The notes beneath the pieces were generated by a model. It was given only the letters and a program-made list of their open reading frames with translations. It did not search any database and was not told the DNA's origin. The position numbers and the translations under genes are program-made. This document shows, one piece after another, positions 1 to 64,000 of a stretch of 64,000 nucleotides of DNA; position 1 is the stretch's first letter, and the number at the start of each line of letters is the position of its first letter. Source of the stretch: Antedon mediterranea (Eukaryota > Echinodermata > Crinoidea > Comatulida > Antedonidae); the NCBI RefSeq assembly GCF_964355755.1, contig NC_092679.1, forward strand, positions 4,836,001 through 4,900,000, in the 5' to 3' direction.

Positions 1-473
1 TTGCTTACAGTTAGGCCTTTCTTTGTGAAATATCATTCATATGTCAAAAGTAAAGCTGTGTTCATCCTTCAATATGTGGGAAACTAGGTGTTCGCAATTT
101 AGATATACATCAATTAATACAGTTCAATAGAATAAGTCAATATTAAATATTTTCAATGAATATTATTTTATTTCAATTGCTGTTATTTTTTGTGTTTTCA
201 ATGGGTTTCCATTTTTGGCAATATAGGCCTTATATTTCATTTCCAAAAACAATAAAACTATCCTATGTTGTAACCAACTCCCCTTGTCCGATTATTCATT
301 TGATAACAATTAAGGTACATAATTTATATCTGACTATTAAAAAAATTAGAACTGACTTTTTGTTAATATTATTTTGCTTCTATTTGAGTAAAGGCTGCGT
401 TATATCACTTGTTATGTGACATTAAAATGGCATATTAAAACATACATCTTTAACATTGCTTTTGTGTAATTAG
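1..473 (+). other. Relic of receptor 5' flank (third paralogous copy)
   Basis: No gene. Bases about 195-400 resemble the promoter-proximal DNA found upstream of both receptor copies (about 3100-3260, 22640-22800 and 22895-23110): the same run of CAATAAAACTATCCT, then a CCCCTTGTCCGA-like block, then ATTCATTTGATAAC. It leads directly into a broken LDLa exon without a recognisable signal-peptide exon. I read it as the 5' edge of an older, decayed third receptor copy. Confidence 0.5.
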
Positions 474-586
474 GTAACGAATGTAACCCCGGAAAATGTC
501 AGTGTCGTTTTGGAAACTGCATAGCCAAAGGTTTATATGTGATATTGTCGAGGATTGCGGTGATGGCAGCGATGAAATTAATTGCT
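474..586 (+). pseudogene. Frameshifted LDL-receptor class A exon
   Basis: A splice acceptor (TTAG) precedes NECNPGKCQCRFGNCIAKGL, closely matching the first LDLa module of the two intact receptors. After GGTTTA one base is missing. The continuation, with cysteine, DCGDGSDE and a final NC before a GTAAGC donor, is readable only in the next frame. The exon is 113 nt, whereas intact LDLa exons here are multiples of three. It therefore cannot be spliced in frame as a phase 1-1 cassette and is a pseudo-exon of a third receptor copy. Confidence 0.75.
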
Positions 587-1985
587 GTAAGCATTTTAAC
601 ACACTACCCTCGGTTACATTATCATATAACTAGTGCCAGGGTTGTAACTCACTACAGTTTCAATTAAACTCCCTAAGCCGTAAAGGAGACTTTAATAGTT
701 TATAAGCATGATAAATAAATTAGTAAATAGTTTATCCATCCTGTTGAAATAAAATTGAAAATAAAATTTATATAAATAAGCATTCGTATGGTAAATAAAT
801 TTATACGTCCAGATGATAGTTTTCAGACAAATATCTATACTTATATGACTATATCAAGGTCAAAGGTCATCCCAGTATGCCATCTAAAATATACTAATAA
901 TATCTTAAATATAATAGGTATTTAAAAAAAGAATGTACAAGTACATGACCCTTAAGATTCCGAATAGCACATTTAATTTTTCATCTTACCCTGGGGTCAC
1001 TGGGTCACAATATAAAAACATTCAAATAAATGTGCATAAGTATTATTACTAAAAACATAGCATATACAGTATATATAGACATTGCATCAGATTGATGTCT
1101 GCACACTGCGCCACACACCTTTCCACCCTGAGATTACTAGGTCACTGATCATACCTTAAACATTTTGAACAAATTGAATATGGATCATCAGTAGGTCACT
1201 TTACACCCTACCGTATAGCTTATAGCTTATTTATTAATAAAAAAAAACCCCTCCATTTTTACCCCTGTTACAAACGCTCAGTAAGTACCCTTACATTTCT
1301 GAAATATTGGTCACAAACATTTCTAAATAATTCTTGGGTGTGAATCTATTCAATGGGCTTAATTGTAAGATGTTTTTGCCATACACTGGACCAGTTCTCG
1401 CAAAGTATACTTAGTAAATATCATAATGACAGGTCCAGTTCCTCTCCCTTACTTACTGTATATTTAGTTCACATGGTCTCTGTATTCTTAATACAAATAA
1501 TATGTAATCTTTCATTTACATAGGGTATCTATTTGAAATGTCTTATACTTGCATCAAATCCATCTTCCATCAATTTGGTTTGACCTTTTTTTTGTTAGGC
1601 CATGATGGTAATTAGATCACTTTGCAAATGTAATTCTTTATTTACCAATCAAGACATTTGCTGTGTAATATTACTTTTTCCCAAATTTTTTTTAAACATT
1701 TCACAATGTATAGTTTGACTGTTTAACACTTAGTTACTGTGTCATTTTTACAGTTACAAATTTGTTTTGAAGGGGTTAAAGAAATTTTTCACACTTTCAG
1801 ATAATTTTAGTTTAAATACTTCAAACAACCAGCCAGGATTTATTGCTTTTTTGTTTGGCATTTAGCCAAAAAAACCCCAAATATAATAAAATGTAATTAT
1901 TTAAAATTAAATGACCTTTTCTAATAATTTAGAGTTTTTCTAAATAGATATGATATGTTCATCAGGTACATCATCCAAATTCAAA
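587..1985. other. Non-coding AT-rich stretch, start of duplicated unit
   Basis: No ORF or splice-consistent exon is recognised. It contains several 'aggtcaaaggtca'-like words and, at about 1396-1460 and 1773-1855, sequence that reappears at about 21,867-21,930 and 22,240-22,320. That places the left edge of the receptor segmental duplication near 1,390. Confidence 0.5.
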
Positions 1986-2830
1986 TGAATTCACTTCATA
2001 TTAGAATATTTAATATGGTAAGGTAATGACATTTTATCTTGACCCTAATAAAATCTTTAAGGGCATATCTATATTTGTATTAAATACATTCTTTTCAAAA
2101 TACCTGATGTTTTGAGAGATAATTAGCATATTTTATATGGCATAACTAGATGACATTTGACCTTCAACTCAATTGCATTATTCTGAATCTTTAGGGTCAT
2201 ATTTATATTAAATACTTCCTTATTAAAAATACCTGATGTTTTGAGATATAATTAAACATTATCATAAGTTATAGGTGTTAATAGATGACATTTAACCTTG
2301 ACCCTAAATCAACTCAATTGCATTATTCTGAATCGTTAGGGTCATGCTTATATTTGTAATTTATAGTTTTACAATATCCTTATTCAAAATACCTAATGGA
2401 TTAAGAGATAATTAGCATATTTAGAGGCCGTACTAGAATGAACTTTGACCTTGACTCTAAAGAAAATCAAAAGCATTATTCTGAATCTTTGGGGTCACGT
2501 TTATATTTGTACTTATACATTCTTATTCAAAATAACTAATGGATTAATTAGCATATTTAGAGGCCGTACTAGAATGAACTTTGACCTTGACCTTAAAGAA
2601 AAATCAAAAACATTAATCTAAATCTTTGGGGGTCACGTTTATATTTGTACTTTGACATTCTTATTCAAAATAACTAATGGATTAACAGATAATTAGCATA
2701 TCTTAGATGCCATACTGGAATGACTTTTGACCTTGGCCCCAAAGACAAATCAAATACATTAATCTGAATATTTAGGGTCATATTTATATCTGTGTTTAAT
2801 ACATTCTTATACCAAATTCCTTATGGTTTA
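1986..2830. repeat. Tandem repeat, about 6 copies of 120-150 bp
   Basis: The block containing TTGACCTTGACCCTAAA, then a stretch like CATTATTCTGAATCTTT, GGGTCA, and ATTCTTATTCAAAATA recurs at spacings of roughly 120-150 bp (units near 2036, 2158, 2293, 2446, 2582 and 2728). The copies are diverged. The array is missing from the paralogous position in copy 2, where sequence equivalent to about 1855 joins directly to sequence equivalent to about 2786. Confidence 0.7.
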
Positions 2831-2849
2831 AGAGATAATTGGGGTCAAA

Positions 2850-3423
2850 GTTGTAAATTGGCAGCGATTTTGATTTTATGCAAATTAGGTCATTTAAAAT
2901 GGGCAGATCAGGGTAGATTTTGGATATAGTAATATATGTATATAATTGAGCATGTTTCTGCAAAAAAACTAACTTTTGCAATTTGTTTGACTCTAAATGT
3001 AGTATTTAAAAAATAATAACCAGATAATGGCCTTCTAAATACATAGTAAATTTACATTTGAATGGCAGATTGTCTTATCTTGTACTCTCGTTTGTCAGTG
3101 TAAATTGTGCTTTCAATGAGTTTCTTATTCTAAACAATAAAACTATCCTAAACCCCTTTTCCGACTATTCATTTGATAACCATTAGGGGACATAATGTGT
3201 GTGATATATAGTCATCCATTACCAACATAAAAATTGACTTATTGTCGACGGCTGCATTATAAAACATCAGTGTGTACTTAGAGAGTAGCTAGGCGTAAAC
3301 AAATGGAGTGGGGTTTTGGCAATTTAGTGATGGTTATTTTGTTTTTTATTACTCCTATGTAGTAAACCCAGGTGTAGGCATACGGATGCTGGTAGATTTA
3401 TTTTGTACACGTGTGACGTCATA
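2850..3423 (+). promoter_or_regulatory. Candidate 5' flank of receptor copy 1
   Basis: This is the non-coding DNA directly upstream of the signal-peptide exon. It is strongly conserved with the copy-2 flank, where part of it is itself duplicated. No TATA box or initiator can be assigned confidently. Conservation may simply reflect recent duplication, so promoter function is inferred from position only. Confidence 0.3.
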
Positions 3424-6400
3424 ATGTTGAGATTTGTTTTTTATTTTGTCGGCCTATATTATGCCATTGGTAAGTGTATTAATAATAATTTTCTAATTTT
3501 CAGGATTCATAACATTTAAAACTAACATAAAAGTTTAACATTAAACAATTCTCTCACATAGGCTACGGCCACAAATATACATAAGAAGCTACTTTTCTAA
3601 TTTTTACTGTTTTGCTTTTTTGAAGGCAATGAATGTAAGCCCGGACAATATCAATGTCGGATGGGAAACTGCATAGACAAAGGTCGTATATGTGCTACTG
3701 ACGACACTTGTGATGATCAAAACTGTTGTGAGTGTTGTTAACACAGTTTTATTGGTTACGAATAAGTATACGAATTTAGAACGAAGGTATAAGTTTAAGG
3801 TTTAGAACATTGCCACTTACTACATGATTTGACAATTGTGTAGATCACAATGAATGAAATCTTCACACTTGCTTTTAGTAATCTTATTATACAAATTGTT
3901 TGCTCTGGTTTGCGCAGAATCGTAGAGAAGCCGCAGTCGCTGTTAGATAATCATGACTATAATATTATATTGCATAAAAATTGTTGTTACAGGGCAGCAT
4001 GTTTGTAATGATGAACAATTCGAATGTTTAAGTGGTGGATGTACACCCAAGGCCTACGTATGCGATGGATATGAACATTGTGACGATGGATCGGATGAAT
4101 TTATGTGCAGTAGGTGTAGTTATTTTTTTTTTAAGAAGGAGGGTATTGTCGATGTCTGTAATTAACCAGGGCCGTAGTAGGCCTATGCTTGGATGATCAA
4201 TCTCTTGTGAATAGTCAAATTACTCTCATGTCTTTGCGTTGCGTTCTAGTGGGAACCAATCTTTACAATTTTAAGCCTGTGTCGCGTGAAAAACAATAAT
4301 TCATTGATTTATGTAATGATAAGATAAGGAAAATGCGTGCGTTCTTCTAAAAATTGGTAAGTATGAGATATATTACTATGATCGTTCGTTTAGATACTGA
4401 CAACGTTAACGATATTTAATGAGAAAATCTCTTTTTTTGGTGAAAATAACTTAAACTAACTTATATAATTATTCAATTCATTCAATTTTGTAGATGTTTA
4501 TGAATGTAATGCATATCAAGTTCGATGTGATTCTAAATGTATTCCAGTATACAATGTGTGTAATGGCTCTCCTGATTGTTGGGATTTTTCAGATGAGGAG
4601 AATTGTCGTAAGTTCATTTCCAATTTGTAGTCCAACCATCAAAATCGTTTTTATTGGTTAAACTATTTTGAAACGGTTTATTTTTTCATCAATTTTGCAG
4701 CTGATGATGAATGTAACGAGTTCCAATTTCGATGTCTAAGCGGACAATGTGTTGGGCAAGTTTATGTATGTGATTTTGTCCCTGATTGTAGAGATTCTTC
4801 AGATGAGCTGAATTGTTGTAAGTTCATTACAACATTTGGAAATACTTTAGTAAATTTAAAAACAATTTGAAATTGGTTTTATGGAGCGAATAGCCGAAGC
4901 TTTACAATATGTTGTATAGTTGTCCATCTGTTTGTGCAGCTTACGTCTACTTGTTTTATAAAGCATCACGTAAATAAAGATAAAAAATTAAAAATAAATC
5001 ACAGGCTTTAGTTATTGGATTAAACTAATGCAGTAATATGCGAGTGTTCTTGCTGCTGTATTACAAGTATGTAGTAGGTCTACAGTTAGACTCGTTTTTA
5101 AATGGCTTGCGCTAATCGTCGGCTAGACTCTATCGAGTGACAGCTCTTATCAACACATTATTGGTCGCATTGTAACTCTAAACTAATCCACATTACTGGC
5201 ATAAATACCATCTTGTCTTTGTAGATGTCCATGAGTGCAGTGAATTTGAATTCCGATGTCTAAATGGTCAATGTATTAATGCTTTAAATAAATGTGATGA
5301 CGTCATCAACTGTAATGACTATTCAGATGAGGAGAATTGTTGTAAGTTGATATTTGGAACACTGTATTAGTTAAAATTACGCTCTCTTACCAATGTGTCA
5401 CAAAACCTCGTGCAAACGTAAGTAAATTATCTCGCCTAAGGATACAAGCAATGCGGCAAGATTTGGATTCGAACCTCGATCTCACGTCCAACACACTGCG
5501 CCCTTATTCGTGCATTATGACATTCAGTAAAATATTTTTTTATTTTTTTGAATTCCGAAAGACAACCTCTACCGCACTGAACTAGCAGTAACGACAGGAT
5601 CACGTTCAATTGACAGTGAGTATTCAAAACAAAAAATAAATGCTACATAATAAATATATACCAATCTATATTATATAATAAATGTATTTTAATTGTCATT
5701 TTCATGACTAAAGAAATTGAGTAGTTTTTTAGGCCTCCTGGTTATTTTTCAGTATTATATTCTTTTTACATTGCGACAATTACACAATTATATTAAAAGT
5801 ATTTGTTTTTGTCACAACACCACTAAAGTTTGGGTATGTAGGACGCAACGCACGGGCGTAAGCGCACTTGCGACACGATCAGTTCCACGCCCATTAACAG
5901 ACACCGCGCGCTGAGGACAATATGTACATAGTACAGTATTATTGGTATTTTTCGCAGCCAGACATAAGATCAAAGGACTGTTACGAGTTCTTATCTTGGC
6001 AAGACAAGCTCAGTGTTCTGTTAGATTACCTTTGCAAAACCAATCAGCGTTAAATAGGCCTACCCTAATTTTAAGAAAACATACAAATATCATTTTTTTT
6101 CTTTTGTGTGTAAGGCAGTCGATGTAGGCCAGACCAGTTCAGTTGTGGACAGAGGAACTGTATATCTATAGGTTTGATATGTGATTCGAGAAATGATTGT
6201 GGTGATGGTAGTGACGAAAGTAACTGTGGTAAGTAATTCACCTTCGTTACGCGATACAACGCAAGGACGTGGTGGCAAGGGTTAACTGACCAATGGTAAA
6301 CGAAAGTCCCTTTGAGAAAGCAGTAAATCTGGAACATCACCACTCGGACAATCATGGCAGCATTCCTTCTAGACATTGCAAGGTTAATGTTGGCTAAATA

Positions 6401-9400
6401 AAAATTGTAAAAATAATTTAAACCAAAAAAAGTTTGACCGGGGTTCGACACCATGATGCTTCTTTTTAAAACAGATAATGGGTTTATTTACTCGTGCCGT
6501 TTTACCCAAATGAAATTACCTCATAAAATATTCCGGATTGAATATATGTTTAATTTCACAGCGCAACATGTTTGTAATGAGCAACAAGTGACATGCGCAG
6601 TTGGATGTAAGCACAAGGCGGCTGTATGTAATTTTTTGGCAGATTGCCCGGATGGAGCGGATGAGCGCAATTGTAGTAAGTTTACTCTTTTGCATTATCA
6701 TATTAATTATAGTATGAATCCTGAGAGAGGTCAATGAGGTTAGGAGAAACAAGGACATGGGACATCCGAAAAGGGCAGTAACATGCAAAATGGGCAGGAA
6801 TAAACACGGGGCAAGAATGAACACTTGGCAGGACTGAACACGGGGCCAGAAGATAGGCAGCAACATGGGATAAAAATAAACATGGCTTAGACAGGAATGA
6901 AGATGAGACAGGAAAGAAGACGGATCAGGAATGAATATGTGACAGGAATGAACACGGGTCAGAAAAAAACATGGGATAGGAATGAAAACGGAGAGATGGG
7001 TGGCAGCAGGGCCAGGTATAAGCACGAGGCAGAATAAACATGGGATGGAATGAAGATGAGACAGGAATGAAAACGGGTCAGGAATGAATGTGTGACAGGA
7101 ATGAACACGGGTCAGGAAACAACATGGGACAGGAATGAAAACAGGGAGATGGATGGTAGCAGGGGCAGGGATAAGCACGGGGCAGGGATAAGCACGGGGC
7201 AGAATAAACATGGGATCGGAATGAAGATTGGACAGAAATAAACATGGGACAGGAATGATCATGGGACAGGAATGAAAACGGGAAGATAGGCAGCAGCACG
7301 AGGTAAGAATAAACACGAGGCAGAATAAACATGGGACAGAAATGAACAGGGTTCAGGAATGAACACGTGGCAAGAATGAACACGGGGCAGAATAAACACG
7401 TAAACATGTGACAGAAAATGAACACGGGACAGGAATGAACACGGGGCAAGAAGATTGGGAAGCAATAAGTGAAAACAGGGAGTTTGTTGTCCAATATATT
7501 AACTGTTGGCCAGGTATTATCTTATTGAATAATAGATTTTTGAACTTTGTTAATCAATAGATTATGGTGAATGTAATGAATATCAGTTCGATTGTGGATA
7601 TTGCATACCCAAGGCAATGGTGTGCATAGCTCAATGCAGTCTCGGATTGTTCTGCAGCAGTGGTAAGTAACTATGATTACAAGCTCTTTTTTAAATGAAA
7701 TTGAAGTTGCATAGGTTGGTTACGTTTACTTCTTCTACGTATAAATGCAAAAAAATACACCAGTTAAAAAACCTATAGGAGGTCAAGTTAAATAAACTGT
7801 GAAACCTATTGAAGTTATATCTGAGGTGTATCGATGCTATATTGAAGCTATCAACGCAGAGGTATAAAGCGTGGTTCCCACTAGAACGCAACGCAGCGAC
7901 GTATCGACGAAACAGTGCTGCAAACATCACGCTACAGCATGGTCCACACTATTGTCTTAAGCGTGGTTCCCACTAGCGACGCAACGCAAGGACGTAACGC
8001 AACGCAAGTGATTGATTGATTGAAATATATATTTATACTGGGTAACCTCTTCAGTCAAAGACTGGTCTCCCAGAGGGCCCAGTTGGTGATCAGTGGCTGT
8101 GATGTACTAATACACCGGGGTAACCCCCTACTCGTCTCGAAAGATGTACTAGGTTCTTTAAAGTGCACACGAGCAAGTTGTGTACACTGGACCTACGGTT
8201 TATAGTCCTTATCCGAGAAGACTCGTTCTACCACCAGAACCATGGAGTGAGTGAGCCTCGAACCTCTGCCGATGTTATGGCTACGTGATTACGGTTCCAC
8301 TGTCTTAACCGCTCGGCCACTCACCCAGTGAATTGACCAATCACAAGCGATGGCTTATTCCCGTGTGATTGCTAACCGTCTGTAACTTCGCTTGTCATTG
8401 GTTAAAACGCTTGCGTTGCGTTTACGTCCTTGCGTTACGTTCTAGTGGGAACCACGCTTTACGTTGCGTGGGCTGCGTTACGTTGCGTCGCTAGTGGGAA
8501 CAATGCTTTAGAGAGAGACCGTACAGTACAATAAAATATAGAAAACATTACATTTTTTAGGTAACTATGAGTGTAATGAATTCCAATATCGATGTACAAG
8601 TGGACAATGTATTGTTGAAAACTCAGTATGCAATAACATTAATGATTGTGAAGACAATTCAGATGAAGAAAACTGTCGTAAGCAAAAACATAGACATCAT
8701 TTAATAAAATCTCTACTAAAATAATATCAAACCACACAATAGTTTCGGAAGAGAAAGGAATTAATATGCATGTTCTGAACCAGAGCCGTAAACCAGCAGG
8801 CGCTGGAAACGTTTCAATCTAACCACTTTTTTACAGGACACACTACAAAAACACATTTTTTTTGTATAGTACCTGTAGTATTAATAATTATCTTATAACC
8901 CAACTACCTTTAAATGATAAAAAAGAAACAACAAATTAAGTACCCTTTCTTATTTGTGGTGTAAATAGTCCACAAATAATGTTATAACCCACGACAACCA
9001 TCTTTAAAATGATTTTAACACATTGCAACATTTATGTAATTTGTTTTAGACATTTGTAAAGGTTCTAAAGAAAGAACTTACAGTAAGTTCCAAGAATTAC
9101 AATCTTCCTAAATTTCGGTAACAAACTCTACGTTGATTGTAGATATGCTAGAAGTTGAAGATACCGCATCACCATCGAATTCTCTTCTTGGTGTCAGCGG
9201 CAGCACAACAAACTCGAATGAACTTTCTACCCAACAAATAACTTCCATTTTAAATGTTGAAGAAAGAAGAACTGTTAAAGACAACCACGAACTCAATACT
9301 GACCTAACCGTAACCACAGTAACAACAAGTGACTCGACTGAAAACGCCGATGAAGTTACGACCATACAAGAGACAATTCTCTCAACTGACGGTAAGTTCT

Positions 9401-12400
9401 TTTTCTGTAGTCCTACCCTGTCTTGTCGATGATGACATATTCTGATATAATTCATCAAGCGCCATTATTATAACATAGTAAATCAACACGAACCTATAGG
9501 TTATCACAAATCCTACAGAAATAATAGTAATTCAAATTATTTGTTTTATTTCTGTAGGCCTACTGTATAATAGCAAATCAAATTATTAGTTTTATTTCTG
9601 TACTGTATAATTTCACATTATATTTCAGTCAATTTTGAAGCTGAATTACCAAATTTTTCTATTATTGTTGTTTCTGAAACAACAATTGTCAAAGTTTCTA
9701 CTACGGCTAAAGAGAGTGTCAAAGGTCAGTAAAGAAAAATGAGAAGTAAAAATAAGTACGTACTTAAATTAAACATAAATGTAATAGGCTGTACTTTCAG
9801 TTTTCTTAATTTTCATTTACTTATTAATCAACTGCTCGTTAGACTATGATCTAATTGAATTTAAATAGGTAGATTCACTCCAGTGTCTAGTGTACTCCAT
9901 ATAACCCAACTTTGTGAACCCATAGAGCTCGGGAGAAGGTTTTCGAAAATAAAGGCCTAACTAATCGATTTTTCAGATGGACCATACAAACTTGTTGCAA
10001 GATTGACTGAAGCAGAACCAATAAATAAACGGAAAACTGTGTAAGTTTAATGGTAAATGATTGAACGTTAAAGGTTTGAGACTTAACCGGAAACTGAAGA
10101 AATTCGAATTGAGCCCTCCGCGGACCCACGGCAGTCAGCAGTGCAGCGCCTATCAGATCAGCCCCCTACTCTTTGCGAATACTAAGTTCTTTAACATACA
10201 CTATATACACGGGACCAACGGCTTTCCGTCCAATCCGAAGGGCGAGTAAATGAGAGAAAATCATCTTGGTGGATACACTTAGTATGGTAAAGATATGCTC
10301 GGTCACCTATATCTATCACATGCGTCCTATAGTATTTATTACACAATTACTCTAGATCTCCGGAATATACATCACCCGCATTGATTCCAGACGGTCTCCT
10401 ATCGACCAGAATGGCAACCCTTGATCTGACGAGAACCGGTGCTTCAACGCGGTATAATTGAACTATTATTGAATACATTATAATAAAAGACAACCCATTT
10501 TGTTCTTTTACTATAACTATCCAGATCTTCAAGTACTGTCGATATTTTCATAATGTGAACTTACTTAAAAATATTTCTATTATTCTATTATATATAAACT
10601 TCTATTTTCAGAGAAGGAGAATTTCTCCCAAGCGCCTCTGACATTGTGGAAGTTATCGTTTACAACAAAAATAACAAGTCTATCAGTACGGAATGCGAGA
10701 TAGTGTTCAATAATATTACGTTGAAGAATTTAGCTACAGAAAACGAAACGGATATTTTATATTTACCAGTTTGCCATTTTACACATGGAAGACCTAATTC
10801 GTATGTAAACTTATCTTTGTTTATTTTATTATATTACATCATAGTAGGGCAAAATATCTGATGGATTAGTAGGCCTACTATATTTCTTGTAAGGTAAAGG
10901 TGACGATTTTTATTAATTTTAGGACATGGTCAACAGAGGGATGTTTAACGGTGTACCATTACGATTATGTCATCAGTGGTGTGACGTGTACATGCAATCA
11001 CCTGACGTCATTTGTGGTTCTCATGAAACCGAACTATGTGAGATTAAAACTTTACTCAGTCAAATATTTGTTTATGTTGCTATACCAATGTAATATTATA
11101 ACGAAAAACCTGGTGAAACAAATAGAATCGTTAGTTCGTTCGTTCGTTCGTTCGTTTTTATTTCACAATGCATCAAACTTAATATTTTTACATAATAAGT
11201 ATTAAATAAAAAAATGCAAAGCCTGGAAAAGACCAAATAAGCTCAATATAGAGCTTTAAGCCTGGTTTCACCAGTACAAAATACACTAATTAACTAGTAT
11301 ATAGTGATGAATGGTATAGTATTTTTATGATAACAGTTAGTAAATTAAACATATACAAATAGCCATATTTTGTTAAAATTAAAAGATTTGCACGTATCGC
11401 TAGGCAACCATGACAATAAATAAAAAGATGTCACTGAGAAAATATTAATAAGCTATTATTCTTTTAATGGCCTCACTTGACAAAAAACGTCTTTTTTGTA
11501 AAGGTTAAAATGCAAAATACAAAATTAAATACACTTCATTAGTGCCCTAATCATTTTTTTTTTTGGTTATTTAGAAAAAATCACAAAATGAGAAGAGGGC
11601 AATATCTATGCTTACAAACATCACAATTGGAATGTCTAGTGTTTTTCTCATAATAACGCTTATTACGATAATCAGCATAAGGTAAGCTAATTGGAAATTG
11701 CGTCGCTGTTATCGAAAGTAAATCGCGGCATTTTTATCCATAGGCCTGTAAAGCAACAAAAGGCTTATACTATAGGTCCCACTTTTCATAAAATTAGTTT
11801 GAATTCTGTGTCTGTTTAACGTGTTAATATTAATTCTGAATTCAGTCACTACTTCAATTCGATTCCTATAATCAACTTCTTAATTTTAATTGTGAACGAG
11901 TTTGTTTTCTTTTGCCTGTGTTCGTGGAATAAACAAAACTACACACGACAGAGTTAATTCAAATTCATGATGTCTTTTATTATTTTAATATTGGTCATTT
12001 TTTAATTTTAGTTTGTTTAATACACATACTTTGTTATATGTTTTTATTTCAGAGAATTGAGAAATTCCGACAGATATAGGTTGTTACGTCATCTGGTAAT
12101 CGCTTTACTTTTGATGCATTTGTTCTTTCCTTTCTTAAATCTAAATGTGAGTTCTCCCTTTTTTCGGATATAAGTCGTTTTGAAAAGTTTATAGAAACTC
12201 TATGCTGATTCATTTATGATGTTACATTTTTTTATCATTAGAGATTATCATTAACACGATACTCTATAACAAATTTATTTACAGTCTAAAAACTAGTGCA
12301 CATGCAATGCACAGACAAATTGTGACATTTTTTTCCCTAATAGATTCGTAATCAATTTGCGTGTGCTTTCCTTGCTGGATGTCTTCACTACAGCTTGATG

Positions 12401-14217
12401 GTAGCGTTCTTTTGGATGTTGATTATGTCAACAGATATATACATAAAGATTAAACACTCATTTATGGATCATGAAAAACGATTTGTTTACTGTCGTTACA
12501 TCGGTTGGATTGCACCCGGTATTGTTGTTCTCATAACTGCGTGCGCAACAAGAGAAAACTACGCATCTGATGGGTAAATCCTTTTTACACAATTGATCTG
12601 AGCGTACACGCGTACCGCGAATGAACGCGCGCGTACAACAAATGTACAATTATCAGCATTTTGACGCACGTTTAATTCACCGATCACCATAACCCATCAG
12701 CAACAATAATGAAGGAGAATCATTCATTTTTAATGTTTCAATCTTTGTAATACAATATTTTCAGACTTTTGTCTGCTTTTTCTAAATTTGTAATACATAA
12801 ATAAATTAGACCGACAACAATTGACCGGAACCTGGAATGTTCGAATTGTATGACAAGTTTGTTCCATAAACATGAATCGCATTTGTTTAGTTGTAAAAAT
12901 ATTGCATATTCGATGCTTAATGTAATTTATGAGTTTGTAATTGAATGCAATAGTATTTTTTAATTAAATAAACTTTCTGTATATTTTTAAAAACTCATTA
13001 GATGTTGGTTGGACACTGACTCGGGTGCAATATGGACTTTTATTTCTTGTGTCTGTATTACTATCATGGTAAATATTGTTCAATGTATATTACTCAGTAT
13101 CGGTGATATGAGAGGTGAAGAATTTGGAAATTACATATTCACCATAACATACGCTATCAATGTGCTGTTTTACATTTTATTTTGTAGATTGTTCTTGTTC
13201 AGATGACTGTTGTTGGGGTTTTAATTTACAAGAAGTCTAAGCTACCAAATCAGAGTAAAAATGACATTGACTCTCTTAAACGGCTGAGGTAATTTTAAAA
13301 TACACTCAAAAGATATTCAATTGAGCTACGATATTTTCCTTTTGATTTTACCTTTTGGGACTTTGCCACTTTCAAAACTCAAAAGAAATGTATTACCATT
13401 TTAAAGACACATCGTTCTTTTCCAGTTTGTTTTATTCTCATAAAATATTTGTAAATTAAAAAGATGTTCTTTTTTATTGTTGTATTGAAAGAAATAAATG
13501 TTAAATTGAATTGAATTGAATATATGTAGCCTACGTACTTTTGTTGGCGCAGCTTAAATAGAATACCGTTTTATTATAAGAATAACTAAATGTCGAGCAG
13601 CATTTATTTGACAATTAAATATATATACCGGTAGCCTACGTACTTTTGTTGACGCAGTTTAAGTAGAATACTGTTTTATTATGAGCAGCATTGATTTGAC
13701 ATTTTCTTAATGTACATCTATTTTAAATTAAACAGAACCATGATAGGAGGTTTGCTGACCGTTACTCCAGTCGTTGGAATTCCTTGGATGTTTGGTATAA
13801 TCATCATTTTTGATGATTCTGAGACAATGCAATACATATTCGTTATTTTAAATAGCACGCAGGGATTCTTTATTTGGCTGACACAGTGCTTCTTTAGCAA
13901 TGAGGTAATTAACGTGCGCGTACAAACCGTGATAATCAGTATTACTAGTTTCACATATGGCGTTCCATACGTATAACAAATGAGCCCAGGACGCATTATT
14001 TTTTTCCCTATCCAATTAAGGCAGAAATCATGAATACTTAATTACCTTTTGTTTTGTGAAACAATTAACACGATTGTCACATGTGCACTATAAGCAAATG
14101 TGTTTTATTTCACTTATATTGCAGGTAAGACGTGCAGTGAAGAAGAGTTTGAACAACAAAATAGGACCTATCTTTGATAACACCAGTTCTATACTATCAC
14201 GTTCAACGGACATCTAA
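3424..14217 (+). CDS. Adhesion GPCR with nine LDLa modules, copy 1 (complete, 23 exons)
   Basis: Exons: 3424-3469, 3626-3727, 3993-4109, 4494-4607, 4701-4817, 5225-5341, 6115-6228, 6562-6675, 7561-7662, 8561-8677, 9050-9082, 9143-9391, 9629-9724, 9977-10040, 10612-10800, 10923-11037, 11575-11681, 12053-12146, 12344-12573, 13002-13068, 13188-13288, 13736-13904, 14125-14217. The joined length is 2667 nt (888 aa), with all phases consistent. Order: signal peptide ([16 protein letters not shown]), nine LDLa modules (about aa 16-353), Ser/Thr-rich stalk (about 354-479), short GAIN-like region, GPS with predicted cleavage between L591 and T592, then seven helices of the secretin/adhesion class. Diagnostic 7TM pieces are [12 protein letters not shown] (TM3), GWIAPGIVV (TM4), [13 protein letters not shown] (loop 2/TM5), GIPWMFG (TM6) and [10 protein letters not shown] (TM7). 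The tail ends STDI, a class I PDZ-ligand pattern. Predicted role: plasma-membrane receptor with an adhesive ectodomain and tethered agonist; ligand and G protein unknown. Start chosen as the ATG opening the signal peptide. Confidence 0.93.
6722..7460. repeat. Purine-rich minisatellite in the LDLa7-LDLa8 intron (copy 1)
   Basis: Degenerate repeats of roughly 18-22 bp built on GGACAGGAATGAACACGGG fill most of the intron. The opposite strand is open in long frames reading repeats such as [10 protein letters not shown]. These have no domain and are a by-product of repeat periodicity. Copy 2 has the homologous array, with a different repeat arrangement, at about 26,840-27,735. Confidence 0.85.
7967..8461. 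mobile_element. Inner MITE of the same family, split by a SINE
   Basis: The left half (about 7967-8016) and the right half (about 8329-8461) together match the uninterrupted elements at 19,144-19,325 and 40,394-40,576, including the inner AATCACAAGCG stretch. It is absent from copy 2, so it inserted after the duplication. Confidence 0.75.
8010..8328 (-). mobile_element. tRNA-derived SINE inserted in the MITE
   Basis: On the minus strand the 5' part reads GTGGCCGAGCGGTTAAGAC (tRNA Leu/Ser-like A box) and GGTTCGAGGCTCAC (B box). It is followed by a central domain containing GGACCTACGGTTTATAGTCC in plus orientation and CTTTAAAGTGCACAC. AGTGATTGA and AGTGAATTGA flank it as a probable imperfect target-site duplication. 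Confidence 0.75.
9050..9724 (+). other. Ser/Thr-rich stalk exons of copy 1
   Basis: Three phase 1-1 exons (33, 249 and 96 nt) link the LDLa block to the GAIN-like region. The 249-nt exon is rich in Ser, Thr and acidic residues, with a [13 protein letters not shown] core, and lacks cysteine, as expected for an O-glycosylated extended stalk. The same exon pair is present three times in copy 2. Confidence 0.8.
10098..10480. mobile_element. Decayed SINE-like insertion (intron, copy 1)
   Basis: It contains CCCCCTACTCTTTGCGAATA, TTCTTTAACATACAC and CACGGGACCAACGGCTTTCCGTCC, a diverged version of the central domain shared by the other SINEs here. A paralogous copy lies at about 31,690-32,050, so this insertion predates the gene duplication. 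No clear tRNA head is seen. Confidence 0.5.
10923..11037 (+). other. GPS autoproteolysis motif and tethered agonist (copy 1)
   Basis: The exon reads STWSTEGC, then [14 protein letters not shown]. Together with VCHFT at the end of the preceding exon this gives the C...W...GC...CxCNHLT pattern of the GPCR proteolysis site. The His-Leu-Thr triad is intact, so cleavage before T592 is expected and TSFVVLM would be the tethered agonist. The recognisable GAIN part is only about 120 residues. Confidence 0.88.
11127..11300. mobile_element. Copy-1-specific intronic insertion beginning with a (TTCG)n tract
   Basis: The tract (GTTC)n at 11,133-11,157 is followed by about 140 bp absent from the paralogous intron of copy 2, which carries a different insertion at nearly the same site. 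It may be the reverse-oriented 3' end of a retrotransposon. Family not recognised. Confidence 0.4.
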
Positions 14218-14666
14218 ATGAAAATAGAGGAGAACCAGTAATTTATATTAACTTGAAGAATTAATTTAAGTTTGTATTTTACGTCATAAGCACATACTGT
14301 ACGTTTTAAAACATTAATTGTTTTGCACTGTTATTTATCAATGTACTAGCAGCAGTACCCGTCTTCGACGGGTGGGTATAACTTTATAAGCTCAGAGTTC
14401 AACCGAGAAAATGATCGAGAGAAGTTATCAATTTATATAGAATTTTTTTGAAGACGTCTTAAAGAAATTTAAATTGAATTTTTTATTGATGACTGTCTTA
14501 CAGTAACCAGCCCAATGAAATAAGTCAGTATCAAATAATATACTGAGCTGCATTCGTGATTGAGAATTTTCATATAGTGCAAAGAGACCAATGTGAATGA
14601 AATGGTTACGAACCATGTTTTAAATTTTTCTTTTTAAACTGTAGGTAAATGTAAATGAAGACGATA

Positions 14667-17600
14667 TACTCTAGTAGCTAGATCAACTTGCGTATGCACT
14701 TTGAGGTCCAGAGAATTTGACTTCAGAAATTGGTTTAGGGTGGTCAAACAATCATTTTTGGCTTGGTTACACATTTTGAAAATGTGGCGAAAGGTCAAAA
14801 GGTCAGGGTGAAAGGTCATAAGACCAAACACCAATATGTCCTTAAATCTCAACAACCACTGGTCACAGCGAAGTAATTTTGGTCTCAAATTGATCAGAAG
14901 GTATACATTTATATTCAGTCTAATGGGACATTTTAGTCAAAAATAACCGGAAATGCCATTTCTGCCACACCTCAGGGCATGTATGTATCTCCGTAACTAC
15001 TGATTGTAGACACTTAAATTTGGTCTTAAATTGTTTGAAATAAATATTTATTATTTGTAGCACATTTTTAAAAATGTTACAAAAGGTCAAAGGGTCAAGG
15101 TCAAAGGTTATATGAACAAATGAAAATAGATACTTGTATCTCGGCAACCACTCGTCGCAGCAAGTCAATTTTAGTCTCAAAATGTTCAAAAGGCATGCTT
15201 TCATATTCAATCTAATGGGATATTTTAGTCAAAAATGATCAGAAATGCCATTTCTGACCTTTGACCCACATATCATGGCATCTTCATATCTCTGTAAGTA
15301 CTGGTCGTAGAAACTTAAATTTGGTATCAAATTGTTCGAAATATACATATTTACATTCATTGTAATAGAAAATGTGGTTAAAAGATGAACAGAAATACTA
15401 TTACTAATGTTTCAAACAAAAAACATATCTCTACATAACTTATCCTTAGACAGTAATGTTATGCAATATGATACTTTAAATTGTTTCAATTTCAAGTACT
15501 AGTTATTGCTGTCCCCAAGAACATTTTGATAGAAACGTCAAACTCAACAGTTCTTTTCAGAATGCTATAGAAGTAACATGCCATGTGTATCCGATTAAAC
15601 TCCCCGGGCATTTATTGTTCAAAGTGGTTTTTAGGGGCAGGGGAGGCATCTTTATTTGTGGTATTATATCGTAATATGTATAATCAAATAAATACCACCT
15701 AGATGTAAAAAAAAATACAGCACAATTAATATCAAAAAGTGAAAAAAATGCTTGGTAAATTGTAGATTATGGTAGTTAATGTAATGTGTTGTGATACAAT
15801 TATTGTGTAAATGCATGTGGCGGGCGTATTCCACATGGTGTTCTATTAGAGGGAATGGTGGCGTTTATTTGAGAGAGGCTTTTATTCAAAGCGGGTGTTA
15901 ATTCGAATAAATACTCTAATTTTAATAATTATGATTCGTTTCTCAACTGATAAAAGGTACTTTACATGATTCGTTTTCTTCTTTATGCTTTTTAACGAAA
16001 TGTTTCTGTCTTTTAGAATAAAAGTGACACTGTCATAGATAACATTAAATGGATGTTCTCTTCCAGGTGCCAGTATAATGATATAAAACAATGACATATC
16101 ATTATCCTGACACAATTGCACTCATAATGGATCTTCATTCTATCATCTGTTTGTTTGTGACTACAATTTGACAACAATCTTTTGCATATTTTTAAATGCC
16201 AATACATAGCTTCATTACTATTGTACAATATGTCCAGCTTTCCTGAAAACACCCTTGTGTACTGTAGTATAGTGTTGTAGTATGATTTTATCATGATAAC
16301 TTCTGATGCTTTTATTGTCAATGAATTCAGTACCTAAAACATGTCAACGTTTCTAGTGGTATTGATAATAAATCTCCAGAAACATATATTGTTTTATTAT
16401 CTACACTGGGAACAGACATGTATAATATACACCGACAAAACTTATACATATTATGTATAAGTTTTGTCGGTAAAATTCAAAAATATTATGAATGCAACAG
16501 TGTTACGGAATAATGACAATGAATTGGTCTATTATAGTTGTCTGTGATACCTTTTATTACATGATTGTACTTGCAACAGGATAGAATGAGGTTTAATCCA
16601 GTTATTATTCTTATTATATTAATTTTTTTTTTTCTGGGGTGTATTTATTTGATTATACATGTTACCATTATTACACCCAAACAAAATAAACGCCTTCACT
16701 GAATAACTAAATGCCCGGACCTTTTATTCGGGTAACTATAGTAAGTTACTTCTAGCATTCTTAACTGTTGAGCTCGAGTATTTATTCGAATTAACACCCG
16801 CTTTGAATAAAAGCCTCCATTCCCTCCAATAGAACATCATGTGGAATAAACGCTCCGCCACATGCATTTACAAAATAATTGTATCACAACACATTTCATT
16901 AATTACCATAATCTACAATTTACCAAGCATTTTGACATAATGTTATAATTTTTTTATATTTATTGTGCTGTATTTTTTTACATCTAGGTGGTATTTATTT
17001 GATTATACATGTTACCATATTATACCCCAAGTAAAGATGCCTCTCCCCTCCCCCTAAAAACCCCTTTGAACAATAAATGCCCGGGGCGTTTAATCGGATA
17101 CACATGGCAAGTTACTTCTAGCATTCTGAAAAGAACTGTTGAGCTTGACGTTTATATCAAAATGTTCTCGTGGACAGCAATAACTAGTAGGCCTACTTGA
17201 AATTGAAACAATTTAAAGTATCATATTGCATAACATTACTGTCTAAGGATAAGTTGTGTAGAGATATGTTTTTTGTTTGAAACATTGTAATAGTATTTTC
17301 TGTTCATCTTTTAACCACATTTTCTATTACAATGAATGTAAATATGTATATTTCGAACAATTTGATACCAAATTTAAGTTTCTACAACCAGTACTTACAG
17401 AGATATGAAGATGCCCTGGTATGTGGGTCAAAGGTCAGAAATGGCATTTCTGATCATTTTTTACTAAAATGCCCCATTAGACGGAATATAAATGCATGCC
17501 TTCTGAACATTTTGAGACCAAAATTGACTTGCTGCGACCAGTGGTTGCCGAGATACAAGTACCTTTATTTATTTGTTTATATAACCCTTGACCCTGACCC

Positions 17601-18035
17601 TTTGACCTTTTGTAACATTTTTCAAAATGTTTTTCAAATAACAAAATATATATTTCGAACAATTTAAAACCAAATTCAAGTGTCTACGACCAGTAGTTAC
17701 GGAGATAAATACATGCCCTGGGTTGTAGGTCAAAGGTCAGAAATGGCATTTCCGGTCATTTTAAACTAAAATGTCCCATTAGACTGAATATAAATGTATA
17801 CATTCTGATCAATTTGAGACCAAAATTACTTCGCTGTGACCAGTGGTTGTTCAGATTTAAGGACATATTGGTGTTTGGTCTTATGACCTTTCACCCTGAC
17901 CTTTTGACCTTTCGCCACATTTTCAAAATGTGTAACCAAGCCAAAAATGATTGTTTGACCACCCTAAACCAATTTCTGAAGTCAAATTCTCTGGACCTCA
18001 AAGTGCATACGAAAGTTGATCTAGCTACTAGAGTA
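14667..18035. mobile_element. Large foldback (long inverted repeat) element
   Basis: The left arm (about 14,667-15,917) and right arm (about 16,778-18,035) are reverse complements along roughly 1.25 kb. For example GAATTTGACTTCAG near 14,713 matches CTGAAGTCAAATTC near 17,978, and GGGTGTTAATTCGAATAAATA at the inner left end matches TATTTATTCGAATTAACACCC at the inner right. The arms contain diverged subrepeats with AAAGGTCAAAGGTCA-type words. The spacer is about 0.86 kb with no recognised protein. The element lies 0.4 kb downstream of the copy-1 stop and is absent from copy 2. Confidence 0.85.
16431..16471. repeat. Perfect 20-bp-arm hairpin in the foldback spacer
   Basis: ACCGACAAAACTTATACATA is followed by one base and then its exact reverse complement. 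It lies within the spacer of the 3.4 kb foldback element, near but not at its centre. It may be a cruciform or the fused ends of another small inverted element. Confidence 0.85.
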
Positions 18036-19143
18036 ATAAGAATGTAAAGATACATAAATAGTAGAAGTTCTGCATATTAATAATACAATTAGTTCTATTT
18101 CATCATGTCGCCCTCTCGAAATAAAAAAAATTATTGGTCTCTTACGCAGTCGTCATGTGTTTTATTTTATAAGGAAATTTAAAGTAATAAATTATAGTTT
18201 ATACACAGCACAAGTACTTTCTTTTAACTAAGGATGTGGTATATAAATGTGGGTAGATTTCAGAGTAATAGAAGTGTTAGGATGAATGGTATATTGCTTT
18301 TACAGGTAATTAAAACGGAATGTTAGTCAAGGGAGACACTTTATCAAAGTTCCAACCACAGTAATTGACAATGTATTTCTATAGACCAACGGGTATATCT
18401 AATAGTGGAACCACAAAAATGTAGGATAGGCTAATTTCTAATTGGCAACCAATGGGAATTCAGTGTGTTTTCAGTTGTTTACTAAGAAAGATGCATACTA
18501 GCACACTTCATTGTTAAATTAGCCGTTCGGTAGTTGTACAAACATTTCAATCTTTCCCACCCAGCCATCCCCCGGCATCATCCAACACCTATTAACTCAA
18601 CACAGGCGCTACTCATATGTTACTCATGTTATTCGCTAATTTGGCTGGTATAATTCTGGGGAATTATTTTGCCCCCAAATTCCACAACTTACCTAACGGA
18701 TGTCACTTACATCCTTACCGATATACTTAATAACAACCATTTGATTTACTGGCTCCTGTGACAACACACTGGACCTTTCATACAGCGATGTCATATGAGT
18801 GGTAGCCCCCAAGAGGCCAAAATGTAGTTTATTATTAAGCTTTAGTAGTTTTTAGCATTGCTTGTACAGTATCAGTAGAAATAAATATTATGTATTGTTA
18901 AATATGTATACTCTGAATAAACTTGGAAGCTTAACCTATTTGTGTTGTGTGTAAAGTACTTATTTATTTGTTTGATGCCCTGAATTTTGAGACAACAGGA
19001 TAATAATCGATTACAATATAATAAAATCAGTAATAAAATGGTAACTGGAAAACGTCTACATTATATATATTTTGCCGTGAGGAAAGTTTTAAAATACATT
19101 ATAAAAAAAAACCAACGTACTATTCATTACTTTTGTTTTTATT
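18036..19143. other. Unassigned insertion-block DNA
   Basis: No recognised gene. This part of the 6.4 kb block is present only in copy 1. Bases about 18,540-18,850 are less AT-rich than their surroundings and may belong to an unidentified transposon, but no protein similarity or inverted ends were found. Confidence 0.3.
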
Positions 19144-19325
19144 AAGCTTGGTTCCCACTAGAACGTAACGCAAGGACGTAAACGCAACGCAAGCGTTTTA
19201 ACCAATGACAAGCGAAGTTATAGAAAGTTAGCAATCACAAGCGAATAAGCCATCGCTTGTGATTGGTCAATTCACTTTCGTTGCGTTACGTCCTTGCGTT
19301 GCGTCGCTAGTGGGAACCACGCTTT
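19144..19325. mobile_element. MITE, intact, about 180 bp
   Basis: The ends are AAGCTTGGTTCCCACTAG and CTAGTGGGAACCACGCTTTA, with extended terminal inverted repeats through the ACGCAAGGACGTAAACGCAA region. It nearly matches 40,394-40,576. Flanks read TTAA on the left and TTTA on the right, so the target-site duplication is uncertain (TTAA or TWA). Non-autonomous, with no ORF. Confidence 0.85.
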
Positions 19326-19335
19326 AGGCCTACTG

Positions 19336-19690
19336 TTATGCTGCAGGATATACAATGTTTTTTAGTTTGTTGTCTTGGCATAGTATATAATTATAATGAT
19401 TTTGATGATCCAACTTTGGAACATATTGACCATGTGAAAAACATGGCGAGGTTAAATTCAGTCCTTCTATGGTGAGAGATTGTCCCCGAGATTTGTTGAT
19501 CGTCATACTGCTGAAGCACAGGCGGACTGGAAATTGTAGACGCCGAAACTCGCTCAAACGGAAGATCGTCTATATATAAATTTACGTATGGGAAAAATTC
19601 GGTAAATCGCGCGTTATTTCTAGAATGTTTACTCGATGGTAGAATCTCGGTACTGATTTTAACCACCTGATGTAACCCTGTTTACTAATT
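19336..19690 (-). pseudogene. Decayed Helitron-type (PIF1-like) helicase C-terminus
   Basis: On the minus strand one frame reads RRLQFPVRLCFSSMTINKSRG, then QSLTIEGLNL and CFSHGQ. This is the characteristic late helicase motif run of PIF1-like helicases fused in Helitrons (QFPVRLAFAMTINKSQGQ...FSHGQLYVALSR in intact members). The preceding LPFER part is in a different frame, and after FSHGQ the expected LYVALSRV is corrupted, so frameshifts have disabled it. No HUH Rep domain is seen. Confidence 0.7.
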
Positions 19691-20040
19691 AAATTTAGTT
19701 AGATAATTAGTTATTGACAATTAAAACGAGTTTAGGTTCAACGATTTGCCCCAAATAGGGGTGTTTTCCAATCGTGGTATACACTGTCTAATGGATGTCC
19801 TCATGAAAAATACCTGCACACAATAATACGAGGATACTTCGCATTTTCCTATCTCCTCCTACGATAATTGTTTTTAATAGCTTAAAACCGATTGAACAGC
19901 TCGAGTACAGTATCATAATGTTAAAGACGGGCCGATTTTCTTTAAAAAATACTATTTTGATAGATTTAATATACGTTTATACAAATGTATTGATTTGCGA
20001 TGAATGGAACATTCCAAATTATTTTGTTTAACAGGAGAGA
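19560..20040 (-). repeat. Dispersed repeat shared with 53,500-53,990
   Basis: About 450 bp beginning near CTATATATAAATTTACGTA and including GCCCCAAATAGGGGTGTTTT and CACACAATAATACGAGGAT are shared in the same orientation with eEF1G intron 9. It abuts the helicase fragment, so it is probably an upstream portion of the same Helitron family. Confidence 0.75.
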
Positions 20041-20310
20041 CACATTAAAAGGTATATAATGAAATGTAATATAGGATTAATAAAATGACTACCTTATACA
20101 CTAATAATATGCTGGTAATGATTGGGGTAAAGACAATAGTTAACTGTGTAGGAATACTTACAGTGAATAAAATGTAAAACCGCGTATTTCAGTGTCTATC
20201 CTAATCTCGGCGTAACAGGAAAGGCACACTAAAAAGGTATAAAAACGTATAGGATTAATATAATGACTACCTTACACTAATTATGTAAGGTAGGCCCCTA
20301 ATAGGTAGGT
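20035..20310. repeat. Two-copy direct repeat, about 180 bp period
   Basis: AACAGGAGAGACACATTAAAAGGTATA near 20,031 recurs as AACAGGAAAGGCACACTAAAAAGGTATA near 20,214. Each is followed by AGGATTAATA and ATGACTACCTTA. Non-coding. Confidence 0.6.
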
Positions 20311-21690
20311 AATAACATGTAAAACACTGGAATGTAGAACAAATGTTACGGTAGTCGTTATACATACAAATAATTCGAATTTTAATAAACAGACGGTGTA
20401 GGAATGTAACACACTGGACTGTAGCAACATACCGAACCGTAAATACGACTCACCTCTCTCAACCGGTAGTAATAAATGGTGATATTTTCGCGGTTACTGC
20501 TTTATAGTCTCGAATAAGCCCTCTGGAAATACCACATTTGATAGCTTTTTGATCCAGAGGTAATTTTTGTAATATTATAATAATAATTCAGTAAATATTT
20601 GGTTTACCAACTTTTTATATAGCACATGACCATCTCCGTTGCAAGATTGATTGCAGTAATCACACCGATCGGAGGTTGTACCGTGGCGTGCATAGAGGAC
20701 AAACTTTTGTGTTTGCCTTTTATATATATATAGATAGTGAGATAACTTATGTCAACCGAACATATAAGTACAGTATTTATTATACACATTTTTAAAGATA
20801 TTTAATTCTTTGTATGCATCTCGTTATGGACAGCCTTTCGAATGTTATTTTTTGTTATAACATTTAGGTAATCCTGCCTCATTGATCTACATTTGTTCTG
20901 TTTGCTTGTATTGTTATATGTTTAGTGAAATATATGATATGATATATGAAATGTATTTTAAGAATATTACCCAGATACTTTACTGAATAAATAGCAACAA
21001 TTACAGAAAAGCTATCATTCTTTTTTTATTATTCAGTATTTTTGTTACAGAAAAGCACATTTTATTCATTTCAAGACATTAAAACAAATATTGGGTAAAC
21101 GAAATCCAAACACTATCGAAAGATAAAAAAGGTAAAAATGAGGAGATATCACAAATCAAAAGGAATACATTTAGAATTTCTGTAATAAATGGACATCATT
21201 GAAATACATCGTGGTGGTCATAGTTGTTTTTCCATCAATAACATTTCTTGACTATTCATTATTAAATCATTACGACCGTATCAAGGAAATCATTATTTAT
21301 ATGTCTTTCTATGGAGTCAATGGTGACCAATTTAGTCTTTTACTAGAGGAAAAAATCAGACTTACAGGCCCTATTCCTAAATAGTAATGAAATATGAAGT
21401 GAACAATCTTTTATGGCGGCCGTACTAAAAGTAAACAAGTACCAACAGATTAATTCAATAAAAATAGTGCAGTAGTAAATGAAGTTCGTTTTAATTATTC
21501 TTTCCAAGAAAAGCAGATATTTGTATAGGCCTAGAGAGATAAACTCAGAGATAAGAACATTATTTTAGAAAGTAAATTAAGTAAGTAAATTTACAACAAC
21601 ATTAATATCCTGAATCCGACAAATTCGCTTCATAGTTCAGTTGAACCAAAATGCAACTTAGCTTTAATTAGATTGGTGGAAATAGCAAAA
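20311..21690. other. Copy-1 3' flank, non-coding
   Basis: From about 20,735 the sequence resumes paralogy with copy 2 (36,880-37,690), marking the right edge of the copy-1 insertion block and then the end of the duplicated unit near 21,450. The short open frame at 21,199-21,384 is not conserved in copy 2 and is not called a gene. Confidence 0.5.
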
Positions 21691-21870
21691 AAATAGCCTT
21701 TGAGTCAACAAACAAATGGCAAAAGTTTGTTTTATTCTTGAAATATGTTCAAAATATATTAGAGAATGCTGTATTCAAAATCTACCTTGATCTGCCCAGT
21801 ATAAGTGACCTAATTTGCATAACATAAAAATGATATAATAACAATAACAGTTGCAAATTACTAGTTTTGT
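21690..21870. repeat. Inverted copy of sequence at 2850-3000
   Basis: AAAATCTACCTTGATCTGCCC and GACCTAATTTGCATAA are the reverse complement of the block at about 2875-2922, with flanking similarity near 2960-3000. It sits at the junction between the two segmental duplicates. Confidence 0.6.
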
Positions 21871-22639
21871 TAAAGTATACTTAGTAAGTATCATAATGAC
21901 AGGTCCAGTTCCTCTCCCTTACTTACTGTATTCATTGTATTCTAGGATTCTGGATTGAAGCATCATTTTGCTAATAAAAGCGGATGTAAATAATATATGA
22001 ATAAAAACTGTACCTATTTTTAATGGCTGGATTATCTCAAACTGAAAAATTTAGGGTGTTACGAAAGTCTATATTTTTTAGGTATTTCTATATTTTCAAG
22101 GCATTTGTTGTGTAATATTACTTTTTCCAAAAAAAATGTAAGCATTTCATAATGTATAGGATTGAGTTATGACTGTTAAACATTTGGTTGCTGTTGGAAC
22201 CACATGAACTCATTTTTACAGTTACAAATTTGTTTTGAAGGAGGTAAAGATATATTTTTCTCACTTTCAGATAATTTTAGTTTAAATACTTCAAACAACC
22301 AGCCAGGATTTATTGCTTTTTTTTTATATCTGTGTTTAGTACACATTCTTATACCAAATTCTTTATGGTTTAAAAGATAATTGCGGTCAAAGTTGTCAAA
22401 TGCAGTCATTTTGATTTTTTACAAATTAGGTCATTTAAAATGGGCAGATCAGGATAGATTTTGGATATAATTAAATATGTATATAATTGAGCATGTTTCA
22501 GCAAAAAAGTAACTTTTGCAATTTGTTTGACTCTAAATGCAGTATTTAAAAAATGATAACCAGATAATGGCTTTCTAAATACATAGTAAATTTACATTTG
22601 AATGGCAGAATGTCTTATCTTGTACTCTCGTTTGTCAGT

Positions 22640-23267
22640 GTAAATTGTGCTTTCAATGAGTTTCTTATTCTAAACAATAAAACTATCCTAAACCCCTTTT
22701 CCGACTATTCATTTGATAACCATTAGGGGACATAATATGTGTGATATATAGTCATCCATTACCAACATAAAAATTGACTTATTGTCGACGGCTGCATTAT
22801 AAAACATCAGTGTGTACTTAGAGAGTAGCTAGGCGTAAACAAATGAAGTGGGGTTTTGGCAATTTAGTGAAGGTTATTTTGTTTTTTATTACTCAGTGTC
22901 AGTGTAAATTGTGCTTTCAATGAGTTTCTTATTCTAAACAATAAAACTATCCTTGTAATAACCAAATCCCCTTGTCCGAGTATTCATTTGACAACCATTA
23001 GGGAACATAATTTATATGATATCTAGTGATTAAAAAATGGAAATTGACTTTTTGTTGATACTGGTTGGTTGGTTCTAATATTTTACTTCATTTTAATAAG
23101 AAACGGTTGCATCAGTTGTGTGTATTTAGAGAGTAGACGTAAACAAATGAAGTGGGTTTTGGCAATTTAGTGAACGTTATTTTGTTTTTTTATTACTCCT
23201 ATGTAGTAAACCCAGATGTAGGCATACGGATGCTGGTAGATTTATTTTGTACACGTCTGACGTCATA
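22640..23267 (+). promoter_or_regulatory. Candidate 5' flank of copy 2 with internal duplication
   Basis: The block GTGTAAATTGTGCTTTCAATG through the AGTAG/CGTAAACAAATG region occurs twice in a row (about 22,637-22,870 and 22,896-23,170), whereas copy 1 has it once. It ends at the signal-peptide exon. A promoter role is inferred from position only. Confidence 0.4.
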
Positions 23268-26200
23268 ATGTTGAGATTTGTTTTTTATTTCGTCGGCCTA
23301 TATTATGCCATTGGTAAGTGTATTAATAATAATTTCTAGTTTTCAGGATTCATAACATTTAAAACTAACATAAAAGTTTAACATTAAACAATTCTCTCAC
23401 ATAGGCTACGACCACAAATATACATAAGAAGCTACTTTGGTAATTTTTAATGTCTTTCTTTTTTTTCCAAAGGCAATGAATGTAAGCCCGGACAATATCA
23501 ATGTCGGATGGGAAACTGCATAGACAAAGGTCGTATATGTGCTACTGACGAGACTTGTAATTCTGAAATTAACTGTTGTGAGTGTTGGGATAAGTATACG
23601 AATTTAGAACGAAGGTATAAGTTTAAGGTTTAGAACATTGCCACTTACTGCATGATTATGACAATTGTGTTGATCACAAATGAATGAAATATCCACACTT
23701 TCAGAAAGTGTTTTTACTTTTTTAGGAATCGCGCCATGTTGTACCACAAAATATTATTTTAAACAATCTTCACACTTGCTTTTAGTAATCCTATTATACA
23801 AATTGTTTGCTCTGATTTGCGCAGAATCGTGGAGAAGCCGCAGTCGCTGTTAGATAATCATGACTATAATATTATATTGCATAACAATTTTTGTTACAGG
23901 GCAGCATGTTTGTAATGATGAACAATTCCAATGTTTAAGTGGTGGATGTACACCCAAGGCCTACGTATGCGATGGATATGAAAGTTGTAACGATGGATCG
24001 GATGAATTCATGTGCAGTAGGTGTAGTTATTTTGTCTAAGAAGGAGGGTTGTCGATGTTTGTAATTAACCAGGGCCGTATACTAGGCCTAAGCTTGGATG
24101 ATCAATCTCTTGTGATTGGTCAAATTACTCATGTCATTGCGTTGCGTTCTAATTTTAAGCTTGTGCCATGTGGAAAACAATAATTGATTGATTATGTAAT
24201 GATAAGATAAGGTAAATTAACGGCTTAATGAGTCCGCTCTTTTAAAAACTGGTAAGTGTGAGTTGCTACGATCTTTCTCCTTTTTTTAATGTGTACGATA
24301 CTTAACGTATTTAGATATTCATTCGTTTAGATACTGACAATCGTTATTCTTAGGGGAAAATAACTTAACTTATAAAACTAACTTATACAATTATTCAATT
24401 CCTTCGGTTTTATAGATGTTCATGAATGTAATGCATATCAATTTCGATGTGATTCTATATGTATTCCAGTATACATTGTGTGTAATGGCTTTCCTGATTG
24501 TTGGGATTTTTCAGATGAGGAGAATTGCCGTAAGTTCATTTCCAATTAATTGTGGCATCCCTCAAATAACGGCCTATGGTAATAAAGCTTTGTTTCCTTG
24601 CCCTTTGTCTTAATGTCAATGTATCGATATTGTAAAATCGTATAAAAATAGACATTTTAGGAGATGTTTTATTTATACTCTAGTATAAGACAAGTGATCT
24701 CGAGTTCAGGAGGCTCATCCATCCGACGTAGAATAGTGGATGTTCTTATGTCAAATACGACAGAACATCAGACCAATTAGTATTGGAATTATTACTTTCA
24801 AATCGATTTTTATATGACATTCCGAATAAAATATTTTCTTCCCAATGTTTGTAGTCCAACCAACAAATAAATCGTTTTTATTGGTGAAACAATTTTAAAA
24901 CAGTTTATTTTTTTCTTCAATTTTGCAGCTGATGATGAATGTAACGAGTTCCAATTTCGATGTCTAAGTGGACAATGTGTTGGAGAAGTTTATGTATGTG
25001 ATTTTTTCCATGATTGTAGAGATTCTTCAGATGAGCTGAATTGTTGTAAGTTCATTATATCATTTGAAAATACTTCAGTAAATTTATAAAGAATTTGAAA
25101 TTGGTTTTATGGAGCGGAAGCTGTACAATATGTTGTATAGTGGTCCACCCGTTTGTGCAGTTTACGTCTAGGCCTACTTAATCACGTCAATTACGATGAA
25201 AAATTAAAAAAAATCAGTTATTTGATTAAACCTATTTATATTGGTCGCATTGTAACTCTAAACTAGTCCACATTACTGGCATAAATAACATTATACAAGT
25301 CTTATCTTTGTAGATGTCCATGACTGCAGTGAATCTGAATTTCGATGTCTCAATGGTCAATGTATTAATGCTTTGAATAAATGTGATGACGTCATCAACT
25401 GTAATGACCATTCAGATGAGGAGAATTGTTGTAAGTTGATATTTGGAACACTGTATTAGTTAAAATTACGCTCTCTTAGCAATGTGTCACAAAACCTCGT
25501 GCAAACGTAAGTAAATTATCTCGCCTAAGGATACAAGCAATGCGACAATTGGATTCAAACGTCGAACTCACGACCAACACACTGCGCCCTTAGTCGTGCA
25601 TTATGACATTCAGTAAAACATATTTTGATTTTTTTTTTATTCCGAAAGACAACCTCTACAGCACTAAACTAGCAGTAACGACAGGATCACGTTCAATTGA
25701 CAGTGAGTATTCGAAACAAAAAATAAATGCTACATAATAAATCTATATTATATAAATGTATTTTAATTGTCATTTTCATGACTAAATAAATCGAGTAGTT
25801 TATTAGGCCTCCTGGTTATTTTTCAGTATTATATTCTTTTTACATTTTGACAATTACACAATTATATTAACAGTATTTATTTTTCCTTAAATACCACTAC
25901 ATTTTGGGTATCTAGGACGCAACGCACAAGCATAAGCGCACTTGCGACACGATCAGTTCCACGTCCATTAACAAGAGAATATGTACATAGTACAGTACTG
26001 TTGGTATTTGTCGCAGCCAGACATAAGATCAAAAGACTGTTACAAGTTCCTATCTTGGCAAGTCAAGCTCAGTGTTCTTTTAGATTGCCTTGGGAAAACC
26101 AATCGGCGTTAAAAATCAAGTCATTTCAGAAGTACCGTCGTAACCTTAAAAAAACATACAAATATCATTATTTTTCTTTTGTGTGTAATAGGCAGTCGAT

Positions 26201-29200
26201 GTAGGCCAGACCAGTTCAGTTGTGGACATAGGAACTGTATATCTATAGGTTTGATATGTGATTCGAATATTGATTGTGGAGATGGTAGTGACGAAAGTAA
26301 CTGTGGTAAGTGATTTATCTTCGTTACGCGACTCAACGCAAGGACGTGGCAACGGTTACCGTAATTGACCAATAAGCGATAGTTCCTTCGTGAGAAAGAA
26401 GTAAAACTGGAGCACCACTCGAACAATCATGGCACCATTCCTTCTAGACATTGCAAGGTTAATGTTTGCTAAATGGAATATAAAAATTGTCAAATTATAT
26501 TACTAGCCAAAATACAAGTTTGACCGAGGTTCGACACCATGATGTCCCCCCACCCCCTTTTTTTTTTATGGATAATTGGTTGAGATACCCGTGCCGTTTT
26601 ACCCAAACGAAATTACCTCATGGAATATCCCGGATTGAATATATGTTTTTTATATAATCTTACAGCTCAACATGTTTGTAATGAGCAACAATTGACATGC
26701 GCAGTTGGATGTAAGCACAAGACGTCTGAATGTAATTTTTTTGCAGATTGCCCGGATGGAGCGGATGAGCGTAACTGTAGTAAGTTTAATTTTTGTATTA
26801 TCATATTAAGTATAGTATGAATCCTGAGAGAGATCAATGAGGTTCGGAGAAACAAGGACATGCGATCACATTCGAAAAGGGCAGTAACATGAAAAAGGGG
26901 CAGGAATAAATACGGGACATGAATGAACACGGGCAGGACTGAAAACGGGACCAGAAAATAGGCAGCAACACGGGATAAAAAAATTAACATGGGTTAGACA
27001 GGAATGAAGTGGGATAGGAATGAAGATGAGACATGAATGAACACGGGTCAGGAAACAACATGTGACAAGATTGAACACGGGGAGACCGGCGGCAGCACAC
27101 GGGGCAGGGATAATCACAAGGCAGAATAAACATGGGAAGGAATGAAGATGAGTCAGAAATGAACATGTGACAGGAATGAATATGGGTCAGGAAACAACGT
27201 GAGACAGGAATGAAAACGGGGAGATGGGTGACAGCTCGGGCAGAGATAAGCACGAGGCAGAATAAAAATGGAAAGGAATGAAGATGAATCAGGAATGAAC
27301 ATGGGTCAGGAATAAACACGTGACAGGAATTAACACTGGTCAGTGAACAACATGGGGCAGGAATAAAAACGGGGAGATGGGTGGCAGCTCGGGATAAGCA
27401 CGAAGCAGAATAAACATAGTAAGGAATGAAGATGAGACAGGAATAAAACGGGTCAACAGGAAAGAACTTGTGACAGGAATCGGGCAGAATGATCATGGTA
27501 CAGGAATGAAAACGGGCAGATGGGCAGCAGTACGGGGTAGGAATACACACGAGGCAGAATAAACATGGGACAGGAATGAACATGAGTCAGGAATGAATAC
27601 AGATCAGGAATGAATATGTGGCAAGAATGAACACGAGGCACAATAAACACGAGGCACAATAAACACGTAAACATTTGACAGAAAAAGAACACGAGACAAG
27701 AATGAACACGGGGCAAGAAGATTGGGAAGCAGTAAGTGAAAAAAGGGAGTTTGTTGTCCAATATATTAACTGTTGGCCAGGTATTATCTTATTGAATAAT
27801 ATATCTTTGAACTTTGTTAATCAATAGATTATAATGGATGTAATGAATATCAGTTCGATTGTGGATATTGCATACCTAAGGCACTGGTGTGCATAGCTCA
27901 ATGCAGTCTCGGATTGTTCTGCACCAGTGGTAAGTAGCTTTGATTACAAGCTCTTTTTTCTATTGAAATTTAAGTTGCATAGTTTGTTTACGTTGCATAG
28001 TTTGCTTCTTCTAAAAATAACTGAAAAAAAAATACACCAGTTAAAAAACCTATAGGAGGTCAAGTTAAATCAGATATAACTGTGAAACCCATCGAAGTTA
28101 TATCGGAGGTGTATCGGTATATTGAAGCTGACCAACGCAGAGGCATAAAGCGTGGTTCCCACTACAACGCAACGCAGCGATGTATCGACGCAAGGTGGTG
28201 TATTGCAAGTAATAATAATAATAATAATAACACTAACAATAATAATAATAATATTTATCTCCACAAATAATAAAGAAAAATACAGAGTAGCATAATACTG
28301 TAAATATACAACTGATAATGAACATAAATAGTATAATGCAAGAAAAGAAGTTGGTAAGTGGAAAAGGGACGCCGACCAAGAAAGAACCGACTAAGCAACA
28401 GTTTTGCAATCATCGCGCTACAGCATGGTCCACACTAGATTTCACGCAGGCGGGGGTAAACACAATTAATTAAAAGTGCATTGTCTTATGTTGCGTGGGC
28501 TGCGTTACGTTGCGTCGCTAGTGGGAACAACGCTTTAGAGAGAGACCTACAGTACAATAAAATATAGAAAACATTACATTTTTTAGGTAACTATGAGTGT
28601 AATGAATTCCAATATCGATGTACAAGTGGACAATGTATTGTTGAAAACTCAGTATGCAATAACATTAATGATTGTGAAGACAATTCAGATGAAGAAAACT
28701 GTCGTAAGCAAAAACATAGACATCATTTAATAAAGTTTCTGCTCAAATAATATCAAACCACATAATATTTTCGGAGGAGTTAGGAAAGAAGGATTACTAT
28801 ACATGATCTGAACCATAGCCATAAACCATCAGGCGTTGGTTTCAATCTAACTACTTTTTTACCGGACACAGTTATTGACACAACAAAAACACATTCTTAT
28901 TTGTGTTGTTGTATAGTACCTGTAGTAGTAATAATTCTATTATAACTCAGCTACCTTTAAATGATAAAAAAGATACAAAAATAGGACTGGACAAACTTAT
29001 TGACACAACAAAATAAGAACCCATTCTTATTTGTGTTGTCCACAAATATGTTATAACCCACGGCAACCATCTTTAAAATGATTTAAAAAAGATACAATAA
29101 CACATTGTAACATTAATGTAATTTGTTTTAGACATTTGTAAAGGTTCTAAAGAAAGAATTTACAGTAAGTTCCAAGAATTACAATCTTGCTAAATTATGG

Positions 29201-32200
29201 TTAATTGTAGATATGCTAGTAGTTAAAGATATCGCATCACCGTCGAATTCTCTTCTTGGTGTCACCGCCGGCAGCACAACAAACTCGAATGAACTTTCTA
29301 CCCAACAAATAACTTTCATCTCAACTTTTGAAGAAGGAACTGTTATAGACAATCACGAACTCAATACTGACATAAAAGTAACCACAATAACAAGAAGTGA
29401 CTTGACTGAAAACGCCGATGACGTTATGACCATACAAGAGACAATTCTCTCAACTGACGGTAAGTTCTTTTTCAGAAGTCCTACCCTGTCTTGTCGATGA
29501 TGACATATTCTGATATAATTCATCAAGATCTGGCGCCATTATTATAACATAGTAAATCAACACGAACCTATAGGTTATCACAAATCCTACAGCAATAGCA
29601 ATTCAAATTATTAGTTTTCTTTCTGTACTGTATAATTTCACATTATATTTCAGTCAATTTTGAAGCTGAATCACCAAATTTTCTTCTATTGCCTGTAGTA
29701 GTAATGATTATCTTATAACCAAACTACCTTTAAATGATAAAAAAAGATACAAAAATATGACTGAATAAAATTATTGACATAACAAAATAAGAACCCATTC
29801 TTATTTGTGGTGTTGTAGTAAACAGTCCACGAATAATCTTTAATGATTTAAAAAAATACAATAACACATTGCAACATTTATGTAATTTGTTTAGACATTT
29901 GTAAAGGTTCTAAAGAAAGAATTTACAGTAAGTTCCAAGAATTACAATCTTCCTAAATTTCGGTAACAAACTCTACGTTGATTGTAGATATGCTAGAAGT
30001 TGAAGATACCGCATCACCATCGAATTCACTTCTTGGTGTCACCGGCAGCACATCAAACTCGAATAAACTTTCTACCCAACAAATAATTTCCATCTCAAAT
30101 GTTGAAGAAAGAAGAACTGTTAAAGACAACCACGAACTCAATACTGACCTAACCGTAACCACAGTAACAAGAAGTGACTCGACTGAAAACGCCGATGACG
30201 TTACGACCATACAAGAGACAATTCTCTCAACTGACGGTAAGTTCTTTTTCTGTAGTCCTACTCTGTCTTGTCGATGATGACATATTCTGATATAATTCAT
30301 CAAGATCTGGCGCCATTATTATAACATAGTAAATCAACACGAACCTATAGGTTATCACAAATCCTACAGCAATAGCAATTCAAATTATTAGTTTACTTTC
30401 TGTACTGTATAATTTCACATTATATTTCAGTCAATTTTGAAGCTGAATCACCAATTTTTTCTTCTATTGCCTGTAGTAGTAATAATTATCTTATAACCCA
30501 ACCACCTTTAAATGATAAAAAAAGATACGAAAATATGACTGAACAAAATTATTGACATAACAAAATAAGAACCCATTCTTATTTGTGGTGTTGTAGTAAA
30601 TAGTCCACAAATAATGTTATAACCCATGGCAACCATCTTTAAAATGATTTTAAAAAGATACAATAACACATTGCAACATTTATGTAATTTATTTAGACAT
30701 TTGTAAAGGTTCTAAAGAAAGAATTTACAGTAAGTTCCAAGAATTACAATCTTCCTAAATTTCGGTAACAAACTCTACGTTGATTGTAGATATGCTAGAA
30801 GTTGAAGATACCGCATCACCATCGAATTCACTTCTTGGTGTCACCGGCAGCACATCAAACTCGAATAAACTTTCTACCCAACAAATAATTTCCATCTCAA
30901 ATGTTGAAGAAAGAAGAACTGTTAAAGACAACCACGAACTCAATACTGACCTAACCGTAACCACAGTAACAAGAAGTGACTCGACTGAAAACGCCGATGA
31001 CGTTACGACCATACAAGAGACAATTCTCTCAACTGACGGTAAGTTCTTTTTCTGTAGTCCTACTCTGTCTTGTCGATGATGACATATTCTGATATAATTC
31101 ATCAAGATCTGGCGCCATTATTATAACATAGTAAATCAACACGAACCTATAGGTTATCACAAATCCTACAGCAATAGCAATTCAAATTATTAGTTTACTT
31201 TCTGTACTGTATAATTTCACATTATATTTCAGTCAATTTTGAAGCTGAATTACCAAATTTTTCTATTATTGTTGTTTCTGAAACAACAATTGTCAAAGTT
31301 TCTACTATGGCTAAAGAGAGTGTCACAGGTCAGTAATGAAAAACTAGAAGTAAAAATAAGTACGTACTTAAATTTAACATAATTGTAATATAGGCTGTAC
31401 TTTCAGTTTTCTTAATTTTCATCTACGTATTAATCAACTGCTCGTTAGACTATGATAATTGAATTGATATAGGTAGATTCACTCCAGTGTCTAGTGTACT
31501 CCATATAACCCAACTTTGTGAACCCATAGAGCTCCGAAGAACGTTTTCGAAAATAAAGGCCTAACTAATCAATTTTTTAGATGGACCATACAAACTTATT
31601 GCAAGATTGACTGAAGCAGAACAAAAAACTAAACAAAAAACTGTGTAAGTTTAATGGTAAATGATTGAACGTTAAAGGTATTTATATTTGTTCAGACTTA
31701 ACCGGAAACTGAGGAAATTCGAATTGAGCCTTTCACGGACCCACGGCAGTCAGCCCCCTACTCTTTGCGAATACCAAGTTCTTTAACATACACTATGTAC
31801 ACGGAAACAACGACTTTCCGTCCCATCCGAAGGGCGCGTAAATGAGAGAAAATTATCTTGGTGGATACAGTTATGATGGTACAAATATGCTCGGGCACCC
31901 ATACCTATCACATGCGTCCGATAGTATCATTACACAATTACTCTAGATCTCCGGTACATACATCACCCGCCGCGAGGCGGTCTCCCATCTTCCAGAATGC
32001 AACCCTTGACCTGACGAGAGAACCGGTTCTTCAACGCGGTATTATTGAATTATTATTATATACATTATAATAAAAGACAACCCGTTTTGTTCTTTTACTA
32101 TCACTACCTAGATCTTCAAGTACTGTCGATATTTTCATAATGTGAACTTACTTAAAAATATTTCTATTATTCTATTATATATAAAATTCTATTTTCAGAG

Positions 32201-35200
32201 AAGGAGAATTTCTCCCAAGCGCCTCTGACATTGTGGAAGTTATCGTTTACAACAAAAATAACAAGTCTATCAGTACGGAATGCGAGATAGTGTTCAATAA
32301 TATTACGTTGAAGAATTTAGCTACAGAAAACGAAACGGATATTTTACATTTACCAGTTTGCCATTTTACACATGGAAGACCAAATTCGTATGTAAACTTA
32401 TTTTTGTTTATTTTATTATAATACGTCATAGTAGGGCAAAACATCTGTTTAGATTAGTACTATATTTCTTTTAAGGTAAAGGTGACGATTATTATTAATT
32501 TTAGGACATGGTCAACAGAGGGATGTTTAACGGTGTACCATTACGATTATGTCATCAGTGGTGTGACGTGTATATGCAATCATCTGACGTCATTTGTGGT
32601 TCTCTTGAAACCAAACTATGTGAGATTAAAACTTTACTCAGTCAAATATTTGTTTATGTTGCTATACCAATGTAATATTATAACGAATCACAAAAAAACC
32701 CCAGAAAAATACATTAAAACACAATTAGTAATAATAGAAAAAGACAAAATAAATACAGTACTACGGTTTCTTGCACAAATAATAAAAAGCGAAAACAGAA
32801 TGTTAATTTGTATATAATTTATATAAATATTTGTTGGTGGATTCAAACATGTACTACAAATGGAGAGAGGCATTATATACCAATAGATAAAAGATTTGGT
32901 TCTCTCTCCTTCATCTTTTTTTTGTAATGTATTAACTATATGGAAAATTGTCTGAAATAAAAGCTGAATTGAATTGAATTGTTAATGATAAATCTTATGT
33001 CTTTTGTAAAACCTGGTGAAACAAATAGAATCGTTAGTATATAGTGATATGAATGGTGTAGTATTTTATAATAACAATTAGTAAATTAAACATATGCAAA
33101 TAGCCATATTTTGTTAAAATTAACAGATGATGTCACTGAGAAAATATTAATAAGCTATTATTCTTTTAGTGGCCTTACTTGACAAAAAACGTCTTTTTTT
33201 GCAAAGGTTAGAATACAAATACACTTCATTAGTGCCCTAATCATTTTGTTTTGGTTATTTAGAAAAATTCACAAAATGAGAAGAGAGCAATATCTATGCT
33301 TACAAACATCACAATTGGAATGTCCAGTGTTTTTCTCATAATAACGCTTATTACGATAATCAGCATAAGGTAAGCTAATTGGTAATTGCGTCGCTGTTGT
33401 TGAAAGTAAAGCGCGGCATTTTTATCCATAGGCCTATAAACCAACAAAAGGTTTATACTAGGTCCCACTTTTCATAAAATTATTTTGAATTCTGTGTCTG
33501 TTTATCGTGTTAATATTAATTCTGAATTCAGTCACTACTTCGATTCGATTCCTATAATCAACTTCAACTTAATTTGAATTGTGAACGAGTTTGTTTCCCT
33601 TTGCCTGTGTTCGTCGAATAAACAAACTACACACGACAGAGTTAATTCAAATGCATAATGTCATTTAATATTTTAATATTGGTCGTTTTAGTTTGTTTAA
33701 TACACATACTTTGTTATATGTTTTTATTTCAGAGAACTGAGAAATTCCGACAGATATAGGTTGTTACGTCATCTGGTAATTGCTTTACTTTTGGTGCATT
33801 TTTTCTTTCCTTTCTTAAATCTAAAAGTAAGTTCTGCTTTTTTTCTTATTTAAGTCGTTTTGAAATGTTTATAGAAACTCTATGCTGATTCATTTATGAT
33901 GTTACATTTTTTTATCATTAGAGATTATCATTAACACGATACTCTATAACAAATTTATTTACAGTCTAAAAACTAGTGCACATGCAATGCACAGACAAAT
34001 AGTGACATTTTGTTTCCTAATAGATTCGTAATCAAGTTGCGTGTACTTTCCTTGCTGGATGTCTTCACTACAGCTTGATGGTAGCGTTCTTTTGGATGTT
34101 GATTATGTCAACAGATATATACATAAAGATTAAACACTCATTTATGGATCATGAAAAACGATTTGTTTACTGTCGTTACATCGCTTGGATTGCACCCGGT
34201 ATTGTTGTTCTCATAACTGCGTGCGCAACAAGAGAAAACTACGCATCTGATGGGTAAATCCTTTTTACACAATTGATCTGAGCGTACACGCGTACCGCGA
34301 GTGAACGCGCGCGTACAAAAAATGTACAATTATCAGCATTTTGACGCACGTTTAATTCACCGACCACCATAACCCATCAGCAACAATAATGAAGGAGAAT
34401 CATTCATTACCTCCGCCAAGGAGGTTATGTTTTCACCCCTGTATGTTTGTGTGTGTGTTTGTGTGTTTGTGTGTTTGTGTGTGTGTCTGTGAACAGCCTG
34501 GAGGCCACAGTTTTTATCCGATTCTAACCAAATTTGGACACAATGATCTATGGCCAAAAAGCTCAGACGAGTTCGAATTTGAGGGGGAAAGGTCATAGGT
34601 CAAGGTCACAACTAACAAAAAACTATTTTACTGCCTAGAGACCACAGTTTTGATCCGATTCTCACCAAACTTAGCCACAATGATCAATGACACATCATAT
34701 AATTGTGGTTAAATTTTGAAGGGTCAGGGTCAAAGATCAAGGTCCACAAAAAAAAAAAAAAATAAATAAAAAAAAAAACCCTCAGTGTGACTTGAACCAG
34801 CGATCTCAACTGTGAGAGGCTGGACACATAACCATTACACCACACTGTCATCCACAACTTTGCAGTGTGCAGTTAACATATTTACACTTAGAACTAATAA
34901 AAAAAAATGTAAAAAAAATATATTCAGGGGGAATTTTATGTAGGGGAATTTTACAGTAGGCGGAGGTTTGTACTCTCGGAGTACCCTCTAGTTTTTAATG
35001 TTTCAATTTTTGTAATACAATATTTTCAGACTTTTGTCTGCTTTTTCTAAATTTGTAATACATAAATAAATTAGACCGACAACAATTGACCGGAACCTGG
35101 AATGTTCGAATTGTATGACAAGTTTGTTCCATAAACATGAATCGCATTTGTTTAGTTGTAAAACAATTGCATATTCGATGCTTAATGTAATTTATGAGTT

Positions 35201-36475
35201 TCTAATTGAATGCAACAGTATTTTTTAATTAAATAAACTTTCTATATATTTTTAAAAACTCATTAGATGTTGGTTGGACACTGACTCGGGTGCAATATGG
35301 ACTTTTATTTCTTGTGTCTGTATTACTATCATGGTAAATATTGTTCAATGTATATTACTCAGTATCGGTGATATGAGAGGTGAAGAATTTGGAAATTACA
35401 TATTCACCATAACATACGCTATCAATGTGCTGTTTTACATTTTATTTTGTAGATCGTTCTTGTTCAGATGACTGTTGTTGGGGTTTTAATTTACAAGAAG
35501 TCCAAGCTACCAAATCAGAGTAAAAATGACATTGACACTCTTAAACGGCTGAGGTAATTTTAAAATACACTCAAAAGATATTCAATTGAGCTACGATATT
35601 TTCCTTTTGATTTTACTTTTTGGGACTTTGCCACTTTCAAAACTCAAAAGAAATGTATTACCATTTTAAAGACACATCGTTCTTTTCCAGTTTGTTTTAT
35701 TCTCATAAAATATTTGTAAATTAAAAAGATGTTCTTTTTTATTGTTGTTTTGAAAGAAATAAATGTTAAATTGAATTGAATTGAATATATGTAGCCTACG
35801 CACTTTTGTTGGCGCAGCTTAAATAGAATACCGTTTTATTATAAGAATAACTACATGTCGAGCAGCATTGATTTGACAATTAAATATAATACCGGTAGCC
35901 TACGTACTTTTGTTGACGCAGTTTAAGTAGAATACTGTTTTATTATGAGCAGCATTGATTTGACATTTTCTTAATGTACACCTATTTTAAATTAAACAGA
36001 ACCATGATAGGAGGTTTGCTGACCGTTACTCCAGTCGTTGGAATTCCTTGGATGTTTGGTATAATTATAATTTTTGATGATTCTGAGACAATGCAATACA
36101 TATTCGTTATTTTGAATAGCACGCAGGGATTCTTTATTTGGCTGACACAGTGCTTTTTTAGCAATGAGGTAATTAACCTGCGCGTACAAACCATGATAAT
36201 CAGTATTACTAGTTTCACATATGGCGTTCCATACGTATAACAAATGAGCCCAGAACGCTTTATTTTTTTTCCTATCCAATTAAGGCAGAAATCATGAATA
36301 CTTAATTACCTTTTGTTTTGTGAAACAATTAACACGATTGTCACATGTGTACTATAAGCAAATGTGTTTTATTTCACTTATATTTCAGGTAAGACGTGCA
36401 GTGAAGAAGAGTTTGAACAACAAAATAGGACCTATCTTTGATAACACCAGTTCTAATACTATTAACACACGTTAG
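23268..36475 (+). CDS. Adhesion GPCR with nine LDLa modules, copy 2 (complete, 27 exons)
   Basis: Exons: 23268-23313, 23473-23577, 23900-24016, 24416-24529, 24929-25045, 25314-25430, 26192-26305, 26666-26779, 27828-27929, 28587-28703, 29132-29164, 29211-29459, 29895-29927, 29988-30236, 30697-30729, 30790-31038, 31233-31328, 31581-31644, 32199-32387, 32505-32619, 33263-33369, 33733-33826, 34024-34253, 35267-35333, 35453-35553, 36000-36168, 36389-36475. Joined length 3228 nt, 1075 aa, every phase consistent and no internal stop. Architecture is as in copy 1: signal peptide, nine LDLa, stalk, GPS with [13 protein letters not shown] (cleavage predicted between L780 and T781), seven helices. Differences: the stalk exon pair is present three times (adding 188 aa), LDLa1 is one residue longer, and the tail ends NTINTR at a stop abutting a SINE, losing the STDI end of copy 1. 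Paralogous membrane receptor; ligand unknown. Whether all three stalk pairs are used needs transcript data. Confidence 0.92.
24545..24850. mobile_element. Copy-2-specific intronic insertion, about 300 bp
   Basis: In copy 1 the intron runs CATTTCCAATTTGTAGTCC. In copy 2 about 300 bp separate CATTTCCAATT from TTTGTAGTCC. No family is recognised and there is no ORF. Confidence 0.55.
26840..27735. repeat. Purine-rich minisatellite in the LDLa7-LDLa8 intron (copy 2)
   Basis: Homologous to the copy-1 array at 6,722-7,460 and based on the same GACAGGAATGAACACGGG-type unit, but longer and differently arranged, so it has turned over since duplication. The long minus-strand open frames are repeat artefacts. 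Confidence 0.85.
28146..28538. mobile_element. MITE remnant in copy 2 with a microsatellite inside
   Basis: The ends ATAAAGCGTGGTTCCCACTA and AGTGGGAACAACGCTTTA match the outer MITE of copy 1 (7,866-8,511). The interior instead holds an (AAT)n tract at about 28,209-28,255 and about 200 bp of unassigned DNA. Confidence 0.65.
28919..31268 (+). repeat. Triplicated stalk-exon unit, about 0.8 kb each
   Basis: Each unit holds intron, the 33-nt exon, the 249-nt Ser/Thr exon, intron and the start of the 96-nt exon. Units begin near 28,919, 29,689 and 30,468. Units 2 and 3 are offset by exactly 802 bp, and the exons have identical translations. The first two units end in a truncated 96-nt exon (29,654 and 30,431) that runs straight into upstream intron sequence (CCTGTAGTAGTAAT), so the duplication breakpoint lies inside that exon. 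The full 96-nt exon survives only at 31,233-31,328. All retained exons are phase 1-1, so the frame is kept. Confidence 0.9.
29654..29690 (+). pseudogene. Truncated stalk exon fragments (also 30,431-30,469)
   Basis: An acceptor (TTTCAG) and the first 37 or so bases of the 96-nt exon are present, reading NFEAESPNF. The exon then breaks off into intron-derived sequence with no good donor and an in-frame stop shortly after. These are presumably skipped, or if used would terminate the receptor in its stalk. Confidence 0.7.
31690..32050. mobile_element. Decayed SINE-like insertion (intron, copy 2)
   Basis: Paralogue of 10,098-10,480, with CCCCCTACTCTTTGCGAATA and CACGGAAACAACGACTTTCCGTCC. It is older than the duplication. 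Confidence 0.45.
32688..33006 (+). mobile_element. Retrotransposon 3'-end insertion with (GAATT)n tail
   Basis: Present only in copy 2, between AATATTATAACGAA and AAAACCTGGTGAAAC, which are adjacent in copy 1. It ends with AATAAAAGCTGAATTGAATTGAATTG, the same kind of tail as the retrotransposon 3' end at 40,880-40,906, so it is probably a 5'-truncated non-LTR element. Confidence 0.6.
34408..34993. mobile_element. Copy-2-specific insertion with CCTCCGCC ends
   Basis: Copy 1 reads GAATCATTCATTTTTAATG. Copy 2 inserts about 585 bp between the two halves, beginning ACCTCCGCCAAGGAGG and ending near GGCGGAGGTTTG and ACCCTCTAG. It contains a (GT)n tract and repeated blocks with GACCACAGTTTTxATCCGATTCT, plus a minus-strand tRNA-like segment (about 34,783-34,855: TGGTGTAATGGTTATGTG, then GGTTCAAGTCACAC). 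Probable non-autonomous element with a tRNA-derived part. Confidence 0.7.
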
Positions 36476-36722
36476 ACGTGGAGCACTGTGGCGCAATGGT
36501 TAGACCATTAGACTTGCAATCAAGAGGTTGTCGGTTCAAGCCCCGGCTCGGTGACTGCAGTGTTGAGTCCTTGTTCCTCCCTAACCGGTATGTAAAAAGT
36601 ACTGGGAAGGTAAATCAGACTCGACTCGTGTGTAGTGGAGTCTGGCCCAAACGCTAAAGAAATGGAGATGGGCACCACGGCCGTTAGCATTAGCTTAGGT
36701 TTCGACTTTACCTTACCTAAAC
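36476..36722 (+). mobile_element. tRNA-derived SINE abutting the copy-2 stop codon
   Basis: Starts near GTGGAGCACTGTGGCGCAATGG, with an A-box-like TGGCGCAATGGTTAGACC and B-box GGTTCAAGCCCCGG, then about 170 bp of unrelated body. The flanks AGACGT/AAACGT suggest a short imperfect target-site duplication. The DNA after it (CGTCCATCGAAATGAAAG) resumes similarity to the last coding bases and 3' UTR of copy 1, so it inserted into the terminal coding exon. Confidence 0.75.
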
Positions 36723-37044
36723 GTCCATCGAAATGAAAGAAGTGGAGGACCATATATATTTATTAACTAAGAACTAATTTAATGTTGTATTTTACGTTAT
36801 AAGCACATACTGTACATTAAATGATACTTTTTAAAGCATTAGGTCTACTTGGTTAGCACTGTTATTTATCAATTTGTAATTGAGATAACTTAACGTATGC
36901 CAACAGAAAATAAGTAGAGTATTTATTTATTTTTATTTTTGTATTTAAAAACATATTTATTCATGTATAGATGTAGCACCTGTTTTACATTTTGTCCCCC
37001 TGCGTGGTTCAACCAACATGTTTTATTTATTGTTGTTTCTATGG

Positions 37045-37117
37045 CAGTTTGAATAGTCTCCCGGAGAGGACAAATAGCCACAGTTTGAATAGTCTCCCGG
37101 AGAGGACAAATAGCCAC
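37045..37117. repeat. Two-copy 36-bp direct repeat
   Basis: CAGTTTGAATAGTCTCCCGG through AGAGGACAAATAGCCA occurs twice in tandem with no difference. Non-coding. Confidence 0.85.
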
Positions 37118-37690
37118 ATAGCCATTAAGGCTAGTGGCAAATAAAGCAAATACATTTAAAGATATTATTATTGTATGAGATGATTATCGTTGTGGAGAGC
37201 CTCTCAAATGTTATTTTTGTTACAACATTTAGGTAATCCTGCCTCATTGATAAATGATATGATAAATATGATATGTATTTAAAGAATATTACCTAAATAT
37301 TTTACTGAATAAATAGTAGCAATTACAGAAAATCTTTCATTTTTTGTTATTCAGTGTATTGTTTACATATAAGGACATCTTATTCATTTCAAGACATTAA
37401 AACAAATATTTGGTAAACGAATTCCAAACAATCGAAAGGTAAATGAAGAGATATCACAAATAAATACATTGAATTCATTCGTTATTAAATCATTACGGCC
37501 GTATCAGGGAAACTGAAAATCATTATTTATATGTCTATGTCTTTTCAATGGAGTCAATGGTGACCAATTCAATCTTTAAAGTCATTTAGTAGAGGAAACT
37601 CAGATTTACAGGCTTAGGCCAAAGTAGTAATGAAATATGAAGTGTAAAATCTTTTATTACGACCGTACTAAAATTAAACATGGATTAAGG

Positions 37691-38999
37691 AATAGAAGGA
37701 TTTACATCGACGGTGACATCAAACGATATCCCAACGCGCTTACATACAAAAGCACTTCTGCGTGCCAATCATGGAGTTATTAATTTTATAACTCCATGTG
37801 CCAATTATGGAACTGCTGACTCTTGTAGTTAAAGTAATCGTATTACTTTAGCAGTCCCATGACCAATTTCATATTTTTACATTGTATATTATGTTTTGTT
37901 GGTCAAATAAATAAATGAAATTAAATTAAACAAACACGCTCGTTGAACTTCCGTGTCTCTAACCGCGGCCCTTTATAGAACGCTGAGAATCAACTGTTAC
38001 ATTTTTTTTAGAACAAAACGAAGCCATGTAGAAATCGTATGCGCAGTCTGATTGTTCTATTGGCATGTCTGCGTCGATGATTAGTTGACAACAACAATAT
38101 ATTTCTTTTCCAAACGCGAAAGGATTATTTCGTACACGAATTTTTATTCAATAGGCCTACGAATATTCCATTTCGATTAATATATTTAATTTTATAAAAA
38201 CTTCACTGTGCTTTGACAAGAATATGTGTTGTAATATATGGTCCCAGAGCATATAAAAGAGTTACGACATTGAAGATTAGAAGCCATTAAAAGTCTCTTT
38301 TGTATATGGCTTTCTGTGTGTTTTTTTAGAGCCATAATTATATATATGGCTCTGTTTTTTTTACACAAACTGCGCCGCCAACGTTATTAACATTCAGAGA
38401 CTCGTTCATCATTTCATTTGTAATAATTTGCCTTTATTATTTAAATATTGTTCATACCCTTTTCAGTATATTAACAAATATATCCACAAAACTTTATTAT
38501 TTTATTTAGTCATCATAGCATGGATTATGAATTGAAAATATTACATAATTGTTATTAATACGACGTAGTTATGGGATGTTTTGTTCCAAAACCAATCAAT
38601 CGAACTTTATAATGTACTAGCGCACGCGCGCGCAATATTCTTTGCCGCAACTACTTCTGTACGCTGTGCACATCGATATTTCATCGTAAAATGTGCAATT
38701 ACATTTAGAAAACTACAACCATTTGTCAATAAACATAGGCCTACACATCATACAACGTACATGTCTAGCCTTACAAATTTTTCAAAACTTTCTATTATTT
38801 AAAAGTCGAAGATAGCCAGGTCTCGGGTCCATTCTATTGAATTGTCGCCACAGATTGATATCTTCATCAGTACTTCTATGAATGGATGATTAGGTGGGAA
38901 CACGAACGCTAGTTGATCATACCCAGTACCGTTTGATCATACGATTAATCGGGAAACCACCTCACGACATTTTTTTAAATATAAGAAGTTGAAAGTATT
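37691..38999. other. Intergenic spacer
   Basis: No gene recognised. A short hairpin lies at about 37,768-37,796 (CATGGAGTTAT / ATAACTCCATG). Further on is the left end of the inverted-repeat element described at 38,242. Confidence 0.4.
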
Positions 39000-39947
39000 T
39001 TGTTGCTCCTATACTTTACATGCATTAAGGGAGACAAGTTGTCTGTGTTATCGGGCGTTCCGCAGGGCTCGATCCTGGGCCCGCTTTTGTTTAATTTATT
39101 TATCAACGATCTTCCTTTAAAATTTAATCATTCCGAGTCTCTTTTATTTGCTGACGATCTGAAATTGTTTAAAGTGATTACCACTCCACAGGATGCTTTT
39201 TCACTTCAGGAGGATCTGGATGGTCTCGTGGAATGGACGGAGAAGTGGGGGATAAAACTTAATGCTAATAAATGCAAATATTTATCAATAACACTTAAAA
39301 AAAGGCCTGTGCTCTTCAATTATAATCTGAGTGGACATGATCTTGAGATGGTTTATGTATGGAAAGATTTAGGTATTTTTATTGATAGTAAATTAAATTT
39401 TTGTTCACATATTAATCATGTGTTGTCAAAAGCTAATAGAATGATGGGCTTAATATGGAGAAATTGTAGGTTTATGAACGACGGCAGGGCACTTTTATCT
39501 TTATACAAATCTATTATACGTCCTCACCTTGAATATTGTTCCGCAATTTTCAATTCAATTTCTCCATGTCAGGCCCGTCGAATCGACACTGTTCAACGGA
39601 AGTTTGTTCGATTCCTGTCTTATAACTGTGTTAATTTTGCCTTTTCCATTGATTCTGTCAGCAATCGTCGAACGATATCTGATATGGTTTTTTTATATCA
39701 TATTTTAAATTCTAAATATGACTGTTCATTAATTTCACTATTTAGTTTAAATGTTCCTGGTCGTACACGAAATAGACATTTATTGCATATTCCTTTTAGC
39801 CGTGTCGACTGTACTAAGAGGGGACTTTTTCATAGACTACCTTATACATTTAATAATCTAAATAGCAATCATATCGATATTTTTAATGATAGACTTGGTT
39901 ATTTTAAGAGGACGATGATGTGTTCACTTCTTGAACAGTCTGCATAA
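39000..39947 (+). pseudogene. Non-LTR retrotransposon reverse transcriptase, 5'-truncated
   Basis: The frame encodes the second half of a reverse transcriptase: SGVPQGSILGPLLFNLFIND, then LLFADDLKLF (the FADD catalytic box), thumb region WTEKWGIKLNANKCKYLSI and a C-terminal RRxxxxVQRKFVRFL-like section typical of Jockey/CR1-type LINEs. The N-terminal RT part, endonuclease and ORF1 are missing, so this is a dead-on-arrival 5'-truncated insertion. The frame itself is intact to its stop, suggesting a fairly young copy. A tail of AATAAA repeats ends near 40,130. Confidence 0.88.
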
Positions 39948-40130
39948 CCTGTTTTAATTGAAATTTTTTATGGCATGCCAATCTATGTTTTATATATATA
40001 TATATATATTTTATCTGTATTTTATTGTTAACCGTTTTTGATGTTGTATTGTTTTATGTTTCAAACCTGTTAGTGGCGGTATTTATCGCTGTTGGTTTTG
40101 ATTGAATAAAATAAAATAAATAAAATAAAA
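39948..40130 (+). other. Retrotransposon 3' UTR and AATAAA-repeat tail
   Basis: Follows the RT stop. It includes a (TA)n tract at about 39,994-40,008 and ends in GAATAAAATAAAATAAATAA-type repeats, a LINE-type simple-repeat 3' end. Confidence 0.7.
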
Positions 40131-40393
40131 GTTTGACACAAATTGATCTGCATATCACGTGACTATAATCCAATTTCGTAACTCTTTATATATATGGCTC
40201 TGGGATAGACTAATTGACTGAGCTATAGGCTAGGAATTAACAGTTTTGACTTCCTAGTTTGGAGAGGGCGCTGCTCCATGCTGTGTGAAATGGCGTCGCC
40301 CAGTTTGACCTTTTAACCCTGTACTTCCGATACTGTGTTTTGAATGCAAATTGAAGAACAGGAGATTCTTGAGTTATAAGTTCTTTGGCTTAA

Positions 40394-40576
40394 AGCTTGG
40401 TTCCCACTAGAACGTAACGCAAGGACGTAAACGCAACGCAAGCGTTTTAACCAATGACAAGCGAAGTTATAGACAGTTAGCAATCACAAGCGAATAAGCC
40501 ATCGCTTGTGATTGGTCAATTCACTTGCGTTGCGTTACGTCCTTGCGTTGCGTCGCTAGTGGGAACCACGCTTAAC
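40394..40576. mobile_element. MITE, intact, about 180 bp
   Basis: Same family and nearly the same sequence as 19,144-19,325, with ends AAGCTTGGTTCCCACTAG and CTAGTGGGAACCACGCTT. Flanked by TTAA on both sides, the best support in the window for a TTAA target-site duplication. Confidence 0.85.
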
Positions 40577-40906
40577 CAGTACATTACGTTAAGCCGGTCT
40601 GGGCGCATTACATATCCTCGCTGGAACACTGAACGTCTACGTAGATCCTTTCTCCCATCTGCTATGAGGCATTTTAATGTAATGTGGAAAAGATAAACGC
40701 AATAAGTATTTTAGCTGTATTTTTAACTCAATTTGTATTTTTTGTGCCCTTTTTTAACTTTTTATATGACAACTTGTTCTCAGTTTTATGTGATTTTATT
40801 CTTTTTTACTATTTAGTGCGACAATGTTTTTAGACTTTCAGCCAAAGTTTCAAGCCATTCATGAGTTTGACAATAAAGTTTATTGAATTGAATTGAATTG
40901 AATTGA
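40577..40906 (+). pseudogene. LINE 3' fragment with (GAATT)n tail
   Basis: A short frame reads YPRWNTERLRRSFLPSAMRH then FNVMWKR and stop, the usual C-terminal end of a LINE ORF2 (RRSFLPSA box). About 200 bp of 3' UTR and a TTGAATTGAATTGAATTG tail follow. The rest of the element is absent. Confidence 0.7.
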
Positions 40907-41683
40907 GACATTACATAGAATTATGATAATCTATTTTGCAATTTTAAACTATTTTATAATACATATTTATTAACAAACTAGTGTAGGCCTACAATCTACA
41001 TTCACTTTTACAGACAATTATTAATTTACTAACATGCTAAATTAGTTCACAAAAAAGGCCTAACACAGCAACACCAAAAATCAACGAATCGTTACTCAAC
41101 ACGGCCTATTCTTTACCATTGCCGCGTAGGCCTACTACTCTACGCCCGGTAAATTAAGTATTGTTTTTATGATATAGATTAGTATAAAATACATGTTATT
41201 AATAGGATAAAATGTTAAATTTCATTAACATTTATTTGTTTTACCAGAAACAAGTTAAATATATGAATATTATAAAACTATCCTTCGTGAAAACGCGCAA
41301 ACACCAACACGCCCGGTCACGCTATCGTAGCGCCCGGCCGGTTGATAAAGCGAACTGTTTATACGGCAGTTTTTACTAAATAAATTGCCTAAAACGAACA
41401 ATTAAATATCCAAACAGCATTTAACATGATGTTGGCATGTAGTTTTGATAACATTTTTTATCATGAAAATACTACCGGTGGGTCCAGCCTTTGATTAGTG
41501 AAACCGTCACAACAAGTTGTATACATAGATACATCCTCACTTATGGCGGCGCCCTACCACATGGACAATATTACTGTTACATGGAAAATCGCGGATTACT
41601 CATTCTTGTGATTATATTCTTTGCTAATTATCATATCCGTTAACTTTACACTTTGACCTGAATCGTGGACCCGGTGTGTTTGA
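40907..41683. other. Upstream flank of eEF1G
   Basis: No gene or clear repeat recognised. It is AT-rich, with more CpG-containing sequence at about 41,285-41,350 and 41,540-41,560 (ATGGCGGCGCCC), compatible with a housekeeping promoter. Confidence 0.4.
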
Positions 41684-41701
41684 CCTCTTTTAACATTAAC
41701 C
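41684..41701 (+). promoter_or_regulatory. Candidate 5' TOP start and leader of eEF1G
   Basis: CCTCTTTT lies 17 bases upstream of the ATG in the context TTTGACCTCTTTTAACATTAACCATGG. A C followed by an unbroken pyrimidine run is the 5' terminal oligopyrimidine pattern expected for translation-factor and snoRNA-host genes, and the ATG has a good context (ACCATGG). The transcription start itself is inferred. Confidence 0.45.
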
Positions 41702-44700
41702 ATGGCTGCTGGTGTAAGTACCGTTTCTTAATTGATGAAAATCAATGTTTTAAATTTTAATCCGTTGAAATACCTAGATATCATATAGCTGAAAATAAAA
41801 TATAACATTTAATTAATATATTGTATACTTTATTTTGTATTTATATTTGCCAGACGCTGTACACCTACCCCGAAAACTTCAGGGCTTACAAAATCCAGAT
41901 TGCTGCAAAATACAGTGGTGCTGACGTAAAGGTTGTGCAAGATCCTCCAGCCTTCAAACTTGGAGAAACTAATAAATCTCCTGACTTTTTAAAAAAATTT
42001 CCTCTTGGAAAGGTAAATTGAATGTCTCTGTGTATCTAAATGTAGGATATAAAGTATAATGAATGTGAAAGTATTTTAATATAATATAAATAATATACTC
42101 TAGGCTAGGCCTCCTACTTTTTACTAGCTAGGCTAGGCTAGGCCTACTAGACCTAGCTAGTTAGGCCCCTAATAAATTATCACAACTTAAAAAAAAAATG
42201 TTTTATTGAACAAAGTGGATTCCAGCAGATTGATCAGAATCAACGCAATTAATTGGTCATGCATGCACATTTTTATAACTTCATGCCATGTACAACTACA
42301 AAGTTTCGCGCTAGTTCCATTTCGCACCTGTCATTTATTCAACTCAAAATTTGTTTTTAGTAACTTTATCGTGATTACCACACTTTAGAATTAGGCCTCA
42401 AAAATACTTTTACGATGGAGATCACACAAAAAGTAACAAATAAATCCTTTAAATTGATGAATTTATGCACTTGTCAATTGTATGACACACTATACGACCC
42501 CCGGGAGAGGTGCGTCATGGGTGCGTCATTTACAAATAATTACTGTCGCAGGGGTGCGTCAAAAAACCTAGATGGTACGTCACATCAATGAACAAGGTGT
42601 GTAAATGTCAGTCACTTTACCACCCATCATATCATAAACAACATGGTCACAGTGCGTCAAAATGGGTGCGTCATGGTCACCTAAAGGTAAGTCGCATTTT
42701 TGACGCACCGGTGCGTCATGGTATTCAAAGGTATGACGCACATCGGACAAATGACGCACCTCTCCCGGGGGTCGTATAGTGGGTCATACAATTGACAAGT
42801 GCATTACAGACGTGTTTCTCGCATATCGGTTTGTGAATTTCACGTTCAATGCTGTTGTTTCTATGGAGCGCCAAAAGAGCAATCATAATAGAGAGCTGAA
42901 AACTCAATATAATGCGTATATTTAATGCATTTATTGGTGAAAATTGCGTTCACTTTTAATATATTTTGTCAATGTCGATGCAACAAAACCCTAGGCCTAA
43001 ATCAGCATCACTACCTAGCCTACTAGGCCTCTAACTAAGACTAAGAGGAATATTATTTAGATCATTGAGGTATAAACCTACAGTACATGTAATATGATGA
43101 TGAATTTTCATTCTTTAACGAAAACTGCGAAAACCATGTACAGTATTAAGAATAACATTTTGTATTGACATTGACAAAATATATTAAAATTGAACGTAAT
43201 TTTCACCAATAAATGCATTAAATATACGCATTGAGTTTTCAGCCCTCTATAAGGATTGCTCTTTTGGCGCTCCATAGAAACAACAACATTGAACATGGCG
43301 TATTCGAAATTCACGAACCGATGTGCGAGAAACACGTCTGTAAATTCACTGTAAATTCATCAATTTAAAGGATTTATTTGTTACTTTTTGTGTGATCTCC
43401 TTCGTAAAAGTATTTTTGAGGCCTAATTCTAAGGTGTGGTACTCACGATAAAGTTACTAAACAAATGTCGAGTCTAAATAAATGACAGGTGCGAATTGGA
43501 ACTAGCGCTTAAAGTTTAACACCAATTTTTCCGACTGGTTGGCTGACTTGTAGTCTAGTGGTTTTGTATGTTCAATTCTCGATCAATTTTTTCCATTTTT
43601 TTGTATTCAAAAAAATGTCTTTTATTCACCATCGTCTTTATACATCATTGTCTTTACCAACCATTGCCTAGAGGGATGTTTTTTTTAGGTTTTAATTCTC
43701 AGTGTTAGTTTCTATCGGAATCTATTCAATGGTCAGTTGAGTTCCGGTGCCGGAATCCTAACCACAGCGTTTATTGAAAACCTCATTTTGTACTAGCAGC
43801 TGTGTGTTAAAATAAATACATAGGCTAGAGAGGCTAGGTAGTTAGGACTAACTAGCATATAGGCTTTTAGATAGAAAGAGTTTGTCAGCATGCCCAGAGC
43901 TATTGTTTTAGCCCCAGCCTTTAACTTATTTCACTATAGGCCTAGCTAGTCTTGATAAACTTGTTGCATCCATCGTTTTGCGCATGTGTATATGTTTTTG
44001 AACGTGCGCAGAATGTCAAATGATTTTCCGATGTAACTACAGGCCAACCTAGAAAACTTAATAAAAAGCAAATTTACTTTTGACAAAATTAGGTTCCAGC
44101 CTTTGAGGGAAACAATGGCACTCTACTCACAGAAGCCAATGCAATAGCTTTCTATGGTAAGTACAGGCTGGTATAAAGTAACATTTATATAACCTACAGT
44201 CGCGTGCGTGCAACGCGACTCGATAGCTCACTATGTCAGTAAATACTCAAATTTGCACAATTGGCCTTGTTGAAATAAAAAAGAATAAGGAAAGTCACAG
44301 TAACCTGTTAATTGGTTTGTAACTAAATTTCTCACCTTGTGCAGTTGCTAATGAGACGTTAAGAGGCAGCAATGTACAAGACCAAGCGCAGGTACAGATG
44401 TTTGTGAACTTGGCTGACAATGAGATCTTGCCCTCTGCATGTAACTGGGTTTTCCCAACCCTTGGCATCATGCAGTTCAACAAACAGGTTAGTAAATTTC
44501 TTTATTTCAAACATTTTTAAAGTGGTCCAACATTTTAACGTTAAATTCTTCCTTTTGTTGTTTTTTTATGCCAATAAATGATGACTTGTTTCGGGACGTA
44601 ATCCTGATTATTATTGATGAACGAATTACTGATATTGGCATTTCAACTCCTATATTTTTCCGGTAATCCTTGTGTTTCATGATTTGATTGACAGGAGTTC

Positions 44701-47700
44701 TTTAGGATAGATAGTTCTTTAATCTGGCTGCCGTTAATCCTTCTCATTCATTTTCCATGTCTACTGCCACTTCACAATGTAACAATCCTTTTACAATTTA
44801 AATCCATTTAAAGACCCCTTCCCTGCAATTTTGGACGTTTTTTAGAAAATAATACATATATATCACTTTAAAAATATTAAACCATGTCATTCCTTGTCTT
44901 AAATGTACGTTTTATGGTAAATTATGATAAAAAGTGAGAAACTATGCACTACCTAAGTAGCTCGCGGCGATCGACCTCTCGTGGACGGTCTTAGGCCTAG
45001 CCTAGCTAGGCTTAGTTTTGTAGGCCTAGCTGGTAAACATTGGTAACGTACGAACATCATACGCTAGCTATATACCTAGTCTGACTGTGTATAGTTGCTG
45101 CATTAATTGTCTTTCTATTTTTGCCAGACTCAGTTGATACAAATTGGGGAAAACCCGGTATTTTTGCTGAAAAGTTAAGAGTCTTCCATTTGTTTTGGCC
45201 TCACGATCGATCGAAAATTGGGCGAATTACAGGTGAAAAACAAAAATATCAATCCGCGCGCAATGCATTTTGGGATTTATAGTGGGCCGCTATAATTATT
45301 AGAATCGACTTATTTTTCACATTTTTAACCGTTTAAAGACGAAAAAAGTTATCGCGATAGGACCATATAGTATTATTTTTACATTAAATGTGACCCGATC
45401 TCGCAAAACCCTCTCTTTGTCGGCAATTCAAAATTCACGTAATCAGTCAAAATACGTCCAATTCGACTACCCTGGCAGATTACATGTTTTTGCATTTTCG
45501 AAATATTTCACTATTTAAGAATACGTATACCTGATTTAAACTCCCGAAATTTATTTAAAATTATGAAAAAAGAAAGTTTTAAAAACATGTATTTTCCTCA
45601 AGCCTAACAATTTATTCACGATCTACGCTAAAATTTTGCGTAAATTCAGTTGAAAGTTGCCGAGTTTGACGACATTTTGATCACCAGTTCGCTGCACAAT
45701 GTTGAAAGGTCACACATCAAAATAAAGCTCATCCATTTGACATTCCAAATATGGAAGTTTTAGGGCGGAGTTTAAAAAAGGAACCAATGAAATCTTTGAT
45801 TTACTATGACATAATTTCAGAAAATTCGGTTCTTCGAAGTTTCTGGAACAGCGAACTGCGTGTGTTGCTATGGCGCATCATCGCAATAACAAACGTTATT
45901 GGTCAACGCGCTAGATGTTATACGCTCTACGCGCGGAAATAAAAAGTTGTTTACATTTTGTGAGGTTATTTTCATTTTACACACAGCATGTCGTAAATTG
46001 GAATAAAAACGATTTTAATATTCAAAGTAAAGTGTTCGGCGTGTTCTGCAATAGCTGTAGCCTGTATTTGTTTATTCCATAGTAAAATAGACAAGTCAAA
46101 AACAATTCACGTCATAAATTCAATTGTATTTTCTATATTTTTTTGGGCTAGGCCTTAATTTTATTATGGTTGTAGGCCTACTACTACTGGGCCTAGCATT
46201 ATTGTCAATAATAGTTTTCTTTATACATTTTATATATCCAATCGGCTCTTAATTATTTATTTAATTTATTGTCCAGTCCATTCATATTAAATGTTTTTTT
46301 TAATCATTGGATTCAAGTCCAAAGATTACAGCGAATCTTCCACGTTATCAAAAAAATAAATGTATTAAATAGTCAATACAATGTTTGTAGCTAGCAAGTT
46401 GTGACTCTGCAAGGCGCCAAACTTGTCTAGGGGTCATTCCATCTCAGTTCACCCAAAAAAAATGGAATTTTAAACCCTACCTCTTCCAATTTTGATGAAA
46501 TTTGGTATATGGGTGATTCATAGCAATTAAAGCCAACATTTCAAATTTTAACTTTATCGGACCAACGGTTTTCGAGATATCGCAATTTCAATTTTCGGTT
46601 TTTACGCAAAAAAGCGCGCGGCCGCCACGTTTCAAAGAGCTGTATCTCGGGAACTATAGGTTCGATTTTAAAAACAAAGGTATTTTTGTAAAGGGGAGAC
46701 CATAAGGAACCTAAATATACTAATTGTGTTTGTTTTATGTTAATTTTAAGTTGAATAAAACTTTGACATATATTTTGACCTTGAAATTGACCCCGTGGAA
46801 CACGCCCGATTTGTTGGTGACTATCACGAAAAATGTAGCCCTACGTGTCAACTACAACATATAAAAAAATTGGAGGGGTTTTTTTCTTTGTTTCCATGAA
46901 ATTACAATTTGAAGTTGACATACCTCTTCCTTTTAGTGTATTTTTGGTGTTGTTATACTTATACACAGTGTGAACACTAACTGTTAAGGTGTCTTATTGT
47001 TACGCTTTCTCATCAGGCCCACTTAAACAGTAGATGTATTTTGATATGAGAAATACTGGGTAACTCACATACTTTTCAAATCAATTTTGACACATAGTTT
47101 AGTGTCCTTACTATGTTATTATGCACATTAACATATGCATAATAAGTGATTGCAGAGAACATACAACAGTTACTGTATATGCCTTTTTAAAGGTTGTCAT
47201 CCCCTATATAAAAACAAAACTACCAACCATGAAAAAAGTTCATTATTTCACAGATGGATGTGGCGGCCAATACAAAAACAAATATTACTTTATTAACCTT
47301 TGCCACTACCAGGAAGATTTTGGTTTAGACGCCGAGTGGAATTTTTTCGCTACATCACATGGCAAGAGTGCGTGTGATGGCATAGGTGGAACAGTTAAGA
47401 GGCTTGTCACTAAGAGAAGCTTACAGCGTTTGACTGAATGTCATATTATCACATCTCTCAGTATGTTCGACTACTGTGTAATTTTTTATTTCTATTTTAT
47501 GTCTTTAGGCAATGTGGCCAAGGATTATCAATAGTGAATTAGTCACTGTCCTATCAGATAGGTGGTAATCCCCCTGATACAGGGGCTATTGTGTGAACCA
47601 GTTCACCGGGGTAACCCCCTACTCTTTTTCGAATAATGAACTGGGTCCTTTAAAGTACACACATGTTATAACTGTGTACACTGGACTATGGTTTATAGTC

Positions 47701-50700
47701 CTTATCCGAGAAGACTTGAAGAGAGGAGCGAGTCGGCCTCGAACCCTTGCCGATGTTGTTGTCTTTTAGGTACGGTAAACGGCGCCCCTGCCTTAACCGC
47801 TCGGCCATATGACTCGCTCATATGGACATTCCAGGCATCAACTTTTTTCATGTGGGAATAGATGAGGTATCTACTGTAGAAAAAGAAATAAAGCCGAGAT
47901 TCAACCTCGCCCAGACCATCAAGGGTACATTACAATATCATCGCTTTGTTCCCGTTTCTCTGGCACAGATGCAGGTCTACAAACTTAGTACCCAGATAAA
48001 CCCTCCGGATGTGGTAGTGATTCAAGAATCTTTCAGTGATGAAAATGAAATTGTTGCTGATACACAACCCACCATTATTAGACTTCAGAATTTTGTGTGC
48101 TGTAGTTATGATGGTGTCCCATGGATTGGTTTGGTGGTGGATGTCTCACTCTCAGAAGAGTTTGGGGATTTTCAAATTAAATTTATGCATCCTCATGGGT
48201 CAGCGAAAACCTTTTATTGGCCGTCCAAAGAAGACTGTTGTTGGATTCCTGAATCAAATGTACATTGTATTATAGCCTCTCCGTTTATAAAATCCTCTCC
48301 GTTTATAAAATCCTCTTCGACTAGGAATTACAGTATTTCCCAAAATGATCGTCACAACATTTCTAAATACTGTTTGAATTGTCCAGATGACAAGGAGTAA
48401 AGGCCAGACATAGACAATTGTAACATTATAATAATATTTAGTTTGTAAATAAAATTAATTTTGGAATACATCAAATTGACATTGAAGTAATGCATGGACA
48501 GACACCAAAAATACACTAAAAGGAAGAGGTATGTCAACTTCAAATTGTAATTTCATGGAAACAAAGAAAAAAACCCCTCCAATTTTTGTATATGTTGTAG
48601 TTGACACGTAGGGCTACATTTTTCATGATAGTCACCAACAAAACGGGCGTGTTCCACGGGGTCAATTTCAAGGTCAAAATATATGTCAAAGTTTTATTCA
48701 ACTTAAAATTAACATAAAACACACACAATTAGTATATTTAGATTCCTTATGGTCTCCCCTTTACAAAAATACCTTTGCTTTTAAAATCGAACCTATAGTT
48801 CCCGAGATACAGCTCTTTGAAACGTGGCGGACGCGCCCTTTTTTGCGTAAAAACCGAAAATTGAAATTGCGATATCTTGAAAACCGTTGGTCCGATAAAG
48901 TTAAAATTTGAAATTTTGGCTTTAATTGCTATGAATCACCCATATACCAAATTTCATCAAAATTGGAAGAGGTAGGGTTTAACTCATTGGGTGATCTGAG
49001 ATGGAATGACCCCTAGGCTAGTTTACTACTAACGCCGGCCCAGTGTCGATGCACCGCTGCCATACACGGCAACCCATCAGTAAAGGCGATGAGGCGAAAA
49101 TCTGAATAGGCCTAGGCCTAGGCCTGCTTGGTTTTTCGCTGTTGATATCGTAAACACCTACGAAACCAGTTAAAATAAGCTTGACGTTATAATGCTGCTT
49201 TTCAATAGTGCAAAATAGTTAATTCGAGTGACTAAATAGGTTAAAACGGGGTCTGAAATCAGTCAAATTGACTATGATGTGCACGCTGCTATTATCGCAC
49301 ACACTTCCTGGTATGACGTCATTGTGCCTTAGACCAAAATACCGCGTTGCTACGGAGTGAGTTTTCAGCGCGTATCAAAAAGAATTTCATTGCAAACTTC
49401 AAACGCGATTTTCTCGTAAACTAATTGAATGATTTGTAAGTTTTTAAAATGTAATAACTTTTTAAATATTTACTCAATTTTTATGAAATTAACACCACTA
49501 CAAAGCTTATGATTAAAATAATCCAAATATGTAAAAAAATACAAAATGAATATTTCCGACAAAAGTAAGGTTTTGCCAGATCGGGTCACAAATATAGTTT
49601 GTGATCTTAAATTAGATCTAAAAAACGTAGGGAAGGGGGCTTTAATATTAGAGAGCTTTCTATTTGCGATGACCGCTCTGCGTCATGTAATTGCTGTGAT
49701 ATTGTGTCCTCGCTCCCACCTCAACACAATTTTCATAATTTCTAGGTCCCGACGACGAACGACAACTCATCCATTGTCATTGACCTGACCTAGTTGGTCA
49801 AATTAAAAACTCACTATTGAACGGAGAATAAAAATTGCAGTACCTAAAAAGTTGTATTTGTTACTAAGATTTTTATAAAATAATTTTTTTTTAAAGAACA
49901 CAGAGCGTGCCAAAGAGGAGCTTAAGAATGTGATGTTCTACCTTAATGAATACTTGACAACAAGGACATTCCTTGTAGGAGAACGTGTCACATTAGCTGA
50001 TATTGCTGTTGCCTGCAATCTGTTGATGCTCTACCAGAAAGTAAGACTTAATTCTTATCGCTAGTGAAAAATGTACCAACAAAATACATTGCAAATACAT
50101 AACTAAAAATATTACATTTTTAAAGAATTCATTCACATTTCTATCTTTTGCCAATAAATGATGACTTACTTCGGGACGTAATCCTGATTATAATTGATGA
50201 ACGAATTACTGATATTGGCATTTGGATAATTTTCTTGGGTTCTAGACCAAAACAAGCTTTATGTTAGCCCTGATTATAATTCTATAATTCTTTAAAAAGA
50301 TCATTAAATATTTAAGTAACTTGTTTTATCGAATAAATTCGTAAAATTATCTATTTTGATCAAATAACCAGAAAACTGCAATACAAATATTGTATGAACT
50401 TCTTCATATCATGGCAGGTGTTTGATCCCAGTTTCCGTCAGCCATATGGTAATGTTACCCGTTGGTTTGTCACAGTAGTCAACCAACCTGAAATTGTTGC
50501 GGTCATCGGCAAAGTAAGCCTTTGTGAAAAAATGGCTCAATTTGACGGTGAGTAATAAATAAGATTTATATGTTAGAAAGAGGAGCCTTCAGACATGATT
50601 TTATACAAAAGGTTTTGTTTAAAATAAAAAAAAGAAAGCCAGCAGATGATGACTTGTTTCGGGACGTAATACTGACACATTTTGATGAATGAACGTCTGA

Positions 50701-53700
50701 TGCTGGCATTTTTTTTTAAATATTTCATTTTAATGTAACATATTAGTTATCCACTTTGACAAAAAATTGGATAAGAAAAAATTGTAATTACCAGAAAAAA
50801 TGTAATTTAAAGCAAAAAATGGTCAAATTGGCTACCAGCTAATGGGTTTTTGGTTGAATTTAACCATATATTTTGTAATTTTATAAGTGAAAACATTATT
50901 TTTTTAAATTTTTTCTTCTATGGAAGTATTTTACACTTTTTGTCCATTTTTAATCCTAGTTGGTTTTTTTTTCTGAAAATTATATAGCATGCTACATAAA
51001 AATAAACAGGACTAGGGATTTTTTTTTATGTTCAATATTATTTGGTACTAATTATTATGGCATTTGAATACAGCAAAGAAGTTTGCTGAAATATCTGGAG
51101 GGGGAAAGAAAGCAGACCAAAAAAAAGAAAGAAAAGACAAGAAGCAAGAGAAGCCACCAAAGGAAAAGAAGGCAAAGAAAGAAGAACCAGAAGATGATGA
51201 TTCGGACATTGTTCCTCCAAAAGCAGACAAGAAAGATCCTTTTGCACACCTACCTAAAAGGTATCTGTAGCAACCTACCTATTCAGTTGACATGCTTTTG
51301 AAAACACACATTCATTTGTATCAAGTATTTAAAAAAATATGTGTATTTATTTTTTTAACTTTTAGCACGCTTGTGTTTGATGAATGGAAAAAAATGTTCA
51401 GTAATAATGACGCTTCAGTTTACATGCGATGGTTTTGGGAAAATGCAGAATTTGAAGGCTATTCCATTTGGCATGGTGATTACGATTATAACTCTGAACT
51501 TAAAATGACATTTATGGCTTCAAATTTGGTTACAGGTAAGTGACCATGAATGAGGGAAACTTTTAAACATGGAGTCTACTCCCTTGATAAATTCAGCTTA
51601 AATTGTTGAGATAAGCTTTTAATCAAATGAAGAAATAGTTCTTGAAAATGTTGTGAAGTTGCATCCTTACCATGCTAGCGTGAAGTGAAGGATGTCTATT
51701 TTGCTGGTAAAACAAATCATACATGCCATTTTTAGACGGTGGTTGTACAGTGTACAATGCAGTTAGTGTTCTAATCACGCTTCCCCAATCTTACGGAACT
51801 TGTAAATAGATATTGATTATTGTTTATATTTACAGGCATGTTTCAACGAGTTGATAAATTGGCAAAGAATGCTTTTGCTTCTGTTTGTGTAACTGGCGAA
51901 AACAATAATTGTCAAATATCGGGTGTCTGGATGTTCAGGGGTCAAGAATTGGCATTCAATGTAAGACCTCTTTTTAATTTTTTTTTTTTTATTTATTCAT
52001 TTAGCATCCATTTAATACATTTAAAATACATAACAAAGAAAAGACATAAGAAAGACATAATAAAAAATCACATATAAAATGTTACATATTGTTGTTTTAA
52101 ACCCATTTCATTGTATAATTGACCCAGGAGCTGACTAATTTTAATAGAATGTTGAATTAAATTTAGTTGTACATTACAATGTTTAGATTAGACATGGTCG
52201 TCATATGGCAACATTGCCTCTATATCAATTATCAGCATATGCAGCCTGCCTGGAAAAAGTTTTTTATCACAAACAATATAAAATAATAAATAGTTTTCGT
52301 TTGTGATTTATATGCTTCTTATTCACTCACGAAAACATTGCAACACACCACAAACGAACTACGTCGGCGGAATGTCCATTCAGCATGTTTGTTATTGTGC
52401 GATATTTTCATCTATACACATGCGCAGTTTGTTTGTTCGTAATTACAATTACTGCGCATGTCTATTCATAAAATAAATTCTCCTTTGTCAGCCACGTGTA
52501 CATTTACAGATAACGCGATTTACAACTACTCGTCTGTACAATAAATAAGCCTCCTAACGGAAAACTCGTTTTAATTTATTCGAGTGACGCTAAATAAATG
52601 TCATTGATAGCAAGTAACGCTACATCGCTGTCACTTATTATAGGCTGGCGGCGGCGAAGCCTAACTAAGCGGATGAAACTTGAGTTTTTAAGGGAAAATT
52701 ATTTTCGCAAGTTTTGTGAATGATATATTTTTTTTTTTCGCAAATTTACAACTCCAATCGCAATTTGCGAAATCGCGAATGGGTAGCGTGAGCATAGACA
52801 TAGGTCGGTGTATGTCAATATAGGTCGGTGTATGTCAACATAGGTCGGTGTATGTCAACATAGGTCGGTGTATGTCAACATAGGTCGGTGTATGTCAACA
52901 TAGGTCGGTGTATGTCAACATAGGTCGGTGTATGTCAACATAGGTCGGTGTATGTCAACATAGGTTGGTGATGTCAACATAGGTACCTACCAAAGCACTA
53001 CAATGCTGTTACGTTTTAAGTACGATGCCATTAAGATGCCACTAAGATCTACCACTGCCACAATTGACCAAAAATTGAATGTGGAAAGTATGGTAGTATG
53101 GATATTATACATACTGTATATTGCCTGCTTAGAGGTAAAATATAAAATTTGACATCCCCTAATGAAGAAATAAAATTCTCGAGCATAATATCATTCCCGA
53201 GTGGATGTCAAAAATTAATCATATATTTTACCAATATAAAAGGCAATATCTGTTATCGTATACTGTAGCCAACAACAAGTAAAATATTTACTGGGTCGGG
53301 TAGCTGGGCCTCCTTTATGTAATAAGCCTCCTGCCTATAGTTAGGCGTTGCATTTACCCTACCATGCGAAGAATAATATATAGATAATTAATGATTCCTT
53401 GGCAATAAAATATTCACTTAGGCCTAGGTTGTTTAAATAATAACAGAAGAATTTCCATCAATAAGCTTAAATTAATAATAATATTATTATCAGGTAGGCC
53501 GAATCTATATATAAATTTACGTAAGGGCAAAATTCGGTAAATCGCGCGTTACTTCTAGAATGTTTACTCGATGGTATATAAAGTTGGTTCGTACTGTCGG
53601 TACTGATTTTAACCACCTGATATAACCCTGTTTACTAATTAAATTGAGTTAGATCATTAGTTATTGACAATTAAAACAAATTTAGGTTCAACGATTTGCC

Positions 53701-55644
53701 CCAAATAGGGGTGTTTTCCGATCGTGGTATACACTGTCTAATGAAACTTTCTTGAAAAATACCCGCACACAATAATACGAGGATGCTTCGCATTTTCCTA
53801 TCTCTTCCTACGTTGTTGTTAATAGCTGAAAACCGGTTGAACAGCTCGAGTACAGCATCATAATGTTGAAGACAGACCGATTTTCTTTAAAAAATACTAT
53901 TTTGATATGTTTAATATACAGTATATACTGTAAATGTGTATACAAATGTATTGATTTGTGATGAATGGAACATTCAAAATTATTTGGTTTAACCATAGAG
54001 GTATATGCTTACCTCCATGGTTTAACACAAGTAGGTAAATTTATGGGCCCTTGGAGAATAAACATAGAATAGTACTGCAATGCTGTACAATACTGTAAAT
54101 AGGTATGAACCACTTTTGATCCTCATTTGAATCGAAAATTTCTACTGTGAGGGTTGATACTGTTAGATATAATATAAACAAATGTACAAATAAACTTTAT
54201 TACTGTGAGTGTGGGTAGGCCCTACTTTTTGATTATAAACACATAATATACAAATAAATAAACTTAATTACTGACAGTTGCTTTTCAACGTTTGTATTAA
54301 TTAATAATTAAAATATATATAAACGTTGTAGTGGTGTATCGTTACATGTACTTTTCTATTTCAATCTACTATGACAGTGAGAGTTTTAACAAAGTATTAA
54401 ATCGCAAATGTTTTACTGTATAGTGGTATATTATTATTAACAAAATATTACATTACTGATGGATAATAAGAATATATTTTAAAATTGTTCTTCTTTGTGC
54501 CTATCCTCTTCACCATCCCTCAACCCTAATGTTGCATATAAAATACAAATTGGATTTGTTTAAATGAGTCCAAATAATAAAATTGGACTCATTTTGTGAC
54601 AAGTTTCTCTCTCGGAAGTAATTCCCAGGGTGCTAATTTTGGTTGAGTACAAAAATCATTGTGTCTATTTATTTGTTTCTGTAAACGACAATGTATTATA
54701 GTCCTGCGGTACGTACAATGTGAAATCTCCATTTTTTCCTCGGTGGAATTACTGTGTATTCGAGAACCATCTGTGGGCACGACCTAGATCTAGTAAATAA
54801 TAATTTGTCTTCTTTGAGCGGAATCACCAGATGTTCAGTGCGCCACGCATACCAGGTTATATATACTGTGAGTATTGACCAATCACAAATGGACTTTTGT
54901 CACATCTATAGAGGGTGAATAACAAATGAGGGCGCTATGTATGCATATTTTAAACAGTTTTAGTTGATTAATTTCTTCAAGCAAAGTTATATGGCGCAGC
55001 GGGTAAAACGTATTGTGATGATGTGGAAAAATCGTAGCGACTTCAAGTCTCTGTAGATGACTTGTTTATTTATCGCCAAACGCGAGTGTTGCCACACGAA
55101 AATTACGCAGTTAATATCATCGTACTTGAGAATTACTGGATTTTATTTGTTTGACAGGGACACCATAATCGCGTGAAAATTACTCTTGTCAATTTTATTG
55201 TACTCGAAGAAATATACGATTTACGATCCTTGCAACAGTAGTTATGTGATGCAGTTTCAACCAATCGCGTTCACATATTTACATAGGCTATGTAATATAT
55301 ATATATATATATATATTTTGAACATTAGTATTTAATGAAGAGTTTTATATAATTAATAAAAAAATAAAAACATGGTAATAAATCTATAGATAGTAGTTCA
55401 ATAAAAGTGTAGTAGAATTAATTTGAAAGTTATTTAGATAAACAACAATAAAGAAATAGTTATAAGATTTTCTGTTAACTTGCAGTTAAATGACAACTGG
55501 AATATAGACTCTCCTTCATACACATGGAAGAAACTGGATATGACTCAGCAAGCCAACAAGGATATGGTTACTGAATATTTCTCAAGTGATAGAGGTGATA
55601 TGGTTGGTGGCAAAATTATAAAAGACATAAAAATCTTAAAGTAA
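41702..55644 (+). CDS. EEF1G: Translation elongation factor 1-gamma (complete, 10 exons)
   Basis: Exons: 41702-41713, 41854-42012, 44093-44156, 44345-44487, 49897-50040, 50418-50547, 51074-51260, 51366-51535, 51836-51960, 55486-55644. Joined length 1293 nt, 430 aa (human eEF1G is 437), phases consistent. The product is the structural gamma subunit of the eEF1B guanine-exchange complex that recharges eEF1A with GTP in the cytoplasm. Visible parts: N-terminal thioredoxin/GST-like half ([41 protein letters not shown]), GST C-terminal part ([40 protein letters not shown]), a Lys/Glu-rich linker (about aa 218-265), then the conserved EF1G domain starting [17 protein letters not shown], with [17 protein letters not shown] and [13 protein letters not shown]. 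The tiny first exon coding MAAG also fits known eEF1G gene structure. Introns 4-6 host snoRNAs. Confidence 0.97.
42298..43520. mobile_element. Foldback element in eEF1G intron 2
   Basis: Left-arm sequence (CGCGCTAGTTCC, AAAATACTTTTACGATGGAG, GCATTTATTGGTGAAAATT) recurs inverted in the right arm (about 43,165-43,513: AATTTTCACCAATAAATGCA, CTCCTTCGTAAAAGTATTTT, GGAACTAGCGC). Arms are about 330-350 bp once a nested MITE in the left arm is removed. The centre is about 43,000-43,130. No coding capacity. Confidence 0.8.
42469..42803. mobile_element. MITE nested in the left arm of the foldback
   Basis: Inverted ends TGCACTTGTCAATTGTATGA and its near-complement TCATACAATTGACAAGTGCA enclose further inverted sequence (CGACCCCCGGGAGAGGTGCG / ACGCACCTCTCCCGGGGGTCG) and several GGTGCGTCA repeats. 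It interrupts the left arm of the larger element, whose right arm lacks it. Confidence 0.85.
44569..44640 (+). ncRNA. Box C/D snoRNA in eEF1G intron 4 (18S guide, copy A)
   Basis: TGCCAAT/ATTGGCA forms the terminal stem. C box ATGATGA at 44578-44584, D' CTGA at 44604-44607, C' TTGATGA at 44614-44620 and D CTGA at 44629-44632 are in the right order. The 11 bases before D', GGGACGTAATC, are complementary to GATTACGTCCC near the 3' end of invertebrate 18S rRNA. The D'+5 rule puts 2'-O-methylation on the A before CGTCCC, which corresponds to the human site I recall as Am1678 (SNORD82/U82). The C'-D spacer is too short for a second guide. It lies about 80 bases from the donor, a typical intronic position. 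Confidence 0.88.
47121..47534 (+). pseudogene. Transposase-like fragment, N-terminal part
   Basis: Reads [20 protein letters not shown], then [20 protein letters not shown] and [13 protein letters not shown] recognise the 'TDGxxxQYKN...[20 protein letters not shown]' pattern from transposon-encoded proteins abundant in some invertebrate genomes. The two aspartates look like members of a DDE/RNase-H-type catalytic set, but I cannot name the superfamily. The frame ends shortly before a SINE and lacks an N-terminal domain, so it is not a complete protein. Confidence 0.65.
47540..47819 (-). mobile_element. tRNA-derived SINE splitting the transposase gene
   Basis: On the minus strand GAGTCATATGGCCGAGCGGT and TAAGGCAGG form a tRNA Leu/Ser-like A-box region, and CAAGGGTTCGAGGCC is the B box. 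The plus strand shows the shared central domain (GGTAACCCCCTACTCTTTT, CCTTTAAAGTACACAC, GGTTTATAGTCCTTATCCGA). It lies between two parts of a single transposase-like gene. Confidence 0.75.
47822..48400 (+). pseudogene. Transposase-like fragment, C-terminal part
   Basis: A 192-residue frame beginning [20 protein letters not shown], with [12 protein letters not shown] and, near the end, [15 protein letters not shown]. It follows the N-terminal fragment in the same orientation and is separated from it by the SINE. I infer the two were one gene (IPGINFFHV following the catalytic part is usual for this protein type). Its end lies just inside the right inverted repeat. Confidence 0.6.
50149..50220 (+). 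ncRNA. Box C/D snoRNA in eEF1G intron 5 (18S guide, copy B)
   Basis: Nearly identical to copy A: TGCCAAT/ATTGGCA stem, C box ATGATGA, guide GGGACGTAATC directly before D' CTGA, C' TTGATGA and D CTGA. It lies about 108 bases after the exon 5 donor. Same predicted 18S target. Confidence 0.88.
50638..50707 (+). ncRNA. Box C/D snoRNA in eEF1G intron 6 (18S guide, copy C)
   Basis: A seven-base-pair terminal stem GCCAGCA/TGCTGGC, C box ATGATGA (50646-50652), guide GGGACGTAAT one base before D' CTGA (50672-50675), C' TTGATGA (50682-50688) and D CTGA (50697-50700). Diverged from A and B everywhere except the boxes and guide, with compensatory change in the stem, which supports a selected RNA. Confidence 0.88.
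50715..50930. repeat. Dispersed AT-rich repeat (related to 58,360-58,930)
   Basis: Shares ordered words with 58,365-58,640 and 58,680-58,830: ATCCACTTTGACAAAAAATT, AATTTAAAGCAAAAAATGGTC, TTTGGTTGAATTT, GTGAAAACATT. Non-coding, family unknown. Confidence 0.55.
52801..52985. repeat. 20-bp tandem repeat, about nine copies (eEF1G intron 9)
   Basis: The unit TAGGTCGGTGTATGTCAACA repeats with almost no variation; the last copy is one base shorter with a G-to-T change. A homogeneous array of this kind is likely length-variable. Confidence 0.95.
53500..53990 (-). repeat. Second copy of the Helitron-associated repeat
   Basis: Matches 19,560-20,040 in the same orientation, including CGGTAAATCGCGCGTTA, GCCCCAAATAGGGGTGTTTT and the CACACAATAATACGAGGAT stretch. 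The helicase motif portion is not present here. Confidence 0.75.
54000..55485. other. Remainder of eEF1G intron 9
   Basis: No gene or recognised element. A (TA)n microsatellite sits at about 55,296-55,316. The exon 10 acceptor (TTAACTTGCAG) ends at 55,485. Confidence 0.5.
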
Positions 55645-55824
55645 ATTGAGCAAATGTTGCTAAATTCAAAAACTAATATTTAAATAATATCAATTATTTC
55701 TAAACAGAACCCAAAGTTAAAATGTGTTTCTCCACTTCAAGCATACACCAAAACAAAAATACTGAAAATGTTTTTTTCTGAAATATCAGTCTCAATTAAT
55801 GACCACCTAGAAAAACTCGCCATA

Positions 55825-56126
55825 AAGCTCTGCCCATACTATCAAACTTTATGTGGCAAAAAATGTGATGTGCCCATATATGGACACGATGATGTCATAT
55901 CACTACCATATTTGGGCACAACACACTTGCCAAATTAGTTTAATAGTTTAGAAAGAGCTTAAAGCTCTGTGTACACTATCAAACTAGTTTGACGAAAAAA
56001 GTGTGATGTGGCCAAATATAGTAGTGATATGCCCAAATATGGTAGTGATATGACATCATCATGGCCATATATGGGCACATCACATGTTTTTGTCACATTA
56101 GGTTTGATGGTGTAGACAGAGCTTAA
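55825..56126. mobile_element. MITE pair with AAAGCTCTG ends
   Basis: AAAGCTCTGCCCATACTATC at about 55,826 and AAAGCTCTGTGTACACTATC at about 55,970 are direct copies of one end, and GTTTGATGGTGTAGACAGAG then CTTAA at about 56,102 is its inverse. The interior carries repeated CCATATATGGGCACATCAC-type words. It is either one element with an internal duplication or two overlapping elements. Confidence 0.7.
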
Positions 56127-56516
56127 GAAGATGTTATTGTTCTATACGTATTTAACTTCAAACATCACATTCTGGCATAATATCAGTACTATCCATTGTG
56201 ATGTGCACATATATCAACCAAGTCATTTATGCATGATAACAAGACTATACTCTGGCATGGTTGACCATTATTACCAAATATGGTTGCATCATTATGGATA
56301 TGAATGTCTGTATTTTGGATTATTAGCCATACAGTACATAGTGAGATCAACGTCTTGACGTCCTCCATTTTATATTTGCTACAGACCAATGACCCCATTT
56401 TTTTGGGCAGAAACAATGTCAGCATAATTATTGAGTGGATAATAAATATCTGCACATAATATGAATTGTTGAGTTTTTGTATTATTGAATATATTATATA
56501 TCCAAAGGTAAATAAC
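56127..56516. other. Non-coding spacer
   Basis: Several CATATATGGGCACATCAC-like words similar to the preceding MITE occur near its start, but there is no recognised gene. Confidence 0.35.
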
Positions 56517-56775
56517 TGAAAAATATGACAATGCTGTGGGTATCAGTGGCTGGATCTCAATGAAGAGACAAAATAAAATAAGCACTGAAAAAAAGTGACA
56601 ATGCTGTGGGTATCAGTGGCTGGATCTCAATGGAGATACAAAATAAAATAAGCACTGAAAAATGACAATGCTGTAGGTATCCGTGGCTGGATCTCAATGA
56701 AGATACAAGATAAAATAACTGAAAAATGACAATGCTGTGGGTATCAGTGGCTGGATCTCAATGAAGATACAAAAA
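56517..56775. repeat. Tandem repeat, four copies of 63-70 bp
   Basis: The unit contains TGACAATGCTGTGGGTATCA and GTGGCTGGATCTCAATGAAG plus an AAATAAAATAAGCACTGAAA linker. Copies start near 56,526, 56,596, 56,663 and 56,726. Non-coding. Confidence 0.9.
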
Positions 56776-56959
56776 AAAAGCTAAAAGCTAAATCAAAACG
56801 ATAAAGTAAAACAGCCAGAAAAGTTAGCAGAGCTTTCGGGCAACACTACTGTAGCCCTTCATCAGTGCAAGTGTAGTTAATATATATATATATTTTTTTG
56901 TTATTACACCTTATTTATAGAGGGTGACCCTAAACAGCAGATGCTGACAATAAAGGGGC

Positions 56960-57215
56960 TCTCTTGATGAGTGACAGTGGCTGTGTGTATACTAGTACAC
57001 CGGAGTAACCCCCTACTAGGTTCTTTAAAGTGCACATGCGGCAGATATGTACACTAGACCTACGGTTTATAGTCCTTGCCGAGAAGACTTGTTCTACCAT
57101 ACTATAGTTCCATGGTTCTACCACCAGAACCATGGAGCGAGTTAAACTCGAACCCTTGCCGATGTTTATATGGCAAGGTATTACAGTTCCACTGTCCTAA
57201 CCGCTTAATTGCATT
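56960..57215 (-). mobile_element. tRNA-derived SINE (partial head)
   Basis: The central domain (CACCGGAGTAACCCCCTACT, TTCTTTAAAGTGCACATG, CTAGACCTACGGTTTATAGT) is followed by CTCGAACCCTTGCCG, the complement of a B box, and CTGTCCTAACCGCTT, a truncated A-box region. Same family as 8,010-8,328 and 47,540-47,819. Confidence 0.7.
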
Positions 57216-57924
57216 GGGTAACCTTTTAAATTTGGTGTTTAGCTTGACCGGTGTGATTGGATATGGGGTGCCCTTTTGTTTGTTTGCATTAACACTTACA
57301 GTACAGTAAACCGCGAGAGGATACCCTACTTATTTGTTTATCTGCGCTCTTTAAACGCCAGGTGCGGGCATAACATTTCTATTGATCATACATTCCAATA
57401 ATTATCGATATATAGTTTCCCCTATGTTTCATAATTGTTGAGATTTTATTTGTCTTACACGAGCTTGTTGAAAATAAGCACTTTTTTATCAGTGGGGGAT
57501 AGTTCAAATTACACAGTTAAATCTCTATTCTTTTGTAAATAGAGAGGCATTTTAAAAAGCTATGAAAAATAAACGGTGTGGTAAAAAATGTTATCAGATG
57601 ACTAAATATAGGTAATATAACTTGAATTTTACATTTCTGGTATTTTTATTCAACTTTAGATTTTTATTTTCATGCTATAGCAAAAATTATCCACCTTATA
57701 TCCACCATCTTTTTTCACCTTCTATGGAGTCGCCAGACATGTTATTACATTAGGTTAAACTACCTAACTACTGAAAAAGTGTCTTTCTGGTTTTTATGGC
57801 AGAATTTTGCCAATTTTGTATTTGACTATATTAAGGAAAATTCATGTTTTTTCGTCTTGATTTCTGTTACAAATATTTGATTTATGTACAATTAACCAGA
57901 TATTATATTTAAAATTCATGCCTG
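57216..57924. other. Non-coding spacer
   Basis: No gene or recognised repeat. Confidence 0.35.
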
Positions 57925-58135
57925 TACCAGAGCTTTAACGTGCACACAAGCCATGTTGCCAACACGTGGCCAACGGCTTAACATCTAATAGACGGATGCT
58001 ATGCGCTATTCAACCCACCAGTGCGAACACACCGAGAGCGACGATGGGATTTGAACCGTGGACCAAAAGAAACCTACTTGGCACAGTTTTTCCAACTGCA
58101 CGCTATATGCTGGTCTCGGCCATGATTTAACCATG
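57925..58135 (-). mobile_element. Second type of tRNA-derived SINE
   Basis: The minus strand carries CATGGCCGAGACCAGCATAT and GGTTCAAATCCCATC as A- and B-box-like segments. On the plus strand AGCTTTAACGTGCACACAAG matches the CTTTAAAGTGCACA word of the other SINEs, in the same order relative to the tRNA part. The rest differs. Confidence 0.55.
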
Positions 58136-58364
58136 TTTGGGCCAACTTACGAGTCGCGCTAAACTGTTTCAAGTCGACTTTACCTGACCGACACTGTTAA
58201 TCTACTTATTCGGGATTGACCAATAACAATGCCAGAATTAAGTAAAACAATTTACTGTTTGTAATTGTATAATGTATGTTGTCCACTTTAGTGCTTGAAA
58301 CGTATCAACAATATAATTATTGTCCCCCGTGAAAAAAAAAAAGTTTCAAATTTTCTTGTTGAAT

Positions 58365-58930
58365 ATGCCATTTTGATGTTCCATCTGCCATTTTGATGTT
58401 CCATCTAAATTATAATAGTTATTATAGTATTCACTTTGACCAAAATCGAAAAAAAAATTGTTGGAAAACTGTAATTAAAGCAAAAAATAGTCAAATATGG
58501 CTGCCATATGGATATTTGGTTGAATTTTACCGTTTCTTTTGTATTTTTGTTGAGTGAAAACATTTTTTTTTCTGCGGAAATGAACTTTATTAAACTATTC
58601 AAGATCGGATTTGATTAATCTTCGTGTTTTTGGGGACATTTCATCTTTAAAGATATATTGTTCACCTAACAATAATTTTTTTAAATGTTGTTGAATATGC
58701 CATTTTAATGTCACATAATTGTCATCCACTTTGATCAAAAACTGGACCGAAATTATTTTCAAAAATGTAATTTAAAGCAAAAAATACCATTGAAAGAATT
58801 ATTTTGTTTATTTTTGTCTACAGTGAATAACATTATTAAAACTACAAATAAACTATTCAAAGTCTGATTTTATTAATCTTTATTTTGTATGTTTTTGGGG
58901 ACACAATACATCTTTAATGACTAAAAAACT
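58365..58930. repeat. Dispersed AT-rich repeats, two diverged copies
   Basis: Two successive copies (about 58,365-58,640 and 58,680-58,930) share TGCCATTTT.ATGT, CACTTTGA.CAAAA, TAAAGCAAAAAATA and the AAACTATTCAA / GATTTxATTAATCTT / TTTTTGGGGACA block with each other; the first part also matches eEF1G intron 6 DNA at 50,715-50,930. Confidence 0.6.
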
Positions 58931-59703
58931 GTTCTGATGAGCCGGGAACTATTACAGTATCATATTAAAATTATTAAATTATATAAATCTGAACGACTGC
59001 AATAGGTCGGGATCAGAGAGGTCAAAATGCGTAATTAACTTTTTTCAATTAAGATTTTATAGTTGTTGATTATAGGGTAATGAATATTTGATGAATACAA
59101 GTCGTTTATATTTCTCGTGTTTTTATTACTGTAGCTCAACCACCATTGTGATCACCTTGTTAGGAGCCTTTTGTGTTACATTGTCAAACTTGTTACTCAT
59201 ATACAATAAAAACACAACTCAACTCGGTGAACTCCAAACCTGAATGAAGGGATGTTCTCTTGAAAAGGTTCAATGGACCGAATTCCATATCTCCTTTGAT
59301 TTGTGTTTAGAAACCAATGCTCCATTCAGCAAAAGCGGCCATGTAAATCGACACCCTATTTTTATGTAAATTTTCACAAGAATAACTAAGAATGAGGGAA
59401 ACTGAATAGGTGCGATTATTTGGACTTTCAAAAATTATAACTGATGTTCAGCAGCACGGCTTCGTGACAAAGTATGCACGGCTTCGTGACAAGTGTCATA
59501 TTGTATGTCACATTTTAAAAGGCAGAAAACAATGAGTTAGATCTACTGATGTTCGATGGAATATTTAAAAAATCCATTTGATTTTGCATTAAATATGCGT
59601 ACAATATTAATACCGGGTTGAGATGAAACGCTTTCAAAAGTGATCATTCTGCGACAATCTCAGATTTTTATCAGATAGTCAACAAATCAGTTTTTTAGTC
59701 AAT
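58931..59703. other. Upstream flank of the MGNSCC gene
   Basis: No separate gene recognised. A short direct repeat of GCACGGCTTCGTGACAA occurs at about 59,454 and 59,476. Confidence 0.35.
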
Positions 59704-60907
59704 ATGGGAAATTCGTGCTGTGTTGGACACCAACGGAAAGGTAAGAATTCATTTTTATAATTATAAAAAACAATAGTAAATATTTAGGATTCATTTAATC
59801 ATATGTTTTGTTGTCGTTCTTTTAAATAACATAATATATAAGTTAATAAATTAGTACGTGTTTCTTTGCACGTCTACCAGGACGGAAGTTCTTTAATTAC
59901 AATGAAATTCATATTTACACGTTTATGTAATTTTAAAAAAATCGATTGTCGATATTTTAGGTAATGCCATATTATGTGTACACGCGCACAACCTTGGGTA
60001 AACCATAGGTATTCACTATAATATCTGAATGGGTAAATCAGGTAGGCGTAAAACCCACGTTTTTAGAATCCAAATTCCCTTCGTTGCCTTTTTTTATGCA
60101 ACAGTATTGTATTTATTTAGTCACTCCTTTTTAGTTATTTTTTACCAGGATTTCCTCTTTCGGTATGTTGTTTTTTTTTCTGTGATGTGTGGCACTTTCA
60201 TGCAAGCAATGTGAACGTGGATTATACATTTTTTTTTGCGCAATATAGGCCTAAACAACTTTCGTTAACCTGTTCTCTAGTAAGTTGCCAACACTTTCAC
60301 ATAACATCACAAATTTGTTTTAGCACAATTCTTTAAGCATGGAGTTAGCTTAAAGCTAAGGTTATGACTAATGTGTTCTTTGATGGTCTATGAGAGACGC
60401 TTTTGTTCCGGTTCTATAAAGGGTGTACCTGTCAAGGGTGTAAACGTTTCCGATTGTTACAAAGACAATACGGTACCTTTATGATGATGGCATAACTAAT
60501 GTCGGAATAGTAATTAGAATCACTTGTATTAGTAAAATATATTAGGGACGTCTATTTAGCCGATTGAAGACGTCGTGGTTGACGACACTCCTTGGGTGTG
60601 GGTCATGGAGGACGTCGTGGTTGACATCACTCCTTGGGTGGGTCATGGAGGACGTCGTCGTTGACGTCACTCCTATGGGGTGGAACATGGAGGACGTCGC
60701 GTGGTTGACGTTACTCCTGGGGTGGATCATGGCGGAGTTAATTTGGTGGATGGCAAAAACAAAATCTTTCCTTCGATTGGACCATCTTTCACTGATGTTT
60801 TTTGTTTACTTTTCTAGAGCATCAAAAGAAGCTTTTAGAAGCTGGTAAGAATGACAAGGACATCGGGAAAGGAGGAGGCAGTGATAACCCTGTTTACTTT
60901 GAAGATG
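59704..60907 (+). CDS. Putative N-myristoylated protein, first two coding exons (partial)
   Basis: Exon 1 (59704-59740) encodes MGNSCCVGHQRK and ends in phase 1 at a GTAAGA donor. Exon 2 (60818-60907, acceptor TTTTCTAG, donor GTAGGT, 90 nt, phase 1-1) continues EHQKKLLEAGKNDKDIGKGG then GSDNPVYFED. Gly2 with Ser at position 4 and Cys5-Cys6 is the classical N-myristoylation plus palmitoylation start of membrane-anchored signalling proteins, so a location on the inner face of the plasma membrane is expected. The rest of the protein lies beyond exon 2, and no later exon was convincing before 64,000. I do not recognise the family. Two matched splice sites and phases support the model, but the short length leaves doubt. 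Confidence 0.6.
60569..60735. repeat. GACGTC minisatellite, four copies of 40-43 bp
   Basis: The unit begins GACGTCGTGGTTGACGTCAC, then TCCTTGGGTGGGTCATGGAG. Copies start at 60,569, 60,611, 60,651 and 60,693. It lies in intron 1 of the MGNSCC gene. The open frames on both strands follow from the repeat and are not genes. One copy has a perfect TGACGTCA. Confidence 0.9.
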
Positions 60908-61674
60908 GTAGGTATCTTTAATACACTTCAGTTGCTCGATCATGAGAGTAAAATGTATCCGCATGCGTGTCACCGTTTGTATTTCTTGATGATGGCGTTG
61001 CTGATTGTTGCTTGACAACATTTATTTTATTAGATTTATTATATAGATGGTTAACTTACGGTTTCCACTTCGACATCCCTAATAGGGTTTGATATGTGAA
61101 ACAAAAAATTAAAAGAAATTTATTTCACTTGGGTATGGGGGTGTCAACATTTACCTACCCCATCCCCTAAGTGAGCTCGCGTGAGGGGTGGGGAACGGTT
61201 ATTTTTTGGGGGTCAATGGTCAGTGACCTCAAATATCGTGTTTGGTCTCAAATGAAAGTAAATTTAGTTTCAAATACAAGAGTGGCATTTATTTGGTCTT
61301 GCTTCTGTAAAATGTTAATTTATACTGAGAGACAGCAGCACTGTTTATGCGACTTAAATCTATTCATCTTTATAATGGGCCTACTGTATGTTATGTAGAA
61401 ACATGTTATCATTATGAATTATACTACAATACTGTCCTCGGAAATGTTACAAAAGTGCTAGTACATTAGTGCATGTACAAATAGCAGATGGTCTAGTGGT
61501 CATCAGATTCTACCTGTTCCATAAGATAATCAAATATATAATTGATGAATACAAATCTTGCAAGAGGCAACCCATCCATGCCCTAGATGTTTTTGAAGTT
61601 GAAGTAGACACCACTACCTACCAGAATCAAGTGACATTTTTTCACAGATTGGCATACTATTTGGCGTAAGTCAA
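60908..61674. other. Non-coding, possible intron 2
   Basis: No splice-consistent exon continuing the upstream gene was found. The frame at 61,469-61,669 has no recognised domain and starts at no clear acceptor. Confidence 0.35.
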
Positions 61675-61760
61675 GTGAACACACTGCAGTTCGCGATTGG
61701 TCAAATCACTTGCGTGCGCTTACGCCCTTGAGTGCGTCCGAGTGTGAACCAAGCTTTACT
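61675..61760. mobile_element. MITE right-end fragment
   Basis: GCGATTGGTCAAATCACTTG then CGTGCGCTTACGCCCTTGAGT and GTGTGAACCAAGCTTTA resemble the right half of the GGTTCCCACTAG MITE family in diverged form. A similar degenerate stretch lies at 5,840-5,890. Confidence 0.5.
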
Positions 61761-62610
61761 GTGACATAAGCTTTCAATCGTGACAACAATAATCTAATTT
61801 CGAAGAATGCACATTTTTTCGGAATGACGTATTGCGACGTATTGATATGTTATTTGTAGGCCTACTTTTATTTTAAAAGTACAGTTACTAGAATGATATA
61901 GGCCTACAATAATACAAAGCCTATAAAATGCTTGCCATTTTTTTGATATTTGTACTTTTAGATCTCGAATATTTGAACAAGCGGTAACTGTCACTATTTC
62001 TAGATTTACAATACATAACCAAACAATTGTATAAGTTTGATGACGCACTTGCGGTATATATTGTACATTCTTTAACGCGCCATTTATTATTTGTCCTATT
62101 CAATTTTTTAACTGATGTTGAGTTTTACAGCAGTAATTATCCACTATATCGTGCATTCTATTTTTTATTGATGAGTTTCTTTTAGTAAAACTTATTTCAT
62201 AGCCTACGTAGTGCCAAATCGTATTTTGAACTATAGGACAAACAACCGGGCTAAACAAACATACCAATACACAACATAGTACAGTGTATTTCATAACCAT
62301 TGTATCCCAATGCAAGCATAGCTTGCAATTAGTAGTCGCACTTACCGGACGTGAGGTACCGCTAGACCAACATAGGTTAACCCTAAAATTGACAAATGCA
62401 AACCATATAGATTATCAGTACTTTATCATTAAACACTCACACAAAGTCAAAGTGCAACCGATTTATATGTGTTTATAGTTGGTGTAAGTGTATTGAAAGA
62501 CTAGTTGTGTCATGTTCAGACATAAGAAAACTTTAATATCTCCAAAAATTCCAAAATTACAAAACTTGTATAGATTCGCATAGAGCAGTAACGAGATATT
62601 GGACGGAGGG
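61761..62610. other. Non-coding stretch
   Basis: Nothing recognised on either strand. Confidence 0.35.
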
Positions 62611-63236
62611 TAAGTTTAGTTTGTGCTATCAGCAGTATTAATATAAATTATATAATTATATTAATTTTGTAAAGTTTATATTATTCACTAAATCTGGTAA
62701 GTTACTGAACATTGGTGGTTAAATTTAAACCAGTGACATGAGCTTTGACAGTAAATTCACATCCAAACATACAGTGTTAGGCCTATTATACTTACTTGAC
62801 ACTTATACTAGAGACAAGTTTAGTTTGTGCTATCAACAGTAATAATATACATTATATAATTATATTATTTTTGTAAAGTTTATATCTTTCACTAAATCTG
62901 GTAAGTTACTGAACATTGGTGGTTAAAATTTAAACCAGTGACACGAGCTTTGACAGTAAATTCACATCCAAACATACAGTGTTAGGCCTATTATACTTAC
63001 TTGACACTTATACTAGAGACAAGTTTAGTTTGTGCTATCAACAGTAATAATATACATTATATAATTATATTATGTTTGTAAAGTTTATATCATTCACTAA
63101 ATCTGGTAAGTTACTGAACATTGGTGGTTAAAATTTAAACCAGTGACATGAGCTTTGACAGTAAATTCACATCCAAACATACAGTGTTAGGCCTATTATA
63201 CTTACTTGACACTTTATACTAGAGACTAGTATACAT
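62611..63236. repeat. Tandem repeat, three copies of about 205 bp
   Basis: Copies start near 62,611, 62,815 and 63,020 and are almost identical. Each contains AAGTTTAGTTTGTGCTATCA, GGTAAGTTACTGAACATTGG and TTAGGCCTATTATACTTACT, ending CTTATACTAGAGAC. Non-coding, recently expanded. Confidence 0.95.
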
Positions 63237-64000
63237 TTGAAGTTATATAGTCCAGATAAAGTGGTATAACGCCTGCGATATGATTTGACATTTGCATTAA
63301 CTGCATGAGTGATAACGTATTAGCTTATTTTGAATAGTGCTACCTGTTATGAAAAGTGTATAGAATAGTTGACAATTTGACATAACACCAGGATTTAATA
63401 TTATTATTATTGTATAGATTAACCTTCAATAATATTAGGTTAGGTGAGTTTAGAAAGTGACATGCAACAAACCTCTCCCGAACGGTGGCAAAGTATGGAA
63501 CAAATGTTTAGTAATGTTTGTAAACAGTTAATTATTCTTGTAATAAACTGTAACATTTATTCTTATTCTTGTTATTTAGAAAGGTTCTTTAAACTATGGA
63601 ATGTTCACATCTGAAGAAACCCACATCTCTTCCTAACTTTTTGTCAAACTCACAAAATGTTTTGAAATACGGTCTATCAAAAATAAGTGTCTTTGTCATT
63701 ACAGTGTTGCATTAGTCAGAAATTTCATTAAGAACAGTTAAATCATTACCAACAAAACAATTGTGTGTTATATTGTTGATTTTAACGGTCCATTAAGGAT
63801 TTAGGCCCGTCGATAAGTTATGAAGGTGTGGTTACATGGCTGAACTAATTTGGTAGAAGTTCAGTTCGGTTGCTTAACCATAATCGTCATAACCATGATA
63901 CCATAGGCTATACTGATTTGAGACCAATTATATCGATTATCGATCCACCAAATCGATCAACAAGAGATATTGGATTGATAATCTCATCTCTTAAAATTCT
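63237..64000. other. Non-coding stretch to the window end
   Basis: No gene, exon or repeat recognised. It may be intron of the MGNSCC gene. Confidence 0.35.

Follow-up and report, generated by a model that had tools for sequence, protein, structure and literature searches.

The locus raises the question of whether introns 4, 5 and 6 of the eEF1G gene each hold a working guide RNA, and of how such RNAs would relate to SNORD82, a guide known from a different host gene. The reading favoured here, drawn from the sequence, is that they are very probably three intronic SNORD82-type box C/D snoRNA genes, cotranscribed with eEF1G, directing a predicted methylation of 18S rRNA and copied from one another by duplication.

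The host gene and its three predicted intronic RNAs

The window, that is, the whole 64-kb stretch of DNA analysed, carries eEF1G on its forward strand. Exons 1-9, with GT-AG introns, splice together into a single open frame; the joined exons match Pfam EF1G at E=3.8e-42 as well as GST_N and GST_C, and among solved structures they match PDB 5dqs, "Elongation factor 1-gamma" (E=4.6e-90). The features concerned are as follows:

41702..55644, + strand: eEF1G host gene (coding exons 1-9 at 41702-51960, last exon at 55486-55644)
44488-49896, + strand: eEF1G intron 4, which holds copy A
44569..44640, + strand: copy A, predicted box C/D snoRNA with boxes and stem, eEF1G intron 4 (RF00158, 30.2 bits)
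44593..44602, + strand: D' guide GGGACGTAAT of copy A, its complement found in the own 18S
50041-50417, + strand: eEF1G intron 5, which holds copy B
50149..50220, + strand: copy B, predicted box C/D snoRNA, eEF1G intron 5 (RF00158, 31.2 bits; 69/72 positions as in A)
50173..50182, + strand: D' guide of copy B, the same GGGACGTAAT
50548-51073, + strand: eEF1G intron 6, which holds copy C
50637..50708, + strand: copy C, predicted box C/D snoRNA, eEF1G intron 6 (RF00158, 32.8 bits; 56/72 positions as in A; two compensated stem pairs)
50661..50670, + strand: D' guide of copy C, the same GGGACGTAAT

All copies are 72 nt long and lie on the sense strand of eEF1G, starting 81 (A), 108 (B) and 89 nt (C) from the 5' splice site and ending 5256, 197 and 365 nt, respectively, from the 3' splice site. 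Their order of parts is the same: a C box (ATGATGA), an 8-nt spacer, the guide, a single nucleotide and the D' box (CTGA), followed by 7 nt, the C' box (TGATGA), 8 nt and the D box (CTGA). A terminal stem of 7-8 bp encloses the whole and joins the C box (RUGAUGA) to the D box (CUGA) in 3/3 copies, and the internal C' and D' boxes are likewise present in all. No second guide before box D is proposed since the C'-D interval has only 8 nt, at 4/8 of which A and C are alike. The preliminary description of this DNA had placed one box C/D RNA in each of the three introns and had given them a common D' guide; its coordinates, boxes and stems were verified, and the guide is identical in 3/3 copies.

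Both strands of the 64 kb were scanned for an RTGATGA box and a CTGA box closed by a stem of at least 5 bp, which returned exactly three candidates, copies A, B and C, each with a 7-bp stem by the measure of the scan. In 200 simulated windows of matched dinucleotide content, candidates averaged 0.31 per window (maximum 3) with the 5-bp minimum and 0.055 (maximum 2) with a 7-bp minimum, the latter cut-off having been picked after the stems were seen. Short as the motifs are, a chance origin of the C/D-like sequences is rejected on these counts, and one guide complementary to the own 18S is common to all three; the probability left to chance is vanishingly small. In-register identity of the flanks of the copies is 49-66/200 positions on either side, and for any other 72-nt stretch of the window, aligned without gaps, identity is at most 37/72 to copy A and 35/72 to copy C.

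The guide and its predicted target in 18S rRNA

The genome was searched with a 35-place 18S pattern, one mismatch allowed, and seven places were returned, all on contig C2. Five match the 35-mer exactly and two have one mismatch outside the target; 7/7 hold GATTACGTCCC, the exact complement of the guide, which bears out the complementarity to 18S claimed earlier and supports the A before CGTCCC as the predicted target. Three of these places, fragments among them, were inspected. At least two (L012 and L014) have the 3' part of 18S joined upstream to other sequence, by eye partly retroelement-like, and none of those read was established as a complete active rDNA unit.

The guide pairs with 18S over 11 nt in A and B and over 10 nt in C, with a duplex energy of -17.0 to -18.8 kcal/mol. 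Complementarity alone is weak evidence because 23/2000 shuffled guides match that energy somewhere in a 1.2-kb rDNA stretch; the weight of the target case therefore comes from the anatomy, the identity across copies and the family match taken together. By the D'+5 rule, in which the target is the rRNA base pairing 5 nt upstream of D', 2'-O-methylation is predicted at the A of ATT[A]CGTCCC in 18S. We take this A to be equivalent to human 18S A1678 (Am1678). The preliminary description had SNORD82 guiding that site from another host gene, of which the parts on SNORD82 itself are borne out by passages of two sources: SNORD82 is listed with 18S-Am1678 (PMC12931454), and in chicken, U82/Z25 sits in intron 5 of NCL (PMC2653536).

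Likeness to SNORD82 and divergence among the copies

At gathering scores, the window has no match to Rfam. In a relaxed Rfam search of 43500-52500, SNORD82 (U82/Z25, RF00158) is the best family for 3/3 copies, with E values of 0.0015, 0.004 and 0.0077. The comparison with this model, proposed in the preliminary description, thus names the same family for each copy, but at 30-33 bits against a gathering score of 43 bits, which is short of curated membership. The family snoZ17 scores 24.6-30.0 bits on the copies, and much of the Rfam score reflects generic C/D architecture, as the sub-gathering scores and the matches to other C/D families indicate. When RF00158 was run against the whole genome, the copies were recovered at E 0.014-0.071; at E<=10 the model also has matches in 11/14 prokaryote control genomes, none above the cut-off.

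The copies resemble SNORD82 in their box order, in having a single D' guide and in the predicted 18S adenosine, the last by the equivalence that we presume. They also have the spacing of the Rfam consensus, with 8 nt from C box to guide and one nucleotide separating the guide from D'. The guide differs from the SNORD82 consensus guide GGGACUUAAU at one base, which is G in the copies and U in SNORD82, and this G pairs with the base in the own 18S. Vertebrate 18S reads ATTAAGTCCC there, as the Rfam consensus implies.

Among the copies, the differences per 72 positions are 3 for A-B, 16 for A-C and 19 for B-C. The 21 box positions and the 10 guide positions are free of differences; outside these, A and C differ at 16/41 positions and B and C at 19/41. 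With the number of changes outside the boxes taken as given, P for a guide free of change is 0.51 for A-B, 0.014 for A-C and 0.005 for B-C, comparisons that are not independent of one another. The selection on the guide proposed in the preliminary description agrees with the latter two values. The guide is, however, not the sole conserved piece, because the neighbouring 8-nt spacer on its C-box side is also the same in A and C (B has two changes in it). The statement that copy C had changed nearly everything else was too strong: copy C agrees with A at 56/72 positions, with the spacer intact.

The compensated stem described for copy C is real, as two pairs are altered on both sides (A-U to G-C and U-A to C-G); the outermost positions no longer pair. 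When the stem partners were slid by 1-3 columns, no pair was changed on both sides. With three sequences and 66/500 shuffles as good in the co-variation control, the compensation is only suggestive.

Origin of the copies and choice of host

The eEF1G trio are real, probably functional SNORD82-like snoRNA genes with a different host. Their expression, processing, methylation activity, mode of duplication and common ancestry with vertebrate SNORD82 are what we infer. Copies A-C would be transcribed together with eEF1G. Once spliced out and debranched, the introns would each be processed down to an RNA of 70-odd nt that associates with the C/D proteins; its D' guide would pair with 18S over 10 nt (over 11 nt in copies A and B) and direct the 2'-O-methylation of the predicted A. 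The copies most likely arose by cis-duplication within eEF1G, with copy C the most diverged.

Descent from vertebrate SNORD82 is the part of this account that a different history could replace. If the guide had evolved independently for the same 18S site, guide and boxes would be alike simply because function dictates them, and both the sub-threshold Rfam score and the closeness of snoZ17, just 2.8-6.6 bits under SNORD82 on each copy, would agree with this. The spacing on both sides of the guide, equal to that of the SNORD82 consensus, and the rank of SNORD82 as best family for every copy speak for common ancestry, and an independent origin is considered unlikely. The near-identity of A and B, which differ at 3/72 positions only, means that A or B may be young or converted, and it would suit a situation in which only some copies function and the rest, as snoRNA pseudogenes, owe their likeness to recent duplication or gene conversion. 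That situation appears improbable in view of the retention of boxes, guide and stem in all three copies, of the A-B flanks, which are identical at just 49/200 and 58/200 positions, and of the absence of any box or guide change in copy C, the most diverged. The SNORD82-type reading given at the outset is retained for all three copies.

With regard to the host, the passages of PMC2653536 that concern U82/Z25 give one copy in chicken, in NCL, whereas here there are three and the host is eEF1G; the host thus differs from the known one. The three copies found lie in eEF1G and not, like the chicken gene, within an intron of NCL; an NCL location is no formal criterion of RF00158, and NCL itself was not located in the assembly. 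In the open-licence literature searched, eEF1G was not found named as host of a SNORD82-type guide, which is a weak negative; for instance, eEF1 terms have no occurrence in the main text of PMC13228274. It is conceivable, though doubtful, that in this lineage a SNORD82 guide left its former host and was fixed and triplicated in eEF1G, with the guide matched to a different 18S base. If true, the guide would have switched host genes and co-evolved with its target, possibly with an increase in dosage.

The copying of snoRNAs among the introns of one gene and their movement between hosts are already established. According to passages of PMC2653536, almost all snoRNA paralogues of chicken stem from duplication within one gene; their guide regions are retained and much of the remaining sequence is variable, as is also seen in copies A-C. 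Similarly, the chicken U18a/b/c in introns 2, 5 and 6 of RPL4 and U14 in introns 5, 6 and 8 of HSPA8 present one guide RNA in several introns of one gene, both sets differing from copies A-C in guide and host (PMC2653536, in the same passages). PMC3511168 makes the case for a "constrained drift" model, in which snoRNAs pass between introns of broadly expressed host genes; the eEF1G trio fits this model. In zebrafish, eef1g has both TOP-type and canonical starts and the human homologue uses the TOP-type; such starts are linked to snoRNA host genes, and no eef1g-hosted snoRNA is stated in the passages of that source (PMC6954239). The trio adds a case in which a SNORD82-like guide is hosted by a translation-factor gene instead of NCL and fits the 18S base of its own genome; the general understanding of snoRNAs is left unchanged.

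Further copies were sought in the 354-Mb assembly of 18 contigs with the Rfam model, a 24-place pattern (up to 3 mismatches), a gapped C-box/guide/D' pattern, the guide and D' alone, the same gapped pattern left free at the Rfam-divergent position and, in a DNA search, the sequence of copy C. No fourth copy with the anatomy of A-C was found by these model, pattern and DNA searches. The DNA search was not exhaustive, as it returned copies C and A and missed B, so an absent match in it does not amount to absence. Six other places were returned, namely, L004, L005 and L006 by the Rfam model, L010 and L011 by the 24-place pattern and L018 by the guide and D'. These were rejected as copies: an RTGATG...CTGA pair at snoRNA distance occurs within the 400 nt around 0/6 of them versus 3/3 of the eEF1G copies.

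A partial eEF1G paralogue lies 2.1 Mb away on the reverse strand (contig C10:7018099-7020049), with pieces like exons 2, 4, 9 and 10, of which exon 4 has 94% DNA identity over 162 nt. Within 20 kb around it, exons 1, 3 and 5-8 were not found, the guide sequence GGGACGTAA is absent from both strands, and one C-box/D-box pattern occurs without the guide.

In intron 4, a transposon-like insertion fills ~2.6 kb of the 5.4 kb. This DNA-transposon-like element (46419-49024) has inverted repeats of 481 nt, 98% complementary, which enclose two stop-to-stop frames (143 aa and 195 aa); neither the 195-aa frame nor 104 aa of the 143-aa frame matches Pfam at E 0.001. Between the two frames, near 47,700-47,820, a SINE-like, tRNA-like stretch was noted by eye, and ARAGORN called no tRNA gene in the window, this stretch included. 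An outer inverted pair (45389-45427 and 49552-49590; 39 nt, 85%), beginning TGTGACCCGATC, suggests that the element of intron 4 is nested inside another element. Downstream of exon 9, a tandem array with a 20-bp unit, ACATAGGTCGGTGTATGTCA, occupies 52778-52977. Elsewhere in the window, at 14667-18035, there is a cluster of nested inverted repeats, including one of 349 nt at 93% and one of 298 nt at 98% complementarity.
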